Part shown: one piece after another, positions 1 through 64,000 of the stretch | Position numbering within the stretch: position 1 is the stretch's first letter | Layout: each line of letters starts with the position of its first letter | From: Qipengyuania gelatinilytica | GTDB lineage: Bacteria; Pseudomonadota; Alphaproteobacteria; Sphingomonadales; Sphingomonadaceae | NCBI RefSeq assembly: GCF_019711315.1 | Contig: NZ_CP081294.1 | Span: forward strand, 1,550,001-1,614,000 | Direction: 5' to 3' | Length of the DNA: 64,000 bases | Translations under genes and position numbers: made by a program | The notes under the pieces: model-generated | The model's database searches: none | The model's input: only the letters and a program-made list of their open reading frames with translations | Told to the model about the DNA's origin: nothing

Positions 1-366
1 CTCTACCTGACCGACCGCAAGAGCCACATGATCATCTCGGGCGGGGTCAACATCTACCCGCAGGAGATCGAGAACCTGCTGGTCACGCATGACAAGGTGA
101 TGGATGCCGCCGTCATTGGCGCTCCCTGCCCCGATTTCGGCGAGAAGGTGGTCGCGGTCGTCCAGCCGATCGACATGTCAGAGGCCGGCGAAGGCCTCGA
201 GGCGGAACTGCGCGAATTCCTCGCCCCCAGCCTTGCCAAGATCAAGATGCCGAAGCTGTTCGATTTCCGCCCCGAACTCCCGCGCGAGGCGAATGGCAAG
301 CTCTACAAGCGCGAACTGCGTGACGAGTACCAGCGCATGGCCGAGGAAGAAACGGAGCAGGCGTGA
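1..366 (+). CDS. Acyl-CoA synthetase / fatty-acid-CoA ligase, C-terminal part (5' truncated by window)
   Basis: The reading frame is open from base 1, so the start lies outside the window. The visible 121 residues are the C-terminal subdomain of the AMP-forming (ANL) ligase family. It opens with the hinge-region pattern TDRKSHMIISGGVNIYPQEI, and near the end PREANGKLYKREL carries the conserved lysine needed for adenylate formation. Enzymes of this family activate carboxylic acids with ATP and CoA in the cytoplasm. The stop codon TGA at 364-366 shares its A with the ATG of the downstream P450, so the two genes are probably co-transcribed and translationally coupled. That pairing suggests activation and oxidation of the same lipid-like substrate (inference). 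The exact substrate cannot be told from this fragment. Confidence 0.9.
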   Translation, partial: LYLTDRKSHMIISGGVNIYPQEIENLLVTHDKVMDAAVIGAPCPDFGEKVVAVVQPIDMSEAGEGLEAELREFLAPSLAKIKMPKLFDFRPELPREANGKLYKRELRDEYQRMAEEETEQA

Positions 367-1664
367 TGACGGCGCAGGACAGGCCAACGCTCGACCCCAG
401 GACCGCCTACGATGTCATCTCGGCCGAGAAATATGCCGACTGGGACCCGCTGCTCGACACGTTCGATCGCCTGCGCGAGGAAACGCCGCTGGTCTGGGTG
501 GAAGATCCCGAACATCGCCATCCGCCGTTCTGGCTGGTCTCGCGCTATGAGGATGCGATGCGCATTTCGAAGGACAATGCGACCTTCCTCAACAATCCGC
601 AGACGGTCGTGTTCAGCCTCACCGAAGGGATCGAATTCGCCAAGAGCGTGACCGGCGGCAGTCCGCACCTCGTCGCCAGCCTCGTGACCTTCGATGCGCC
701 GATCCACATGAAGTATCGCAAGCTGACGCAGGAATGGTTCATGCCCAAGAACCTGCGCACGCTGGAACACGATATCCGCGAGCTGGCAGACAAGACGGTC
801 GACCGGCTGATCAAGGCCGGGCCGCAAGCCGACTTTTGCAAGCTCGTCTCGCAGCCCTACCCGCTGCATGTGGTGATGCAGATCCTCGGCGTTCCGGAAG
901 AGGACGAACCGCGCATGCTGTTGCTGACGCAGCAGATGTTCGGCGGGCAGGACGAGGAACTGAACCAGTCGGGCATGAAAGACCTGCCTCCCGAAGCCAT
1001 CACCCAGCTCGTTGCCGGCGCGGTGAAGGATTTCGAGGCCTATTTTGCCAAGCTCACCGCAGAGAAGCGGGCCAATCCGACCGACGATGTCGCCAGCACC
1101 ATCGCCAATGCAAGGATCGACGGCGAGCCGCTGAACGACCGCGACATGATGGGCTATTACATTATCGTCGCCGCCGCCGGGCACGACACCACGAGCGCCA
1201 GCACGGCAGGCGCGATGCTGGCGCTGGCACAGGACCCGGAGCAATGGGCACGCGTGCGCGAGGACCGCTCGCTCCTTCCCGGCATCGTCGAGGAAGCGAT
1301 CCGCTGGACCAGCCCGGTGCAGCACTTCATGCGCACTGCGGCAGAAGATACCGAGATCGCCGGCCAGAAAATCGCCAAGGGCGACTGGGTGATGATCAAT
1401 TACGTCGCCGCCAACCACGACCCGGCGCAATTCGACGAGCCGCGCAAGTTCGATGCCGGCCGCAGCCCCAATCGCCACCTTGCCTTCGGCGCAGGCGCAC
1501 ACCAGTGCCTCGGCCTGCACCTTGCCAGGCTCGAGATGAAGATCCTTTTCGAGGTGCTGCTCGACCGGATCGAGACAGTCGAACTGGCAGGCGAGCCCAA
1601 GCGGGCCAAGTCGACCTTCGTGGGCGGGTTGAAGACGCTCCCGCTGCGGGTCGGAGTGGCCTGA
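366..1664 (+). CDS. Cytochrome P450
   Basis: This is a soluble bacterial P450 of 432 residues, the usual length for the class. The I-helix oxygen-activation motif AGHDTTSAS lies near residue 272, the ExxR motif (EEAIR) near 308, and the heme-thiolate loop FGAGAHQCLGLHLA places the proximal cysteine near 381. The enzyme would catalyse NAD(P)H-driven monooxygenation using a ferredoxin and a ferredoxin reductase; neither is adjacent. The ATG at 366 overlaps the stop of the acyl-CoA ligase by one base. A GTG at 363 is in frame directly before it and cannot be excluded as the start. Context with an acyl-CoA ligase suggests a lipid, steroid or terpenoid acid substrate (inference). It is clearly different from the CYP153-type enzyme at 29515. 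Confidence 0.93.
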   Translation: MTAQDRPTLDPRTAYDVISAEKYADWDPLLDTFDRLREETPLVWVEDPEHRHPPFWLVSRYEDAMRISKDNATFLNNPQTVVFSLTEGIEFAKSVTGGSPHLVASLVTFDAPIHMKYRKLTQEWFMPKNLRTLEHDIRELADKTVDRLIKAGPQADFCKLVSQPYPLHVVMQILGVPEEDEPRMLLLTQQMFGGQDEELNQSGMKDLPPEAITQLVAGAVKDFEAYFAKLTAEKRANPTDDVASTIANARIDGEPLNDRDMMGYYIIVAAAGHDTTSASTAGAMLALAQDPEQWARVREDRSLLPGIVEEAIRWTSPVQHFMRTAAEDTEIAGQKIAKGDWVMINYVAANHDPAQFDEPRKFDAGRSPNRHLAFGAGAHQCLGLHLARLEMKILFEVLLDRIETVELAGEPKRAKSTFVGGLKTLPLRVGVA

Positions 1665-1665
1665 C

Positions 1666-2316
1666 ATGGGCGCTTGGGGAGCGGGCCCGTTCGACAATGA
1701 CGATGCGCTCGACGCGGTCGACGACCTTGTCAGTGTCGAAGCGATTGCAGCCGAATTCACCGCCGCCGGGGTCGAGGGAGACGTCGAGGCCACCGAATCC
1801 AGCCGGATCATTGCCGCGGCCGAATGCGTCGCGGCCATGCGCGGCCATCCGCATCCCGACTTGCCCGATGAACTCGCCGAGCGGGTCCGGGCGTTCGGGA
1901 AGCCATCGCTCGAACTGTTCGACCGTGCCCGCGACAATGTCTCGGCGGTGATGGCCCGCAGCGAGCTGGGCGAGCTGTGGGCGGAAGAAGGATCGGGGGA
2001 CTGGAACCGCGAGATGACCGGTCTGGTCGCGCGCCTCAACAAGCCGCAGGCCAAGGCGGGAAAGCCGAAGGGCGCCAAGAAGCCGTTCGACAATCCTTCA
2101 CCCTGTTCCTTCTGCAACAAACCCATGGGCGAAGAAGAAATGTCGATGTTCGACATCTCGCTGGCCGACGGAATGGGCAATTCCCTGAAGCAGGGTGGCT
2201 GGGCCCATATCGCCTGCCTCAATTCAGCCCTTCATCCCCGGCACATGATCCAGAACTGGCAGTTCGACGATGAATTGCTCGACTTCGCGACGAAGAAGCT
2301 GCGCTCCGAAGACTGA
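1666..2316 (+). CDS. DUF4259 domain protein with C-terminal zinc-finger-like module
   Basis: The 216-residue protein begins with MGAWGAGPFDNDDALDAVDD, the hallmark N-terminus of DUF4259 proteins, whose function is unknown to me. After a Lys/Pro-rich linker (about residues 125-145) there is a second module with C147-x2-C150 and H181-x2-C184. This spacing would suit a zinc-binding finger, and such a tail is not part of DUF4259 as I know it. The gene starts one base after the P450 stop, so it belongs to the ligase-P450 operon by position. Whether it works with those enzymes is unknown. No signal peptide or membrane segment is visible, so it is probably cytoplasmic. Confidence 0.75.
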   Translation: MGAWGAGPFDNDDALDAVDDLVSVEAIAAEFTAAGVEGDVEATESSRIIAAAECVAAMRGHPHPDLPDELAERVRAFGKPSLELFDRARDNVSAVMARSELGELWAEEGSGDWNREMTGLVARLNKPQAKAGKPKGAKKPFDNPSPCSFCNKPMGEEEMSMFDISLADGMGNSLKQGGWAHIACLNSALHPRHMIQNWQFDDELLDFATKKLRSED

Positions 2317-2326
2317 CTGGTGAAGA

Positions 2327-2346
2327 GGCGAAGTGGTTTTCGCCCC
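2327..2346 (+). terminator. Possible weak terminator hairpin
   Basis: Eleven bases after the DUF4259 stop, GGCGAA (2327-2332) and TTCGCC (2339-2344) form a 6-bp stem with a six-base loop, followed by only a short mixed CCTTTCC tract. The position fits the end of the operon, but the U-tract is poor. Confidence 0.25.
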
Positions 2347-2519
2347 TTTCCAAGTCAAACCCGCGTGATTGCGGGGAAAATCGTACAAGAGCTTTCCGAT
2401 TTTCCTACCCAAATGCCCCCCTTTCTGCTAGGTGAATGGCATGGATAAAACAGTAGGACGATAGGCTTTCGGCTGTTGCCGGGAGCCGTGTTGACCTGCG
2501 CATAAGAAAGGGGGGAATC

Positions 2520-3158
2520 ATGACTTTGCTAGAGCCGCACAACATGCCGTTTGCGGCCGCTCTTGGCATCATGCTCGTCCTCGCGATCGTGCAGATGATC
2601 GGTGTCGCCGATTTCGGTGATGCGGATGTCGATCTGGACATCGATGGCGAGGGCTTGCCGGATGCGGGGATGTTCGACGGGCTGCTGACGCTGCTCGGTA
2701 TCGGACGCATCCCGCTGACGATCTGGCTGGCGCTGTTCCTGCTCATGTTCGCAGGCATTGGCCTGTCGATCCAGGAGCTCGCGACAAGCCTCACCGGCAG
2801 CCCGCTCTACAGCTGGCTTGCCGCGCTGATGGCCGGCGTCGCCGCACTTCCGGTGACGGGCGTTTTCGCCCGGCCGCTGGGTCGCATCCTGCCCAAGGAC
2901 CACACCACCGCTGTCAGCACCGAAAGCCTTGTCGGCCGCCGTGCGACGATCAGCATCGGCGTGGCCCGTGCGGGATCTCCTGCGCGAGCGAGGGTGAAGG
3001 ACATCCACGGCCAGACCCACCGGGTCATGGTGGAGCCGCACGAGGCATCATCCGAACTCCACGAAGGCGACGAGGTCCTCCTCGTCCGCCGCGAGGGAAA
3101 TCAATTCTACGCGACCGCGCTCGCCGAGCGCCGCCTGTCGCCAACGGTCAATCAATAA
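2520..3158 (+). CDS. yqiJ: YqiJ-family membrane protein (NfeD-like OB-fold partner of flotillin)
   Basis: This 212-residue protein has three hydrophobic segments (about residues 10-30, 62-85 and 93-115) followed by a C-terminal domain of about 75 residues. That domain resembles the OB fold of YqiJ/NfeD proteins (VGRRATISIGVARAGSPARA and a terminal GDEVLLVRREGNQFYA stretch). It lies nine bases upstream of a YqiK-type flotillin, the standard yqiJK arrangement. In known systems the membrane-bound OB domain acts with the SPFH protein in membrane microdomains. The ATG at 2520 is preceded by a strong AAGGGGGGAATC ribosome-binding region. No promoter could be picked with confidence in the 200-bp gap before it. 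Confidence 0.85.
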   Translation: MTLLEPHNMPFAAALGIMLVLAIVQMIGVADFGDADVDLDIDGEGLPDAGMFDGLLTLLGIGRIPLTIWLALFLLMFAGIGLSIQELATSLTGSPLYSWLAALMAGVAALPVTGVFARPLGRILPKDHTTAVSTESLVGRRATISIGVARAGSPARARVKDIHGQTHRVMVEPHEASSELHEGDEVLLVRREGNQFYATALAERRLSPTVNQ

Positions 3159-3167
3159 GGAGGAGCA

Positions 3168-4898
3168 ATGGACAGTCTATTTGGAACATCACTGGTAATG
3201 ATCGGGGGTGCCACTCTACTCGGCATCATCATCATCACCTTCCTGCTGAAGATGTATCGCCGTGCCTCGAAGGAAATTGCCTTCGTGCGGACTGGCGTGG
3301 GCGGCGAAAAGGTCGTGATGAACGGGGGCGCTCTGGTGCTGCCGGTCTTCCACGAAACCATGCCGGTCAACATGAACACGCTGGTGCTTTCGGTCATCCG
3401 CCGCGATGGCGAAGCGCTGATCACGCTCGACCGCCTGCGGATCGACGTGAAGGCGGAATTCTACGTCCGCGTGAAGCCCGATGCCGAAGCGATCGCCATG
3501 GCGGCGCAGACGCTGGGCCAACGCACGATGCAGCCCGAAGCCCTGAAGGACCTCGTCGAAGGTAAGTTCGTCGACGCACTGCGCAGCGTTGCTGCCGGCA
3601 TGACGATGAACGAGCTGCACGAACAGCGTGCCGACTTCGTCCAGAAGGTGCAGCAGGTGTCGTCGAACGACCTCGCCATGAACGGCCTGGAACTGGAATC
3701 GGTCTCGCTGACCGGTCTCGACCAGACGAGCATCGAGCACTTCAACGCCAACAACGCCTTCGACGCCGAAGGTCTGACCAAGCTGACCGAGCAGATCGAG
3801 GCGCGCAAGAAACTGCGCAACGACATCGAGCAGGACACGCGCGTGCAGATGGAGACGAAGAACCTCGAGGCGGATGCCAAGAGCTTCGAAATCGGGCGCG
3901 ACAAGGAATACGCCCGCCTCCAGCAGGAGCGCGAGGTGGAAATCCGCCGCGCCGCGCAGTCCTCGGAAATCGCCCGCGAACAGGCAGAGCGCAGCCGTGA
4001 GGCCGACGCTGCCCGCATCGAGGCGAAGAAGCAGGTCGACGCACAGCAGATCGAAGCCGACCGTCTCGTCGAAGAGGCACGGATCGACCAGCAGCGCGCA
4101 CTCGAAATCGCTCGGCAGGAGCAGCAGATCGCGGTCCAGAACAAGAGCCGCGAGGAAAGCCAGGCCAAGGCAGAGGCTGACGAAGCCCGCGCCAAGGCAG
4201 TCGCTGCCGAAGAGCAGGTCGCAACCAGCCGCGAAACCGAGATCGCAGAGCGTGACAAGCGCATCCAGCTGATCGAGGCTTCGAAGCAGGCAGAGCGCGA
4301 CGCCATCAGCGTCCGCGTGGAAGCCGAGGCCGAGAAGGATGCTGCGACGAACCGCGCCGAAGCGCTGCGCCTCGAAGCGCAGGGTGAGGCCGAGGCCGAG
4401 AAGCTGCGTGCCGAAGCTGCACGCGTCCGCTTCGAAGTCGAGGCAGCCGGTCAGAAGGCGATCAACGAGGCAGCGAACATCCTGTCCTCGGACCAGATCA
4501 GCCTGCAGACCAAGATGGCCTTGCTCAAGGTCCTGCCCGAACTGGTCAAGGAAAGCGCCAAGCCGATGGAAGCGATCGAGAGCATCAAGATCGTCCAGGT
4601 CGACGGCCTTACCAATGGCGGGAAAGGCGGCTCCGGTGGAGCAGCCAGCGTCGGAGGCGGATCGGGCAATCTCGCGACCGACGCGGTCAGCGCAGCCCTT
4701 GCCTACCGCGCGCAGGCCCCGGTGCTCGACGGGCTGATGAAGGAACTGGGCCTCGACGGCTCGAGCCTCAACAGCCTGGTCAAGGGCCCGGCAGAGCAGA
4801 CCGGCGGGTTCGCAGTCGAAGAAGAAGCCAAGGAAGAGCCCAAGGCCCTTGCGGCCAATGGCAAGTCCGAAGGCGACAACAAGTCCGCCGACGCCTGA
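3168..4898 (+). CDS. yqiK: YqiK-type flotillin (SPFH domain protein)
   Basis: A single N-terminal membrane segment (about residues 5-27) is followed by the SPFH/band-7 domain to about residue 200. Next comes a long charged Glu/Arg/Ala/Gln-rich stretch, about 210-440, typical of the flotillin coiled coil, and a Gly/Ser-rich linker before a variable tail. The total of 576 residues matches YqiK-class flotillins. These proteins oligomerise at the inner membrane and organise ordered-lipid microdomains. It is encoded nine bases after yqiJ with a consensus AAGGAGGAGC Shine-Dalgarno, so the two are surely co-translated, and a strong intrinsic terminator follows 22 bases after the stop. The pair therefore forms a complete two-gene unit. 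Confidence 0.93.
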   Translation: MDSLFGTSLVMIGGATLLGIIIITFLLKMYRRASKEIAFVRTGVGGEKVVMNGGALVLPVFHETMPVNMNTLVLSVIRRDGEALITLDRLRIDVKAEFYVRVKPDAEAIAMAAQTLGQRTMQPEALKDLVEGKFVDALRSVAAGMTMNELHEQRADFVQKVQQVSSNDLAMNGLELESVSLTGLDQTSIEHFNANNAFDAEGLTKLTEQIEARKKLRNDIEQDTRVQMETKNLEADAKSFEIGRDKEYARLQQEREVEIRRAAQSSEIAREQAERSREADAARIEAKKQVDAQQIEADRLVEEARIDQQRALEIARQEQQIAVQNKSREESQAKAEADEARAKAVAAEEQVATSRETEIAERDKRIQLIEASKQAERDAISVRVEAEAEKDAATNRAEALRLEAQGEAEAEKLRAEAARVRFEVEAAGQKAINEAANILSSDQISLQTKMALLKVLPELVKESAKPMEAIESIKIVQVDGLTNGGKGGSGGAASVGGGSGNLATDAVSAALAYRAQAPVLDGLMKELGLDGSSLNSLVKGPAEQTGGFAVEEEAKEEPKALAANGKSEGDNKSADA

Positions 4899-4920
4899 TC
4901 ATCAGGCTGGACGCAAACGG

Positions 4921-4951
4921 AAAAGGGGGCACTTTGGTGTCCCCTTTTTTG
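4921..4951 (+). terminator. Rho-independent terminator of yqiJK
   Basis: GGGGGCAC (4925-4932) pairs with GTGTCCCC (4937-4944), with one G-U pair and a TTTG loop. A run of six T (4945-4950) follows at once, and A residues precede the stem. This is a textbook intrinsic terminator. Confidence 0.92.
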
Positions 4952-4988
4952 TTGCGTATCTTCGGGTCGCAGGCCTAACCGCACCGTC

Positions 4989-5993
4989 ATGAACGACACG
5001 CCCCGATGGACCATGCCCCCCGAATGGGCACCGCAGGACTGGCTCTGGATCGGCTTCCCGCACGATGCCGACGAGTGGCCCGAGGTTCTCCCGGCGGCGC
5101 AGGAACAGATTGCCGCCTTCGCCAATGCAGTCGCCGAGAGCGGGCAGGAAGTGCGACTCCTGGTCCGCGATGCGAATAACGAGCAGCGTGCGCGCGACCT
5201 TGTCAGTGGCTCTGTGAAGCTGGAACGGCGCGCCTATGGCGATGTCTGGCTGCGCGACACCGGCCCGCTGGTGCTGACCGACGCCACCGGTCACCGCATC
5301 GCCAAGCGCTTTGGCTTCAACGGCTGGGGCGGGAAATACCTGATGGAAGGCGACCAGACCATCGGCGCGAAGCTGGCCGAAGACGAAGGGCTGCAGCTCG
5401 ATGTCGCCGACTGGATCCTTGAAGGCGGGGCCATTGATGGCGACGGCACCGGCCTTGTCGCGACGACGGAGCAATGCCTGCTCAACCCCAATCGCAACCC
5501 GCAGCTGACCCGCGAGGAGATCGAACATCGGCTCAAGTCCGACCTCGGCTTTACCCGCGTGCTGTGGCTGGGCGACGGTCTCATCAACGACCACACCGAC
5601 GGGCATGTCGACAATCTCGCCCGTTTCGTCGGCGCGAATACGCTCGCCCTGCCCCGCGCGACCGGCAGCGACGATCCCAACGCGGATATCTACGCCGATG
5701 CCAAGGCCCGCGCGGAAGCGGCCGGCGTCGCCGTGGTGGAGATACCGTCGCCGGGCCGCATCACCAGCGGCGACCGGATCGAGCCCGCGAGCTACGCAAA
5801 TTTCGCGATCACGAGCCATCTCGTCGTCGTGCCGACCTTCGGCAGCCCCTATGACGAAGAGGGCGTGGCCGCGATTGCAGAGCTCTTCCCGGATCGTGCC
5901 ACGATCGGCCTCAGGGGCGACGCCGTGCTCGCCGGCGGGGGCGGATTCCACTGCGCCAGCCAGCAGATGCCGGCCGCCCGCGCACGGATTTAA
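4989..5993 (+). CDS. aguA: Agmatine deiminase (peptidyl-arginine deiminase family)
   Basis: The 334-residue product matches agmatine deiminases, which convert agmatine to N-carbamoylputrescine and ammonia in putrescine synthesis from arginine. Visible active-site landmarks in family order are WLRDTGP (Asp, about residue 88), FNGWGGKY, LEGGAIDGDG (Glu, about 145), NDHTDGHVDN (catalytic His, about 203-207) and GGGGFHCASQQ with the nucleophilic cysteine near 322. The length is typical. The gene sits alone between the yqiJK terminator and a convergent membrane protein gene. No N-carbamoylputrescine amidase is adjacent, so the pathway must be completed elsewhere. The N-terminus MNDTPRWTMPPEWAPQDW is the normal family start, and no signal peptide is present. 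Confidence 0.93.
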   Translation: MNDTPRWTMPPEWAPQDWLWIGFPHDADEWPEVLPAAQEQIAAFANAVAESGQEVRLLVRDANNEQRARDLVSGSVKLERRAYGDVWLRDTGPLVLTDATGHRIAKRFGFNGWGGKYLMEGDQTIGAKLAEDEGLQLDVADWILEGGAIDGDGTGLVATTEQCLLNPNRNPQLTREEIEHRLKSDLGFTRVLWLGDGLINDHTDGHVDNLARFVGANTLALPRATGSDDPNADIYADAKARAEAAGVAVVEIPSPGRITSGDRIEPASYANFAITSHLVVVPTFGSPYDEEGVAAIAELFPDRATIGLRGDAVLAGGGGFHCASQQMPAARARI

Positions 5994-6028
5994 CCTTTCG
6001 TTAGGGTTTCGCGCGGAGAATAGGGGCC

Positions 6029-6157
6029 ATGGCAAAAGCTATCGCTCTCGCACGCACGCATGTCCCGGCGCTTCCGCTGGGTGAAATCGCGCGCGCTGCT
6101 ATCGTGAGCGGCTGCGGCCTCGCGCTGGTCCTCGCCGGCCCCGCGCTTCCCTTCTGA
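6029..6157 (+). CDS. Possible small hydrophobic protein (42 aa)
   Basis: A short frame begins at ATG 6029, about 12 bases after GGAG, and encodes 42 residues ending in a hydrophobic stretch rich in Ala, Val, Leu and Pro. It fills the gap between agmatine deiminase and the convergent gene ending at 6168. I recognise no family. The support is only position, a plausible ribosome-binding site and the lack of another explanation for the gap, so it could be spurious. Confidence 0.35.
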   Translation: MAKAIALARTHVPALPLGEIARAAIVSGCGLALVLAGPALPF

Positions 6158-6167
6158 CAATCGCCGG

Positions 6168-8066
6168 TTAGCTTTTTCGCGCTTCGTCCTGGCCGATCCA
6201 GGCGAATACTGCTGCGCGCAGCTCCTGCCACTTCACCGCTGCCCACAGGACCAGCGCGCTGAAGCCGAGCAAGGCGACGCTGCTCGAAACGAAACCTTCG
6301 AAGACATCGCCCAGCGTAAAGGCCAGGAATGGCAGCCCCACGATCAGTCCTGCACGCCGGTTTGCCGCCAGCGCGAACATGGCAATGCCTAGGAAGATGA
6401 CGAGCGCGCCGACCAGGGCAAAGTCGCCGCTTGCCGCGAAGTGGAAGAGGTTGGGCACCAGCAGCAGGCTGCCGAGCATGTGGAGCCAGAAGGCCGTGTC
6501 CGAAGTCTGCGTGCGGCGCTCGCGGTCCGACAGGTCGAGCCAGATACCGACACCTGCGGCGCAGGCACCGGCCAGCAGCAGCCGGATGCGGATGCCGGTC
6601 TCGGTCGGCCCCGGAAGCGTGCTGCCCGGATCGGTGTTCGCCAGAAGGTCGATGAAGAACAACGGCAGCATCGATGCCGCAGCCATCGCCAGTGCATAGG
6701 GCACGCGGTGACGCAGGGCGAAGAGCACGTTGAGCAACGCGGCGACGAGACAGGCAATAATCACGCCCAGCGGATCGATCCCGTCGCGGAAACCCGAAAG
6801 ATCGCGGCCACCGGGATTGATGGCGAGATAGCCCACGAGGATACCGGCGGTGAAGGCGACCGTGGCGAACTGGCCGGCCAGCACGATGGCGGGAAAGGCC
6901 ATGCGGCGGATACGCACGAAGAACTCGGCCACCGCCCAGGTGACCACGCCGGGGATCAGCAGCGCGGCGAGCGAGCGCGGGAGCCAGTCGGCCGCCAGCT
7001 CGCGCTCGACGAAGATCCCTGAACTGTAGAGCCAGACGCCTGCGAGGACCCACGCGCCGAATGAAACCGGCAGGAAGCCCATCACGACGAAAATATCGTT
7101 GAAGCCCGACACCAACCGTACGGGCTCTTCCTCCGCCGGCGTCTCTTCCGCGACCGGCTTGGGCGGGGGCACGAACTCCCCTGCACTCGGCAGCCTGGCC
7201 CTGAGCGGAGCAGGCACCAGCAGCAAGGCGGCGCGGCGCATGGGTGACCAGAAAGCGGCCATGGCGAGGATACCGAAACCGAGTGTGAGGCTGACGCCGA
7301 TCAGCCTGGTCTCGAGCGCAAGCCCTTCACCGAGCGAGGCCAGCGCATAGGCCACATAGCCGAGGCTGGAGGCAAGCAGCGGCCTGCGGTCGATGACGAG
7401 TGCCACCAGCGCGAGCACGGCGACGATGACCAGCACCGGTGCCGCCGCGATGGGCTGATCGAAGCTGGGCTGGAACCCGCCGAGCAGGAAAATCCCGTGC
7501 ACGATGAGCGGGGCAGCGAAGATGTGCAGCCAGAAGCCGATGCCCGAACGGCGGGTGGTGCGCTCCGGGTCGGACATGTCGGCAGCCATGGCGAAGCCGA
7601 ACAGGACGATGCCCGCAACAAGGCTTTCCCACGGGCCGCTCCCGCCCCACGCAGTCTCCAGCAGGTTGCGCACGCCGAGAATGGTCGCAACCGGTGCCGC
7701 AACGACAAGCGCGCCTGCAATGGGGATGCGGAAGACCTTCCAGAACCACGCCATGAAGCCGGCAACGACGAAGCCTGCTACGAATTCGAGCAGGGCAGCG
7801 GCGATCAGCATGCCGAAGGCTGCGCAGATTGCGAGCACGATGGCGCTGAAGGCGAAGTTGCGTTGTTTCACCAGCGGGATGGCAAGGCCGGTGGCAGCTG
7901 CCGCAACGGCTGCACCTGCAAAGGGGCCGGCAGCGCCCAATATCGCGCCCAGAGCCAGCAGGCCCAGCAGGCTGGCAATGCCGGCGAGAATGTCCGCCGC
8001 GCCCGTTACCAGCCGCGCATCTTCCTCGTCACGGCGCTGTGCCGCAATATCCATGGTGCTTTCCAT
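6168..8066 (-). CDS. Polytopic membrane protein of unknown function with internal duplication
   Basis: This protein of 632 residues contains many hydrophobic segments, at least fourteen by eye, and no recognised catalytic motif. It looks like a tandem duplication. RLVTGAADI (residue 18) matches RLVSGFNDI (residue 317), and MSDPERTTRRSGIGFWLH (about 164-181) matches LSDRERRTQTSDTAFWLH (about 512-529). A Pro/Glu-rich linker (about 298-316) separates the halves. The chosen ATG at 8066 (MESTMDIAAQ) has an in-frame alternative at 8054. The gene ends against the convergent aguA side. It lies 58 bases downstream of the TSUP genes on the same strand and may share their transcript. It is probably an inner-membrane protein; its function is unknown to me. 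Confidence 0.8.
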   Translation of the reverse strand: MESTMDIAAQRRDEEDARLVTGAADILAGIASLLGLLALGAILGAAGPFAGAAVAAAATGLAIPLVKQRNFAFSAIVLAICAAFGMLIAAALLEFVAGFVVAGFMAWFWKVFRIPIAGALVVAAPVATILGVRNLLETAWGGSGPWESLVAGIVLFGFAMAADMSDPERTTRRSGIGFWLHIFAAPLIVHGIFLLGGFQPSFDQPIAAAPVLVIVAVLALVALVIDRRPLLASSLGYVAYALASLGEGLALETRLIGVSLTLGFGILAMAAFWSPMRRAALLLVPAPLRARLPSAGEFVPPPKPVAEETPAEEEPVRLVSGFNDIFVVMGFLPVSFGAWVLAGVWLYSSGIFVERELAADWLPRSLAALLIPGVVTWAVAEFFVRIRRMAFPAIVLAGQFATVAFTAGILVGYLAINPGGRDLSGFRDGIDPLGVIIACLVAALLNVLFALRHRVPYALAMAAASMLPLFFIDLLANTDPGSTLPGPTETGIRIRLLLAGACAAGVGIWLDLSDRERRTQTSDTAFWLHMLGSLLLVPNLFHFAASGDFALVGALVIFLGIAMFALAANRRAGLIVGLPFLAFTLGDVFEGFVSSSVALLGFSALVLWAAVKWQELRAAVFAWIGQDEARKS

Positions 8067-8124
8067 CGATCCCTCGATCCCCCGGTTGAGGCGATGTGTA
8101 TAGCAGCTTGGCCTTGAGAAAACC

Positions 8125-8865
8125 CTACCCTTGCAACAACTTCCACACAGCTCCCGCCGCTGCGCCGCCCAGCACGAGGGCTACACTCACCTGCCACTGG
8201 CGCGCAGTGACGCGGCCGAAGGCGGCATGCCCGAACAGGTCGCCGACGAGGACCGCCGGGAAGAGCAGCAGCGCAAGCAGCACTTCGCGCTTTCCGCCGA
8301 CACCAAGGGCGATGAACAGGATCGAGGACAGCGGGGTAAGCACGAGGAAGATCGCCATCATCGACGCGCGCGCAGAACGGGGCTCCAAGCGCCCACGCAG
8401 GTAGAACGGGGCCATTCCCGGACCGGGCATGCCGGCAAAGCCTCCGAAGAAGCCGGTGAAGAAACCCGAGAGGCCCATGGCAGGCTTGCGCGGCAGGGCC
8501 ACCTTGCCGAGCGGCACGACCACCAGCACGAAGGCTCCGAGCGAAACCATTGCGATCAGCATCCGGGCCCAGTCCGCGCTCAGCGTGACGAGCGCCCACA
8601 GGCCGAGCGGCATGCAGGCGAGCGCGAGCAAGGTGATCGGGATCGCAGATCTGTTGGCATCGCGGCGGATGCGTCCGATATCCGTCAGTCCGATCAGGAA
8701 CAGCGAGATATTGCCCACCAGCACCGCTTCCTTCGGCGCGATGGTCAGCGCGAGGACGGGCACGATCACCACCGACAGGCCGAAGCCTGCCAGCCCGCGG
8801 ACAAATCCGGCAGCAAGCGCCGTCAACAGCGCAATGGCAATCGCTTCGAAAGGCAGTCCGAGCAT
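8125..8865 (-). CDS. TSUP (TauE/SafE) family permease, copy 2
   Basis: This 246-residue integral membrane protein has about eight hydrophobic segments. It shows the two half-repeats typical of the sulfite exporter TauE/SafE family: FVRGLAGFGLSVVIVPVLAL early, and FFTGFFGGFAGMPGPGMAPF in the second half. Members export or import small anions such as sulfite, sulfoacetate or thiosulfate, but family membership does not give the substrate. Its ATG at 8865 lies directly beside the stop of the upstream TSUP gene. The two paralogues share the motifs VRGLxGFG and AGMPGP and very likely arose by tandem duplication. They could form a heteromeric transporter (inference). Confidence 0.88.
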   Translation of the reverse strand: MLGLPFEAIAIALLTALAAGFVRGLAGFGLSVVIVPVLALTIAPKEAVLVGNISLFLIGLTDIGRIRRDANRSAIPITLLALACMPLGLWALVTLSADWARMLIAMVSLGAFVLVVVPLGKVALPRKPAMGLSGFFTGFFGGFAGMPGPGMAPFYLRGRLEPRSARASMMAIFLVLTPLSSILFIALGVGGKREVLLALLLFPAVLVGDLFGHAAFGRVTARQWQVSVALVLGGAAAGAVWKLLQG

Positions 8866-9612
8866 CTAGCCGAATGCCTTCCACAGCGCCGCGAGCGCGG
8901 CAGTGCCGAGAACGAGGCCCACGCATATGCGCCAGGTCCTGTCCTCGATGCGTCCCGAGGCCTTGTTGCCGAGCCAGTTCCCCAGCAGCACCGCCGGGAA
9001 GAGCAGCGCGGCAAGCAGCAGCAACGACCAGTCGAGCACGCCGATCGCCGCGCCGCTCAACAGCCCCGTGGTCGACGCGCAAGTAAAGATGAGCAGCATC
9101 GAGGCCTTGGCAGTCTCGCGCGGGATGTCGCGCCCGACATAATAGGGCACGACCGGCGGGCCGGGCATGCCTGCATATCCGGTCATCAGCCCGCTCAAGA
9201 TGCCGACCCCGCCGGTGGTCGCGGGATGGTGGTCGAGCGCACCGCGACGGGGCAGCAGGATGGCCACGAAGGCCGACAGGGCGATGAAAGCGATCACCAC
9301 GCGCGCGATGGCGGGCGAGGTGATGGTGAGCAGGTACAGGCCAACAGGCGTCGTCACCGCCACTAGCGCAATGATTATCCAAGCCGATTTCTCGGCGCTA
9401 CGCAGCAGCCGCCGGATCTCCGACATGCCGATGAAGACCGAGAGGAAATTGGTCAGCAGCACCGCATCGACCGGCGACAGCGCCAGCGCCAGCACCGGCA
9501 CGATGAGAATTGCCATGCCAAAACCCGTCAACCCGCGCACGAAGGCAGAGCCGAACGCGGCGAGCAGCGCGACGACGACGGCAGCGGCCTCATAGCCTGC
9601 CAGAATATCCAC
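8866..9612 (-). CDS. TSUP (TauE/SafE) family permease, copy 1
   Basis: This TSUP-family membrane protein has 248 residues when started from GTG at 9612. It carries FVRGLTGFGMAILIVPVLAL near the N-terminus and GLMTGYAGMPGPPVVPYYVG in the second half, in the same order as the adjacent paralogue. The GTG start overlaps the TAG stop of the upstream small gene by one base (TAGTG), which argues for translational coupling. A longer in-frame start at 9642 would extend into that gene and is less likely. Transported substrate is unknown. No sulfur-metabolism enzyme lies nearby to suggest one. Confidence 0.87.
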   Translation of the reverse strand: MDILAGYEAAAVVVALLAAFGSAFVRGLTGFGMAILIVPVLALALSPVDAVLLTNFLSVFIGMSEIRRLLRSAEKSAWIIIALVAVTTPVGLYLLTITSPAIARVVIAFIALSAFVAILLPRRGALDHHPATTGGVGILSGLMTGYAGMPGPPVVPYYVGRDIPRETAKASMLLIFTCASTTGLLSGAAIGVLDWSLLLLAALLFPAVLLGNWLGNKASGRIEDRTWRICVGLVLGTAALAALWKAFG

Positions 9613-9962
9613 TAGTCCCCCGAGCCTGCGATAATCAGCCAAAGAGTGACGCAGTGGAAAGCCGCAATGCCGAGATTGCTCAGCACGACCGGGTTTTCGA
9701 GCGATCCCACCGTGAAGGGGGTCATTACCTTATAGACGATCTGCACCGCCAGCAGAGCCGCCACCGCCGCAGTTACAGGCCTGAACAGGAGAACGCAGGA
9801 GGCAGCGAGGATCGCCAGATAAAGCGCAAGCAGGATCCCACGTGCCGGGCTGGTCTCGCCATAGGCTTGATCCGCCCATGCGGCGTTGGTCGCCATGCCG
9901 TAAGTCACCGGCACGAGGACCAGTATGTTCAGGACCAGCGAGAGGACGATCATCGATTTCAT
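9612..9962 (-). CDS. Small four-helix membrane protein
   Basis: This 116-residue protein has four hydrophobic segments (about residues 4-22, 42-60, 63-82 and 92-112), no enzymatic motif and no recognised family. It heads a tightly packed set with the two TSUP permeases, overlapping the first by one base, and begins 25 bases after the thrS stop. A role as an accessory subunit of the permeases is possible but only inferred from coupling. It may be expressed from read-through of thrS, because no terminator is visible in the 25-base gap. Confidence 0.75.
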   Translation of the reverse strand: MKSMIVLSLVLNILVLVPVTYGMATNAAWADQAYGETSPARGILLALYLAILAASCVLLFRPVTAAVAALLAVQIVYKVMTPFTVGSLENPVVLSNLGIAAFHCVTLWLIIAGSGD

Positions 9963-9987
9963 CGGCGGGTTTCCTCTCGCTTGGTAG

Positions 9988-12000
9988 TCACGGGCGCAAA
10001 TCCGGCGGAGTCGCTTCGGCCTTGAGCATCGCGATGGCTTCCTCGAGGCTCATCACCTTCTGGTGCTGCTGGCCCAAGGTGCGGACGGCAACGGTGCCTT
10101 CCTCGGCCTCGCGATTGCCGACCACCAGCAGGTGCGGGACCTTGGCGTGGCTGTGTTCGCGCACCTTGTAGTTGATCTTCTCGTTGCGAAGATCGCTTTC
10201 CACGCGGATGCCCGCGGCTTCCAGCTTGGCGACGGCTTCCTTAGCGTAATCGTCTGCGTCCGAGACAATGGTCGCGACCACCGCCTGCGTCGGGGCGAGC
10301 CATACGGGCATGCGGCCCGCGTAATGCTCGATCAGGATACCGATGAAGCGCTCATACGAACCGAAAATCGCGCGGTGCAGCATAACCGGGCGGTGCTTCT
10401 CGCCGTCTTCGCCGACATAGCTCGCATCGAGGCGTTCGGGCAGCACGCGGTCGCCCTGGATCGTGCCGACCTGCCAGGTGCGGCCGATGGCATCGGTGAG
10501 GTGCCATTCGAGCTTGGGCGCGTAGAAGGCGCCTTCACCGGGGAGTTCCTCCCAGCCGAATTCCTCGCTCATCATGCCCGCCTCTTCGACGGCGTCGCGC
10601 AGTTCCTGTTCGGCCTTGTCCCAGTCCGCGTCCGAACCGAGCCGCTTTTCGGGGCGCAGCGCGAGCTTGATGGAGAAGGTGAAGCCGAAGTCCTTGTAGA
10701 CGCTCTCGGCGAGCTTGCAGAAGGCACGAACCTCGTCGACCACCTGGTCTTCGGTGCAGAAAATATGTGCGTCGTCCTGCGTGAACTGGCGCACGCGCAT
10801 CAGCCCGTGGAGCGCGCCATGCGGTTCGTTGCGGTGGCAGCAGCCCATCTCGCCAAGGCGGATCGGCAGGTCGCGGTAGGAGGTGATGCCCTGCTTGAAG
10901 ACCAGCACGTGGGCCGGGCAGTTCATCGGCTTGATCGCCATCCAGTCGGCGTCTTTCGCAACGCTGGGGTGCGCACCGGCCCCGCTGTCGTCCACCTCCG
11001 GCACCATGTCCGGCACGGCGAACATGTTCTCCGCATATTTGCCCCAGTGACCGGATTGCTCCCACTGGCGCACGTCCATCAGCTGCGGCGTCTTGATTTC
11101 GCGGTAGCCCGCGCCGTCCATCTTGCGGCGCATATAGGCTTCGAGCTCGCGCCAGATCCGGTAGCCGTTGGGGTGCCAGAAAACGCTGCCGTGCGCTTCT
11201 TCCTGCAGATGGAAGAGATCCATCTCGCGGCCCAGCTTGCGGTGGTCGCGCTTGGCGGCTTCTTCGAGACGCGTAAGATGCGCATTCAGCTGCTTCTTGT
11301 TAAGCCAGCCCGTGCCGTAGATGCGCGTGAGCTGCGCATTCTTCTGGTCGCCGCGCCAGTAGGCACCGGCGACGCGCATGAGCTTGAAGGCCTGCGGGTC
11401 GAGCTTGCCCGTCGAGGCAAGGTGCGGACCGCGGCACATGTCGAGCCAGTCTTCGCCGCTACGATAAACCGTCAGCTCTTCGCCCTCGGGAAGTTCCCTT
11501 GCCCACTCGGCCTTGAAGACTTCGCCTTCGGCCTCCCACTTGTCGATCAGCTGCTGGCGGCTCCAGACCTCGCGCGTCAGCGGCTTGTCGGCCTTGATGA
11601 TACGGCGCATCTCCTCCTCGATCGCGGGGAGGTCGTCCATGGAGAACGGCTCGCGCGTGTCGGGCGCCTTCACATCGTAATAAAAGCCGTCGTCCGTCGC
11701 CGGGCCGAAGGTGATCTGCGTGCCGGGGAAGAGCGATTGGACGGCCTCGGCCAGCACGTGCGCAAAGTCGTGGCGAGCGAGTTCGAGCGCGTCTTCCTCG
11801 TCGCGGCTCGTCACCAGCGCCAGTTCGGCATCGCCATCGAAGGGGCGGTTGATGTCGCGCAATTCGCCATCGACGCGCGCGGCAATTGCGGCCTTGGCGA
11901 GGCCGGGGCCGATCGCGGCGGCGACGTCGGCAGGCGTGCTGCCCGGTTCCATTTCGCGCACCGAACCATCGGGCAGGCTGATCTTCAAAAGTTCCGTCAT
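9988..12000 (-). CDS. thrS: Threonyl-tRNA synthetase
   Basis: This class II synthetase charges tRNA-Thr in the cytoplasm. The 670-residue product has an N-terminal TGS domain (1-65) and the SAD editing domain with HDFAH (His77, His81) and DMCRGPH. The catalytic domain shows KPMNCPAHV (zinc Cys), the motif-2 region [20 protein letters not shown] (zinc His) and the motif-3 region [11 protein letters not shown], and the C-terminal anticodon-binding domain follows. I take ATG 12000 ([13 protein letters not shown]) as the start because the TGS fold begins there. An upstream in-frame ATG at 12060 would add 20 non-conserved residues encoded within the leader RNA. A threonine-codon-rich leader peptide and hairpins lie 158-229 bases upstream, so expression is probably governed by Thr-tRNA charging (see findings). 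Confidence 0.96.
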
Positions 12001-12086
12001 CGTCTCATCCGTTGCGTTGCGACGCTGCCTTGTGTCTGGCCTCGACTTGACGAGGCCCATGGCACAATAGCGCGTACGCTTGAAGC

Positions 12087-12125
12087 GGCGTTTTGGGAGA
12101 ATTTCGCGATTTCGGGAGAAACGCC
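12087..12125 (-). other. Second inverted repeat in the thrS leader RNA
   Basis: Reading the minus strand, GGCGTTT (12125-12119) directly follows the main hairpin and can pair with AAACGCC (12093-12087), a perfect 7-bp stem around 25 bases. It may be a further switchable stem or may place the thrS ribosome-binding region; the role is inferred. Confidence 0.45.
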
Positions 12126-12126
12126 T

Positions 12127-12146
12127 GCCACCCGAAACCGGGTGGC
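12127..12146 (-). promoter_or_regulatory. Attenuator-type hairpin in the thrS leader
   Basis: On the minus strand GCCACCCG (12146-12139) and CGGGTGGC (12134-12127) form a perfect 8-bp GC-rich stem with a GTTT loop, 11 bases after the leader-peptide stop. Its left arm can alternatively pair with the end of the leader-peptide coding sequence: CGGGT at 12175-12171 with ACCCG at 12143-12139, and GCGG at 12166-12163 with CCGC at 12148-12145. These pairings are mutually exclusive, as in classical attenuators. The following bases AGGCGTTTCTC are only weakly U-rich, so termination may need Rho or the control may be at another level. Confidence 0.6.
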
Positions 12147-12157
12147 GGCAGCTCGCG

Positions 12158-12229
12158 TCAGTCCGCGACTACCCGCCCCCGGTTGCCCGAGGTGGTGGTA
12201 GTAGTGGTCGTGGAGCCGCTGTGCGTCAT
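12158..12229 (-). CDS. Threonine-rich leader peptide of thrS (23 aa)
   Basis: A 24-codon frame runs from ATG 12229 to TGA 12158 on the strand of thrS. It begins M-T-H-S-G-S, continues with seven consecutive threonine codons (codons 7-13, using ACG, ACC and ACT), and ends [10 protein letters not shown]. With codon 2, eight of 23 residues are Thr, the amino acid that thrS loads onto tRNA. This is the signature of ribosome-stalling leader peptides in attenuation. No Shine-Dalgarno is visible, but a promoter-like pair upstream would start transcription at the A of the ATG, so the peptide may be translated from a leaderless mRNA. The frame is too short for ordinary gene calling. The coding call is strong from composition and position; the mechanism is inference. 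Confidence 0.78.
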
Positions 12230-12236
12230 GCAGGCA

Positions 12237-12265
12237 CAGATAGCGGCGGGAGGTTAAATTCTCAA
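12237..12265 (-). promoter_or_regulatory. Candidate promoter of the thrS leader transcript
   Basis: On the minus strand TTGAGA (12265-12260, overlapping the phoD stop codon) and TATCTG (12242-12237) are separated by 17 bases. Seven bases then lead to the A of the leader ATG at 12229. The geometry fits a housekeeping promoter giving a leaderless transcript, although the -10 box matches the consensus at only three positions. Confidence 0.45.
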
Positions 12266-13926
12266 CCCGCTTCCAGCTCGCGCGCGCCGGCGAGGGTGGA
12301 GAGGCGCTTGGTCGCGATCACCCCGGCGCCCTTTTCGCGCACGCTCGAAAGGAAGCGGTACTCGCTGGTTGCGCGGGTGGGCGTGAGTTCGACAGCCATG
12401 TATCCGCGCTGCGACGCATCCATCCATTGCAGTTCGGGATTGCGCTGCACCAAGGCCCCGGCGATCGCCTGCGGGGGAAGTTGCGGCAGGAAATTCTCGA
12501 ATCCCGGTGAACACACGGACTGCCCGCCGAATTCGACGCCGACCGCCTCGCCCCCGTGGGCAAGGTCGAAGGCCCAGGCATTATGGGTGTCGCCTGCGAG
12601 GCTCACGAGGTTTGCATCCGCGGCGAGAGCCGCCTCGAACAGGCGACCGCGCGCGGCGGGGTAGCCATCCCATGCATCCATGTTGAGCGGCAGCTCCGCG
12701 CGGCTGGCCAGGGCGCCAGCGACAACCCGTTCGCGGACATAGGACGGGACATCGTCGGGCAGCGTATCGGTGATCGAGGTAGCCGATGCGAGCTTGCCCA
12801 TCAGCACCTGCTGGACGAGCACCTGCCAGGTCTTGCCGCCCGATCCGGAGCGCGCGAGCCCTTCCGCCAGCCAGGCCTGCTGGCCGGCACCGAGCACCTC
12901 GCGGGCAGGATCGGCATAGTCGCCATCGCGGAAGGCAGTCAGCCGTGCGATCGCCTCCTCCGGCGAAGAGGTTCCGCGCAAGAGCGTGTTGTAGTCGAAT
13001 TGCTGCGAGCGGGCGGACAGGCGGGTTTCGAGACGAAAGAGCGTGGCAAGGTCGCCGACCTCATAGGCCGCCCAAGGTTCGTCCGATACCGGCATCCATT
13101 CGCGATAGGCCTTCATCGCCGCGCGCTTGCGCACCGACCAGTCACCCTCTGTTTCGGGCTGGTGGTTCTGCGCGCCGTCCTTCCAGCTGTCGTTCGCGCT
13201 TTCGTGGTCGTCCCAGCCGGCGATCATCGGATAGAGCTGGTGGAGACGCTGGAGATCGCGGTCCGCGCGATAGGTTGCGTAACGAGCGCGATAATCCGCC
13301 AGCGCCACGGTTTCCGATTGCGGATCGAGCAAGGCGCGGCCCGGAAGGGTCTGTGCATCCGAGGGGTAGGTGCCTTGCGGAAATTCGTAGAAATAGTCGC
13401 CGAGGTGGAGCGCACAGTCGAACTCGTTCGCCTCGGCAGCATGGCGGTAGGCATTGAACCAGCCAAAGCCGATGTTCGAGCAGGAGAATACCGCCATGCG
13501 CCAGCTGGCGGTCGGCCCCTCGGGCAGTGTGCGCGTGCGGCCCATGTCGGACACCGAACCATCGGGCGCGGTAAAGCGGAAATAGTACCATTTGCCCGGC
13601 TCGAGACCTTCGGCCCAGGCCTTGCAGCAGAAATCATTGGCAGGCGAGGCGGTGACCTTGCCTTCTGCTACCACGCGGCGGTTCGCGTCGGCCTCCATCA
13701 CCTGCCAGCCGATCTCGGTGTCTTGTGCCGCGACATAGCGCGTCCACAGGAGCGCGCGGTCCTTCCCCGGCTCGCCACTCGCAACGCCATGCGTGAAACC
13801 GGTTGCCGATGTCCGCGCGGCCAGAGGCGTCGCCACGAGACCTGCCCCGGCGGCCGCGCCCTTGAAGAGCGACCGCCTGTCCAGCGCGGGCATTCCTGGC
13901 GACTGCGGCGGTTCGGTCAAAGACAT
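12262..13926 (-). CDS. phoD: PhoD-family alkaline phosphatase / phosphodiesterase, Tat-exported
   Basis: PhoD enzymes are periplasmic or secreted phosphatases and phosphodiesterases that use Ca and Fe and release phosphate from organic phosphate esters. The start at ATG 13926 (GAGGAG about 8-13 bases upstream) gives 554 residues. It places a twin-arginine signal DRRSLFKGAAAGAGLVATPL at about residues 16-35, ending near an Ala-x-Ala region. The N-terminal PhoD domain follows (FTHGVASGEPGKDRALLWTR), then the phosphatase domain with FSCSNIGFGWFNAYRH, LGDYFYEFP, AGWDDHE and LAGDTHNAW, where metal-binding Asp, Asn and His residues lie. A longer frame to 14106 exists but adds 60 residues with no signal character. 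No Pho box was identified. The gene ends 33 bases before the thrS leader peptide. Confidence 0.93.
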   Translation of the reverse strand: MSLTEPPQSPGMPALDRRSLFKGAAAGAGLVATPLAARTSATGFTHGVASGEPGKDRALLWTRYVAAQDTEIGWQVMEADANRRVVAEGKVTASPANDFCCKAWAEGLEPGKWYYFRFTAPDGSVSDMGRTRTLPEGPTASWRMAVFSCSNIGFGWFNAYRHAAEANEFDCALHLGDYFYEFPQGTYPSDAQTLPGRALLDPQSETVALADYRARYATYRADRDLQRLHQLYPMIAGWDDHESANDSWKDGAQNHQPETEGDWSVRKRAAMKAYREWMPVSDEPWAAYEVGDLATLFRLETRLSARSQQFDYNTLLRGTSSPEEAIARLTAFRDGDYADPAREVLGAGQQAWLAEGLARSGSGGKTWQVLVQQVLMGKLASATSITDTLPDDVPSYVRERVVAGALASRAELPLNMDAWDGYPAARGRLFEAALAADANLVSLAGDTHNAWAFDLAHGGEAVGVEFGGQSVCSPGFENFLPQLPPQAIAGALVQRNPELQWMDASQRGYMAVELTPTRATSEYRFLSSVREKGAGVIATKRLSTLAGARELEAG

Positions 13927-14033
13927 TGGGGGCGCTCTCCTCTCACTCGCCCCATGACTGCGCCCGATGTCGGCTTCGTGACAAGCAGAATTCTCGTGGG
14001 CGACAAGCACGCTGTCCACATTGGAAAGCATAC

Positions 14034-14039
14034 TTGACA
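14034..14039 (+). promoter_or_regulatory. Possible -35 element of the membrane-protein/XRE operon
   Basis: A perfect TTGACA at 14034-14039 lies 53 bases before the chosen start at 14092. The -10 region around 14057-14063 is only A-rich and weak. If this promoter is used, transcription would start near 14068, which favours ATG 14092 over ATG 14053. Confidence 0.3.
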
Positions 14040-14091
14040 TTAACGGCGAATCATGACAAACACGCTTTACATCAAGAAAAGGACGCTTGCC

Positions 14092-14277
14092 ATGAAACAG
14101 ATCCATCTCTCGCTGCTTGTCGCCGCCGCCATGATCGGCATTGCCGTACTTTCGGTCTATGAAATCGTGCCGCAGGAGGTGGCGCGATTCTCGCCCTTTC
14201 TGCTCCTCGCCCTCTTTCCCGGCGCATGGCTCGGTTCTGACCGGTCCTGCAATCTACTGAAAAAGAGCAAGGCATGA
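14092..14277 (+). CDS. Small membrane protein (61 aa), first gene of XRE-regulator operon
   Basis: The 61-residue product starting MKQIHLSLLVAAAMIGIAVL has two hydrophobic segments (about 5-23 and 32-50) and a short basic tail ending KKSKA. I prefer ATG 14092 because AAGGA lies eight bases upstream; ATG 14053 would add 13 residues but has no ribosome-binding site. The stop overlaps the next gene's start by four bases (ATGA), and that gene in turn overlaps the XRE regulator gene. I recognise no family. Its job is probably tied to the membrane partner. Confidence 0.7.
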   Translation: MKQIHLSLLVAAAMIGIAVLSVYEIVPQEVARFSPFLLLALFPGAWLGSDRSCNLLKKSKA

Positions 14278-14888
14278 GCAGCGAGGCGAAGCGCGGCTTC
14301 ACCCGCACCGTCCCCTTCTGGGCGAGCCTGGCGTTCGGCACTTTCGGGGCCGTCATGGGCCTCGCCCTGTCGGACGCCATCAATGCGGCTACCGCCCTCA
14401 TACTGATGATCGTTCCGGCCGGCCTGTTCTTCCAGACCATGAGGGTCGCCAACACCGCCTCTGCCTGCAACGGACGCGGGGAGGCACAGCGCCTCTACGT
14501 CAAGCGCGTCGCGATCTTCGCTTCGACCTATCTCGTCGTCATTGCCCTGCAGGTCAGCCTGCTCGGCGGCGACGAGGCGACCGAGGCCTCGCTTGCCGCA
14601 CGTGCAGCCCTGTCGGTCATGCCCGGCCTCGCCATATGCGGGATCTTCTGGGCGATCGGACGGCTGATCCTCGATGAGAAAGACGAATTCATCCGCATGC
14701 TGATCGTGCGCCAGACGCTGATCGCGACCGGTTTCGCCCTCGGCTTCGCAACCATCTGGGGCTTCCTGGAAGCAGGCGAAGTCGTGCCGCATATCCCGGC
14801 CTACTGGTTCGCGGTCGCCTTCTTCGGCGGGCAGTTCATCGGGGCTGCATCCAACCGCATCACCCATGGTTCGTGGGGTGCGCTGTGA
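14274..14888 (+). CDS. Integral membrane protein adjacent to XRE-family regulator
   Basis: The 204-residue product has about six hydrophobic segments and no enzymatic motif; I do not recognise a family. A conserved-looking soluble patch, DEKDEFIRMLIVRQ (about residues 136-149), resembles the loop found in small membrane proteins co-encoded with short XRE regulators, such as DUF2178-like proteins (family recall, uncertain). It overlaps its upstream neighbour by four bases (ATGA) and the regulator gene downstream by four bases (GTGA), so all three are translationally coupled. Such pairs are often autoregulated, with the membrane protein modulating the regulator (inference). Confidence 0.75.
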   Translation: MSSEAKRGFTRTVPFWASLAFGTFGAVMGLALSDAINAATALILMIVPAGLFFQTMRVANTASACNGRGEAQRLYVKRVAIFASTYLVVIALQVSLLGGDEATEASLAARAALSVMPGLAICGIFWAIGRLILDEKDEFIRMLIVRQTLIATGFALGFATIWGFLEAGEVVPHIPAYWFAVAFFGGQFIGAASNRITHGSWGAL

Positions 14889-15076
14889 AGAACCGCCTCA
14901 AGGTCCTGCGCGCCGAGCGCGACTGGAGCCAACAGCACCTTGCCGACCTGCTCGAAGTCAGTCGGCAGAGCGTGAATGCGATCGAGACCGGGCGCTACGA
15001 TCCCTCGCTCCCGCTCGCCTTCAAGATTGCCGATGTTTTCGACATGGCGATCGAGGAAATCTTCCAGCGCGACTAA
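14885..15076 (+). CDS. Short XRE/Cro-CI family transcriptional regulator
   Basis: The 63-residue protein is essentially one helix-turn-helix domain: MKNRLKVLRAERDWSQQHLA followed by LLEVSRQSVNAIETGRYDPS. This is the standard form of stand-alone small XRE regulators that sit after membrane-protein genes. Start choice: GTG 14885 overlaps the TGA of the preceding gene and begins exactly at the domain. An in-frame ATG at 14873 would add four residues. It probably binds DNA as a dimer and may control its own three-gene operon. The upstream gap (13927-14091) holds a TTGACA but no operator I could pick with confidence. Confidence 0.88.
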   Translation: MKNRLKVLRAERDWSQQHLADLLEVSRQSVNAIETGRYDPSLPLAFKIADVFDMAIEEIFQRD

Positions 15077-15113
15077 ACGATCACGCGCTTGACTTAAGCG
15101 ACCCTTAAACCGC

Positions 15114-15146
15114 ATGTCGTACCCGGACGGGAATTGAATACGACAT
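15114..15146 (+). repeat. Perfect 8-bp inverted repeat upstream of the DUF898-M48 pair
   Basis: ATGTCGTA (15114-15121) and TACGACAT (15139-15146) are exact reverse complements separated by 17 bases, ending 24 bases before the DUF898 ATG. It could be a regulator binding site or a 5' UTR hairpin; the sequence alone does not decide. Confidence 0.5.
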
Positions 15147-15170
15147 CGGGTTTGGGGGTCGCTTTTCACC

Positions 15171-16253
15171 ATGCATTACGAAGACATGCAGGCCGACAGT
15201 GCGTTCGGCTTCGACGGCAATTGGAAAGATTTCGCGAAGATCGCATTGCCGAACCTGCTGCTGACGATTGTCACGCTGGGCATCTACCGGTTCTGGGCGA
15301 CCACGCGCGAGCGCCAGTATCTCTGGTCGCACACCCGCTTCGTCGACGAACGCCTCGAATGGACCGGGAGGGGAATCGAATTGTTCGTCGGTTTCCTGCT
15401 CGTTGCCTTGATCATCGGCATTCCCTTCGGCCTGATCAGCCTGATCACGAACGGATTGATCTTTCGCGGGATGATCGAATGGGTGGGCGCGCTGACCCTC
15501 TTCCTGTTTATCGCGACCTATTACCTCACCGGCCTCGCCCGCTTTCGCGCCTTGAGGTATCGCCTATCGCGGACACGCTGGCGCGGCATCCGCGGCGGGA
15601 GCGACGACCAGGGCTTCAAATATGGCTGGTCCTATATCTGGAAGAGCTTCGTCGGGACCATGGCATTATACCTCCTGATCCCCTGGTCGATGACCAGCCT
15701 GTGGAACGAGCGGTGGAACAAGATGAGCTTCGGCCCTTACGAATTCGAAGCCTATGCCGATTCGGGCAATATCTTCGCACGCTTCCTCCTGTTCTATCTC
15801 GCACCGATCATATTGATCGTTATCACCGCAGTTCTGGCCGTGACGGGTTACGGCATCGGTGGTGCGATCGGTGACGAAGCACAGGCATTGGGCATGGAGC
15901 TCAGCTTCGTCATCGCCATGTTCGTGTGGTTCTTCGTGCTCGGCCTGATCGCCGCGGCCTTTTACGCCAAGTTCTATCGCGAAGTCGTCGAGAAGACCTT
16001 GTGGCACGACCTGCGCTTCAGCTTCGAAGCAAGCACGATGGACTGGATCAAGCTTTACCTCGGCGACTTCTTCATCGTCGTGCTGACCCTTGGCCTCGGC
16101 TTCGTGTTCCTGAACTACCGCCACTGGAAGTTCTTCATCACCCACATGGAAGCGAGCGGCGACATCCTGCTCGACGAGCTCACCCAGTCGACGGCCAAGA
16201 CCGCGCGTCATGGCGAGGGCCTGCTCGACGCATTCGATATCGGGGCGATCTAG
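15171..16253 (+). CDS. yjgN: DUF898 (YjgN-like) membrane protein
   Basis: The 360-residue protein begins with a soluble patch FGFDGNWKDFAKIALPNLLL. It then has about six to eight membrane segments with the repeated pattern LGIYRFWATTRERQYLWSHT and, near the C-terminus, LGLGFVFLNYRHWKFFITHM. This duplicated arrangement is characteristic of DUF898/YjgN inner-membrane proteins, whose biochemical role is not established. A zinc metallopeptidase gene follows after three bases, a pairing that recurs for this family, so the two products probably act together at the membrane (inference). ATG 15171 is preceded by GGGGGTCGC. Confidence 0.85.
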   Translation: MHYEDMQADSAFGFDGNWKDFAKIALPNLLLTIVTLGIYRFWATTRERQYLWSHTRFVDERLEWTGRGIELFVGFLLVALIIGIPFGLISLITNGLIFRGMIEWVGALTLFLFIATYYLTGLARFRALRYRLSRTRWRGIRGGSDDQGFKYGWSYIWKSFVGTMALYLLIPWSMTSLWNERWNKMSFGPYEFEAYADSGNIFARFLLFYLAPIILIVITAVLAVTGYGIGGAIGDEAQALGMELSFVIAMFVWFFVLGLIAAAFYAKFYREVVEKTLWHDLRFSFEASTMDWIKLYLGDFFIVVLTLGLGFVFLNYRHWKFFITHMEASGDILLDELTQSTAKTARHGEGLLDAFDIGAI

Positions 16254-16256
16254 GCG

Positions 16257-17327
16257 ATGGAACAGAGCTTTCGCACACCTGCCCAGTGGTACGATGGTCA
16301 CAATGCCATCCGTCATGAAGGAGAGGCGGTTTGGGACGGCGGCGGATCGTTGCACCTGCGCAGTTTCTCCAGCGAAATGGACGTCGCGCTGGACGACCTC
16401 GAATATCGCGATCATCGCGGCGGCGAGCTCGTCTATACCAGCAAGGAAGCGCCCGACTTCCGGCTGATCGTGCCCGAAGACCTCCCGCCCGGCCTTGCTG
16501 CAAAGCTACCCGGGAAACAGGTCTACGGCGGCTGGATCGACAAGGTCGGCCTAGGCAAGGCATCGGCCGCATTCGCAGCCGTCAGCCTTGCTGCGGTGGC
16601 GCTCTTCCTGACCGCGCCCGAATGGCTCGGCCCGCGGGTTCCGGAAAGCTGGGAGCGCAACCTTGGCCAGGCCATGGTTGGCGATCTGGGCAACCGGCTA
16701 TGTCACACGCCCGAAGGCGACGCCGCGCTCGCCAAGCTTCTCGATGCGGTCGATCTCGCGAGCATGCAGGTCCGTGCAGGCGTCGCCAATATGGACATGG
16801 TCAATGCCGTCGCGCTCCCCGGCGGACAGGTGCTGCTGTTCGACGGCCTGGTGCAGGATGCCGAAACGCCCGAGGAGCTGGCCGGCGTGCTCGGCCACGA
16901 GGTCGGCCATGTACGCGAGCGCCATGTGATGACAGCACTGCTGCGCCAATTCGGCCTCTCCATCCTGCTTTCGGGAGCCAATTCCGGCCTTGGCGACACG
17001 GTCTTCGGATTAGCCTCGATGAGCTATTCGCGCGACGCCGAACGCGAGGCGGACGAATTCGCCCGCAAGCGGATGGAGGAAAGCAATGTCTCGCCGCTGG
17101 GTGCAGCGCGCTTTTTCGAGCGCATCGGCGGCGATAGCGAGGCGGAAGACAATTCGCTGGTCGGCTGGGTGGCGAGCCACCCGGCTCCGCGCGAACGCGC
17201 CGACGCGTTCCGCAAGGCCGCCGAAGGCAAGACCTTCTCTCCCGTGCTGACGGCGCAGGAATTCGAAGCGCTCAAGTCGATGTGCGAGGATGATCCGGAC
17301 GTCGAGGAATTCGACTTCCTCTTCTAA
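16257..17327 (+). CDS. M48-family zinc metallopeptidase, membrane-anchored
   Basis: The 356-residue product has an N-terminal region of about 95 residues, one membrane segment (about 101-121, SAAFAAVSLAAVALFLTAP), and an M48 peptidase domain. The zinc motif GHEVGHVRERH lies near residue 213 and the third ligand glutamate is in DAEREADEFA. M48 enzymes such as HtpX, BepA and LoiP work at or across the cytoplasmic membrane in envelope protein quality control. It is encoded three bases after the DUF898 gene, so the two are surely co-transcribed. The N-terminal extension before the membrane helix is unusual for LoiP-type proteins and may contact the DUF898 partner (inference). Confidence 0.9.
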   Translation: MEQSFRTPAQWYDGHNAIRHEGEAVWDGGGSLHLRSFSSEMDVALDDLEYRDHRGGELVYTSKEAPDFRLIVPEDLPPGLAAKLPGKQVYGGWIDKVGLGKASAAFAAVSLAAVALFLTAPEWLGPRVPESWERNLGQAMVGDLGNRLCHTPEGDAALAKLLDAVDLASMQVRAGVANMDMVNAVALPGGQVLLFDGLVQDAETPEELAGVLGHEVGHVRERHVMTALLRQFGLSILLSGANSGLGDTVFGLASMSYSRDAEREADEFARKRMEESNVSPLGAARFFERIGGDSEAEDNSLVGWVASHPAPRERADAFRKAAEGKTFSPVLTAQEFEALKSMCEDDPDVEEFDFLF

Positions 17328-17367
17328 CCCTTGCAATCGCGCGCTGCCCATCCGACAGCGTCACGCC

Positions 17368-18117
17368 ATGAACGATATCCGGTTTCACGAAATGGCCGAT
17401 GGTCGCAGGATCGCCTTCCGCCATGCCGAAGGGCGCGGGCCGACGCTCGTCTTCCTGCCCGGCTACATGTCCGACATGGACGGCGGCAAGGCGACCGCAT
17501 TGTTCGACTGGGCCGCGCAAAACGGCCGCGCCTGCCTGCTGCTCGACTATTCGGGCTGCGGGCGCAGCAGCGGCGACTTCGCAGACGGCACTCTGTCGAA
17601 ATGGCGGGGCGAAGTGCTCGAGCTGATCGATACGCATGTCGAAGGCGAGGTCGTTGTCGTCGGCTCATCGATGGGCGGCTGGCTGATGCTCCTGGTCGGC
17701 AAGGCCCTCGGGACGAGGCTGGCCGGGATCGTCGGCATCGCCGCCGCACCGGACTTCACCGAATGGGGATATTCGGACGCGCAGAAGGCGCAGATGGCAG
17801 GCGGCGAGACGGTCTACGAGGACAATCCCTACGGCCCCGAGCCGACGCCGACGCACGCCGGCTTCTTCGCCGACGGACAGGCCCAGCGCCTGCTTGAAGG
17901 CACGATCGCGATCGATGCGCAAGTGCGCCTCATTCACGGCCAGCGCGACAAGGACGTACCTTGGCAAATCAGCCAGCGCCTCGCCGACGCGCTACGTTCG
18001 GACGAGGTTCAAGTGACCTTCGTCAAGGACGGCGACCACCGCCTGTCGCGCCCGCAGGACATCGCCCTGCTGAAGCGAACGATCGGCGGACTGTTCGAAC
18101 GCTCGGAGACCACGTGA
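17368..18117 (+). CDS. Alpha/beta hydrolase (ABHD10-like thioesterase/esterase)
   Basis: The 249-residue cytoplasmic hydrolase carries the nucleophile elbow GSSMGG (about residue 98), an oxyanion region FLPGYMSDMDGGKA, and a catalytic-His segment DGDHRLSRPQDI near the C-terminus. This combination, especially DGDHRLSR, resembles the ABHD10 / acyl-protein thioesterase-like group of short alpha/beta hydrolases. The substrate is unknown. ATG 17368 is chosen because the fold begins at once (MNDIRFHEMADGRRIAF); an upstream frame to 17290 runs back into the M48 gene. Its stop overlaps the start of the TPR gene (GTGA). Confidence 0.88.
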   Translation: MNDIRFHEMADGRRIAFRHAEGRGPTLVFLPGYMSDMDGGKATALFDWAAQNGRACLLLDYSGCGRSSGDFADGTLSKWRGEVLELIDTHVEGEVVVVGSSMGGWLMLLVGKALGTRLAGIVGIAAAPDFTEWGYSDAQKAQMAGGETVYEDNPYGPEPTPTHAGFFADGQAQRLLEGTIAIDAQVRLIHGQRDKDVPWQISQRLADALRSDEVQVTFVKDGDHRLSRPQDIALLKRTIGGLFERSETT

Positions 18118-18968
18118 CCGCAACCCTCCTTCCCGCCTTTCTCCTGCTGATGCAGGTCGGCCCCGACCCTTCTGCAGGCAGCATGCCCGGCCTGCCCGAC
18201 GAACTTGCCAACCGTCCCGAGCGGCCCGGAGCTAGCGAGCCGCAGCCCCAGACCGATACGCTGGCCACCTGCCTGCGTATCGCATCCTCCGATCCGCAGG
18301 CGGCGCTGGACCGCGCACAGGCTTGGCGCGAGGAGGCACAGACCGATCTCGAATTCGCGCAATCGGCGCATTGCCTCGGCCTTGCACTGGTGCAGCAAGG
18401 CCGGCTCGACGAAGCCCGCCGCGCGTTCGAGATCGCCAGCGGCGAGGCTCCAGCCGATAACCTCTCCTATTCCGCACGACTGGCTGCGATGGCCGGTAAT
18501 GCCGCGCTTGCATCGGGCGATCCCGAAGCCGCGCTGCCGCTGCTCGATCGCGCGGGCGGGCAGGCTCTAGCGGCCAATGACGGGGCGCTGGCCGCCGATC
18601 TGCGGGTCGATCTTGCCCGTGTCCTCGTCAGGCTGGACCGCGAGGAAGATGCCGCGCTGGCGCTAGCCGAGGCGCGCGAGGCCGATGGCGACGATCCCGA
18701 GGCCTGGCTGCTGTCCGCCACGCTATCGCGCAGGCTGGAACGCCTTGGCGAGGCGCAGGCGCAGATCGAACGCGCGGCGCTGCTCAACCCCCGCAATCCG
18801 CAGGTAGGCCTTGAAGCGGGCGTAATCGCCGCCATGTCGGGCCGTGAAGCAGACGCACGCGCAAGCTTCCAGTCGGTGATCGACGTCGCGCCCGGCAGCC
18901 GTGAGGCCGAACGCGCCCAGCGTTACCTCGACCAGCTTGCGCCAGAAGAGGACAGCTTTCCCGAATGA
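18114..18968 (+). CDS. Exported tetratricopeptide-repeat protein
   Basis: Starting at GTG 18114, which overlaps the upstream stop by four bases, the 284-residue product has a hydrophobic N-terminal signal (TATLLPAFLLLMQ). A Pro-rich linker follows, then Ala-rich helical repeats from about residue 50 to the end. Repeat-like units include QGRLDEARRAFEIASGE, SGDPEAALPLLDRAGGQ and LERLGEAQAQIERAALLNPR, the last being a near-consensus TPR. TPR proteins act as scaffolds; the partner is unknown. The gene overlaps the following oxidoreductase by four bases (ATGA), making a three-gene coupled run from the alpha/beta hydrolase. Confidence 0.82.
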   Translation: MTATLLPAFLLLMQVGPDPSAGSMPGLPDELANRPERPGASEPQPQTDTLATCLRIASSDPQAALDRAQAWREEAQTDLEFAQSAHCLGLALVQQGRLDEARRAFEIASGEAPADNLSYSARLAAMAGNAALASGDPEAALPLLDRAGGQALAANDGALAADLRVDLARVLVRLDREEDAALALAEAREADGDDPEAWLLSATLSRRLERLGEAQAQIERAALLNPRNPQVGLEAGVIAAMSGREADARASFQSVIDVAPGSREAERAQRYLDQLAPEEDSFPE

Positions 18969-19942
18969 CCGCCTACTCGATCCTCGATCTCGTTCCCGTC
19001 CGCGAAGGTGGGACGCTGGGCGAGGCATTCGAGGCGGCGAGAGACCTCGCACGCGCCGCCGAAGAGGCAGGCTGCAAGCGATACTGGGTGGCCGAACATC
19101 ATGCGATGGAGGGCATCGCGGGCGGCGCGACATCGGTCGTGCTCGCCCATGTCGGCAATGCCACCAGCACCATCCGCATAGGGTCGGGCGGCATCATGCT
19201 TCCCAACCACACGCCGTTCCAGATTGCCGAGCAGTTCGGCACGCTCGATGCGCTCTTCCCCGGACGGGTCGACCTCGGCCTCGGCCGCGCTCCGGGAGCG
19301 GGGCCCGAATTGCAACGCGCCTTGCGCAAGGACCTGCACCGGGCAGCGGAAATGTTCCCGCAGGATGTCGTCGAGCTGATGGCGCTCATGGCCGGTGACG
19401 GCGAGATACACCCGACACCGGGACGCGGGGCAAAGCCCGAATTCTGGATGCTGGGGTCGAGCCTGTTCGGCGCGCAGCTCGCCGCGCGGCTCGGCATTCC
19501 CTATGCCTTTGCCAGCCATTTCGCTCCTGACCATCTCGACAGCGCGCTCGAGGTCTATCGCCGCGATTTCCGCCATCGCGAAGTGGGCCAGAAACCGCAT
19601 GTGATGGCCGCGATGAACCTTTTTTGCGCCGATACGGAGGAAGAGGCGCAAACCCTCGCAACCTCGCAGATGCAGGCCTTCGTCGCCCTGCGCACCGGCA
19701 AGCCCTCCAGGCTCAAGCCGCCTGTCGAAGGATATCGCGACCAGTTGCCCGCTCCGGCACAGGCCATGCTCGCCCATATCGGGCAGGCCAGCGCCGTCGG
19801 CACGCCGGAGCAATGTGCCGAGGCAGTGCGTGCCTTTGTCCAGCGGACGCGGGCGGACGAGATCATCTTCGCCGGGCCGACCTTCGATCCGCAGGCGCGG
19901 ATTTCTTCGCTGCAAAAGGCGATGCGCGCTTTGGCCTCCTGA
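18965..19942 (+). CDS. LLM-class flavin-dependent oxidoreductase (luciferase-like)
   Basis: The 325-residue protein has the bacterial-luciferase-like TIM-barrel signature: YWVAEHHAMEGIAGGATSVV, GSGGIMLPNHTPFQIAEQF, the DLGLGRAPG loop, and FAGPTFDPQ near the end. It matches the MsnO8/YhbW-type group of LLM oxidoreductases, predicted to use reduced FMN. No physiological substrate is known for most members. The ATG overlaps the TPR stop by four bases. No flavin reductase lies nearby. The gene is followed by a 160-bp gap before NAD-GDH. Confidence 0.9.
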   Translation: MTAYSILDLVPVREGGTLGEAFEAARDLARAAEEAGCKRYWVAEHHAMEGIAGGATSVVLAHVGNATSTIRIGSGGIMLPNHTPFQIAEQFGTLDALFPGRVDLGLGRAPGAGPELQRALRKDLHRAAEMFPQDVVELMALMAGDGEIHPTPGRGAKPEFWMLGSSLFGAQLAARLGIPYAFASHFAPDHLDSALEVYRRDFRHREVGQKPHVMAAMNLFCADTEEEAQTLATSQMQAFVALRTGKPSRLKPPVEGYRDQLPAPAQAMLAHIGQASAVGTPEQCAEAVRAFVQRTRADEIIFAGPTFDPQARISSLQKAMRALAS

Positions 19943-20102
19943 CGCTACGGAAAGTACGCCGTGCATAGGATTGCAAAAATGCGCGCGAGTTGCCTTGAAG
20001 TGGTCCGACAACAGGCCTAATCGCCCTCCAGACCGTCGCATTTGACGACTCGGAAATTTCCCGGCGCCGCACATATCGTGCGCCGCAAGCGAGAGGCCCC
20101 CG

Positions 20103-23100
20103 ATGGGTTCCAAGACCGCCACTACCCCCGCCGCCCAAGCAAAAGCACTCGCGCAGCACATGCGCGATTCGATGTTGCCGGGGGACACGCCCTTCGATCC
20201 CGCACGCCTCAAGGACGCCGCGGCATTCGTCGCCGAAGCCGCGCAGCAGCGCAAGTATGGCGAAGTGGCGATGGCACTGGAATCGGTCACCGAAGGCCAC
20301 CGCTACACCCGCATCGCGATCATCAACGACGACATGCCGTTCCTCGTCGATTCCACCGCGAGCACGATAGCCGCGCTCGGCATCTCGATCGACCGCCTCG
20401 TCCACCCCGTCGTGCCGGTCGAACGCGCCGAGGATTGTTCGCTGACCAGCATCCGCGAAGGCGAGCCTGAAGACGCCTATTGGGAATCGATGATCTATCT
20501 CGAGACGGCGCGCGTCGATGCCAAGCAGCGCCGCCTGCTCGAAGAGAATCTCGAAAAGACGCTGGCCGACGTTCGTGCCGCGGTGGCGGACTGGCCCCAG
20601 CTGCAGGAACAGATGCAGCAGGACGCTGCCTCGGTCGATGACGATGAAGGCAAGGCGCTGCTGGAATGGCTCGATTCCGGCATGCTGACCCAGCTCGGCC
20701 ATGTTGTTCGCATGCGTGACGGCGAACAGACCGGCGCGCTGGGCATCTGCCGCGCGGGCGAACCCGAACTGCTGGTCGATGCAAGCTTCGAGCGCGCGTT
20801 CAAGTGGTTCGAAGGCAAGGGCGAAAAGCGCAATCCGCTGATCATCAAGGCCAACCACCTCTCGCGCGTGCATCGCCATGTCCCGCTCGACCTGTTCATC
20901 GTGCCCCGGCGCGAAGGCAAGAAGCTGGTCGCCCTGTCGGTCCATGCCGGTGTCTGGACGAGCGCCGCGCTCGCCGCTCCGCCGCGCGCGGTGCCTGTCC
21001 TGCGCGAACGGCTCGACCGTATTCGCGACAAGCTGAATTTCGACGAGGGCGGCCATGCCGGCAAGGCGCTCGTCCACGCCATGACCGCGCTGCCGCACGA
21101 CCTGCTGATCGGTTTCAGCGAGGAAGATTGCGAGCGCGTGGCGACCACCATGATGGGCCTCGTCGACCGTCCGCGCCCGCGCCTCGCGCTGGTCGAGGCG
21201 CCGCTTGCCCGCCACCTCTTCGCCTTCGTCTGGCTGCCGCGCGACATGCTGGCAACGCAGGTCCGCCTGCAGATCAAGGCCCTGCTCGAAGACAATGCCG
21301 CCGCCCGCCTGCTCGACTGGAGCCTCGAAGTCGAGGGCGGCAATCTTGCCATGCTGCGCTTCGTCCTCGACATTCGCGATGGCGCAAAGGCGCCCGATGA
21401 AAAGGCGCTCGAACAGCAGCTGCAAACCCTGCTTCGCGGTTGGAGCGAAGCGGTCGAGAACGAGCTTCTCGAGATGGTCGAAACCGGTCGCGCCGCTGCG
21501 CTGACCCTGCGTTTCGCAGAGCATTTCCCGACCTTCTACCGCGCCCGTTTCGGCCCGCGCGAAGCAGCAGAAGATATCTCCCGCCTGCGCGCACTGGGAA
21601 TCCATGCCGACGACGACGAGGATGGCGATGCGCCTCATCGCGGTGCGCGCCTCTACCTGTGCGAGCGTGAGGAAGAGGCATGCCTGCGCCTCAAGCTCTA
21701 CCAGTCCGAAGGCAGCCTGCCGCTGTCGGACGCGGTGCCCGTGCTCGAGAATTTCGGTTTCCACGTACAGGCCGAAACGCCGACCGTGCTCAATGACGGC
21801 AAGTTCGGCACGATTCACGATTTCGCGCTGCAGATGGCGCCCGGCGTCAAGGCGGAAGACCTTGTCGCGCGCGCCGAGGAAATCGAGGAGGCGGTTGCCG
21901 CCGTGCTCAACGGCCATGCGGAGAACGACGTGTTCAACCGCCTCGTCGCCGATGCCGGGCTCGATGCCGACGAAGCGAACTGGCTGCGCGCTTTCTATCG
22001 CTACCTGCGCCAGGCAGGGATGGGCTTCACTATCTACACCGTGGTCGACGCGCTGGCGAAGAACCCGGACATCACCCGCGCGCTCATGGCGCTGTTCAAG
22101 GCGCGGCACGATCCCGACTTCAAGGGCAACCGCGAAGAGGCGACTGCCGAAGCGCAGACCTCGATCAGGCGCGGCCTCGCCAAGGTCAAGGCGATCAACG
22201 ACGACCGTCTCCTGCGGCTCTACAACTCGCTGATCGACGCGATCCTGCGCACCAATTCATTTGCCCCTGCTGCAAACGAAGCGCTCGCATTCAAGATCGA
22301 CAGCTCGCTGGTCCCGAACCTGCCCAAGCCGATCCCCTGGCGCGAGATCTTCGTCTATTCGCGCCGCGTCGAGGGTATCCACCTGCGTGCAGGTCCGGTT
22401 GCGCGTGGCGGCCTGCGCTGGTCCGACCGGCGCGACGACTTCCGCACCGAAATTCTCGGCCTGATGAAAGCGCAGCGCGTGAAGAACGCGGTCATCGTGC
22501 CGACCGGCGCGAAGGGCGGCTTCTATCCCAAGCAGCTGCCCGATCCCGCGCTCGACCGTGACGGCTGGGCCGCTGAAGGCCAGGCCAGCTACGAGGTCTT
22601 CATCCGCACGCTGCTGTCGGTCACCGACAACATCGTCGACGACAAGGTTGTGCACCCCGAAGGCGTGGTCATCACCGATGGCGAAGACCCCTATTTCGTG
22701 GTCGCCGCCGACAAGGGCACCGCGCGCTTCTCCGACATTGCCAATGCGATTGCCGAGAACCGCGACTTCTGGCTCGACGATGCCTTCGCCTCCGGCGGCT
22801 CGAAGGGTTACGACCACAAGGCCATGGGCATCACCGCCAAGGGCGCATGGGTATCGGTCCAGCGACACTTCCTCGAAATGGGGATCGACGTGCAGACCGA
22901 TACCATCCGCGTCGCCGGCTGCGGCGACATGTCGGGCGACGTGTTCGGCAATGGCATGCTGCTGTCGAAGGCGATCCAGCTGGTCGCCGCATTCGACCAT
23001 CGCCACATCTTCCTCGATCCCGATCCCGATCCGGCGAAGAGCTGGAAGGAACGCAAGCGCATGTTCGACCTGCCGCGTTCGAGCTGGGAAGATTACAATC

Positions 23101-24797
23101 CCAAGCTCATCTCGCGCGGTGGCGGCGTCTTCCCGCGCGATGCCAAGTCGATCAAGCTGTCGAAAGCCGTGCAGTCGATGCTCGGCCTCGAGGTCAAGGA
23201 AATCGAGCCCGAAGCCCTCATCTCCGCCATTCTCAAGGCGCAGGTCGACCTGATCTGGTTCGGCGGCATCGGAACCTACATCAAGGCCTCGAGCGAGAAC
23301 AACGTCCAGGTCGGCGACCCTGCCAACGATCCGCTGCGCGTCGATGCAAAGGACCTGCGCGCCCGCGTGATCGGCGAAGGTGCGAACCTTGGCACGACGC
23401 AGGCCGGCCGCATCGAGTTCTCGCTCAATGGCGGACGCTGCAACACCGACTTCATCGACAATTCGGCAGGCGTCGACTGCTCGGATAACGAGGTGAACAT
23501 CAAGATCGCGCTCGCCGCTGCCAAGCGGGCGGACAAGCTGACCGAACCCAGGCGCGTCAAGCTGCTCGAAGCGATGACCGACGAGGTCAGCGCGCTGGTC
23601 CTCGAAGACAACCGCCTGCAGGCGCTTGCCCTGTCGATCGCCGAGATCGGCGGTGCGCGCTCGATGGCCCCGCAGCTGCACCTGATCGAAACGCTCGAGG
23701 CGGGCGGCAATCTCGACCGCCGCACCGAAGGGCTTGCCGACAACCAGACGCTGCAGCGTCGCGCCGCCGACGGGATCGGCCTCACGCGACCCGAACTGGC
23801 CGTGCTGCTGTCGTCGGCCAAGCTGGTGCTGCAGGACGCGATCGAACACAGCGACCTGCCCGACGATCCGATCCTCGAGGACCTGCTGCTGCGCAGCTTC
23901 CCCGAGCCGATGCGCAAGAAGTTCAAGACGCAGATCGAAAACCATCGCCTGCGCCGCGAGATCATCGCGACCAAGCTTGCCAACGCCATGGTCAACCGCC
24001 TCGGCATGATCCACCCGTTCGAGCTCGCCGAAGAAGAAGGCGTCGAACTGTGCCAGGTGGCTGCAGCCTTCGTGGCAGTGGCACACCTGTTCGATGTCCG
24101 CAGCCTCTGGGCCGATCTCGACACGGCAAAGATGGACGAAAGCGCGCGCCTGCTGATGTTCGACAGGCTGGCTGCCGCAACGGCGAACCTTATATCCGAT
24201 GTGCTCCGCACCAGCGCCGGTTCGGTCAATCCGAGCGCGCTGGTGGAAGAGCTCGGCAAGAACGTCACTGTGCTCATCAACTGCTCGGACGAATTGCTCG
24301 GCCGCGAACTGAAGAGCCAGTCGGCTGCCCAGAAGGACGTCTTCACCAGTGCCGGCGCGCCCGACGCGATCGCCACGCGCGTGACCCACATGTTCGATCT
24401 CGACGGATCGATCGGCCTGGCCCGCCTCGCCGCGGATACGGACATCGACCCCAAGCTGGTGACCCGCGGCTTTACCGCCATCGGTGCACGCATGGGCATC
24501 GACTGGGCGCAAAGCACGGCAGCGAAGATGAATTCCTCCGATGTGTGGGAACGCCTGCTGGTCTCCAACCTTGCCCGAGATTTCCAGCAGATGCGGCTCG
24601 AACTGCTGCGTCGCCTCTCGCGCCGCAAGGACGCCAAGGAAGACATGCCGCAGGTCGTGGCCAACTGGGCGGAAGACCAGTCGGTCGCGATTACCCAGTT
24701 CCGCACCATGGTCGATCGCGCGCAGTCCGAAACGCCGGTCGCGGCGGCAATGCTGGCCCAGATCGCGAGCATGGCGCGCAACCTGCTCGCCCGGTAA
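20103..24797 (+). CDS. gdhB: NAD-dependent glutamate dehydrogenase, large (about 180-kDa) class
   Basis: At 1564 residues this is the large L_180-type NAD-GDH common in Proteobacteria. It oxidises L-glutamate to 2-oxoglutarate and ammonia, a catabolic direction linking amino-acid nitrogen to the TCA cycle. The N-terminal regulatory half includes ACT-like segments such as FLVDSTASTIAALGISIDRL. The catalytic core spans roughly residues 720-1250, with LRWSDRRDDFRTEILGLMKA, PTGAKGGFYPK (catalytic Lys region, about 803), the nucleotide-binding AGCGDMSGDVFGNGM, DPDPDPAKSWKERKRMF and VIGEGANLG. The long 5' gap (19943-20102) holds a small imperfect hairpin but no certain promoter. It is a single intact frame with no frameshift. 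Confidence 0.96.
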   Translation: MGSKTATTPAAQAKALAQHMRDSMLPGDTPFDPARLKDAAAFVAEAAQQRKYGEVAMALESVTEGHRYTRIAIINDDMPFLVDSTASTIAALGISIDRLVHPVVPVERAEDCSLTSIREGEPEDAYWESMIYLETARVDAKQRRLLEENLEKTLADVRAAVADWPQLQEQMQQDAASVDDDEGKALLEWLDSGMLTQLGHVVRMRDGEQTGALGICRAGEPELLVDASFERAFKWFEGKGEKRNPLIIKANHLSRVHRHVPLDLFIVPRREGKKLVALSVHAGVWTSAALAAPPRAVPVLRERLDRIRDKLNFDEGGHAGKALVHAMTALPHDLLIGFSEEDCERVATTMMGLVDRPRPRLALVEAPLARHLFAFVWLPRDMLATQVRLQIKALLEDNAAARLLDWSLEVEGGNLAMLRFVLDIRDGAKAPDEKALEQQLQTLLRGWSEAVENELLEMVETGRAAALTLRFAEHFPTFYRARFGPREAAEDISRLRALGIHADDDEDGDAPHRGARLYLCEREEEACLRLKLYQSEGSLPLSDAVPVLENFGFHVQAETPTVLNDGKFGTIHDFALQMAPGVKAEDLVARAEEIEEAVAAVLNGHAENDVFNRLVADAGLDADEANWLRAFYRYLRQAGMGFTIYTVVDALAKNPDITRALMALFKARHDPDFKGNREEATAEAQTSIRRGLAKVKAINDDRLLRLYNSLIDAILRTNSFAPAANEALAFKIDSSLVPNLPKPIPWREIFVYSRRVEGIHLRAGPVARGGLRWSDRRDDFRTEILGLMKAQRVKNAVIVPTGAKGGFYPKQLPDPALDRDGWAAEGQASYEVFIRTLLSVTDNIVDDKVVHPEGVVITDGEDPYFVVAADKGTARFSDIANAIAENRDFWLDDAFASGGSKGYDHKAMGITAKGAWVSVQRHFLEMGIDVQTDTIRVAGCGDMSGDVFGNGMLLSKAIQLVAAFDHRHIFLDPDPDPAKSWKERKRMFDLPRSSWEDYNPKLISRGGGVFPRDAKSIKLSKAVQSMLGLEVKEIEPEALISAILKAQVDLIWFGGIGTYIKASSENNVQVGDPANDPLRVDAKDLRARVIGEGANLGTTQAGRIEFSLNGGRCNTDFIDNSAGVDCSDNEVNIKIALAAAKRADKLTEPRRVKLLEAMTDEVSALVLEDNRLQALALSIAEIGGARSMAPQLHLIETLEAGGNLDRRTEGLADNQTLQRRAADGIGLTRPELAVLLSSAKLVLQDAIEHSDLPDDPILEDLLLRSFPEPMRKKFKTQIENHRLRREIIATKLANAMVNRLGMIHPFELAEEEGVELCQVAAAFVAVAHLFDVRSLWADLDTAKMDESARLLMFDRLAAATANLISDVLRTSAGSVNPSALVEELGKNVTVLINCSDELLGRELKSQSAAQKDVFTSAGAPDAIATRVTHMFDLDGSIGLARLAADTDIDPKLVTRGFTAIGARMGIDWAQSTAAKMNSSDVWERLLVSNLARDFQQMRLELLRRLSRRKDAKEDMPQVVANWAEDQSVAITQFRTMVDRAQSETPVAAAMLAQIASMARNLLAR

Positions 24798-24849
24798 TCT
24801 GGCTCTCTTTGCTTGACCGCGCGGGCGTTTGACGCCAGCCCTTTGCGCC

Positions 24850-26076
24850 ATGGAGCATTATGACGTCGTCATCGTGGGGTCGGGACACGGCGGCGCGCAG
24901 GCTGCGATAGCCTTGCGCCAGGCAGGCCATGAGGATTCGATCCTGATGGTCAGCCGCGACCGCAACCCGCCGTACGAGCGCCCGCCGCTGTCGAAGGAAT
25001 ATCTCGCCGGCGACAAGCCCTTCGAGAAGATCCTGATCCGCCCCGAGCAATTCTGGGCGGATCGCAACGTGACCCTTCGGCGGGGCGCCAACGTCAACGA
25101 AGTCGATCCGGCACGCCATGTCCTGCATTTGTCGGACGAAACCAGCGTCACCTATCGCAAGCTCATCTGGGCAGGTGGGGGCGATGCCCGTCGCCTGGGT
25201 TGCCCGGGTGCGGAACTGGCCGGCATCCACACGATCCGCACGCGCCGCGATACCGATGCGCTCAAGGGCGAACTCGAGGCAGGGGCGCGCCGCGCCGTGG
25301 TGATCGGTGCAGGTTACATCGGCCTCGAGGCAGCCGCCGTGCTGCGCAAGTTGGATTGCGACGTCACCGTTGTCGAGATGCAGGACCGCGTGCTGGCACG
25401 GGTCGCAGGACCGGAAATTTCCGAGTTCTACGCCGCAGAGCACCGCTCCCATGGCGTCGACCTGAGGCTCGAAACCGGTGTCGAGCGGATCGAAGGCGAC
25501 GGAGAAAAGGTGACCGGCGTCACGCTGTCGACCGGAGAGACCGTGGCCTGCGACATCCTCATCGTCGGTATCGGCATCGTTCCGGCCGTCGGACCGCTGA
25601 TCGCAGCAGGCGCAGCGGGCAGCAACGGTGTGGACGTCGACACCTTCTGCCGCACCTCGCTCGACGATATCTTCGCTATCGGCGACTGCGCGGCGCATCC
25701 CAATCCCTATGCCGGCAATGCGGTCATCCGTCTCGAATCGGTCCAGAACGCCAATGACATGGCAACCGTCGCTGCCAAGGCGATCATGGGCGACAAGCAG
25801 GATTACGACGCAGTGCCGTGGTTCTGGTCGAACCAGTACGACCTGCGCCTCCAGACGGTGGGCATTGCCAATGGCTATGACGCGACTGTGCTGCGCGGCG
25901 ATCCAGCGGAGCGTAAGTTCAGCCTGGTCTACCTGAAAGAAGGCGTGGTCATCGCGCTCGACTGCGTGAACAACACCCGCGACTATGCGCAGGGGCGCAA
26001 GCTTGTGATGGGCCGGGCCGAGGTCGATCCGGACCTGCTCGCCGACACCGAGACCGCGCTCAAGGAGATGGGCTGA
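24850..26076 (+). CDS. FAD-dependent ferredoxin/rubredoxin-type NAD(P)H reductase
   Basis: The 408-residue product resembles putidaredoxin, terpredoxin and rhodocoxin reductases, which pass electrons from NAD(P)H to a [2Fe-2S] ferredoxin serving P450s or oxygenases. Features in order are the FAD-binding [30 protein letters not shown], the NAD-binding [19 protein letters not shown], and the second FAD motif [13 protein letters not shown], followed by the C-terminal domain with [14 protein letters not shown]. It is a plausible redox partner for the P450s at 366 and 29515 (inference). No ferredoxin gene is present in the window. Its 3' end overlaps the convergent queG gene by 17 bases. Confidence 0.92.
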
Positions 26077-27121
26077 GCCGCCCGGCCGCCCAGTCGGCCG
26101 CTTCTGCCACGACCGCGTCGGGATCGCTCCTGAGCGCTTCGACCTGCGCCAGTAGCGAAGCGTCGCCGCTATTGCCGGCGGCGTAGAGGCAATTGCGCAC
26201 AAAACGATCGCGCCCGACCCGCTTGATCGGCGAACCGGAGAAGAACTGCCGGAAACCGGCATCGTCGAATTCGAGGAAACGCGAAAGCGCGGGCGCGGCG
26301 AGTTCTTCGCGCGGGGCCAGCTTCATGTGGCGATGCGCCGTGTCGGCAAATTTGTTCCACGGACAAACGGCAAGGCAGTCGTCGCAGCCATAGATGCGGT
26401 TGCCCAGCGCCTCGCGGAATTCCTCGGGGATTGGTCCCTTGTGCTCGATCGTGAGGTAGGAAATGCAGCGCCGCGCATCGAGCTTGTAAGGCTGCGGGAA
26501 AGCGTCGGTCGGGCAGGCATCCTGACAGGCGCGGCACGACCCGCACATGTCGCGATGCGGCGCATCGGGGGCGAATTCCAGCGTCGAATAGATCGCTCCG
26601 AGGAACAGCCATGAACCGTGATCGCGGCTGACCAGATTGGTGTGCTTGCCCTGCCAGCCGATGCCCGCCGCCTGCCCCAGGGGCTTTTCCATCACCGGAG
26701 CGGTATCGACGAAAACCTTGAGTTCGCTATCCGGCTCGCGAGCGATCAGCCAGCGCGCCAGCGCCTTGAGCGCCTTCTTCACGACATCGTGATAGTCGCG
26801 CCCATGCGCATAGACCGAGACACGCGCCTTGTCGGGGTGATCCTCCAGCGCCAGCGGATCGACATCGGGCGCGTAGCTCATGCCGAGCGCGATCACGCTC
26901 TTCGCCTCGGGCCACAGGCCTTGCGGACTGGCGCGCTCGACCTTGCGGCTTTCCATCCACTCCATCGAACCGTGCCGCCCTTCGGCAAGCCACTGCTGGA
27001 ACCGCTCCGAGCGCAGCACGTCTTCACCGGCAGGCGCAAAGCCGCAGGCGGAGAAGCCGAGCGCTTTCGCCTCCTCCCTCAGGGCCTGCTGCAGGTCATC
27101 GGGTGATGCGGCCTTAACCAA
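26060..27121 (-). CDS. queG: Epoxyqueuosine reductase
   Basis: QueG performs the last step of queuosine tRNA modification, reducing epoxyqueuosine in tRNA with a cobalamin cofactor and two [4Fe-4S] clusters. The 353-residue product has the N-terminal cobalamin-binding domain and both cluster motifs: [16 protein letters not shown] (about 188-203), and [14 protein letters not shown] about 50 residues later. The family pattern YGCDDC is intact. The start appears to be TTG at 27121, preceded by GGGAG at a suitable distance; no ATG or GTG exists near the domain start ([20 protein letters not shown]). It is transcribed divergently from the ABC exporter genes and converges on the reductase gene. Confidence 0.94.
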
Positions 27122-27188
27122 ACTTGCTGTTGCTCCCGTTCACTTCGCGCGCCTATGCCTTAGGTCCATGTTGACCAAGACAGGTGCG

Positions 27189-28166
27189 ATGTCGCGAAAT
27201 CCCGCAGAACACAACCGCCAGCTCGCCATCGAGGCGCGCGGGCTGGTCAAGCGCTTCGACGACACGCTTGCCGTCGACGGGGTCGACATCTCCGTTCCCG
27301 AAGGCGCGATCTACGGCATTCTCGGCCCCAATGGTGCCGGCAAGACCACGACGCTGCGGATGTTGCTGGGCATCATCGACCCCGACGAGGGTGTGCGCCG
27401 CGTTTTCGGGCATGACCGCCCGCACGAGATCGCCAAATGGATCGGTTACCTGCCCGAAGAGCGCGGACTCTATCCAGCCATGAAATGCGACGAGGCCATC
27501 GCCTTCATGGGTTCGCTGCGCGGCCTGCCGCTCGACGAAGGGCGCAAGCGCGGGCGCGAGCTGATGGAGAACCACGGCCTCGGCCATGCGATCGACCGGC
27601 AGATCCGCCAGCTATCCAAGGGCATGGCGCAAACGGTCCAGCTTCTCGGAACGCTGGTGCACAAACCCAGGCTCGTGGTGCTCGACGAACCCTTCAGCGG
27701 GCTCGACGCGATCAACCAGGGCAAGCTCGAAGTCCTGATCCGTGATCTTGCAAAGCAGGGGACCACGGTTATCTTCTCGACCCATGTGATCCATCATGCC
27801 GAACGGCTGTGCAACGATGTCGCCATCATTGCCGGGGGCCGCGTGCCCTATGCCGGCTCGGTCGACGCGGCGCGTGACCGCATTCCGGCCCAGGTCCGGC
27901 TCGAAACCCGCAACGAGACTGGCGAATGGCGCTCCGCCCTGCCCGACGATGCGCGGCACGACACCAAGACGGGCGGCGGCCATTTCTGGTATTTCCCGAT
28001 TCCCGACAGCGGGATCGAGGCGCTGCTCAAGCGCCTGATCGATGGCGAGGCGGGCATTCTCTCGCTCTCGATCGAACGCGCGGGTCTCCACGATGCCTTC
28101 GTCGAGATTGCCGGCGAGGCAGCCGCACGGGCACTCGAGGAAGGTGCAGCGGAGGCAGGCCAATGA
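27189..28166 (+). CDS. ABC transporter ATP-binding protein (ABC-2 / NatA-like)
   Basis: The 325-residue ATPase contains Walker A GPNGAGKTTT, the Q-loop region PEERGLYPAM, signature LSKGM, Walker B LVVLDEPFSGLD and the H-loop THVIHH. An extra C-terminal domain of about 100 residues follows, as in NatA/YhaQ-like exporters (DUF4162-like). It pairs with the ABC-2 permease that overlaps its stop by four bases (ATGA). Two ATG starts are possible, 27168 and 27189; the second is taken because AGG precedes it and the domain follows soon after, but this is not certain. NatAB-type systems export Na+ or small hydrophobic compounds; the substrate here is unknown. Confidence 0.92.
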   Translation: MSRNPAEHNRQLAIEARGLVKRFDDTLAVDGVDISVPEGAIYGILGPNGAGKTTTLRMLLGIIDPDEGVRRVFGHDRPHEIAKWIGYLPEERGLYPAMKCDEAIAFMGSLRGLPLDEGRKRGRELMENHGLGHAIDRQIRQLSKGMAQTVQLLGTLVHKPRLVVLDEPFSGLDAINQGKLEVLIRDLAKQGTTVIFSTHVIHHAERLCNDVAIIAGGRVPYAGSVDAARDRIPAQVRLETRNETGEWRSALPDDARHDTKTGGGHFWYFPIPDSGIEALLKRLIDGEAGILSLSIERAGLHDAFVEIAGEAAARALEEGAAEAGQ

Positions 28167-29389
28167 ATACGTCCGGCGAAGCTTCGCGTCTTTCGCTGCT
28201 GCAGGCGGCATGGGTCGTCGCGCGGCGCGACTTCAAGGCGATCCTGTTCAGCCGTGCCTTCTTCATCTTCCTGCTGGGCCCGCTGTTTCCCTTCATCGTC
28301 GCCAGCCTCGCAAGCGGTGTCGGCGGTCAGGTGCAGCGCGAAGTATCGGTCAATTCGATCGCGATGGTCATGTCCGAAGAGGACAGCGCGGCCATGCTCG
28401 CGGCACGAGAACGCGCGCTCGGCACCATGGAAGGCTTGCCCGAACTGGTCGTCCTCACCCCCGAGGAAGGCGAGGAAGCCGAGGAGGTCCTGCGCAGGAC
28501 GAACCACGCGGTCCTGCTGAGCGGCGATCTCGAAAACCCCGTCCTTACCGGCCCGCATATCCAGATTCACGTTTTCGACGGGGCCGTCTCGCTGATGGCC
28601 GCCATGGCGAACGGAAGCGCACCGACATCCTTCCCGCAGATCGAGGAGCGTCCGCTTGCCGATACCGCAGCCGCCGCGCGTTCCGACCGCATCCGCACGG
28701 CACAGGCGGGCCAACTGCTGCTGTTCCTGCTGATGATGCTGCTGGCAGGCATGGTGCTATCGAACCTGGTCGAGGAAAAGGCCAACAAGGTGATCGAGGT
28801 GCTGGCCGCGGCTATCCCGATGGACGCAGTGTTCTTCGGCAAGCTCTTCGCCATGCTCGGCGTCAGCTTCGTGGGCATCGCGGTCTGGGGAAGCTTCGGC
28901 GGGGCGCTGTTCCTGCTCGCCGGGGAAGCCCTGCCCGACATTCCCGATCCCGCGCTCGGCTGGCCGCTCTTCGCAGCTCTCGGGGTCGCCTATTTCGCCA
29001 TGGGGTACCTGCTCCTGGGATCGCTGTTCCTCACGATCGGCAGCATGGCGACCACCGTGCGCGAAGTGCAGACGCTGTCCATGCCGGTCACCATGGCGCA
29101 GCTGGTGGTGTTCTTCCTTGCCGCCTACGCCATGACCTCACCCGGAACGCCGCTGGAGATCTTCGCCGCGGTCTTCCCGCTGTCTTCGCCCTTCGCCATG
29201 CTGGCACGGGCGGCGCAGTCTCCCGACATATGGCCGCACATCCTTGCGCTCGGCTGGCAGGCGCTGTGGGTGGCGCTGTTCATCAAGGGCGGGGCCACGC
29301 TGTTCCGTCGCCGGGTCATGAAATCGGGCAAGGGCGCAGGCGGTCGCAGGGGCTTTTTCGGCCTCTTCAAGCGCAAGCAAGGCGCATAG
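28163..29389 (+). CDS. ABC-2 type permease (NatB-like)
   Basis: The 408-residue permease has an N-terminal membrane helix (about 33-55) and a large extracytoplasmic loop of about 120 residues. Five or six helices then follow from about residue 175 onward, in the LVEEKANKVIEVLAA context that defines ABC-2 exporters of the NatB/YhaP type. It overlaps the ATPase gene by four bases, so the two are coupled. The C-terminus is strongly basic (KSGKGAGGRRGFFGLFKRKQ). Together with the preceding gene it would form a complete exporter. The cargo cannot be deduced. Confidence 0.9.
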   Translation: MNTSGEASRLSLLQAAWVVARRDFKAILFSRAFFIFLLGPLFPFIVASLASGVGGQVQREVSVNSIAMVMSEEDSAAMLAARERALGTMEGLPELVVLTPEEGEEAEEVLRRTNHAVLLSGDLENPVLTGPHIQIHVFDGAVSLMAAMANGSAPTSFPQIEERPLADTAAAARSDRIRTAQAGQLLLFLLMMLLAGMVLSNLVEEKANKVIEVLAAAIPMDAVFFGKLFAMLGVSFVGIAVWGSFGGALFLLAGEALPDIPDPALGWPLFAALGVAYFAMGYLLLGSLFLTIGSMATTVREVQTLSMPVTMAQLVVFFLAAYAMTSPGTPLEIFAAVFPLSSPFAMLARAAQSPDIWPHILALGWQALWVALFIKGGATLFRRRVMKSGKGAGGRRGFFGLFKRKQGA

Positions 29390-29467
29390 GTCTCCCGCCT
29401 GGCACCGTCGCATCGTTGCAATGCGTCGTGATTCCATTGCGATAGGTTCGCTTTTGAAACGCACTAT

Positions 29468-29481
29468 TGACACGCCTGTCA
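29468..29481 (+). promoter_or_regulatory. Candidate operator upstream of CYP153-type P450
   Basis: TGACA-CGCC-TGTCA is a perfect 5-bp inverted repeat with a four-base centre. It overlaps a TTGACA -35-like hexamer (29467-29472) and ends 33 bases before the P450 start. A TetR- or GntR-type repressor could block the promoter here; no regulator gene is adjacent. Confidence 0.4.
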
Positions 29482-29514
29482 GTTAAGGCAGGATGCGTGC
29501 GAGAGGAGAATCCC

Positions 29515-30855
29515 ATGGCTACCATCGCTCCCGCGCGGCCAGAATGCCGCACCTCGCCGACGGCTTACGAAGCGCTCACGAAGCATTTCGCCGAACATCC
29601 CGAGGAACGTCTGAACCACACGCACAAGTGGGACGTCAGCCGCAGCGATATCTACGCCGAAAACACCTGGCAGCCGATCTTCCGCGAAATGCGCGAGGCC
29701 GGCCCGCTCCATTACATCCCCGAGAGCCCCTTCGGTCCCTATTGGGCTGTGGTCGGGCACAAGGCGATCCAGCATATCGAGGCGCTGCCCGAGACCTTCT
29801 CCTCCAGCTGGGAGCATGGCGGGATCACCATCCTCAATCGGCTTACCGAGGAAGAGCTTGCCGAAAGCAATGTCGGCGATCGCCGCGAGCTACCGATGTT
29901 TATCGCGATGGACCGCCCGCAGCACACCGGCCAGCGGCGCACCGTTGCGCCCAAATTCACCCCCTCAGGCATGGCCGAGATGGAAGGCGAAATCCGCCAG
30001 CGCACGGGCGAGCTGCTCGATTCGCTTCCGCGCGGTGAGGTGTTCGACTGGGTGGACAAGGTCTCGATCGAGCTCACCACCGGCATGCTTGCCATCCTCT
30101 TCGGCTTCCCCTGGGAAGACCGCCGCCTGCTGACCTTCTGGTCCGACTGGTCGGGCGATACCGAGCTTGCCACCGTCCGTTCGCTCGACGAGATGCGCTG
30201 GGGCTTCCTCCACGAGATGGCGGCCTATTTCCAGTCGCTCTGGGTGGAACGCACCCACGACAAGGAACCGGGCGACGACCTCATTTCGATGATGATCCAC
30301 TCCGAGGCGATGAACCAGATGCGCCCGGAAGAATTCATGGGCAATCTCGTGCTGCTGATCGTGGGCGGCAACGACACGACCCGCAATTCGATGAGCGGGA
30401 TCATCTACCAGCTCGACAAGAACCCCGACCAGCGCAAGCTGTTCGAACAGCAGCCCGAGCTCATCCCCAATGCGGTGCAGGAAATACTGCGCATGCAGAC
30501 CCCGCTCGCGCATATGCGCCGCACCTGCACCGAAGATACCGAGGTCTTCGGGCAGACAATCAAGAAGGGCGACAAGGTCGTGCTCTGGTACCTGTCGGCC
30601 AACCGCGACGAAGACGTGTTCGAGAATCCCGACAAGCTCGATATCGAGCGCGAGAATGCCCGGCGCCACATTGCTTTTGGCTATGGCATCCATCGCTGCG
30701 TCGGTGCGCGCCTGGCCGAATTGCAGCTGCGCGTCCTGCTCGAAGAAATGCACAAGCGCCGCATGCGCGTGCATCTTGCAGGCGATGTGGAGCGCGTGCG
30801 GGCGAACTTCGTCCACGGCTTCCGCAAGCTGGAAGTCGAGGTGACCGAATTCTGA
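29515..30855 (+). CDS. Cytochrome P450, CYP153 family (alkane/fatty-acid terminal hydroxylase)
   Basis: The 446-residue product matches CYP153-type enzymes, soluble P450s that hydroxylate the terminal carbon of medium-chain alkanes and related substrates. Diagnostic stretches are the I-helix LIVGGNDTTRNSMSG, the ExxR region VQEILRMQTPLAHMRR, YLSANRDEDVF and the heme loop HIAFGYGIHRCVGARLAE. The start at ATG 29515 has an excellent GAGGAGAA ribosome-binding site. It is not in an obvious operon, and its ferredoxin is not nearby; the reductase at 24850 is a possible electron donor. The upstream palindrome suggests repressor control (inference). Confidence 0.93.
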   Translation: MATIAPARPECRTSPTAYEALTKHFAEHPEERLNHTHKWDVSRSDIYAENTWQPIFREMREAGPLHYIPESPFGPYWAVVGHKAIQHIEALPETFSSSWEHGGITILNRLTEEELAESNVGDRRELPMFIAMDRPQHTGQRRTVAPKFTPSGMAEMEGEIRQRTGELLDSLPRGEVFDWVDKVSIELTTGMLAILFGFPWEDRRLLTFWSDWSGDTELATVRSLDEMRWGFLHEMAAYFQSLWVERTHDKEPGDDLISMMIHSEAMNQMRPEEFMGNLVLLIVGGNDTTRNSMSGIIYQLDKNPDQRKLFEQQPELIPNAVQEILRMQTPLAHMRRTCTEDTEVFGQTIKKGDKVVLWYLSANRDEDVFENPDKLDIERENARRHIAFGYGIHRCVGARLAELQLRVLLEEMHKRRMRVHLAGDVERVRANFVHGFRKLEVEVTEF

Positions 30856-30898
30856 TGTAACTTTCGCGCGTTCCGGGCGTATTCATGGGCAGGAGCCT

Positions 30899-31405
30899 AT
30901 GAGAAGACCCATGCACGATACTCTCAAGAACCGGCGCGCCTTTCTCGGACTGCTGGGCACAAGCGTGGCTGCAACCACGCTTGCCGCCTGCGGATCGAGC
31001 GCGGCGCAGGCGAAGGAATTCCCGATCTCCCTGAGCGAGGCGCAGTGGCGCAAGAAGCTCACGAAGAGCGAGTTCTATATCCTGCGCGAGGCGGGCACCG
31101 AACGCCCGTACTCCTCGCCGCTCAATGACGAGAAGCGCGCGGGCACCTTCACCTGCGCTGGTTGCGGCAACGAGCTGTATTCCTCGAAGACGAAATACGA
31201 TTCTCGAACCGGCTGGCCCAGCTTCTGGAAGGCCCTCCCCGGTGGGGTCGGCACCAGCACCGATTACAAGATCGGCTATCCGCGCACAGAAGTGCACTGC
31301 GCCGATTGCGGCGGGCACCTGGGACATATCTTCAACGATGGACCCAGGCCGACCGGCAAGCGCCATTGCATCAACGGCGTGGCGATGGACTTCGTGCCGG
31401 CTTAA
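30899..31405 (+). CDS. msrB: Peptide-methionine (R)-S-oxide reductase MsrB, exported lipoprotein-like
   Basis: MsrB repairs the R-form of methionine sulfoxide in proteins. The enzyme domain (about residues 45-168) contains the zinc ligands CAGCG and CADCGGHLGH, and the catalytic cysteine in RHCINGVAMDF (about residue 157). Unusually for MsrB it has an N-terminal export signal: twin arginines in NRRAFLGLLGTSVAATTLAA, then a lipobox-like LAAC. It is therefore predicted to be a Tat-exported lipoprotein acting in the periplasm. ATG 30899 has GGAG five bases upstream; ATG 30911 is an alternative. Its stop overlaps the convergent glycosyltransferase stop by four bases. MsrA at 47107 is likewise a predicted lipoprotein, so the pair may protect envelope proteins. 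Confidence 0.93.
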   Translation: MRRPMHDTLKNRRAFLGLLGTSVAATTLAACGSSAAQAKEFPISLSEAQWRKKLTKSEFYILREAGTERPYSSPLNDEKRAGTFTCAGCGNELYSSKTKYDSRTGWPSFWKALPGGVGTSTDYKIGYPRTEVHCADCGGHLGHIFNDGPRPTGKRHCINGVAMDFVPA

Positions 31406-33174
31406 TCGACTACGCGGTAGACGAGGAATTCCTCCGGTCCGCCCAGGTCCACGGGCTCGAGCCATTCGGGCGGATTACCTGCAACCAGATCGGCACCGAG
31501 TCCGTCCGGCGCCAGCGCAGTAAACATCGAAGTCTCGACCAGATCGCTGCACAGCGCGACATAGTCCGCGCCGCGTGATGCGATGATCGGCCGCGCCTCG
31601 TCTGCCGGTTTGGTGAAACCGTTGATGACGTCCGCCATTGCCTCGTTCGCGCGGTGATGCCCTGTCGCCACCACCCCGTGATGGCTTTCGAGAAGGATCG
31701 AGGGCCCGATATCGAGCGTCGCGAAGACGGTCCCCTTCGGAAGCTTGCCAAGCAGGCCCGCCTGCTCGCGGATGACGCAACGCGCCTCGTCCACGCTGCG
31801 GGCGGGCTTTCCTTCGACCTGCGTATCGGGTGCAAGGTTCTGCCACAGCGTGACCGGGGTCATCGGGACCAGCAGCATGATGAGGATCAGGACCGAAGCG
31901 ATGCGCGCCGCGATCGCCTTCTCCATCCGCACGCGCTCGAGCAGGCGGGTCGCCAGCCAGCCAAGCGGGATCGCGGCGATGATTGATGCAAGGGCAAGCG
32001 AACGGGCAACCAGAAGAGCCAGCACGATCGAGGCGAGCAGCAGCGCAAGATATTCGGTCCACCAGACGCGCATCCAGCCCATGGACTGCGCGCGGATCGC
32101 AATGGTCGCGCCCACGGCTGCGGTCATCTGGATCAGCGCAGGGACCACGACCGCCGCAGCCTGGACCCAGAAGGGCTGGCCTTCGAGAACGCGGCGATAC
32201 CAGAAGGCATCGACCGCCGGATCGAGCGCGGCAAAGGGCGTCCGCAGGCAATCGGGCGAGGACAGCGCATAGGTCGCGAGTGCAGCCGCCCCGACCAGCG
32301 AGAACAGCAGGACCAGGCCGAAACCGCGCAGCTTGGTCGTCTTGGCGATAACCCACGTTCCGAGCGCGGCGACGAGAAAGAAGCCGAGATGCGCGGGCGA
32401 GATGGAATCGCAATATTGCGTCCAGGCCGATGGACCGCGGGTCGCGAGATAGAACAGCAGCAAGCCGCCCGACAGCGCCTGCATATAGGCCACCAGCCAG
32501 CCGCGCTGTGCGTGGTCGAGCCACCAGCGCACGAACAGGATGCCGCCGAATGCGCCTGCCATGGGAAGGATTTCGAGCGAGATCGACAGGCCGAACGCCA
32601 TGGCGATCCCTGCCAGCCAGCCACCTTTGCGTGCATCGCGCCAGCTGATCGCCCACAGCGCCACCGCTACGCTGAAGATCTGCCAGCCATGATGGTCGAT
32701 CCGCATGGGGCGGAATTGGAACAGCAGCGCAGGCAGGAAGCCGCAGGCGAGCACGGCGAATATCGCAACGCGGGTGCCGAGGAGGCGCCATGCGAGGCGG
32801 CCGATGACGGCAGCGGCAAGACCGAAGGTGATGATCGGCAGCGCGATCAGCGCCACCAGCTCGGCATTCGCCTGCCCCACGAGCGGGGTGAAGAGTATGA
32901 TGACGGCGGCAAGCGGCATGTCGACCAGCCGCGACCAGTGCATCGCCGTGCCTGCGGGTGGATCGATGCGATATTGCATCGGATCGAACCATGCCTGTCC
33001 TGCCAGCAGGTCGCGGACCTGCACGAGGCGCAGCACGTCATCGGGATCGGGAAACTGGCCCTTCAACAGCGAGGGCAGGCCCGTCAGGAACAGGATCGCG
33101 CTGACCGCAAGCCAAGCAAGAATGATCTGTCCGAGGGGAAATTCCCCGAGGCGCGCACGCCGGTCGTAAGCCAT
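31402..33174 (-). CDS. Polytopic GT-C-like membrane glycosyltransferase (putative)
   Basis: From ATG 33174 (MAYDRRARLGEF) the product has 590 residues, an N-terminal helix, a first periplasmic loop with acidic DPDD and DP motifs, WSRLVDMP, about ten further helices including a conserved RIDHHGWQIF segment, and a soluble C-terminal domain. This layout is that of GT-C glycosyltransferases and oligosaccharyl-transferase-like proteins that take sugars from polyprenyl-phosphate carriers. I cannot name a precise family. It starts one base after the GtrA stop; GtrA proteins move lipid-linked sugars across the membrane, which supports a role in decorating an envelope glycan. A longer frame to 33279 overlaps gtrA and is unlikely. 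Confidence 0.75.
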   Translation of the reverse strand: MAYDRRARLGEFPLGQIILAWLAVSAILFLTGLPSLLKGQFPDPDDVLRLVQVRDLLAGQAWFDPMQYRIDPPAGTAMHWSRLVDMPLAAVIILFTPLVGQANAELVALIALPIITFGLAAAVIGRLAWRLLGTRVAIFAVLACGFLPALLFQFRPMRIDHHGWQIFSVAVALWAISWRDARKGGWLAGIAMAFGLSISLEILPMAGAFGGILFVRWWLDHAQRGWLVAYMQALSGGLLLFYLATRGPSAWTQYCDSISPAHLGFFLVAALGTWVIAKTTKLRGFGLVLLFSLVGAAALATYALSSPDCLRTPFAALDPAVDAFWYRRVLEGQPFWVQAAAVVVPALIQMTAAVGATIAIRAQSMGWMRVWWTEYLALLLASIVLALLVARSLALASIIAAIPLGWLATRLLERVRMEKAIAARIASVLILIMLLVPMTPVTLWQNLAPDTQVEGKPARSVDEARCVIREQAGLLGKLPKGTVFATLDIGPSILLESHHGVVATGHHRANEAMADVINGFTKPADEARPIIASRGADYVALCSDLVETSMFTALAPDGLGADLVAGNPPEWLEPVDLGGPEEFLVYRVVD

Positions 33175-33175
33175 G

Positions 33176-33586
33176 TCAGGCGTTAGAGCGGAAGACCACG
33201 CGGCTGCGCAAGAGCCAGGTCGCCGCAAAGCTGACGACAATCGCAGCCAGCTTGGAGAGGCGCGGATCGATACCGGCAATCTCGCCCAGACCCACGATCG
33301 CCGTGGTCAGGGCAAGACCGACGAGAGCGGAGCCTACGAACAGCGCCTTCTGGCGGGTGCGTTCGGGACCGCGCGCGGCGACGGTGTCGTTGAAGACGGC
33401 ACGGCTGGAAATCAGCCAGTGGGTCAGGATGCCGGCCGAATAGGCAGCCGCCGACCCGAGTGCCGCGGGAACCGCGAAGGCGAGGAGGGCGAGGAAGAGG
33501 CCCATGTCCACCGCCAGCGCCGCAACGCTGGCCAAACCATAGCGCAGGAGGCGTATGCGCTGCAGCCTGGAGATCACTTCACTCAT
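33176..33586 (-). CDS. GtrA-family protein (lipid-linked sugar flippase-like)
   Basis: The 136-residue product has four membrane segments and the family patterns RLLRYGLASVAALAVDMGLF at the N-terminus and WLLRSRVVFRSNA at the C-terminus. GtrA-like proteins are proposed to translocate undecaprenyl-phosphate-linked sugars for O-antigen or wall-polysaccharide modification. The gene lies between the FAD enzyme (27 bases upstream) and the GT-C-like protein (one base downstream) on the same strand, so the three probably form one pathway. Confidence 0.9.
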   Translation of the reverse strand: MSEVISRLQRIRLLRYGLASVAALAVDMGLFLALLAFAVPAALGSAAAYSAGILTHWLISSRAVFNDTVAARGPERTRQKALFVGSALVGLALTTAIVGLGEIAGIDPRLSKLAAIVVSFAATWLLRSRVVFRSNA

Positions 33587-33613
33587 GCCCCGTTCCCCCT
33601 CGTACGTCCGGCC

Positions 33614-35188
33614 TCAAGCGGCCTCGCGATCCTTGCCATCGACCTTGGTCGGAACATCGCGGACCGAATTGAGCGCGGCGGCCTGGTCTTCGGTCAGCTG
33701 GCGGTTGGGCAGCGTGCTTTCCGCACCCTCGTCACCGGCTTCGTGATATTCGGCGTCCTCGTTGACGCACCAGGTGTCGTAAACGCGCTCGCCGGCGATG
33801 ATGTTCTCCACCGTCAGCATGGCGGTCATCATGGCGTGGTCCTGGTTGTTGTAGCGGTGCATGCCGTTGCGGCCCACGAGGTGCAGCGTCGGGTGCTTTT
33901 TCTCCAGCTCGATGCGCATGGCATCGACATTGGCGGCATAGTCCTCGTCATAGACCGGATAGGCCTTTTCCTGCCGGACCACGGCGCCCGACTTGACCTT
34001 CTTGCGGTCGACGAGGCCCAGGATTTCCATTTCCTCGGTGGCGAGCTTGACGAGGTCGTCGTCTTCCATCGACCAGAGGCCATCGCCCTCGAAGCAGAAG
34101 TATTCGAGACCGACGCAAGCCATGTCCTCGTCCGGGATCATTTCCGGCGACCAGCTGCGGAAGTTCTGCACGCGGCCGACCTTCACCTTGCTGTCATGGA
34201 TGTAGATCCAGTTGTCGGGGAAGAGATCCTCGCCCTCGACCATCAGGGCGACGGTCAGGAAGTCGCGATACTTGAGATCGTTCGCCTGCAGCGTCGATTG
34301 CGGCAGCGGGTGGAGGCGCTTGGACAGTTCGCGCATCGGCGCGCTGCTGATCGCATGGTCCGCTTCGATGACGATGTCGCCATCGGGGCCTTCGGCGCTC
34401 ATGCGCCAGCTGCCGTCGGTATTGGCCGAAAGCTGCTTCAGGCCATGACCCATGATGATGTGGCCGTTGCCCGAGGCAATGATCTTGTCGCGCGCGGCAT
34501 CCCACATCATGCCCGGGCCGAGGCGCGGGTAGCGGAAGGTTTCGAGCAGCGTCTTGGTTGCCATGCCGTCATTCGGCTTCTTGTTGAGGCCGAGGCTGCG
34601 CTTGAGGCCGTCGACGACAGCGCTCCAGAGCGAAAGGCCCTTGATACGCTGGGCGGCCCAGTCGGCGCTCATTTCGTTGCAGGGCATGCCCCACACCTTC
34701 TCGGTGTAGGTCTTGAAGAAGATCGAATAGAGCTTCTGGCCGAACTGGTTCGTGGTCCAGTCCTCGAAGCTCTTCACGTCCTTCTTGGGGAAGAGCTTGT
34801 ACTGGAGGTAGCTCGCCATGCAGACGGTCGAGCGCAGGATGCCGAGGTTCCACAGCGCTTCGAAGGCGCGCAGCGGGTAGCTGTAGAACTTGCCCTCGTA
34901 ATAGATGCGGCTCATGCGCGGGCGCTGGATGAAATCGTCCTCGCCCAGGATCTCGTTCCACAGGTCGACGACCTGCTGCGACTTCGAGAAGAAGCGGTGG
35001 CCGCCGATATCGAAGCGGTAGCCTTCATGTTCGACCGTACGGCTGATGCCGCCGACGTAGGTGTCGTCTTTCTCGATGATCGCGACAGTCTTGCCCTGCT
35101 TGGTCAGCAGGTAGCCTGCAGTGAGCCCGGCAGGACCCGCTCCGATGATTGCAACGTCGACTTTGAGCGGATTGTTGGTCGTACCCAT
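33614..35188 (-). CDS. FAD/NAD(P)-binding oxidoreductase (UDP-galactopyranose mutase-like amine-oxidase fold)
   Basis: The 524-residue protein begins with a clear dinucleotide-binding fold VAIIGAGPAGLTAGYLLTKQ, and continues with GGISRTVEHEGYRFDIGGHR and FFKTYTEKVWGMPCNEMSAD. This is the pattern of the NAD(P)/FAD-dependent oxidoreductases related to UDP-galactopyranose mutase and protoporphyrinogen oxidase. Members near GtrA and glycosyltransferase genes are thought to modify a sugar nucleotide or lipid-linked sugar. The order here (FAD enzyme, GtrA, GT-C) supports that role. The exact reaction is not known. Gene start ATG 35188 fits the fold, and a 79-bp gap to the PilZ gene probably contains its promoter. 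Confidence 0.88.
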   Translation of the reverse strand: MGTTNNPLKVDVAIIGAGPAGLTAGYLLTKQGKTVAIIEKDDTYVGGISRTVEHEGYRFDIGGHRFFSKSQQVVDLWNEILGEDDFIQRPRMSRIYYEGKFYSYPLRAFEALWNLGILRSTVCMASYLQYKLFPKKDVKSFEDWTTNQFGQKLYSIFFKTYTEKVWGMPCNEMSADWAAQRIKGLSLWSAVVDGLKRSLGLNKKPNDGMATKTLLETFRYPRLGPGMMWDAARDKIIASGNGHIIMGHGLKQLSANTDGSWRMSAEGPDGDIVIEADHAISSAPMRELSKRLHPLPQSTLQANDLKYRDFLTVALMVEGEDLFPDNWIYIHDSKVKVGRVQNFRSWSPEMIPDEDMACVGLEYFCFEGDGLWSMEDDDLVKLATEEMEILGLVDRKKVKSGAVVRQEKAYPVYDEDYAANVDAMRIELEKKHPTLHLVGRNGMHRYNNQDHAMMTAMLTVENIIAGERVYDTWCVNEDAEYHEAGDEGAESTLPNRQLTEDQAAALNSVRDVPTKVDGKDREAA

Positions 35189-35267
35189 GAATACCCCCGA
35201 TTTGTTGTCGAACCGGAAGTGAAGGATATTGGTTAAAAGGTACTTAATGCCTTACGCAAAAACCGCG

Positions 35268-35930
35268 TCAGATGGGCTGGTCCCGCAGCATGGCAGGGCA
35301 CTGGACCGCGGCGGCGAGCATCGCGAATTCCCTCAGCGAGAGCGTGTTGTCGAACACCAGGCCAAATTCTGCATCACGGCGCCAGCGCACGGTGGCACGT
35401 GTTTCGGACAGACCTTCCCCGGTTACGATAAGTCGCTGGTCGATCGCGAAAGCCGCGTCGCATTCGACGCGCGCGCCCTGTTGCGACAGGTTGACGGTCG
35501 TTGCCTCGGCCTTGCCCGACAGCGTCGAGATCGTCAGCGGAATCGCCAGGTTGAGGCGAAGCTGGCGCTTGGGGAAGTTCCAGGTCTCGTGGATCAGCTT
35601 TTCCACCTCGACGGGCTTCTCGAACCGATAGCTCGCCTCGAACCCTTCGCGGCGGACCTCGGTGATCTCGTAACTCTCGCCGTTCTGGAGCTCGAGCGCG
35701 AGATTGGTATCGTCGGGAAGTGCGTGGAAGCTGCGGAAGGAGATGCCGGTCGCCGACACGTCCCTGATGACGCAGAGGAACTCGCCCTGCCCGCACACGA
35801 TCTTCGCAGCCCGGATCAGCGAGGTGTAACGCGGCGCCGAGCGCTGCTCGACCGCATCGGCTTCGTTCCTGTCATCCGCGTTCAGCGCAGCGGAATAATC
35901 CATCGTATTTCGTCCCCCAAGATCGGTCAC
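35268..35930 (-). CDS. Tandem PilZ-domain protein (c-di-GMP receptor candidate)
   Basis: The product has 220 residues from ATG 35930 (211 if started at ATG 35903). It contains two PilZ-like units. The first has RSAPR (about residue 30) and DVSATG about 31 residues later. The second has RQLRL (about 130) and NLSQQG. These match the RxxxR and D/NxSxxG signatures that bind cyclic di-GMP, so both units could bind ligand. No effector domain or signal peptide is visible, which suggests a cytoplasmic adaptor. Neighbouring polysaccharide-type genes on the same strand make glycan regulation an attractive idea (inference). Confidence 0.85.
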   Translation of the reverse strand: MTDLGGRNTMDYSAALNADDRNEADAVEQRSAPRYTSLIRAAKIVCGQGEFLCVIRDVSATGISFRSFHALPDDTNLALELQNGESYEITEVRREGFEASYRFEKPVEVEKLIHETWNFPKRQLRLNLAIPLTISTLSGKAEATTVNLSQQGARVECDAAFAIDQRLIVTGEGLSETRATVRWRRDAEFGLVFDNTLSLREFAMLAAAVQCPAMLRDQPI

Positions 35931-36079
35931 GGACGCATTGTCCGCTCGCGATGGTCTTGGCCCAAGTGTCCCTTCGGTTTCGTCTATTATCGGCCTACGG
36001 GTTAATACGAATATAAGATGCCCGTCCCGGCACGGCAGGAGAGCAGGCGGGGCCTGCGACGACTATTGGGGAGAGGGCC

Positions 36080-36164
36080 TGGTGCGGGTGGTGGGACTCG
36101 AACCCACACGTCCAAGGGACAGGGGATTTTAAGTCCCCGGCGTCTACCATTCCGCCACACCCGC
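36080..36164 (-). tRNA. tRNA-Leu (anticodon UAA)
   Basis: On the minus strand the acceptor arms GCGGGTG (36164-36158) and CACCCGC (36090-36084) pair, followed by discriminator A and an encoded CCA (36082-36080). The anticodon stem GGGGA/TCCCC encloses the loop CTTAAAA, giving anticodon TAA for leucine. The long variable arm and 85-nt length are right for a class II tRNA. The T-arm GTGGGTTCGAGTCCCAC is intact. Confidence 0.97.
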
Positions 36165-36235
36165 CTGATCGGCAGGGAGCGTGCCTAGTCACTGATTGGA
36201 TTGGCTGCAATCGCTCAAACGGAGCTCAGGCGCGA

Positions 36236-36517
36236 TTACTTCTCGTTCAGGCGCTCGCGGATTTCCTTGCCCGGCTTGAAATAGGGCACGCGTTTTGCGG
36301 GCACGTCGACCATATCGCCGGTGCGCGGATTGCGGCCCTTGCGGGCTTCGCGTTCACGGGTGGAGAAAGCACCGAAGCCGCGCAATTCGACGCGACCGCC
36401 CTCGGACAGACGCTGGGCGATTTCCTCGAAGAAGATGTCTACGACCTGCTCCACCTCTTCGGCGCGCAGTTCGGGATTGTCTTCAGCAATCGCCGTGAGA
36501 AGTTCGGATCGGATCAT
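36236..36517 (-). CDS. ihfB: Integration host factor beta subunit
   Basis: The 93-residue DNA-bending protein carries the HU/IHF signature [20 protein letters not shown] and the beta-subunit type start [23 protein letters not shown]-alpha and -beta form a heterodimer that bends DNA at specific sites in replication, recombination and sigma-54 transcription. A good GTCAGGAGAG ribosome-binding site lies upstream of ATG 36517. It is transcribed on the same strand as, and upstream of, the tRNA-Leu gene. Confidence 0.94.
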
Positions 36518-36667
36518 CTACGCTCTCCTGACTAACGCCTGCGCGGTAGTCAAATACCTTTTATGCGACCCTTACGGGCGTAATCGAGACGACCCCTTGA
36601 ATGGATTTTGTGGCAGAAAACGTGGATTTCTGCAAGCTGTCAGTTACTTGCCGGAAAGCGGCGCCAT

Positions 36668-37009
36668 TCAGGCGTCGGCGAGCAGTTCGGAAGGGGCGAT
36701 TCCAAGCCGGTCCATCCGGGTGCGGATCTCGGGCCACTCTTCCTTCAGGAAAGCCTCGCGCTCCCGCTCGCGCAGCGTGGCCGAGGCGCCCTTCGCCACA
36801 TACATGCCGACACCGCGCTGCACTTCGACAAGGCCGTCGTTCTGGAACTGCTGGTACGCCTTGGCGACGGTCAGCGGATTGGCGCCCTGCTCTGCCGCCA
36901 GTGCGCGTACCGAGGGGAGCATCTCGCCTTCCCGGTACTGTCCGTCGATGATCGCCGCCGCGATCATGTCGCGCAGCTTGAGATAGACGGGCTTGGACTG
37001 GTTGCTCAT
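36668..37009 (-). CDS. Short GntR-family (YhcF-like) transcriptional regulator
   Basis: The 113-residue protein has an N-terminal winged-helix GntR domain (VYLKLRDMIAAAIIDGQYRE, then LPSVRALAAEQGANPLTVAK and YQQFQNDGLVEVQRGVGMYV). Only a short helical tail of about 40 residues follows, so it lacks a large ligand domain. This is the YhcF/YtrA-like class, often autoregulated and linked to transporters. ATG 37009 is chosen at the domain start; a frame to 37078 exists but adds sequence over the putative operator. It is divergent from the POT peptide transporter gene, which it may regulate (inference). Confidence 0.9.
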   Translation of the reverse strand: MSNQSKPVYLKLRDMIAAAIIDGQYREGEMLPSVRALAAEQGANPLTVAKAYQQFQNDGLVEVQRGVGMYVAKGASATLREREREAFLKEEWPEIRTRMDRLGIAPSELLADA

Positions 37010-37027
37010 GGCGAATCCCCGGTTGTC

Positions 37028-37052
37028 GTATAGTGCATCAGTGCCATAATAC
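37028..37052 (-). promoter_or_regulatory. Candidate GntR operator
   Basis: Between the GntR gene and the divergent transporter, GTATxxTG and CAxxATAC form an imperfect inverted repeat with nine bases between, 19 bases before the GntR start. YtrA/YhcF-type regulators usually bind such sites over their own promoter. Confidence 0.35.
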
Positions 37053-37208
37053 AGCGCGGCGCGCAAGGTTCCCGACATTCTCGTGACAGTTGGTCTCGCC
37101 TGTAACTAATGCTTCACATTGCGCGCCAGAGCGCTAGGGTGCGCGCTTCTTCGGGGAGGGGTCGCGCACGAAGCCGGCCTTTCGACAAAACAAGGGATAC
37201 CGGATTCG

Positions 37209-38855
37209 ATGGTAGAAGGCGTCTTCTTCACATTCGACTCAGCGTTCGAAATGTGGACTTTCAGGGTTGCCGTGGTCGCACTGGCAGCATTTCTCATCGG
37301 CGGCGTGGTGCTGATCACCCGCCCGCAGGAAGAGGTTATCGGGCACCCCAAGGGCCTGTTCCTCCTGTTCATGGCCGAAATGTGGGAGCGTTTCTCCTAC
37401 TACGGCATGCGCGCCCTCCTGATTTTCTACCTCATCCAGCACTGGATGTTCGCGGAAGAAAAGGCCTACGTGATCTACGGCGCCTATACCGCGCTCGTAT
37501 ACATTGCGCCGGTTGTGGGCGGCTATCTCGCCGACCAGTATATCGGCCAGCGCAAGGCGGTCCTTTTCGGTGCGGTCCTGCTGACCTTCGGCCACTTCTT
37601 CATGGCATTCGAAGGGTCGGGCGGACAGGCAGATCCGATGATCAACGTCTTCTGGCTCGCTCTCGCCCTCATCATCGTGGGCTCGGGCTTCCTTAAGGCC
37701 AACATCTCGGTCATCGTCGGCCAGCTCTATCCGCGCACCGACGTGCGCCGCGATCCGGCCTATACCATCTTCTACATGGGCATTAACGTCGGTGCGGCGA
37801 CCGCATCGATCATCTGCGGCTATCTCGGCCAGACCTATGGCTGGCAGTACGGCTTCGGTCTCGCCGGCATCGGCATGCTTATCGGCCTGATCTTCTTCGT
37901 CATCGGCAAGCCGCTGCTGCTCGGCCAAGGCGAACCCAAGGACCCGGCCAAGATCAAGGGCGGCAAGGAATACGCCATCTACGGCGCAGGCCTCGCCATG
38001 GTCGCACTGTGCTGGGCGGCAATCCAGTACCAGGAACTCGTCGGTACCGTCCTCGGCGTGTTCGGCGGTGGACTCGTCGCCTACGTCCTGTTCACTGCAG
38101 TGACCAAGCTCGCACCCGAAGAGCGTGACCGCATCTTTGCAGCCATGTTCCTCATCCTGACCTCGATCGTCTTCTGGGCACTGTTCGAGCAGGCAGGTTC
38201 GTCGCTCAACGTGTTCACCGATCGCCATGTCGATACGCAGGGCGTGAACGCATCGATGTTCCAGTCGATCAACGCAATCTACATCGTTCTTCTCGCACCG
38301 CTCTTCGCGATGCTGTGGCAGGGGCTGGCGCGTAAAGGCGCCGAACCCAGCACGCCGATGAAGTTCGGTCTCGCCGTGATCCAGGTGGGTCTCGGCTTCC
38401 TCGTCCTCGTCTGGGGCGCGGAAAGCGTGGGCATCAACGTGCCGACGCCGGTCATCTTCATCTTCCTCATCTACCTGCTGCACACCACCGGCGAGCTCTG
38501 CCTTTCGCCTGTCGGCCTTTCGGCGATGAACCGCCTGAGCCCGGCTCACATGGCCTCGCTCATCATGGGTACCTGGTTCTTCGCCTCGGCCACCGGTAAC
38601 TTCGCAGCCGGCCTGATCGCTGCTGCAACCGGCGGCGAAGGTGTCGGCGAAGAAGCCGGCAAGCAGGTCGTGCTCGACGTCTACTCGACCGTCGGCTGGT
38701 ACGCGATTGCCATCGGTGTCGGCGTCATGGTCGTCAGCCCGCTGATCAAGCGCCTGATGCACCTCGACACGATCAAGGACGATGCGCTCGAAGGTCAGGC
38801 GGAAGCCGGTCTCGAGGCGCAGGAAGCGGGCGTCCACCCGACTTCGCGCAGCTGA
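37209..38855 (+). CDS. Proton-dependent oligopeptide transporter (POT/PTR2 family)
   Basis: The 548-residue, 14-helix-type major facilitator takes up di- and tripeptides with protons. The family signature is clear: FLLFMAEMWERFSYYGMRAL near residue 55, and GGYLADQYIGQRKAVLFG. A later segment with GELCLSPVGLSAMNRLSP matches PTR2 proteins. The chosen start ATG 37209 precedes the first helix (an extra N-terminal membrane segment). An in-frame ATG further upstream at 37119 would overlap the likely promoter. A strong terminator follows at 38913. It lies divergent from a GntR regulator. Confidence 0.93.
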   Translation: MVEGVFFTFDSAFEMWTFRVAVVALAAFLIGGVVLITRPQEEVIGHPKGLFLLFMAEMWERFSYYGMRALLIFYLIQHWMFAEEKAYVIYGAYTALVYIAPVVGGYLADQYIGQRKAVLFGAVLLTFGHFFMAFEGSGGQADPMINVFWLALALIIVGSGFLKANISVIVGQLYPRTDVRRDPAYTIFYMGINVGAATASIICGYLGQTYGWQYGFGLAGIGMLIGLIFFVIGKPLLLGQGEPKDPAKIKGGKEYAIYGAGLAMVALCWAAIQYQELVGTVLGVFGGGLVAYVLFTAVTKLAPEERDRIFAAMFLILTSIVFWALFEQAGSSLNVFTDRHVDTQGVNASMFQSINAIYIVLLAPLFAMLWQGLARKGAEPSTPMKFGLAVIQVGLGFLVLVWGAESVGINVPTPVIFIFLIYLLHTTGELCLSPVGLSAMNRLSPAHMASLIMGTWFFASATGNFAAGLIAAATGGEGVGEEAGKQVVLDVYSTVGWYAIAIGVGVMVVSPLIKRLMHLDTIKDDALEGQAEAGLEAQEAGVHPTSRS

Positions 38856-38912
38856 TAGCGGGCGGGGGATCGTCCGACGGGCGAAATCCCTCGACCAAAT
38901 TGGATTGACCGG

Positions 38913-38950
38913 ACGGGCCGGGGCAGCAATGCTCCGGCCCGTTCACTTTT
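38913..38950 (+). terminator. Rho-independent terminator after the POT transporter
   Basis: ACGGGCCGGGGCA (38913-38925) and TGCTCCGGCCCGT (38930-38942) form a 13-bp stem with one G-U pair and a GCAA loop, followed by TCACTTTT. It separates the transporter from the amidohydrolase operon. Confidence 0.85.
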
Positions 38951-38960
38951 GGGGGACTGC

Positions 38961-40352
38961 ATGAAAAGACTTGCCCCGCTTGCGCTTGCCGCAGGCCTCG
39001 CCGCATGTGCCACCTCGGGCACCGGAAACGAAACCGCCTCAGCGTCCAAGCCGGACAAGGAATGGACCACCCCCACGGGCCAGGACGGTAACGAGCCGTT
39101 CCCCAGCACCTACCGCCCCTATCCCGGACGCCCGACTGCGCTGGTCGGGGCGACCGTATTCGACGGCAAGGGCGGCAGGATCGATAACGGCACGGTCCTG
39201 TTCCGCGACGGCGAAGTCGTGGCGATCGGCGATGCCTCGCTTTCGACCGATGGCTACGACCGCGTCGATGCAGCGGGCAAGTACGTGACGCCGGGCATCA
39301 TCGATATCCACTCGCATCTTGGCGATTATCCCAGTCCGAGCGTCGATGCACATTCGGACGGTAACGAGGCGACCAGCCCGACCACGCCCGAGGTATGGGC
39401 CGAACATTCGATCTGGCCGCAGGACCCCGGCTTCTCCCGCGCGCTCGCCAATGGCGGCGTGACCAGCCTCCAGATCCTGCCCGGCTCTGCGAACCTGATG
39501 GGCGGGCGCAGCTCCACCATCAAGAACGTGCCTGCGCGCACCGTTCAGGGAATGAAGTTCCCCGGCGCGCCCTATGGCTTCAAGATGGCCTGCGGTGAAA
39601 ACCCCAAACGCGTCTATGGCGGCCGCGGGCGCATGCCCTCGACCCGCATGGGCAACTTCGCGGTCAACCGCCAGACCTGGCTCGATGCGCGCGCCTATGC
39701 CGAGGGTGACCGCGAGAAGCGCGACCTTGCCAAGGAAACGCTGGTCGGCGTGCTCGACGGCGATATCCTCGTCCACAACCACTGCTACCGCGCCGACGAA
39801 ATGGCGCTGGTCATGGATATGGCCAAGGAGATGGGCTACAAGGTGTCCGCCTTCCACCACGCGGTCGAGGCCTACAAGATCGGCGATTTGCTGCGCGAAA
39901 ACGGCGTGTGCAGCGCGATCTGGGCCGACTGGTACGGCTTCAAGATGGAAGCTTATGACGGCATCCTCGAAAACGCCGCCTATCTCCAGCGCGAGGACGC
40001 CTGCGTGGTCATCCATTCGGACGATGCGAACGGCATCCAGCGTTTGAACCAAGAAGCGGCCAAGGCACAGGCCGCAGGTCGCCGCGCCGGGATCGATATC
40101 CCCGATGCGACGGTGATTTCGTGGATCACCCTCAACCCCGCCAAGGCGATGGGCATCGACGCGATGACCGGCAGCCTCGAACCGGGCAAGATGGCCGATG
40201 TCGTGTTGTGGAACGGCGATCCACTATCCGTCTATTCGCGGCCCGAGAAGGTCTGGATCGATGGTGCGCTGATGTACGATTCCATGGACCGCAAGCGCCG
40301 TCCGGTGAGCGATTTCGAGCTCGGCCAGCCCGGTGAAGGAGATGTGAAATGA
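38961..40352 (+). CDS. Amidohydrolase-superfamily lipoprotein (metal ligands intact)
   Basis: The 463-residue product starts with a lipoprotein signal (MKRLAPLALAAGLAAC, lipobox LAAC). The amidohydrolase fold follows: GGRIDNGTVLFRDGEVVAIG, VTPGIIDIHSHLGDY with the metal-binding HxH (His117, His119), LVHNHCYRADEMALVM, VSAFHHAVEAYKI, VIHSDDANGIQRLNQEA and the C-terminal LEPGKMADVVLWNGDPLSVY. It resembles imidazolonepropionase/prolidase-like envelope amidohydrolases; the substrate is not known. A GGGGGAC ribosome-binding site precedes ATG 38961. It overlaps by four bases (ATGA) a paralogue lacking the HxH motif, so the two products probably form a complex. Confidence 0.9.
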   Translation: MKRLAPLALAAGLAACATSGTGNETASASKPDKEWTTPTGQDGNEPFPSTYRPYPGRPTALVGATVFDGKGGRIDNGTVLFRDGEVVAIGDASLSTDGYDRVDAAGKYVTPGIIDIHSHLGDYPSPSVDAHSDGNEATSPTTPEVWAEHSIWPQDPGFSRALANGGVTSLQILPGSANLMGGRSSTIKNVPARTVQGMKFPGAPYGFKMACGENPKRVYGGRGRMPSTRMGNFAVNRQTWLDARAYAEGDREKRDLAKETLVGVLDGDILVHNHCYRADEMALVMDMAKEMGYKVSAFHHAVEAYKIGDLLRENGVCSAIWADWYGFKMEAYDGILENAAYLQREDACVVIHSDDANGIQRLNQEAAKAQAAGRRAGIDIPDATVISWITLNPAKAMGIDAMTGSLEPGKMADVVLWNGDPLSVYSRPEKVWIDGALMYDSMDRKRRPVSDFELGQPGEGDVK

Positions 40353-41641
40353 AGCGCCTCCTCGCACTTGCCGCCAGCGCAATCGCGCTTTCCGCCTCAC
40401 CGCTTTCCGCGCAGGATTTCGTCATCGCCAACGCGACGCTGGCAACCGGTGACGGCAGCGAACCGATCGAAAACGGTGTCGTGATCGTCGATGACGGCAA
40501 GGTCGTTTACGCCGGGCCGATGTCGGGCGCAGGCTCCTTCGAAACCGACAGCGTCACCGATGTGAAGGGTGCCTGGGTAACGCCCGGCCTCTTCGCCACG
40601 GTCACCACGCTCGGCCTGTGGGATGTGGGCGCGGTGAGCGAATCGAACGATACGCGCGCCGGGGGTTCGCCCTTCAATGCCGCGCTCGACGTGTCGCGGG
40701 CGATCAATCCGGATTCGCAGCATATCAAGATCCACCGCGCTGCCGGGGTGACCCGCGCCGCGACGGTGCTGACCAATACCGGTTCGATCTTCGGCGGACA
40801 GGGCACGGTGATCGACCTCGGCGCCGATGCCGATCCGGTCACCACGCCGCGCGCTTTCCAGGTCGTGCACCTCGGCGAGAACGGGGCACGCCTTGCAGGC
40901 GGGAGCCGCGCTGCAACCTATGCCGAATTCGCCAATGCGCTGCGCGAGGCCCGCGATTTCGCCAATGGCCGCTGGGATGCGGAGAGCGCGATGCTCACCC
41001 GCGCCGATGCAGAGGCCCTGGTACCGGTCGTGAACGGCCGGCAGAAACTCTATGTCGCGGTCGAGCGTGCCTCGGATATCCGCGCCGTGCTTGGTCTCAT
41101 GCGCGAGTATCGCTCGCTCGATCTGGTGCTGGTCGGCGCAAGCGAGGGCTGGCTGGTCGCTGACGAGATCGCAGCCGCCGGTGTCCCCGTGATTGCCGAT
41201 GGCCTCGACGATCTGCCGCGCAGCTTCGAAGAGCTCGCCAGCACCCAATCGAACGTCGGCCGCATGGCAGCAGCGGGCGTGAAGGTGGCGATCAATGCTT
41301 CCGCGATGGAGAACCCGCGCAACCTCAACCAGTATGCCGGAAACCTCGTCGCGCTTACCCGCGTGCCCGGGGCCGGCGGATTGAGCTGGGGGCAGGCCTT
41401 CGCCGCGATCAGCTCGGTCCCGGCCGAGATCAGCCGGCTGGGTGGCCGCGCAGGATCGCTCGTGCCGGGTGCCGCTGGCGATATCGTGATCTGGGACGGC
41501 GATCCGCTTGAGGTCGGCTCGGTCCCGACGCAGGTCTATATCGACGGGGTTGCGCAACCGCTCGAAAACCATCAGAGCCGCCTGCGCGATCGCTACCGCG
41601 ACCTCGACGAGAGCGACCTGCCCAAGGCATTCGACTGGTAA
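40349..41641 (+). CDS. Amidohydrolase-like exported protein lacking the HxH metal motif
   Basis: The 430-residue product has a Sec signal (MKRLLALAASAIALSASPLSAQ) and the same fold as its upstream neighbour, from NATLATGDGSEPIENGVVIV through to VPGAAGDIVIWDGDPLEVGS. At the place where active enzymes have HxH it reads TPGLFATVTTLGLWDVGAV, so the first two metal ligands are missing. It may be a non-catalytic partner of the upstream amidohydrolase, in whose operon it overlaps by four bases. Alternatively it may use a different metal arrangement. It looks full-length and undisrupted, so decay is unlikely. Confidence 0.85.
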   Translation: MKRLLALAASAIALSASPLSAQDFVIANATLATGDGSEPIENGVVIVDDGKVVYAGPMSGAGSFETDSVTDVKGAWVTPGLFATVTTLGLWDVGAVSESNDTRAGGSPFNAALDVSRAINPDSQHIKIHRAAGVTRAATVLTNTGSIFGGQGTVIDLGADADPVTTPRAFQVVHLGENGARLAGGSRAATYAEFANALREARDFANGRWDAESAMLTRADAEALVPVVNGRQKLYVAVERASDIRAVLGLMREYRSLDLVLVGASEGWLVADEIAAAGVPVIADGLDDLPRSFEELASTQSNVGRMAAAGVKVAINASAMENPRNLNQYAGNLVALTRVPGAGGLSWGQAFAAISSVPAEISRLGGRAGSLVPGAAGDIVIWDGDPLEVGSVPTQVYIDGVAQPLENHQSRLRDRYRDLDESDLPKAFDW

Positions 41642-41655
41642 GGACCGACATACCG

Positions 41656-42150
41656 ATGCGTTCGATGATACTCGCCCTCCTGGCGGCCTTTGCAGCTGTC
41701 GGTTTCCAGGCCGTTACCGCGCAGGACGAAAGCGGGCCAGACCGTTCGCAGGACCTTGCGTGGATGAACGCGCAGCAAGCCTATCTCGCCGGCCTCAAGG
41801 CAGAAGACGGCTGGTATTCGATGGATGGCGGACTGCGCTGGCGATATCTCGAATATGCCGGATCGGACGAGAAGCCGAGCATCGCCGACAGGGTGACCGT
41901 GCATTACGCGGGCACCTTCATCGACGGCGAGACCTTCGATTCCAGCTTCGACCGGGGCGAGCCGGCGACCTTCCCGCTGGGCCGCCTTATCAAGGCGTGG
42001 CAGATGGCGATCCCGCAGATGGGCGTCGGCGACACGATCGAGATCGCGGCGCCGGCGGACCTCGCCTATGGTCCCAGGGGCAAGGGGTCGATCCCGGGCG
42101 GGGCCACGCTGCTGTTCAAGGTCAAGCTGATCGGCATCGAAAGCAACTGA
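41656..42150 (+). CDS. FKBP-type peptidyl-prolyl cis-trans isomerase, exported
   Basis: The 164-residue protein has a signal peptide (MRSMILALLAAFAAVGFQAV, cleavage near TAQ) and a complete FKBP domain. The signature residues are VTVHYAGTFIDGETFDSSFD, FPLGRLIKAWQMAIPQMGVG and AYGPRGKGSIPGGATLLFKV. It catalyses proline isomerisation during folding of envelope proteins. It follows the amidohydrolase pair after 14 bases and may fold those exported proteins (inference). The domain runs to the end with no extra TPR module. Confidence 0.93.
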   Translation: MRSMILALLAAFAAVGFQAVTAQDESGPDRSQDLAWMNAQQAYLAGLKAEDGWYSMDGGLRWRYLEYAGSDEKPSIADRVTVHYAGTFIDGETFDSSFDRGEPATFPLGRLIKAWQMAIPQMGVGDTIEIAAPADLAYGPRGKGSIPGGATLLFKVKLIGIESN

Positions 42151-42205
42151 ACGACATTTGCCGTCCGGGCGGCGTGTGATAGCTTTCCTCTACCGGGAGG
42201 GACCT

Positions 42206-42889
42206 ATGACACCTTTGCTTGCGCTTCTTGCTGCTTCGATTGCCTTTGTCGGCACGCATTTCGCCCTGTCGCACCCGCTGAGAGCGCCGATCGTCTCCAA
42301 GCTGGGCGAGAACGGGTTCCGCGGCGTCTATTCACTGGTCGCGCTGGCGACCTTCGTCTGGGTGGTCATGAGCTTCCGCGCGGTTGGGCCGGGCGGTGCG
42401 CCCTTGTGGAACGGGATGGGCGACGGTGTCTGGATCGCGGCGACCATAATCATGCTTGTCGCTTCGGTGCTCTTGGCAGGCTCCTTCATCCGCAATCCGG
42501 CGATGCCCGCGCCGGGAGCTGAAAAGCTTGCTGCACAGGACCCCCATGGCGTCTTCAATATTACCCGCCATCCGATGATGTGGTCCTTTGCCCTTTGGGC
42601 AGCAGTACATATCCTGCTCAGCCCCACACCGCGCCAGTTCATTCTTGCCGGCGCGGTCGGCTTCCTCGCCCTGGTCGGCGCGCATATGCAGGACCGCAAG
42701 AAGGAGGTTCTGATGGGCGATGCCTGGGCGGGCTGGGAAGCGAAGACCAGCTACTGGCCGCGCTTCGGCGCGCTCCTGAAAGCCGGACCTGCGGCGTGGA
42801 TCGGCGGCATTGTGATCTGGCTTCTGGCGACTTTCGGCCACATCCATGCCAACGGCATTCCCGCAGGCATCTGGCGCTGGGTCGGCTAG
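42206..42889 (+). CDS. nnrU: NnrU-family membrane protein
   Basis: The 227-residue integral membrane protein begins THFALSHPLRAPIVSKLGENGF and contains GVFNITRHPMMWSFALWAAV, the two signatures of the NnrU family. NnrU was first linked to nitrite/nitric-oxide reduction, and relatives include the isoprenylcysteine methyltransferase-like proteins; function outside denitrifiers is uncertain. No denitrification genes lie nearby. ATG 42206 has a GGGAGG ribosome-binding site seven bases upstream; a frame to 42158 without that support is rejected. Confidence 0.88.
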   Translation: MTPLLALLAASIAFVGTHFALSHPLRAPIVSKLGENGFRGVYSLVALATFVWVVMSFRAVGPGGAPLWNGMGDGVWIAATIIMLVASVLLAGSFIRNPAMPAPGAEKLAAQDPHGVFNITRHPMMWSFALWAAVHILLSPTPRQFILAGAVGFLALVGAHMQDRKKEVLMGDAWAGWEAKTSYWPRFGALLKAGPAAWIGGIVIWLLATFGHIHANGIPAGIWRWVG

Positions 42890-42996
42890 CTCAGGGGCGG
42901 TGTTTCGCCACGCGATTGTCCCGGCTACCGAAGCCAAAATCCCCGCGAACAGGGTCGCTCAGAGCCAATCGGGCATGCCCGGAACCGCGCCCGACC

Positions 42997-43794
42997 CTAT
43001 CGCCCGGTGAACTTCGGCGCGCGCTTTTCGATCAATGCGTCGACACCTTCCATGTGATCCTGCGTCGAGTGCATCAGCGCCTGCGCATTGGCTGCCATCT
43101 CCAGCGCGGCGTCATAGGAGGTCGAGCGCCCCTGGCGCATCAGGTTCTTCGCCTGACGCAGGGCATGCGGAGGCATCGCAGCAACCTTGGCGGCGAGCGC
43201 ATTGGCCTCTTCGAGCAGCGCATCATGCCCGACCACACGGCTGACCAGCCCCCATTCGAGCGCGGTCGGCGCGTCAATCACATCGCCGGTGTAGAATAGC
43301 TCCGCCGCGCGCGCTTCGCCGATGATGCGCGGCAGAATCCACGTGCCGCCATCTCCCGGAATGATGCCCAGCTTGAGGAAGGTGACGCCGAACTTGGCCT
43401 TGTCGCTCGCAATCCGCATATCGGCGAGGCAGGCGAGGTCGCAGCCAAGTCCGATGGCCGGGCCATTGACCGCCGCGATCAGGGGCACCCGCAGTGAATA
43501 GAGCGCGCGCAGGATCTTGTGGATGTTGTTGCGATAGCCATCGGCGATCTCGGGTGCGGTGCCGCCGAAATTGCCGGTCTTCTCCTTCATCGCCTTGATG
43601 TCGCCACCGGCAGAGAAAGCGCGCCCGGCCCCTGTCAGGATCACGCAGCGCACACCCATGTCGGCGTTGATCGCATCGCAGGCCGCCGCAAATGCATCCC
43701 CGTCACCGGCAGCCCCGAGCGGGTTCATGCTGTCCGGGCGGTTCAGCGTGAGGGTCGTAACATGTTCGGCAGTGTCGATGGTCAGGAGGGTCAT
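42997..43794 (-). CDS. Enoyl-CoA hydratase/isomerase family protein
   Basis: The 265-residue crotonase-fold protein shows LNRPDSMNPLGAAG, AGRAFSAGGDIKAM (oxyanion hole), and VNGPAIGLGCDLACLADMRI. Where many hydratases have two catalytic Glu residues, the second region reads FLKLGIIPGDGGTWILPRII, as in hydratases acting in beta-oxidation or related CoA pathways. The specific substrate is unknown. Its ATG overlaps the stop of the upstream alpha/beta hydrolase by four bases. It is the third and last gene of the dxs run. Confidence 0.9.
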   Translation of the reverse strand: MTLLTIDTAEHVTTLTLNRPDSMNPLGAAGDGDAFAAACDAINADMGVRCVILTGAGRAFSAGGDIKAMKEKTGNFGGTAPEIADGYRNNIHKILRALYSLRVPLIAAVNGPAIGLGCDLACLADMRIASDKAKFGVTFLKLGIIPGDGGTWILPRIIGEARAAELFYTGDVIDAPTALEWGLVSRVVGHDALLEEANALAAKVAAMPPHALRQAKNLMRQGRSTSYDAALEMAANAQALMHSTQDHMEGVDALIEKRAPKFTGR

Positions 43795-44609
43795 TCGGTC
43801 ACGCTTTCGCTCGGGATTGTATGGAGGAAGGATAACACCGCTTCTTCCGCCTCGTCATGCCAGGCAAGATCGTGGCCCTTGCCGGGATAGATCACCAGTT
43901 TCGCATCGCGGCGCACCTGAGCAAGCTGGCGGGTGTGGGCATGCGGGATCACCCGATCGGCGTCTCCGTGGAGGAGCAGGACCGGCGCTTCGACCGCGCC
44001 GATCTTCTCGATATTCTCGTAGCGATGCCGCAGGAACATGCTGGTCGGAAACCATCGGATCTTCTCGGCTACCAGCTGGCGCATGCTTGCAAAGGGGCTG
44101 ATCAGGACGAGCGCCCGTGGTCCGGTTTCCGCTGCGAGATGCGTCGCTACGCCCGAGCCGATGGAGTTGCCGATGATGACGATATCGTCGGCGGATATGC
44201 CGCGGCGCGCAAGGAAGGCGATGGCCGCCCGCCCATCGAGATAGAGACCTTCCTCGCTGAGTGTACCGGGATTGCCGCGATAGCCGCGATATTCGGCTGC
44301 GAGCACGCCATAGCCAGCCGGCACCAGCCGGTCGGTCGCGACCACGCTCGAAACCCAGTCGGCTCCATTGCCGTGAAAATAGACGATGGTCGGTTTGTCG
44401 GCTTCCGCCTCGCGATAACCCGCCGAAATGGCGAGCCCGTCATCGGTCGGGTAGCTAATCTCTTCAAAGCCACCCGTCGTCGGACCGACCGTTTGGGGCG
44501 CCGGATAGATCAGCCGCTCCTGCTGGCTCCAGAGGATCGCCAGCAGGACGAGATACAGGGTAAAGGCGAGGCCGACGATCCACATCATGATGCGGATCGG
44601 TCGGCTCAA
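43791..44609 (-). CDS. Membrane-anchored alpha/beta hydrolase (bem46/ABHD13-like)
   Basis: The 272-residue product has an N-terminal membrane helix ([20 protein letters not shown]), then an alpha/beta-hydrolase domain. The nucleophile elbow is GNSIGSGV (about residue 119), the aspartate lies in [15 protein letters not shown], and the histidine is in [13 protein letters not shown]. It resembles the bem46 family of membrane-tethered serine hydrolases of unknown substrate. It overlaps dxs upstream and enoyl-CoA hydratase downstream by four bases each. Confidence 0.9.
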
Positions 44610-46528
44610 GCCCGCGCTTCTTCCACGCCGGTGCTGTTGTGGCGCAGTGCGCTCAGCACCTTGTCGACGATCTGCGGGGCGTTGAGACCCGCCTCGTCAT
44701 ACTGCTTGGCGGGATCGTCCTGGTCCTGGAACACATCGGGAAGGCGCATTGTGCGAACCTTCAGCCCGGTGTCGGTCAGCCCTTCGTCCGATGCGAAGGT
44801 CAGCACATGTGCGCCGAGACCGCCGATCGCACCTTCCTCGACAGTGACCACGACCTCGTGGCTGCGCATCAGCTTCTCGATGAGGTCGGTGTCGAGCGGC
44901 TTGGCAAAGCGCATGTCGGCAACCGTGGTCGACAGGCCCTTGGCCTCGAGCTGGTCGGCAGCCTTCTTCGCCTCTTCGAGGCGCGCGCCCAATGACAGGA
45001 TCGCGACCTTGGTGCCTTCGCGCACGATACGGCCCTTGCCGATTTCGAGCTTTTCCAGCTTCTCCGGAATTGCGACGCCCGTGCCGCTCCCGCGCGGGTA
45101 GCGGAAAGCGATCGGGCCATCGTCATATTCGGCGGCGGTGTAGGTCATGTGGGCCAGCTCCGCCTCGTCGGCAGCGGCCATCACCACCATGTTCGGCAGG
45201 GTCGCGAGATAGGTGATGTCGAAAGAGCCGGCATGCGTGCAGCCGTCGGCGCCCACCAGACCGGCGCGGTCGATGGCGAAGCGCACGGGCAGGTTCTGGA
45301 TCGCCACGTCGTGCACGACCTGGTCGTAGGCGCGCTGGAGGAAGGTCGAATAGATCGCGGCGAAGGGACGCATGCCTTCTGCGGCCAGACCGGCGGCAAA
45401 GGTCACGCCATGCTGTTCGGCGATACCGACGTCGAAAGCCTTGTCGGGATGGGCCTGGGCGAACTTGTCGACGCCTGTACCGCTCGGCATGGCGGCGGTG
45501 ATGGCGCAGATGCGCGGATCGTCATTGGCGATCTTCGCCAGCGTTTCGCCGAAGACGTTTTGGTAGGCAGGCGGTCCGCCCTTCGATTTCTTCTGCTCGC
45601 CGGTGACGACGTCGAACTTGGCGACGCCGTGATATTTGTCGGCGCTGTTTTCGGCCGGCGCGTAGCCCTTGCCCTTCTTGGTGACGACATGGATCAGGAC
45701 CGGGCCCTGTTCACTATCGCGCACATTCTCGAGGACCGGGATGAGGTGGTCGAGGTTATGCCCGTCGATCGGGCCGACGTAATAAAAGCCGAGTTCCTCG
45801 AACAGAGTGCCCCCGGTGACCATTCCGCGGGCATATTCCTCGGCCTTTTCGAGGCCGTCATGCACCTTGCGGCTGAGCTTCTTCGACAAGCGCGAGGCAA
45901 GGCTGCGAAGGCCGAGATATTCGCTGCTCGAAACGGTACGCGCGAGATAGGCCGACAGGCCGCCGACCGGAGGCGCGATCGACATGTCGTTGTCGTTGAG
46001 GATCACGATCAGGCGATTTCCCGCCTGTTCGGCATTGTTCATCGCCTCATAGGCCATGCCCGCGCTCATTGCGCCGTCGCCGATGACGGCGATGCCGCGT
46101 CCAGGGCGGTCCTGCATCTTGTTGGCCATGGCGAAACCGAGCGCCGCGCTGATCGAGGTCGAGCTGTGCGCTGCGCCGAAGGGATCGTATTCGCTCTCCG
46201 CGCGCTTGGTGAAGCCGGACAGGCCCCCTCCCTGGCGCAGGGTGCGGATACGGTCGCGGCGACCGGTCAGGATCTTGTGGGGGTAGCACTGGTGGCCAAC
46301 GTCCCACACCAGCTTGTCGGTCGGCGTATCGAACACGTAGTGAATCGCCGCAGTCAGTTCGACGACGCCGAGGCCCGAACCGAGGTGCCCCCCGGTCGTG
46401 CCGACGGCATCGATCATCTCTGCGCGCAGCTCGTCGGAGAGCTGGCGAAGCTGGCTTTTGTCGAGCTTTCGAAGGTCGGCGGGGGTGTCGACCGTGTCAA
46501 GCAGGGGCGTCTTTGGGCGTTCACTCAT
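44606..46528 (-). CDS. dxs: 1-Deoxy-D-xylulose-5-phosphate synthase
   Basis: DXS condenses pyruvate and glyceraldehyde 3-phosphate, with thiamine diphosphate, in the first step of the MEP isoprenoid pathway, which would feed carotenoids, quinones and polyprenyl carriers. The 640-residue product is full length: [40 protein letters not shown], the ThDP motif [17 protein letters not shown], and the transketolase-like [20 protein letters not shown]. The gene lies between a Fur-type regulator (74 bases upstream) and a coupled hydrolase. Confidence 0.97.
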
Positions 46529-46602
46529 ACGAATGCCTTACACGCGGTTTTCCGAACTGTCGATGAACGGTTTATCGCTGAAAATACACGCTTGGGCGCA
46601 GC

Positions 46603-47070
46603 CTACGCCGCGCAATCGTCACACAGGCCGCGCAGTTCGACCACCGGACGGACATCGGTAAAGCCCGCGTCCTTGCCAGCATCGCGCAGCGCGCCGGTGA
46701 CGCGCTCGTCGTCGATATGGGTAGCCTTCCCGCAATCGTCGCAGATCAGGAAGATGCAATCGTGGCGGCAGCCCGGGTGCGTGTTGACCAGATAGGCGTT
46801 CGCGCTCTCGATCCGGTTCGCAAGATTGGTGCGCACGAACAGGTCGAGGATGCGATAGACGCTGTTGGGCGCAACGCGCTTGCCGCGCGCTGCTGAGAGA
46901 TTGTCGGCGATATCGTAGGCGCTGGCGGGCTTTTCGTGCCGCGCGAGTTCCTCGAACACCGACTGGCGCATGCCCGTCCACTGTTCTCCGGAATCGGTGA
47001 GCGTGATGCGGGCTGCGTCGATCAGATCGTCGCCCGAATGTTCCTTATGCGCGTGCGAGTGTCCTGCCAT
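46603..47070 (-). CDS. Fur-family metal regulator (Zur-like)
   Basis: The 155-residue protein has the Fur winged helix (SAYDIADNLSAARGKRVAPN, then SVYRILDLFVRTNL) and a dimerisation domain with two CxxC motifs, CDDCGK and CDDCAA, that hold structural zinc. The His-rich N-terminus GHSHAHKEH is typical of zinc-responsive members, so Zur is the best guess, but Fur or PerR cannot be excluded from sequence alone. It sits between msrA and dxs on the same strand. No metal transporter is adjacent. Confidence 0.88.
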   Translation of the reverse strand: MAGHSHAHKEHSGDDLIDAARITLTDSGEQWTGMRQSVFEELARHEKPASAYDIADNLSAARGKRVAPNSVYRILDLFVRTNLANRIESANAYLVNTHPGCRHDCIFLICDDCGKATHIDDERVTGALRDAGKDAGFTDVRPVVELRGLCDDCAA

Positions 47071-47106
47071 GCGAAAGAGGTAGGATCACACGGCGATGCG
47101 CGCAAG

Positions 47107-47787
47107 TCAGTTGCGGCGGAACTCGGCGCGGTAGAGCGAGGGGTAGAGACGCTTGAGCGCAGCGACCTTCGGCGCGTCCCAGCGCACGATATAGCCGTGG
47201 CGCGGGTTCTTGTCGGCAAAGTCCTGGTGATAGGTCTCCGCAGCGTAGAAGGTGCGGGCCGGTTCGATGCTGGTGACGATGGGCTTGTCCCACAGCCCGC
47301 TTTTCTTCAGCTGGGCGAGATAGGAGGCAGCGACGCGGCGCTGCTCGGCCGATACCGGGATCAGTTCGGCATTGTAATGCGCGCCCCGATCCGGGCCCTG
47401 GCGGTTCTTGAGCGTCGGATCGATCACGACCGAAAAGAAGATCTGCAGCAGCTGGTCATAGCGCACCACCTTGGGGTCGTAGGTGACCTTCACCGTCTCG
47501 ACATGGTCGGTCACGCCCGAGGAGACGAGCTTGTAGTCCGCCTGGCGCTTGGTGCCGCCGTGATAGCCGGAGACCGCGCTGGTAACGCCCTTGGTATGGC
47601 TGAAGACAGCCTCCACGCCCCAGAAGCAGCCGCCTGCGAAAATGGCGGTCTTGAGACCGGTGCCCTCGTTCGCCTTGCGCGCGGCAACAGGTGCCTCGAC
47701 CACCTTCTCGGCGGCGAAAGCGGGCTGCTGGCAGGCGGTGGTCGTAGCCAGAGCGCCTGCGGCAAGGAGGAGGGCTAAGCGCTTCAT
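47107..47787 (-). CDS. msrA: Peptide-methionine (S)-S-oxide reductase MsrA, predicted lipoprotein
   Basis: MsrA reduces the S-form of methionine sulfoxide. The domain contains the active-site motif GGCFWGVEAVF, the GYHGG substrate loop and FFSVVIDPT. The chosen start ATG 47787 gives a 226-residue protein with the signal MKRLALLLAAGALATTTACQ, whose Ala-Cys lipobox predicts membrane anchoring and periplasmic action; most MsrA proteins are cytoplasmic. A frame to 47934 exists but would bury the signal. Its ATG shares one base with the stop (TGATG) of a 39-residue membrane protein upstream, implying coupled translation. Confidence 0.93.
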   Translation of the reverse strand: MKRLALLLAAGALATTTACQQPAFAAEKVVEAPVAARKANEGTGLKTAIFAGGCFWGVEAVFSHTKGVTSAVSGYHGGTKRQADYKLVSSGVTDHVETVKVTYDPKVVRYDQLLQIFFSVVIDPTLKNRQGPDRGAHYNAELIPVSAEQRRVAASYLAQLKKSGLWDKPIVTSIEPARTFYAAETYHQDFADKNPRHGYIVRWDAPKVAALKRLYPSLYRAEFRRN

Positions 47788-47906
47788 CAGACGATCGCGG
47801 CCACGGCGGAGACGATTTCCGCGCCGTTCGAAAAGGCGACAATGATGGCGCCGGCGAAAAATCCGATGCCGAAATTGCGATAAAGGTCTGGGGTAAAGAG
47901 GCTCAT
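47787..47906 (-). CDS. Small single-helix membrane protein coupled to msrA (39 aa)
   Basis: This 40-codon frame, missed by length filters, runs from ATG 47906 to TGA 47787. The product starts M-S-L-F-T-P-D-L-Y-R-N-F, followed by a hydrophobic helix with a Gly-rich core and a small acidic patch. The TGA shares its A with the msrA start, which strongly suggests real translation and coupling. No family is recognised. It may be a membrane adaptor for the lipoprotein reductase (inference). No clear Shine-Dalgarno is seen; an inverted repeat lies just upstream. Confidence 0.6.
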   Translation of the reverse strand: MSLFTPDLYRNFGIGFFAGAIIVAFSNGAEIVSAVAAIV

Positions 47907-47918
47907 GTTGTGTTCTTT

Positions 47919-47935
47919 CGTGGGAATACCCCACG
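47919..47935 (-). repeat. Perfect inverted repeat upstream of the small ORF-msrA pair
   Basis: CGTGGG and CCCACG (47919-47924 and 47930-47935) are separated by five bases and end 12 bases before the small-ORF start. It overlaps a CCACGTGG palindrome (47931-47938). It may be an operator or 5' UTR hairpin. Confidence 0.4.
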
Positions 47936-48027
47936 TGGTTACACGCCGCCCAATTGCAACGTGCTGAATACGATGGTTGTGAACGGTTCAGCCGATCAGT
48001 CGGCCCCTCCGAAGCTCGGCCAGCCGA

Positions 48028-49614
48028 TTAGTGCCGGAAGTGTCGCATTCCGGTAAACACCATGGCGAGATTCTGCTCGTCCGCCGCAGCGATCACTTCC
48101 TCGTCGCGGATCGACCCGCCCGGCTGGATGATCGCGGTCGCACCCGCTTCGGCCGCGGCCAGCAGGCCGTCGGCGAAGGGGAAGAATGCGTCCGAGGCAA
48201 CCGCGCTGCCGACTGCGCGGCTCTGCTCCCAGCCGTACTTCTCGGCGGCTTCTGCGGCCTTGATGGCAGCGATCCGCGACGAATCGCGGCGGTTCATCTG
48301 GCCCGCGCCGATGCCCGCGGTCGCACCGTCCTTGGCATAGACGATCGCGTTCGACTTCACGTGACGCGCAACGGTCCAGGCGAAGAGGCAGTCCTTCAGT
48401 TCCTGCTGCGTCGGTTCGCGCTTGGTGACGACCTTGAGGTCGGCTTTGGTGATCGCGCCGTTGTCGCGCGTCTGGACCAGCAGGCCGCCGGTGATCGGCT
48501 TGACCATCAGCCCGCCGCGGCGCGGGTCGGGCAGGTCGCCGGTGACGAGCAGGCGCAAATTCTTCTTCTTGGCGAAGGCTTCGCGCGCCTCGTCCGAAAC
48601 CGAAGGGGCGATCACGACTTCGGTGAAGATCTCGCAGATTGCCCGTGCTGTCTCACCGTCGAGCTCGGTGTTCACCGCCACGATGCCGCCGAAGGCCGAC
48701 ACGCTGTCGCATGCCAATGCCTCGTTCCATGCCTCGATCAGGCTCGAGCCTTGCGCCACACCGCAGGGGTTGGCGTGCTTGACGATGACCACCGCCGGTT
48801 CGCCGCCGGCGAATTCCGCGCAAAGTTCGAGCGCGGCGTCGGCATCGTTGTAATTGTTGTAGCTGAGTTCCTTGCCCTGCAGCTGCTCGGCCTGCGCGAT
48901 GCCTCTGCCGTGCGGGCCGCTGGGCGTGTAGAGCGCCGCCTTCTGGTGCGGGTTCTCGCCATAGCGCAGCTCGACCGGTGCCTTGCCATTGACCGCGAGG
49001 AAATCGGGGAAGGTCTGCTGCTGGTCGGCGAAGGCGAACCATTGGCTGATCATCGAATCGTAAGCCGCAGTCGCCGCGAAAGCCTTGGCCGCGCACTTGC
49101 GACGGAAGTCGAGCGAGGTCGCACCGGTCGCATCGAGTTCGCTCACCAGCGTGTCGTAATCGGCGGGGTCGGTGACGATGGTGACGAAGGCATGGTTCTT
49201 GGCCGCGCTGCGCACCATGCTGGGACCGCCGATGTCGATATTCTCGATGATCTCGTCGCGCTCGGCGCCGCGCATCACGGTGGCTTCGAAGGGATAGAGG
49301 TTCACGACCACGAGATCGATTGCGCCGATCGCGTGCTCTTCCATGGCAGCGGCATGTTCGGGATTGTCGCGCACGGCCAGCAGGCCTCCGTGGACCATCG
49401 GGTGCAGCGTCTTCACGCGGCCGTCCATCATTTCGGGAAAGCCGGTGAGGTCGGAGACGTCCTTCACCTCGAGGCCCGCTTCGCGCAGCGCCTTCGCGGT
49501 ACCGCCGGTCGACACCAGCTCCACGCCCTTGGCGGCCAATGCCTTGCCCAGTTCAACCAAACCGCTCTTGTCGGACACCGAGAGAAGCGCCCGCTTGATC
49601 GCCACATCTGCCAT
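48028..49614 (-). CDS. purH: Bifunctional AICAR transformylase / IMP cyclohydrolase
   Basis: PurH performs the last two steps of IMP synthesis. The 528-residue product carries the N-terminal MGS-like cyclohydrolase domain ([45 protein letters not shown]) and the transformylase domain with [32 protein letters not shown] and [11 protein letters not shown]. It is full length and intact. The upstream gene for the heparinase-like protein ends eight bases before its ATG, so they are probably co-transcribed. Confidence 0.96.
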
Positions 49615-49622
49615 TGAAACTT

Positions 49623-51569
49623 CTATCCCATTTTCTTGAACAGCCAGGGGAAGCGTTCCCCGCTGCGAGCGGCCATGCCTTCGACCACGATCTGCTGCAC
49701 CTCATGGGGACGGCCGTGGCCATCGACCCACAGCGAATCCTCGAGCGTGCAGTGCGCCTCGCCGCTAGTGCCTGCGAGGCGAAATTGCCAGTAGCTTGCG
49801 TCGGGCAGGGCAAGGTGCACACCATGCCCGTCATCGCTCACCCGCGCTTCGATCCCGCGGCCGAGATGGAAGCGCATGGCGAAGCCGATCTTGCCGCGCT
49901 TGCCCTTGCGGGTAGACGGTTCGAGCACGTCTTCCCCGCGCAGCTCCCCGCCATCGTCCGACAGGATCAGGATGCGGCGATGGAGCAGGCCGAAGCGCGC
50001 GCCATAGCCATTATGTACGGCCTCGAACCTGGTCGCCTTGCGCGCGCCCTGCTTGATCGTCTCGCGGGAGAAATCGACTTCCTCGACACCCTTGCCGACC
50101 TGCCCGTGCAGGAGGACGGCGGTGGAGTTAGTTTCTTCCAGCACCAGCGTCGAGTGGGCAGAGGTTCCGCGCAGCCCCTGTTCGATCCGCGCCGGGACCA
50201 ACGCGCCTGCAAGCTCTGCACCACCGCAATTGACGATGATCCGCTGCGCGCGATGCGAGAATTCGAAGGCCAGCGTGGAGGCGCAGGCATGGCGGGCATG
50301 GCGCGGCTTGGGCGGCGGAGCAGCGTCGAAGACCAGAACGCCTTCCTTGCCGCGAATGCGCTGGTAACCCCAATGCCGCGATTCCAGCATCGGGCGGCTG
50401 CGCACGCCGCTGGCGGTCACGAGCGAGTCGAGCGCCTCCTCGCTCATCGCGGCAGAGCCGTGCCAGCTGCCGAGCCCCCGATCGCCCATGCGCAGCGAAA
50501 GAAGCGCGGGCACGAGCAGGCCCAGGATCGATTCGATGCCCTGCGGCGGCTCGCGGTTCACGGCGGCATAGCAGGCGCGCAGGTCGATCAGCAGCGCAAT
50601 CGCTTCAGCCTGCGCGCTCGGGCTGCGAGACAGCACGCCGCCATCGTCGCTGACCAGTTCGCCCAGCGAGCGCAGCAGCCCTGCCTCGCCATAGAGGCGG
50701 CGCGGCTTGCCATCGGGCATGAGGAGGCCTGCGGCAGTAATCGCCGCCCAACCGCAAACCTGTGCCAGTCGATCATTCTCACTCGCCACCTGCCGGTCGA
50801 GCCACCGCGCGGTGGTCTCCATCGCCTCGAGCATGGCGGGCTTGTGCTTCTCGCCCTCGCCGATGAGCAGGATCGGTGCGTGGACCAGCCAGTTGAGCAA
50901 CCTCAGCCCGGCCAGCTCGACGCTCCAGGCCGGCCCCTTGCCGACCTGCGGATTGGCCTTGAGCCATGCAGCAAAGATCGGACCCGCCGTCCCAGCGCAT
51001 TGCGCGCGGGTGGCGCAGGACGAGAGATCGCGCATCCACAGGAAGCCGTGCACCGCCCGCACGAAGGGCGGGGTGAGCTTGGACGGCGAGTTGTAATCGA
51101 TCTTGTCGAGCGGCGCCTTGAGCCCGGCAACCTGCATCTGTCCCGCACGCAGCGAAATCCCCGCGATGCGATCACCTGCCAGCGGCGTCTCGACCGTGCC
51201 AAGCAGGCGCGGCTTTGCCGGCTTGCGCAAGGGTGCCGCGAGGATCGGGCCCGGGATGCCGAGCCGGTAGCCCCAGCGCATGACGCTTTCGATCGGACCA
51301 GTGCGCGGCAGGGCGAAATCGGCAGGCACAAGCGCGCGGGCAGGCTCCAGCGGCTCGGGCTCGGCATCATTGGCCGGAGGCGGAACGGGCTTGGGCTGCG
51401 GCGCTGGTTTTTGCAGGGCTTCGACCGCAGGCTCCTCGGCCTGAACCTCGGGCTCGTCGTCCTCGACAACGTGGGGTTCGGGGTCGTCGAACAGGGGCAG
51501 CGCGACCTGCATTTCGTCGGCCGCGTCCTCGCGCGCCGCGTTCAGCAGGTCGGAGTGCCCCTCGCTCAT
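49623..51569 (-). CDS. Heparinase II/III-like family protein
   Basis: The 648-residue protein has an acidic/Pro-rich N-terminal region (to about residue 90) and then the helical (alpha/alpha) toroid and beta-sandwich of the heparinase II/III-like family, with patterns such as [38 protein letters not shown] and [15 protein letters not shown]. Alphaproteobacterial members commonly sit next to purH and rpe, as here. No signal peptide is visible, so a true periplasmic lyase role is uncertain. It overlaps the rpe stop by four bases (ATGA), being downstream of rpe. Confidence 0.88.
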
Positions 51570-52264
51570 CCCTGACCCTTCAGCGAGTCTTCGTTTGCGC
51601 TACCGCCATGCTGCTTGAGCGCAGCGATATTGCTCGCATATTTCTCCGGCCCGCCACGGAAGGTGGCCGAGCCCGCGACCAGCACATCGGCGCCCGCATC
51701 GACACACAGCGGCGCGGTGGTCGGATCGACGCCGCCATCTACTTCGAGCCGGATGTCCTTGCCGCATTGATCGATCATCTTGCGGATCGCCTCGATCTTG
51801 CGGAGCTGCGAATGGATGAAGCTCTGCCCGCCGAAACCGGGATTGACGCTCATCACCAGCACAAGGTCCACTTCCTCAATCAAATAATCGAGCATCTTGG
51901 CGGGCGTGCCCGGGTTGAGCACCACGCCGGCCTTCTTGCCAAGGTTCCTGATCGCCTGCAGCGTGCGGTGGATGTGCGGCCCCGCTTCGGGATGCACGGT
52001 AATGATATCCGCACCCGCTTCTGCGAAAGCTTCGAGATAGGGATCGACCGGCGCGATCATCAGGTGGACGTCGAAGGTCTTCTTCGTGTGCGGCCTGAGC
52101 GCCTTCACCACCGCCGGACCGATGGTGATGTTGGGCACGTAATGGCCGTCCATCACATCGATGTGGATCCAGTCGGCACCCGCTTCGTCGACGGCGCGCA
52201 CCTCTTCACCAAGGCGCGCGAAATCGGCCGAAAGGATCGAGGGGGAAATAAGCGGAGCAGTCAT
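51566..52264 (-). CDS. rpe: Ribulose-phosphate 3-epimerase
   Basis: Rpe interconverts ribulose 5-phosphate and xylulose 5-phosphate in the pentose phosphate pathway. The 232-residue TIM barrel has [20 protein letters not shown], the metal site [32 protein letters not shown] and [14 protein letters not shown] with the phosphate-binding Gly-rich end. It is the first gene of the rpe-heparinase-purH run and is divergent from the RiPP locus across a 140-bp intergenic region. Confidence 0.96.
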
Positions 52265-52404
52265 GCAGGAGCCACCTTGGCGCGGGGACGGAAAGCTGCG
52301 CGGTGAAATACCCGTCTCCGCCGAGCCTCCACAAGCTTATGCGCAGGCTTATCCACGAACGATCGGGCTTGGATTGCATTAAGGGCAACGCTAGGAGGAC
52401 GGTC

Positions 52405-52686
52405 ATGGCCGCCATCCGCAAATGCACCGGGAATTTCGTTGCGACGCAGGTCGACGAGGAGATCCTGATAGTGGACCTCGAGGGGGGTGAGCTGTTTTCC
52501 CTTACGGGAACGGCAAAGGCGGTGTGGCAGGCGATCGACGGGCAGCGCAGCGAGGAAGAGATCGCGCGCCAGATGGCCCAGCTTTATGAAGCCGATCCGC
52601 AGGTGATTTCGGGCGATGTCGCCGGCCTCCTCGGCCAGTTCGAGGACGCCGCCCTGATCGAGCGGGGGCAGCACAAGCCGCTTTGA
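52405..52686 (+). CDS. PqqD-like RiPP recognition element protein (lasso B1-type)
   Basis: The 93-residue protein has the PqqD/RRE fold: FVATQVDEEILIVDLEGGEL, then FSLTGTAKAVWQAIDGQRSE and a helical tail with VAGLLGQFEDAALIERG. In lasso-peptide and related RiPP systems, stand-alone RREs (B1) bind the precursor leader and hand it to the processing enzymes. The start at ATG 52405 is backed by an AGGAGG ribosome-binding site; a longer frame to 52303 has no such site. The precursor gene begins 45 bases downstream, with the cyclase and exporter after it. B1 normally works with a separate B2 peptidase, which is absent here. Confidence 0.9.
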   Translation: MAAIRKCTGNFVATQVDEEILIVDLEGGELFSLTGTAKAVWQAIDGQRSEEEIARQMAQLYEADPQVISGDVAGLLGQFEDAALIERGQHKPL

Positions 52687-52731
52687 CCTTGGCAGGCGGT
52701 TTGTTAGGGTGCGCACAGAAGGATTGCTGAC

Positions 52732-52869
52732 ATGAAGACGACTGACAACAAAGCACAAGGCCAAAAGCCGCAATGGGAAAAACCCGCACTGGTCCGTCTC
52801 GGCACGATCCGCGATATCGCCCAGGGCCCCATTCCGCTCGACCAGGCAAACAACAACAAGAAATCCTGA
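52732..52869 (+). CDS. Lasso-like RiPP precursor peptide (45 aa)
   Basis: This short frame, preceded by AAGGA eight bases upstream, encodes 45 residues. The leader motif WEKPALVRLGTIRDIA (residues 15-30) matches the YxxPxLxxLG pattern that RRE proteins bind, with Trp in place of Tyr. The C-terminal part QGPIPLDQANNNKKS would be the core. Lasso precursors normally have Thr at position -2 and Gly/Ala/Ser/Cys1 cyclised to Asp or Glu at 7-9. Here the only acidic core residue is Asp37, and starting the core at Ala30 would give an eight-residue ring. There is no Thr at -2, so the cleavage site is uncertain. Gene order (B1-A-C-D) strongly supports RiPP precursor identity. Confidence 0.82.
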   Translation: MKTTDNKAQGQKPQWEKPALVRLGTIRDIAQGPIPLDQANNNKKS

Positions 52870-52895
52870 AACAGCGCGCCTATGCGTAGGCCGAT

Positions 52896-54785
52896 ATGAT
52901 TGCGTTCTGGCATGCATCGCACGGCGGCCGGCACGCTCCGCTCGATGCATTGAGCGAGGCTCTGGAGCGGTATGACCGCAAGCCCGCCCAAGTCCTGTCG
53001 GGCTCGACCTCGATTGCGCTGGCAGCGAGCCGCGACCACGTGGGCAACAGCGGCGGCACGATCGCTGCCTTTACCGGCTGGATCGACAATGCTGCCGAGC
53101 TGACAGACCTGACCGGCATCGCCCCAGACAATTCCGCACATCTCTATGCAGCATGTGTGACGCGGTGGGGCGAGGATGCCGATCGCAGGATTGTCGGAAG
53201 CTACGCCGCTGCCGCGCACCTGCCCGACGGAACGCTACACCTTGCGCGCTCTCCATGGGATGCGCCGCCGCTTTACTATCATCACGCGGAAGGCCGGATC
53301 ATCGCATCGCCATTGCTGCGGGTTCTGTTTGCAGCCGGTGCCCCGCGCGAACCCGATTACGATCGGGTGATCGATGAACTCGCCTATGATTTCCGATCCG
53401 GCGACGAGCAGTCCTGGTACCGCGATATCCTCATGGTTCCGCTTGGCGCCCATGTCCGCATCAAGGACGGCGTCCGGCAGGTCACCCGCTGGTACCAGCC
53501 ACCAGAGCCGATGAAGCCTGCGGACTATGACGAGGATGCCGCCGTCGAGAAGGCGCGTACCTTGCTCGACGAGGCTGCCTCCAGGGCCGCGGCCTGGGCA
53601 TCGCGGCCTGCCATGGCACTGTCCGGCGGCCTCGATTCCACGCTCGTTGCCGATGCCTTGCTGCGTGTCTCTCCCGAAAGGGAAAAGCTGGATGCAATCA
53701 CCTTCGTGCCGGACCGGAACTGGCAGGGTAAGTGCGAGCCGGGGACGATGGGCGACGAGCGTCCTTTCGCCGGCCTGATGGCGCAAGCCAATCCGCGGAT
53801 AGACTGGCACATTGCCGACGACGACCACGGTCCGCACGATCGCCGAGCGCGGGACGTCTTTGCCGCGAGCGAGACCTTTGCTCCCGGCCTCGCGAATGTT
53901 GGCATGTACCACAATGTCTATGCCAAGGCGCGCGAGCTGGGCTGCGATGCTCTGCTGACGGCAGATTTCGGGAATGTCACGATCAGCGATGCCGGACGCA
54001 GCGCCTATGCCGAGTATGCAAGGGCGGGAGAGTGGAAGCAGCTGTTGCGCCTCCTGAACAACCGCCCCGGTGACGGGAGGCCGCTCTGGCGCAAGCTCGC
54101 TGCCCTGAGTGTGTTGCCTCACCTGCCGCGCGCATTGCGGCAGCGCCTGCGAAGCCTCGCGCACCCCGAGCGCACCGACATGACCGCGCTGATCACGCCG
54201 CTGTCCCCGGAAGCCCGGGAAAAGCAGGCCGCAAGAGCGCGCGCTCGTGGATCGCAGGGCGCTTGGTCCGATCTCACCCATGATCTCGACCGCGCCGGAA
54301 CAGTCGCCCGCGAATGGCGGGATGCCGACGGCCCGGGCCGCGACGTCGACCTTGCCTTCGAGCAGCTTTACGGGGTCCGCAAACGCGACGTGCTGACCTA
54401 TCGCCCGCTGGTCGAATTCTGCATGTCGCTGCCGACCAGGGCCTTCGCCTGGGACGGCGAGGAACGCCGCCTCGCCCGGCTGATGGGCAAGGGTCGCGTG
54501 CCAGAGGCGATCCGGACCAACCGGCTCCATGGCCAGCACAATGTCGACTGGCATGCGCGGATGACGCCCGCCCGCGAGGACATGATGGACCTGCTCGAAC
54601 GGGCGCGCGACCACCCGTTTCTCGGACGGTCACTTGATATCGAGCGATTGCAGCGACTGATCGAAGATTGGCCCGAAGGTCCGGACTTCAGCTGGGAGAA
54701 CGACTACCCGCGGCGTCTCGCCCTGCCGCGCGCGATCCTTGCCGCACGCTTCATCGGGCATGTCGAAAACCGTAATGAATTCTGA
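52896..54785 (+). CDS. Asparagine-synthetase-like lasso cyclase (C-type)
   Basis: The 629-residue product has an N-terminal glutamine-amidotransferase-like domain (about 1-190, including WDAPPLYYHHAEGRIIASPL) and a synthetase domain with the pyrophosphate loop ALSGGLDSTLVA (about 241-252). Asn synthetases begin Met-Cys; this starts M-I-A-F, so the glutaminase nucleophile is missing, as in lasso C enzymes, which adenylate a core acid residue and form the macrolactam. It begins 26 bases after the precursor stop. It is the only macrocyclising candidate in the locus. Confidence 0.9.
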   Translation: MIAFWHASHGGRHAPLDALSEALERYDRKPAQVLSGSTSIALAASRDHVGNSGGTIAAFTGWIDNAAELTDLTGIAPDNSAHLYAACVTRWGEDADRRIVGSYAAAAHLPDGTLHLARSPWDAPPLYYHHAEGRIIASPLLRVLFAAGAPREPDYDRVIDELAYDFRSGDEQSWYRDILMVPLGAHVRIKDGVRQVTRWYQPPEPMKPADYDEDAAVEKARTLLDEAASRAAAWASRPAMALSGGLDSTLVADALLRVSPEREKLDAITFVPDRNWQGKCEPGTMGDERPFAGLMAQANPRIDWHIADDDHGPHDRRARDVFAASETFAPGLANVGMYHNVYAKARELGCDALLTADFGNVTISDAGRSAYAEYARAGEWKQLLRLLNNRPGDGRPLWRKLAALSVLPHLPRALRQRLRSLAHPERTDMTALITPLSPEAREKQAARARARGSQGAWSDLTHDLDRAGTVAREWRDADGPGRDVDLAFEQLYGVRKRDVLTYRPLVEFCMSLPTRAFAWDGEERRLARLMGKGRVPEAIRTNRLHGQHNVDWHARMTPAREDMMDLLERARDHPFLGRSLDIERLQRLIEDWPEGPDFSWENDYPRRLALPRAILAARFIGHVENRNEF

Positions 54786-54826
54786 GCGGGCTATGCGTCA
54801 CAGCGTCGCTGCGCCATAGGGGCGCC

Positions 54827-56494
54827 GTGACATTCGACGGGACCCTGAAGGCCATGTTCGCCATTGCATCGCGCCGACAGGCCGCTGCGCTTGCGATCCT
54901 GTCCCTGATTACCGCAGCGAGCGAAGGCTTGGGCTTCGTCCTCTTGGTGCCGATCATCGCCCTGTTTGCCGGCAGCGGGCCGGCCATGCCGCTGCCCTTC
55001 GCCCTGCCCGACATGCCGCTTTCCGCGATGCTGGCGATGTTCGTGCTGCTGGTCGCCGTCCGAGCGGTGGCCGAGATTGCGAGACGCCTCGTCGCGCAGG
55101 ACCTGCGCGCGGGGCTGGTCGACAGCTTGCGGATGCGGGCAGTCAAGGCGCTGCTGGGCGCGAACTGGCGCTGGACCATGACCCAGCGCCGCGGGGCGAG
55201 CGAAGCGCTCATCATCACCAATATCGACCGGGCAGGCTATGCGGCTGAAATGGCGACCGCACTGGTCCGCCTCGCATTCGCATTGGTGGCGCTTGTCGCT
55301 GCCGCCATGGTCGTGTCGCCAGCCGCAGCACTGACGGGCGGTGCAGCCGGAGGGCTCGTGCTCCTCCTCTACCGGCCGCTGACCCGGCGCGCCCGCGCGC
55401 TGGGAAATGCCCTGTCCCGCACCTACGATTCGCTCCACGAACGGCTAGGCGAAACGCTGGGCGCGATGCGCATCATCAAGAGCCTGGGGCGCGAAGGCGA
55501 AGCGGCGAAAGCGCTGTCGGACGAATTGCGAGGACTACGCCGGGCAGAGCGCGGCTATGTCCGCGATGCCGCCATCGGCCATGCGGCACTGCAGATCGGC
55601 GGTGCGCTGGTTGCAGCCTGCCTCGCCTGGCTGGCGCTGGCCTGGCTCGGCCTGCCGCTTTCGATCGTCCTCCCGCTTGCCGCCATCTTCGTGCGCGCTC
55701 TTCCCCTGCTGGGCGAAGCGCAGGTCGCAATGCAGGGGTGGAGCCATGCCAGCCCCGCCATCGAAGATGCGCTCGCCATGATCGAGCGGGCCGGAGCCGC
55801 CGCCGAACCCGAGGCGGCCACTCGCGCACCGCGCCTTACCCGCAGGCTGTCGTTCGAAAGCGTTTCGCTGACGCATCGTCCGGGCCGGACTGCGCTGATG
55901 GAAGTCTCGCTGGACATCGAAGCGGGCACGATGGTCGCCCTGACCGGCCGCTCGGGCGCGGGCAAGAGCACATTGGCCGACCTCGCCTCCGGCCTCATCG
56001 GCCCCGATGCAGGTGCGGTCAGCATCGACGGAACGCGGCTGGATGCCGCAAGCCGCCGCGCATGGCGCGAACGGGTCGCCTATGTCCAGCAGGAGCCCCT
56101 GCTCTTCTCCGGCACCGTGCGCCAGAATCTGCTCTGGGCGCGCCCCGGTGCTGACGAGGCGCAGGTAAAGAGGGCGCTCGAGGAAGCCGCCGCGCAATTC
56201 GTGTTCTCGCTGCCCGAGGGGATCGATTGCGACCTGGGCGAAGGCGGACGCGCACTATCCGGCGGTGAGCGCCAGCGCATCGCGCTTGCCCGTGCGCTGA
56301 TGCGCGATCCGGACCTCATCGTGCTCGACGAGGCGACCAGCGCGGTTGATTCCGAAAGCGAACAGGCGATTGCAGCAGCGCTGCATAGTATGACCGGCAA
56401 GCGCACCGTGCTGGCGATTGCCCATCGCGGCTTGCTGACCGAGATCGCGGACCGCGTCGTGCGGATCGACAGGGGCCGTATCGCCACCGACTGA
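54827..56494 (+). CDS. ABC exporter (membrane and ATPase domains fused), lasso D-type
   Basis: The 555-residue half-transporter has six membrane helices (about 1-310) and an ATPase domain with Walker A GRSGAGKST (about 375-383), signature LSGGERQ (about 477) and Walker B DLIVLDEAT (about 495-503), then SAVDSES and the H-loop AHRGL. It starts with the membrane domain at once, so no C39 leader-peptidase domain is fused to it. In lasso systems this gene exports the product and gives self-immunity. It follows the cyclase gene by 41 bases and is the last gene of the RiPP locus. Confidence 0.9.
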   Translation: MTFDGTLKAMFAIASRRQAAALAILSLITAASEGLGFVLLVPIIALFAGSGPAMPLPFALPDMPLSAMLAMFVLLVAVRAVAEIARRLVAQDLRAGLVDSLRMRAVKALLGANWRWTMTQRRGASEALIITNIDRAGYAAEMATALVRLAFALVALVAAAMVVSPAAALTGGAAGGLVLLLYRPLTRRARALGNALSRTYDSLHERLGETLGAMRIIKSLGREGEAAKALSDELRGLRRAERGYVRDAAIGHAALQIGGALVAACLAWLALAWLGLPLSIVLPLAAIFVRALPLLGEAQVAMQGWSHASPAIEDALAMIERAGAAAEPEAATRAPRLTRRLSFESVSLTHRPGRTALMEVSLDIEAGTMVALTGRSGAGKSTLADLASGLIGPDAGAVSIDGTRLDAASRRAWRERVAYVQQEPLLFSGTVRQNLLWARPGADEAQVKRALEEAAAQFVFSLPEGIDCDLGEGGRALSGGERQRIALARALMRDPDLIVLDEATSAVDSESEQAIAAALHSMTGKRTVLAIAHRGLLTEIADRVVRIDRGRIATD

Positions 56495-56612
56495 ACGGCG
56501 AATTCAGCCGCAATTCAGCGCCCTTCCCTATAACCGGCAGCATATCGGCGCAGTATCGCGCTATCCCGCCGTGCGCTTGAATGCAGGCGGTGACCACTTA
56601 TTGAAGGGGGCC

Positions 56613-57116
56613 ATGACCATGACCACCAAACTTGCTGCCGTAACCGGTACCGCGGCTGTCGCGATTGCAGGACTTGCGCTCGCCACGCCCGCCGAAGCCC
56701 AGTACCGCGAGAAGATCACGCACGACCCCTCGCGTTGTGAAGCGGGCAAGGGTGCCGGCGTCTGGGTGACGATCAACGAGATCAAGCAAAGCAAGGGCAC
56801 CATCCGCATCCAGTCCTATCGCGCCACGAAGGAAGACTGGCTGAAGAAGGGCCGCTGGATCTATCGCATGGAAGCCCCGGCCAAGGCCGGCTCGATGCGC
56901 TTCTGCATGCCCCTGCCCGGAGCGGGCCATTACGGCATTGCCGTGCGCCACGATCTCGACGGCGACGGCGAGACCGATATCTTCGGCGATGGCGGCGCGA
57001 TGTCGAACGATCCCAGCATCAACATCTTCAACCTCGGCAAGCCGAGCTACAAGAAGGTCGGTTTCGATGTGGGCGGTGGGGTCGAGAAAATCTCGATCCG
57101 TATGCGTTACCGCTGA
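56613..57116 (+). CDS. DUF2141-family exported protein
   Basis: The 167-residue protein has a signal peptide (MTMTTKLAAVTGTAAVAIAG, cleavage near TPAEA) and a DUF2141 domain with GTIRIQSYRATKEDWLKKGR and AVRHDLDGDGETDIFGDGG. The calcium-loop-like acidic segment DLDGDGETD is notable. DUF2141 proteins are exported and of unknown function. The ATG at 56613 has GAAGGGGG upstream; ATG 56619 is a close alternative. It ends overlapping the convergent nucleotidyltransferase gene by ten bases. Confidence 0.85.
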   Translation: MTMTTKLAAVTGTAAVAIAGLALATPAEAQYREKITHDPSRCEAGKGAGVWVTINEIKQSKGTIRIQSYRATKEDWLKKGRWIYRMEAPAKAGSMRFCMPLPGAGHYGIAVRHDLDGDGETDIFGDGGAMSNDPSINIFNLGKPSYKKVGFDVGGGVEKISIRMRYR

Positions 57117-58003
57117 CCGCGCTTCGCTCGCCACAGCTCCCACGCGGCTCCAGGCATCGCCAGCAGGGGGTGCTTTTCGCGGAAAGGCGTCACCTCCAGC
57201 TTTATGCCGGTGTGGCGTTCCAGCTTCCACGCACCGTAACGCGCCGCGCCCTCGAAGGTCGTGGTGGCTTTTGCCAGCCGCAGGATATTGAGCGGTTTGC
57301 CCAGCCTTTCGCGCGCCGACCACGTCTTCAGTATCGATGCACGCCTGCTTTCGCCCAGCGCCGGGTGAAGCAGCCCGCCGTCGCGCGTGAAGGCGATGCC
57401 ATCCGCTTCCCACGCAAGCGGCAACAAGCCATCGAAATGGTCCTCATTGACCGACAGGATCGAATTTTCACGCCCCGGTTTCTCTACCCGGAACTCGGCC
57501 CGATATGTCGCCTGGAAAAGCGCGCGCCAATAATCCTCGGCCGTGCCACTTTCGGGGCCTAGCGCCGCCGCAAACCGCGCCGCGGTCCTTGCGGCCTGTG
57601 CAATCGCGTCCGAAACCTTTTCGCGCGCCTCCGCGCTTCTGGCCCAGATCAACGCGCTGGGCTGGACGAAGCGCGTCCAAATCGTCGTATCGCGGCTATC
57701 GCCACTTGCAGCTTCGGCAAACTTGTCGAGGCTCATGGTGGCGATCTTGGCGCGCAGGATTTCGCCCTCGTGCTCCCACTCCCGGTAGCTGACCTTGGGC
57801 CAGATCCGCTCCTGCTGCGTGCCCGGCATCAGGATATAGAAATCGAGCACTCCTTCGAGCGAGCCGGTCCTGAGATTGGAGCCGTAAAACAAAACCGCAT
57901 CCGCCCCGGCCTCCTCGCCCAGCATCCGAGCATAGGCCGCGACTTCGCCCCGCACCTCGCGCTCCAGCGATTGCGCGATCCGTTTCTCCAGCGTGTCAGT
58001 CAC
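57107..58003 (-). CDS. Nucleotidyltransferase-like protein (Tam41-like CDP-diacylglycerol synthase candidate)
   Basis: The 298-residue product has the pattern AVLFYGSNLRTGSLEGVLDF, in which GS and the later Asp match the pol-beta-type nucleotidyltransferase active site. The spacing and the following RAKIATMSLDKF and TIWTRFVQPSALIWARS regions recall the mitochondrial Tam41/Mmp37 family that makes CDP-diacylglycerol from phosphatidic acid and CTP. This is pattern recall, not a search. Strong support for lipid use comes from the upstream kinase: the two genes overlap by four bases (ATGA), so the kinase could supply phosphatidic acid. No membrane helix is visible. Confidence 0.65.
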   Translation of the reverse strand: MTDTLEKRIAQSLEREVRGEVAAYARMLGEEAGADAVLFYGSNLRTGSLEGVLDFYILMPGTQQERIWPKVSYREWEHEGEILRAKIATMSLDKFAEAASGDSRDTTIWTRFVQPSALIWARSAEAREKVSDAIAQAARTAARFAAALGPESGTAEDYWRALFQATYRAEFRVEKPGRENSILSVNEDHFDGLLPLAWEADGIAFTRDGGLLHPALGESRRASILKTWSARERLGKPLNILRLAKATTTFEGAARYGAWKLERHTGIKLEVTPFREKHPLLAMPGAAWELWRAKRGQR

Positions 58004-59031
58004 CCGGTAACGAAGGTCAGTTCGGGGCCCTGTTCGACCCGGTAGCTACCAGCGGGGAAATGTTCGCCGTCGAGAATGAACTGCGAATCGAGCGTGATCG
58101 CAAAGCCCTCGGCCGACAGGTGGTGGAGGCCCGCATCGGCCAGCCAGCGCGGATGCCAGCCGGCAAGGATCGCGGGAACGGAGAACATGATCCGGCGGCG
58201 CGGATGATCGAGAACCAGCAGCCTGATCCCGTCCTGACCCTTGCCGAACAGCTTGATGTCGAGCGGCATCATCTTCAGCGTCGAGGCGAGGATAAGGTTG
58301 CGAAGCGCAGGATTGCCGTGACGCGAATGCGGCATCGGCTCGCCCGAGGGCAGGTATTCCAGCTCCATCCCGGTCCCGCGACGCCAGACGTTGCTATCGC
58401 TGCCAAGCAGCGACTGCACCACGCCCCAGGCGCTCGTCACACCAACGGCGATCGAGTTGAAGAATCCGGCCTTGTGCGCATCCTGCCCGGCATCGACGCC
58501 GAGCGTGAACGCGCCCGCGCCGAATATGAAACCGAGCATGGGCGGGTCCTCTTCGCCGACCTTCGCGACCGCCAGCGGCCGGCGTACGATCCGCCGCCCG
58601 CCTGCACGGTCCTCGAATGCAGCGATGGCCTGGGCGAGCGACCAGTCGCGCGGGCTGCCGAGATCGACGTTGAGCGCATTGGTCTTGCCGCGCGGGAGAA
58701 CCGCCAGCTCGGGCCAGCTATCGCCGAATACGGCCTGACCCATCGTCAGGACGTCACGCACCGTGCCGTCGCCGCCGCTGATGACGAGGAACCCGATCCC
58801 CTCGCGCGCGAATCCGACCAGCGCATCGGCCAGTTCCTTGCGGGTCGAAGGCCGCGCGATCGTGACGTTGGAGCGGTTGCCGAAATCGGGCTCGCGACCC
58901 TTGTTGTGATGGCTGCGCGCACTGAATATCACCCCGATACGCTGCACCTGCGTACCTTCGTTCGCATGGCGCGCCGCCGCAATTTCCGCTTGCGTCGGGA
59001 GATCGTCGAATTGGTAGATCTTGCGCTCCAT
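58000..59031 (-). CDS. Diacylglycerol/lipid kinase family protein
   Basis: The 343-residue protein (from ATG 59031, MERKIYQFDDLP) has the DAGK-catalytic signature GVIFSARSHHNKG, FLVISGGDGTVRDVLTMGQA, the PRGKTNALNVDLGSPRDWSL segment and a C-terminal lobe near FSVPAILAGWHPRWL. Such kinases phosphorylate diacylglycerol or related lipids with ATP. A GAGAG ribosome-binding site precedes the chosen ATG; a frame to 59148 adds no conserved residues. Its stop overlaps the start of the nucleotidyltransferase gene, indicating a coupled two-step lipid pathway. Confidence 0.9.
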   Translation of the reverse strand: MERKIYQFDDLPTQAEIAAARHANEGTQVQRIGVIFSARSHHNKGREPDFGNRSNVTIARPSTRKELADALVGFAREGIGFLVISGGDGTVRDVLTMGQAVFGDSWPELAVLPRGKTNALNVDLGSPRDWSLAQAIAAFEDRAGGRRIVRRPLAVAKVGEEDPPMLGFIFGAGAFTLGVDAGQDAHKAGFFNSIAVGVTSAWGVVQSLLGSDSNVWRRGTGMELEYLPSGEPMPHSRHGNPALRNLILASTLKMMPLDIKLFGKGQDGIRLLVLDHPRRRIMFSVPAILAGWHPRWLADAGLHHLSAEGFAITLDSQFILDGEHFPAGSYRVEQGPELTFVTG

Positions 59032-59161
59032 GTTTTCTCTCGGCGCGGGGTCTAGGCAATTTGCAGCAATTTGGCGAGTGCCGCGAATATTTCCTCCGGA
59101 AGTGTGCGTTTCTCTCCGGAAAAAGCAGGTCGGGCACCTTCCCGCCATGCGCCTGCCGGAC

Positions 59162-59220
59162 GTCGAAAATGTGGTAATCCGGTATTGTAGCTGCAGCAGC
59201 CTGCGGCGGCTGGTATTTCA
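59162..59220 (+). repeat. Shared ~60-bp upstream element, copy A (before sulfotransferase)
   Basis: Aligned without gaps to copy B at 60245-60303, about 46 of 59 bases agree by hand count. The first 33 bases are the best conserved: GTCGA, then AATGTGGTAATCC and TATTG. It ends 93 bases before the sulfotransferase start. Candidate promoter or operator shared by two polysaccharide-modification genes. Confidence 0.6.
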
Positions 59221-59313
59221 ACCTCCTGCGATACGATCCGCTGCGCAGCTGCACAGCATGGTCGACCGTTTGCGCCCGATCCATGCCTGACCAACCGGAG
59301 TACCCGCCACCCA

Positions 59314-60156
59314 ATGCAGTTCGACGATATCGACTTCGTCATTATCGGAGCCGCCAAATCGGCGACCACCTGGCTGCAACGACAGCTCCAGTCGGATCCT
59401 GCCGTCTACATGCCCGATCCAGAACTGCATTATTTCTCGCGCCAGTATGACCGGGGTGCGGACTGGTACCTTGCGCAATTCAGCGACGACGGGCTTGGCA
59501 AGACAGTCGGCGAGAAATCCAATTCCTACCTTTACGAACCGCAAGCGGCAGAGCGGCTCCACCGCGACCTGCCGCATGTGAAGCTGGTCGCCCAGCTGCG
59601 GAACCCGGTCGCGCGGGCTTATTCGGGCTACTGCATGCTGTACCGCCGCGGCGAGATCGGGGCGGATATCGAGGCGCATCTCGATCCTGCCGGAAACCCC
59701 GATGAAAGGCTTCTCGGTTCAGGCAATTTCGCATCGCACCTGCAGACATACATCGACCTTTTCGGGCGCGAGAAGCTCCTGATCACCTTCTTCGAAGGCG
59801 TAGCCGAAGACCCCGACAGCCAGATCCGGCAGGTCCGCTCGCACCTTGGACTGCCGCCGCTGGAGCTGGAGGAAGACGCGCGGCAAAAGGTCAAGGACAA
59901 GTCCGACCCACGTGTCCCGCCCCACATGCGCAAGCGCCTTGCATGGCTCAAACCGATCGTGCGGCCCTTGCGCGGAAATCCTGCCTTCGAAGCGGCCCGC
60001 GGGCTGTTCGTGCGCAATTCCGAATACCCGCCTTTGACGGACGACCTGCGCCAGCGCCTGAACGACTATTATGCGCCCTCGATCGAGGCCCTGGAGCAGA
60101 TGAGCGGGCAGTCGCTGGGCCACTGGTACGGACCTTCTGAAAAGTCGGAGAGCTAA
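59314..60156 (+). CDS. Sulfotransferase family protein
   Basis: The 280-residue enzyme carries the PAPS-binding 5' loop FVIIGAAKSATTWLQRQLQS and the 3'-phosphate region VAQLRNPVARAYSGYCML, the two signatures of cytosolic sulfotransferases. It transfers sulfate from PAPS to a hydroxyl, here plausibly of a polysaccharide or lipid, since the next gene on the same strand is a polysaccharide pyruvyl transferase with the same upstream element. The acceptor is not known. ATG 59314 follows a CGGAG site. A weak 7-bp inverted repeat follows the gene at 60173. Confidence 0.88.
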   Translation: MQFDDIDFVIIGAAKSATTWLQRQLQSDPAVYMPDPELHYFSRQYDRGADWYLAQFSDDGLGKTVGEKSNSYLYEPQAAERLHRDLPHVKLVAQLRNPVARAYSGYCMLYRRGEIGADIEAHLDPAGNPDERLLGSGNFASHLQTYIDLFGREKLLITFFEGVAEDPDSQIRQVRSHLGLPPLELEEDARQKVKDKSDPRVPPHMRKRLAWLKPIVRPLRGNPAFEAARGLFVRNSEYPPLTDDLRQRLNDYYAPSIEALEQMSGQSLGHWYGPSEKSES

Positions 60157-60172
60157 ACACGCGCAAGGTCCA

Positions 60173-60196
60173 AACCGGCATTGATACCAGCCGGTT
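60173..60196 (+). repeat. Inverted repeat after sulfotransferase gene
   Basis: AACCGGC (60173-60179) and GCCGGTT (60190-60196) are exact reverse complements with ten bases between. No T-tract follows, so it is not a good intrinsic terminator; it may be an operator or an mRNA-protecting hairpin. Confidence 0.35.
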
Positions 60197-60244
60197 AGCA
60201 GCCCCCAAAGGCATGTAGCGTGTTCCCATTCCTCGTCAGATCCG

Positions 60245-60303
60245 GTCGATAATGTGGTAATCCCCTATTGAAGCTGCGGCCTCGGGCGCGGGCTGGTAAT
60301 TCG
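60245..60303 (+). repeat. Shared ~60-bp upstream element, copy B (before pyruvyl transferase)
   Basis: This is the second copy of the element at 59162. It starts GTCGATAATGTGGTAATCCC and ends 140 bases before the pyruvyl-transferase start. On the minus strand both copies translate to a similar peptide ending DYHIxD, which could mean decayed coding sequence rather than a regulatory site. Confidence 0.6.
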
Positions 60304-60443
60304 GGTTTAAAGAATGCAGCAAGCAAGACGACAGCCGCCTCGTCGAGAGTGACGCCGGTGGCCTCGTCGGTGCCGAAGAGGAGTGAGCGGTATTTCGGTT
60401 CTTCTGGGCAAAGCGCAGGCATGATCGGGGGCGACGCAGTCTG

Positions 60444-61658
60444 ATGAAGAAGTTCATCATCACCGGAATACAGATGCGAAACAAAGGCTCGCAGGCCATG
60501 TTTCTGTCGCTCTACTACGCGCTCAAATCCATCTATCCCGACAGCGAGGTGGTCGGCTTTTCCAACAAGTACGACACCTCGGAACAGTACAGCTTCAAGC
60601 TGCTTCCCTATGACGACTACACCCGCAAGGTGTTCAAATACCGGCTGAACGAAGTGCCCTTCCTTACGCCGGTGCTGACGTCGCTCGCCGGCCAGTGGAA
60701 GAAGAGCGACAAGTGGGACGGCAAGATCGCCGAGATGGAAAAGGCGCTGCAGGAAGCGGACGCCATCTTCGATGCCAGTGGCTACACCCTTGGTTCGGGG
60801 TGGAGCATGGCAGGAGGCGGTCTCCTGCTGCAGACGATCGAGCTGGCTAAACGCTACGGCAAACCGATCGTGCTGATGCCCCAAAGCTTCGGCCCCTTCG
60901 ACTGGGACGAGGAAGGCAGCGAGGAATTCCTCGAACAGGTCAAGGAGGACCTGAGCTACTGCACCAGGATCTTCGCGCGCGAACAGGAGGGGTATGACTG
61001 CCTCACCTCGCTTGGCCTCGACAATGTCGAACTGTCGACGGACCTCGTCATCAGGGAGAAGTTTTTCCCGAGCGCCAGCGATATCTATGCCCCGGGCGAA
61101 GAGCGGGAGGTCAGCTATCCCTCGCCCGGTTCGGTCGGTTTCATCATCAACGAAAACGTCTTCCGGATCGGCGAACCCGATGCGGTGCTCGATCTCTACG
61201 CCCAGATGCTCGACAAGCTGGTCGACGACGGAGAGAAAGTCTGCGTCCTGACGACCTCCACCGCCGACATCCAGCCGGTCGAGGATGTGCTGAAAAAGAC
61301 CCGCAACAGGGGCCGCGTGGACATAATCCGGGGCGAATATTCCAGCCCCGAACTGATCAGCATCATCGCCAGGTTCAAATATGTCGTCGCCTCGCGATAC
61401 CATTCGGTGGTGTTCGCCTATCGCAGCGGCGTGCCCGCGATCATCCTCGGATGGGCCAGCAAATATTCCGACCTTGCCGCCCACTTCCAGCAGCAGGACT
61501 ACCTGTTCGACATCAGGGAGCCCGGCGTCGGACGCATCCTCGACAAGATCGAGCAGATGAGCGCCAACCACAAAAACGAATCCCGGCGCATTCTCGAGAG
61601 TCTCGAGAAGATCCAGGGCGACGTCGTGAAACAGGCCGTCCGCGCTCTCGAAACCTAA
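60444..61658 (+). CDS. Polysaccharide pyruvyl transferase family protein
   Basis: The 404-residue protein starts KKFIITGIQMRNKGSQAMFL, the nucleotide-binding opening of the CsaB/WcaK-like pyruvyl-transferase family. It continues with GKPIVLMPQSFGPFDWDEEG, FAREQEGYDCL and SRYHSVVFAYRSGVPAIILG near the C-terminus. Such enzymes add pyruvate ketals to exopolysaccharide or wall sugars. With the sulfotransferase upstream, it suggests acidic decoration of a surface glycan (inference). A seven-codon mini-frame (60421-60444) overlaps its ATG as TGATG; this could couple translation but is unsupported. An integrase remnant follows. Confidence 0.9.
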   Translation: MKKFIITGIQMRNKGSQAMFLSLYYALKSIYPDSEVVGFSNKYDTSEQYSFKLLPYDDYTRKVFKYRLNEVPFLTPVLTSLAGQWKKSDKWDGKIAEMEKALQEADAIFDASGYTLGSGWSMAGGGLLLQTIELAKRYGKPIVLMPQSFGPFDWDEEGSEEFLEQVKEDLSYCTRIFAREQEGYDCLTSLGLDNVELSTDLVIREKFFPSASDIYAPGEEREVSYPSPGSVGFIINENVFRIGEPDAVLDLYAQMLDKLVDDGEKVCVLTTSTADIQPVEDVLKKTRNRGRVDIIRGEYSSPELISIIARFKYVVASRYHSVVFAYRSGVPAIILGWASKYSDLAAHFQQQDYLFDIREPGVGRILDKIEQMSANHKNESRRILESLEKIQGDVVKQAVRALET

Positions 61659-61688
61659 CGGATTCGTCGTCCGCTGCGCTCCAACGGA

Positions 61689-61934
61689 AGTGACAGGGCG
61701 TGGATGCAGCATAACGGCAGGCGGCGCGACTATGGATTGGGATCGGCGCTCGACGTGACGCTGACCGAGGCGCGGGTCGCCGCAGCCGCATTGCGCCGCC
61801 AGTTTCGCGCAAACACCCAGCTAGGCTTAGGAGTTACGGCAATTCGCAAACCAGTTTGGCAGCCAAATTCAAGGCTACAGCTGGAGACCAGCCACTACCC
61901 GCCCTTCCTCAGCTTGAACTTCGGACCAGTGTAG
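61689..61934 (+). pseudogene. Remnant of P4-type integrase (N-terminal DUF4102 fragment)
   Basis: The frame around ATG 61704 reads SDRAWMQHNGRRRDYGLGSA followed by LDVTLTEARVAAAALRRQF, which resembles the N-terminal arm-binding domain of phage P4-type tyrosine integrases (WxQR...GKRRDxGLGxxxxVTLAEAR). Similarity stops after about 45 codons and the catalytic domain is absent, so this is a deleted remnant. It lies between the pyruvyl transferase and the RtcB-PrfH operon, suggesting that the latter entered on a mobile element. The 3' end overlaps prfH on the opposite strand. Confidence 0.65.
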
Positions 61935-62521
61935 GTGCGCACTGGGTTTCCGCGCTCCAGTTCTTGGTGAGCAGACCACCGCTCCTGTCGCACTTCATCG
62001 CTCGCGCCAGAGCGGCGTTCTTCCAACAGCATGGCCAATTTCAATTTCGCCAATTTGCGGTTGGCGTGCTGGGATCGCTGTTCCTGTGCCGTTGCTACCA
62101 AGCCAGTTGGCCGGTGTGTCGCACGCACCGCGCTATCAGTCTTGTTGACGTGCTGTCCTCCAGGACCGCTTGCTCGCATTGACTGAAAGTCAATGTCGCT
62201 GTCGCGCAAGTCTGGCACGTCCTCTGCTATTGGCGCGAGCGCAACGCCGACGAACCAATTACGACGCTTGTGCCTGGGGCGAAACGGACTTTCGCCGACC
62301 CACAGGATCGTTCCCGTTCGTTCCCTCACAAAGGCGAGTGCCCCGTCACCTGAAACGCGCATCAGGAGCGAGGCTGGAAGATCATCCTGAGCATCGAGCG
62401 CCTCGCACATCACGCCGATCTTTGCAGCTTCGTCGGCAAAAGCCTCAGCCAGGCGTGCAACCACCCAACGACATTCCTCGGGTCCTTTCCCGGAGGTCAG
62501 ATGTAGTATCGCTTCTGTCAT
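61895..62521 (-). CDS. prfH: Peptide chain release factor homologue PrfH
   Basis: The 208-residue product is a short release-factor-like protein with the peptidyl-tRNA hydrolysis motif in RASGPGGQHVNKTDSAVRAT (GGQ at about 121-123), but without the RF1/RF2 stop-codon-recognition domain. PrfH proteins paired with RtcB are reported to act on ribosomes cut in the decoding region, releasing the nascent chain so that RtcB can religate the rRNA. Its ATG overlaps the rtcB stop by four bases. Local base composition appears lower in GC than the window average, consistent with transfer. Confidence 0.93.
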   Translation of the reverse strand: MTEAILHLTSGKGPEECRWVVARLAEAFADEAAKIGVMCEALDAQDDLPASLLMRVSGDGALAFVRERTGTILWVGESPFRPRHKRRNWFVGVALAPIAEDVPDLRDSDIDFQSMRASGPGGQHVNKTDSAVRATHRPTGLVATAQEQRSQHANRKLAKLKLAMLLEERRSGASDEVRQERWSAHQELERGNPVRTYTGPKFKLRKGG

Positions 62522-63627
62522 GACGCCCTCGTCTTGTAGCTAAGCAGTGGGCGAAGGCGGGCAATCACCCGGACCAGGTCGGCGGCCTCCAGATCTGCAA
62601 TGACACCGGCAATGTCCTTGTAGGCGTCCGGAGCTTCCTCAAAGATCAGGCGGCGATCCTCGCAGATAACATGGCTGGACAATTTCGTGCGCTGCAATTC
62701 ACTGACACGATATCGGCGAGAGAGGCGCGCATGGGCATCCTTGCGGCTCCATTTGCGGCCCGCCCCATGCGCTAGCGAGCACAGGGCGTCTTCAGCGCGG
62801 TCGGGCATAGGCTCAACCAGATAGCTGAAGTCTCCCCGCGATCCAGGTATGACGATCAGGCCGCAGTCCGCTGGGGCTGCCCCTTTTCGGTGCAACCAAC
62901 CTTCGCGATGCCGGGTTACGCTGTTGTGCACGATGTCGAGCAAACAATTGCCTGTCATGCCAAGGGCATTGAGGAACCGTTCAGCGATAACCTTCCGGTT
63001 CACGACCGCCCATGCCACGGCCTGGTCATGGCGCTGCAAATAAGCCTCGGCATCCGCGGTCCTGATCTGGAGACCAGCCGTGCCGTGCCTGGCAACCTGC
63101 TCTTGCAGGATCGCCTGACCCAACCCGCGCGAGCCACTGTGAACCATCATCAGGACGCGATCATCCTTCATGCCAAGTTGGGCAAATCGATCAGGCGCGA
63201 CGACCTCCTCAATGCGCTGGAATTCGACGAAATGGTTTCCCCCGCCGATGGTGCCGAGAGCTGGACTGGCAAGTTCAGGCGGCAAACCGGCTTTCGCCAA
63301 AGCGTCTCCAGCCGATCCATCCCACGGCTCATCAAGACCATGCAGCTTGCGCTCGACCTTTCCGACCCGGAACTTCCGCACAGCCAGGCGGGTCTCCCAC
63401 AATGCCATGCCGCAGCCGATATCGCTCCCGACAAGGTGCGGCCAAATGCGCTTTTGAGACCAGAACGCAGCGCCCACGGCGATCCCGTTGCCCGCGTGAA
63501 GATCGGGCAGGCCAACAACACGGCCCATCCCTTCGAGACGGGAAGTGGCTTCGAGTTGATCAAGTGCCAAAGGATCGAAGCGGGCGGGATCGCGCGCGAT
63601 CAGCGTAAGCGAATTTTGCTCGTTCAT
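62518..63627 (-). CDS. rtcB: RNA ligase RtcB (PrfH-associated)
   Basis: RtcB joins RNA 2',3'-cyclic phosphate or 3'-phosphate ends to 5'-OH ends using GTP and manganese. The 369-residue product is shorter than canonical RtcB and keeps the metal and guanylylation motifs: DLHAGNGIAVGAAFW, SDIGCGMALW (Cys ligand), GGGNHFVEF, HSGSRGLG and LAHGAGRKWSR (guanylylated His). ATG 63627 is used, since MNEQNSLTLIARDP is the domain start and it overlaps the upstream gene by four bases (ATGA). Pairing with prfH identifies the ribosome-repair subtype rather than tRNA-splicing RtcB. Confidence 0.94.
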   Translation of the reverse strand: MNEQNSLTLIARDPARFDPLALDQLEATSRLEGMGRVVGLPDLHAGNGIAVGAAFWSQKRIWPHLVGSDIGCGMALWETRLAVRKFRVGKVERKLHGLDEPWDGSAGDALAKAGLPPELASPALGTIGGGNHFVEFQRIEEVVAPDRFAQLGMKDDRVLMMVHSGSRGLGQAILQEQVARHGTAGLQIRTADAEAYLQRHDQAVAWAVVNRKVIAERFLNALGMTGNCLLDIVHNSVTRHREGWLHRKGAAPADCGLIVIPGSRGDFSYLVEPMPDRAEDALCSLAHGAGRKWSRKDAHARLSRRYRVSELQRTKLSSHVICEDRRLIFEEAPDAYKDIAGVIADLEAADLVRVIARLRPLLSYKTRAS

Positions 63628-64000
63628 GCTCGCCCTCCCGCTGACTTGCGATTTGCCGCCGGCAATCGCTTGGCCAGCAAGGCATGATCCTTTAGGATGC
63701 CATCGTCCGGATCGACGAAGAACTCGCGCTGCCTGAACCACATGCCGTGGGCGCCGAGAACCTCCCCTTCGAACATCCACTCGCCCTGCCGTCCGATGGA
63801 GATCCGGGTGAGAACGAAATCCTCAAGGTGTTCGAGAACGTGCATCTTGACCGTGCTCCCCGTATCGAGGCACTCACAAATCTCGCTGAAAACACTATCC
63901 CACGACTGCCCCCTGCGACTGCGCAGGAAACGAACCAATGGAGCAAGGTTCTCATTGAGCGACTTTGTGTAAGGCGCGCTTTCGACTCCGTGGCGCTTGT
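63624..64000 (-). CDS. Uncharacterised protein, first visible gene of the RtcB-PrfH operon (5' end outside window)
   Basis: The frame is open to the window edge, so the start is missing. The visible 124 residues include YTKSLNENLAPLVRFLRSRR, WDSVFSEICECLDTG, VLEHLEDFVLTR and a C-terminal QREFFVDPDDGILKDHALLA. I do not know a family for it. It overlaps rtcB by four bases, so it is translated together with the repair ligase and PrfH. The basic, tryptophan-containing pattern hints at nucleic-acid or ribosome binding, but this is only a guess. Confidence 0.8.
   Translation of the reverse strand, partial: KRHGVESAPYTKSLNENLAPLVRFLRSRRGQSWDSVFSEICECLDTGSTVKMHVLEHLEDFVLTRISIGRQGEWMFEGEVLGAHGMWFRQREFFVDPDDGILKDHALLAKRLPAANRKSAGGRA

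Follow-up and report, generated by a model that had tools for sequence, protein, structure and literature searches.

The thrS gene of Qipengyuania gelatinilytica is preceded by a short reading frame with a run of threonine codons, which raises the question of whether the supply of Thr-tRNA controls the gene through a translated leader peptide. The window analyzed here comprises 64,000 nucleotides of contig NZ_CP081294.1, and the frame is placed between a PhoD-like gene (12262 upwards) and thrS. Based on comparison with related loci, the element is, with high probability, a ribosome-mediated attenuator of thrS that senses Thr-tRNA. The gene, the frame and the codon run are located as follows.

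12000-9988, minus strand: thrS, threonyl-tRNA synthetase (TIGR00418, 643.8 bits, cut-off 383.65)
12229-12158, minus strand: leader peptide frame of 23 codons plus stop (24 with the stop), predicted to lie on a leaderless mRNA
12211-12191, minus strand: Thr run of seven codons (ACG ACC ACT ACT ACC ACC ACC), the proposed sensor

The ThrS protein contains the Pfam domains TGS, tRNA_SAD, tRNA-synt_2b and HGTP_anticodon and is 94-95% identical to its homologues in Qipengyuania aestuarii and Erythrobacter vulgaris. Since the protein matches its relatives only from the ATG near 12000, a 690-aa thrS annotation would probably be too long; the gene most likely starts with the ATG at 12000 (MTELLK), and the earlier in-frame ATG at 12060, inside the promoter-like element P2 described below, is probably not the start. 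An earlier note, made from the sequence alone, had described the leader frame on the minus strand at 12229-12158, and reading of the sequence and its translation confirms it, with threonine at codon 2 and at the seven successive codons 7-13. The leader stop is followed by 157 bases before the likely thrS start at 12000. When the region 12262-12000 was folded, only 4 out of 200 shuffles did as well or better (z = -2.89). A search for six successive ACN words across the single 2.83-Mb contig of the genome gave five overlapping matches at two places, the leader being one, and the same pattern read backwards as a control gave 10 matches versus 5 for the forward search. The rarity of the ACN run alone is a weaker argument than its position upstream of thrS. 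The sole other run is found on the minus strand at 818423-818445 of contig C1 of the genome (G000).

A Thr-rich leader is present upstream of thrS in 55 out of 80 loci from relatives, 52 of them identified by rule and three added by eye (L033, L046 and L059). A recognized leader is absent from 25 of the 80, one of which (L081) has just 62 nt of upstream sequence. A further 100 thrS upstream regions were drawn from 118 genomes of the order; judged by eye, 20 out of 49 loci of the same family carry a leader and none of 51 loci from seven other families carries a convincing one, the latter showing no more than occasional short frames that contain 4-5 Thr. Overall, 58 short frames with at least five Thr in nine residues lie within the 1.1 kb upstream of thrS in the 81 sources and 16 frames fulfilling the same definition lie on both strands of the rest of the 684 kb, which corresponds to densities of 0.651 versus 0.0125 per kb (approximately 50-fold).

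The leaders contain 5-12 Thr codons each and many follow the pattern M-A-x-x-x, Thr run, ..RGR-VAA. The 56 leaders (the window plus the 55 loci) encode threonine with ACC (248 codons), ACT (77), ACG (71) and ACA (22), and the share of ACT is 18% versus 5.5% in the thrS genes. All four third bases are used while the amino acid is kept, which points to selection for threonine codons. The RGR motif, in turn, is written CGG-GGG-CGG in 38 of the 44 leaders that have it, although CGG accounts for 15% of the Arg codons and GGG for 12% of the Gly codons in the thrS genes of the relatives, and this preference for uncommon codons points to selection on the RNA (pairing). Outside the Thr run and this RNA arm the peptide is variable.

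In three loci (L006, L010 and L045) the leader is kept 629-660 nt upstream of thrS with another gene in between, and the switch would govern both genes, or the inserted gene first. The inserted gene of L010 has no Pfam match and a weak RNase AS/3'-exoribonuclease-like match (E = 1.3e-5, 25.6 bits versus a cut-off of 200). A fourth locus (L159) possibly also has a gene between leader and thrS. In L042 the leader frame is kept and only 47 nt separate its stop codon from the thrS match; RNA segments 3-7, defined below, are apparently missing, and this locus may have lost the switch naturally.

The leader and the sequence after it contain eight RNA segments that can form five helices, named here by the segments that pair.

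12191-12187, minus strand: segment 1 (CUCGG), directly after the Thr run, pairs with segment 2 and would lie under a ribosome that stalls late in the run
12182-12173, minus strand: segment 2 (CCGGGGGCGG), from the end of codon 16 to codon 19, pairs with segment 1 or 3
12148-12138, minus strand: segment 3 (CCGCCACCCGG), partner of segment 2 (ON) or 4 (OFF)
12134-12127, minus strand: segment 4 (CGGGUGGC), 3' arm of the hairpin 12146-12127
12140-12131, minus strand: segment 4L (CGGUUUCGGG), the end of 3, the loop and the start of 4, with segment 5 as its ON partner
12116-12107, minus strand: segment 5 (CCCGAAAUCG), partner of 4L
12125-12119, minus strand: segment 7 (GGCGUUU), which forms the 5' side of the distal hairpin 12125-12087
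12093-12087, minus strand: segment 6 (AAACGCC), which closes the distal hairpin on its 3' side; the U-poor sequence GCUUC comes next

The hairpin at 12146-12127 that had been reported directly after the leader is exact, a fully paired 8-bp stem capped by a loop of four bases. A competitor for its left arm within the leader codons exists as proposed, with the difference that the conserved arm is 12182-12173 and not 12175-12163. For the comparison among species L042, which has a deletion after the stop codon, was omitted from all alignments. Alignment A1 holds 39 of the other 55 leaders, and 16 were omitted because their loops carry inserts, their downstream parts have diverged or a gene has been inserted; 28 of the 39 (A2) formed the basis of a covariance model. 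The model matches 51 places in the 81 sources (684 kb), upstream of thrS by their coordinates, and these matches make up alignment A3. It also gave 17 matches in the 100 further loci of the order, again upstream of thrS by coordinates, and under stricter filters one match each in 45 out of 149 genomes of the family (28 out of 96 genera).

Each helix was tested by comparing the pairing energies of a leader's own arms with those of arms from other species (39 aligned leaders, 2000 permutations). None of the 2000 permutations reached the observed value for helix 1:2 (z = -3.2), 2:3 (z = -4.7), 3:4 (z = -3.5), 4L:5 (z = -8.9) or 7:6 (z = -7.6), and nine control pairings ranged from z = -1.7 to +2.4. 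The strongest covariation of the five is displayed by 4L:5, where own arms beat foreign arms in 35 out of 38 cases, and 7:6, where they do so in 35 out of 35. A further pairing (6:8) that would form a hairpin after the distal stem is attractive by eye and was not supported by the permutation test (z = -1.8).

The helices combine into two states. In the 51 sequences the ON state (2:3 plus 4L:5), whose structure was unused in the alignment fitting, shows 93.3% paired cells and 39 double changes versus 15.3 in shuffled data, and versions of the structure slid along the alignment reach at most 61.3%. The OFF state (3:4 plus 7:6), whose structure was used in the fitting, shows 95.3% paired cells and 73 double changes versus 18.7; the number of OFF pairs that show any double change (8 versus 6.3 shuffled) is not beyond chance (52 out of 500 shuffles). 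Double changes occur at several pairs of 4L:5 and at all seven pairs of 7:6. At least six of seven pairs are retained by 2:3 in 47, by 3:4 in 50 and by 7:6 in 44 of the 51 sequences, and at least seven of nine pairs by 4L:5 in 41, with rows that have inserts in the 3:4 loop counted as failures.

Segment 3 and the region of segment 4 each have two covarying partners, which is the mark of a switch. Since 4L:5 encloses segment 7 and leaves segment 6 outside, 4L:5 and 7:6 are mutually exclusive as simple hairpins; a pseudoknot is possible. The comparison of relatives therefore demonstrates the helices, their conservation and their competition, and the loss of either the Thr run or the pairing among relatives, which would have spoken against the proposal of the earlier note, is not what was found: both are kept and the arms covary. 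Furthermore, the locus displays two features expected of an attenuator, a run of Thr codons in a short frame upstream of the cognate gene and mutually exclusive helices with one arm in the last codons of the leader. Neither a T-box riboswitch nor the threonine operon leader of Rfam was matched in the window at the gathering threshold, and 11900-12400 gave no match to the threonine operon leader or any other Rfam family at E values up to 1. The sole Rfam match in the window at the gathering threshold is a tRNA gene (36083-36164, minus strand).

Support for the switch from folding is mixed. Ensembles were folded for 39 sequences and a helix was counted as formed at four or more expected pairs. 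Without a mask, the predicted folds contain 1:2 in 17, 2:3 in 23, 3:4 in 12 and 7:6 in 27 of the sequences. With segments 1 and 2 masked, 3:4 forms in all 39 and 7:6 in 36; with the Thr run through segment 1 masked (a stalled ribosome), 7:6 forms in 8, 2:3 in 24, 3:4 in 14 and 4L:5 in 6, and the window's own fold retains 3:4 under the stall mask. A scrambled segment 2 lowers 7:6 equally (1.9 versus 1.8 pairs), and the toggle in the folds is therefore no specific proof of switching.

From the geometry of the segments we infer how a ribosome could gate the two states, from its stalling through the succession of steps to the cut in expression. Transcription from a promoter P1 (described below) would start at or near the leader AUG and the leader would be translated at once on a leaderless or nearly leaderless mRNA. 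When Thr-tRNA(Thr) is scarce, the ribosome would stall in the Thr run and cover segment 1, 2 would pair with 3, and 4L would be free to pair with 5. The 4L:5 helix would keep segment 7 in its loop and prevent the simple 7:6 hairpin, allowing the polymerase to proceed into thrS (ON). When Thr-tRNA is plentiful, the ribosome would reach the stop codon and cover segment 2, 3:4 and 7:6 would form, and expression derived from P1 would be curtailed (OFF). In 43 of the 56 leaders the distance from the stop codon to the first base of a segment-3 pattern is 9-12 nt (four leaders lack a match to it), and a ribosome at the stop codon would thus cover segment 2 and could leave much of segment 3 free. The simple picture of one terminator hairpin and one antiterminator that had been proposed for this locus is partly borne out and has to be revised, since the antiterminator arm is 12182-12173 and the helices 4L:5 and 7:6 extend the switch. 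In the his attenuator of Escherichia coli and Salmonella several competing helix pairs relay the position of the ribosome to a distal hairpin, and neighboring segments share one arm. Here, in contrast, 4L:5 and 7:6 would be incompatible because segment 7 lies inside 4L:5, or the two would combine into a pseudoknot.

The distal hairpin at 12125-12087 is a better candidate for the effector than the hairpin at 12146-12127. No canonical intrinsic terminator was found in 11950-12350 and the U-tract terminator of a classical attenuator is thereby missing, which, together with a promoter-like element further downstream, justifies the doubt that had been expressed about the termination step. The U content after 7:6 is low (a mean of 2.6 U in the next 8 nt in 51 sequences) and termination may occur by a route other than a U-tract. 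The cut may occur in the weak CUUC/CUCUUUC tail that follows 7:6, or Rho may be required for it. The stretch between segments 7 and 6 contains 17% G versus 34% in the whole element (C is 37% versus 35%), and such a G-poor loop might suit Rho. Furthermore, the spacing is rigid, with 3 nt from 7 to 5 in 40 and 12-14 nt from 5 to 6 in 45 of the 51 sequences. A tentative extension of the model, to which we give the smaller share of our expectation, is that the ribosome selects between tandem hairpins (3:4 and 7:6) and an H-type pseudoknot of 4L:5 and 7:6 that masks the G-poor stretch from Rho. If true, the locus would represent a ribosome-gated pseudoknot or Rho attenuator that works without the classical U-tract terminator.

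Two promoter-like elements flank the switch.

12265-12237, minus strand: P1, predicted promoter with TTGAGA (12265-12260), a spacing of 16-17 nt and (C)TATCTG (12243-12237)
12085-12057, minus strand: P2, promoter-like element with CTT (12085-12083), N20 and CCATGG (12062-12057)

The -35 element of P1 shares bases with the stop codon of phoD, the gene upstream, and transcription is predicted to start at the A of the leader ATG (12229, within 2 nt). A similar layout is seen by eye in relatives, many of which have a -35 element of the TGAC or TTGAG type upstream. A -10-like pattern, [CTG]TANNT, begins 13-17 nt before an in-frame leader ATG (the one nearest to the Thr run, or up to seven codons further upstream) in 40 of the 56 leaders, and 13-15 nt before it in 39. 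A generic sigma-70 scan of 11950-12350 reported no consensus promoter, neither P1 nor P2.

P2 follows the consensus CTT-N20-NYAWKG, with 17 nt between its two hexamers. The exact N20 spacing is found in 45 out of 53 leader-bearing loci versus 4 out of 28 others, spacings of 17, 18, 19, 21 and 23 are found in none of the leader-bearing loci, and a looser second box raises the counts to 48 out of 53 leader-bearing loci and 9 out of 25 leaderless rows. A weight matrix scores 34.5 at thrS versus 12.6 at the next best site in 64 kb. P2 was rejected as an ordinary house-keeping promoter, since the window contains no comparable second site and the generic scan is silent; the same two observations indicate a thrS-specific promoter or operator, or a structured RNA. 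The P2 block can also fold into a hairpin whose arms covary weakly (z = -3.3 with 53 combinations, z = -2.4 with the 45 from leader-bearing loci). The promoter-like reading is kept as the likelier one because of the invariant spacing, and P2 is probably a second promoter that supplies basal thrS transcription. As it lies downstream of the switch, some transcription of thrS may escape this control.

Several alternative explanations share parts of this evidence. The same leader and switch might act on the translation or decay of a long leader-thrS mRNA instead of on termination, for which the missing U-tract speaks and also the three loci with an inserted gene (L006, L010 and L045), where the start codon of that gene follows shortly after the distal hairpin with a purine-rich stretch between. 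However, thrS starts 86 nt past segment 6 in the window and approximately 50-90 nt past it in the aligned relatives, which is far for direct masking by these hairpins, and this explanation is considered unlikely. A leader transcript whose main role is in trans, as small RNA or as peptide (compare rnTrpL/peTrpL of Sinorhizobium meliloti), with thrS driven by P2 alone, would agree with the strong conservation of P2, its presence before thrS in 9 of 25 leaderless rows, and the trans action that available text of PMC7298713 describes for attenuator RNAs. Such a role is very unlikely, given that the sensing codon fits the downstream gene, thrS in the fetched loci, and that the peptide varies outside the Thr run and the RNA arm.

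The threonyl-tRNA synthetase of E. coli binds its own mRNA, and the enzyme might likewise bind the leader RNA or the P2 hairpin, with the Thr codons being secondary. The weak covariation of the P2 hairpin and its restriction to thrS in the window are in line with such binding, which would, however, account for neither the Thr run nor the covarying arms and is highly improbable as the main explanation. P2 as a mimic of the tRNA-Thr anticodon arm before the start codon, as in the E. coli operator, appears less likely, as by eye its loop seems not to fit a 7-base anticodon loop with a Thr anticodon in many species. Finally, a functionless simple ACN repeat deserves a thought because trinucleotide-like runs arise by slippage, the genome has one other ACN run, and the backward control pattern is commoner than the forward one; conservation, position, varied third bases and covariation refute it, and the chance that the leader is such an artefact is negligible. 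The preferred reading is accordingly that of a leader-peptide attenuator acting on transcription into thrS.

The known pheST attenuator uses Phe codons and a canonical terminator. Leader-peptide attenuation is named for the synthetase genes pheST, trpS and leuS in the accessible part of one source (PMC1262725), where the gammaproteobacterial pheST case resembles the present one in being an aminoacyl-tRNA synthetase operon. A close counterpart, known from Streptomyces lividans TK24 (PMC8079986), is the leader peptide thrL ahead of thrS: as far as the available text goes, thrL shares with the present leader the regulation of thrS, the Thr codons, a leaderless transcript (here only predicted) and a hairpin without a U-rich tract, and it differs in having two Thr codons, a different 18-aa peptide and an origin in another phylum. 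The leaders described here have 5-12 Thr codons, together with two competing structures that covary. Within the Alphaproteobacteria, the portions at hand describe a leader peptide that precedes trpS in Caulobacter crescentus, also a synthetase gene of the class but for a different synthetase and amino acid (PMC4117421), and SEP5 of Sinorhizobium meliloti, a proposed leader peptide with six Thr and three Lys codons that is likewise a small Thr-rich frame but lies upstream of an aspartate dehydrogenase gene and is conserved only in Sinorhizobium (PMC10117765). The trpL leader of S. meliloti, going by extracts of two papers, is also a leaderless frame with ribosome-mediated attenuation, but it has Trp codons and precedes the biosynthetic gene trpE, and rnTrpL also acts in trans (PMC7298713, PMC10117765).

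No description of a thrS attenuator in the Alphaproteobacteria was found in the literature searched, although mention in subscription papers is possible. The statement of the earlier note that no such leader had been described for thrS in the Sphingomonadales holds within the same literature, with the thrS leader of S. lividans known from the text available (PMC8079986). As synthetase attenuation and thrL are already known, the kind of mechanism is known and the case, with its extended relay, is apparently new for the Sphingomonadales. The thrS gene of this family joins the short list of synthetase genes that apparently sense their own product via a leader peptide, and the two covarying structures make each step of the switch directly testable. 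The missing U-tract here and in Streptomyces raises the common question of how GC-rich attenuators end transcription.

Outside the order, 60 thrS loci of the class were collected from 60 genomes (of 76). The covariance model matched none of these 60, and short frames with at least four Thr in nine residues are present in nine, two of which (L195 and L214) are convincing by eye. L214 (genome G286, another alphaproteobacterial family) has a Thr-rich leader (MFKRPTIETTATTTLLEGP) whose stop codon lies 344 nt before the thrS family match, and the sequence CCCTCC..GGAGGGTTTTTT after the leader and before thrS is a textbook terminator with six T at its end; L214 is probably an independent thrS attenuator. 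In L195 (genome G273, from a second such family) the stop codon of a Thr-rich leader (MRTHPVLRSTATTTTTATGGRWRMRA) lies 464 nt before the thrS family match, TTGACA is followed by an ATG approximately 30 nt downstream, and a GC-rich hairpin follows the leader. Together with thrL of Streptomyces, these two leaders and the present one suggest that leader-peptide control of thrS has arisen on several occasions. A third locus among the 60 (L240) contains a weak candidate for a Thr leader.
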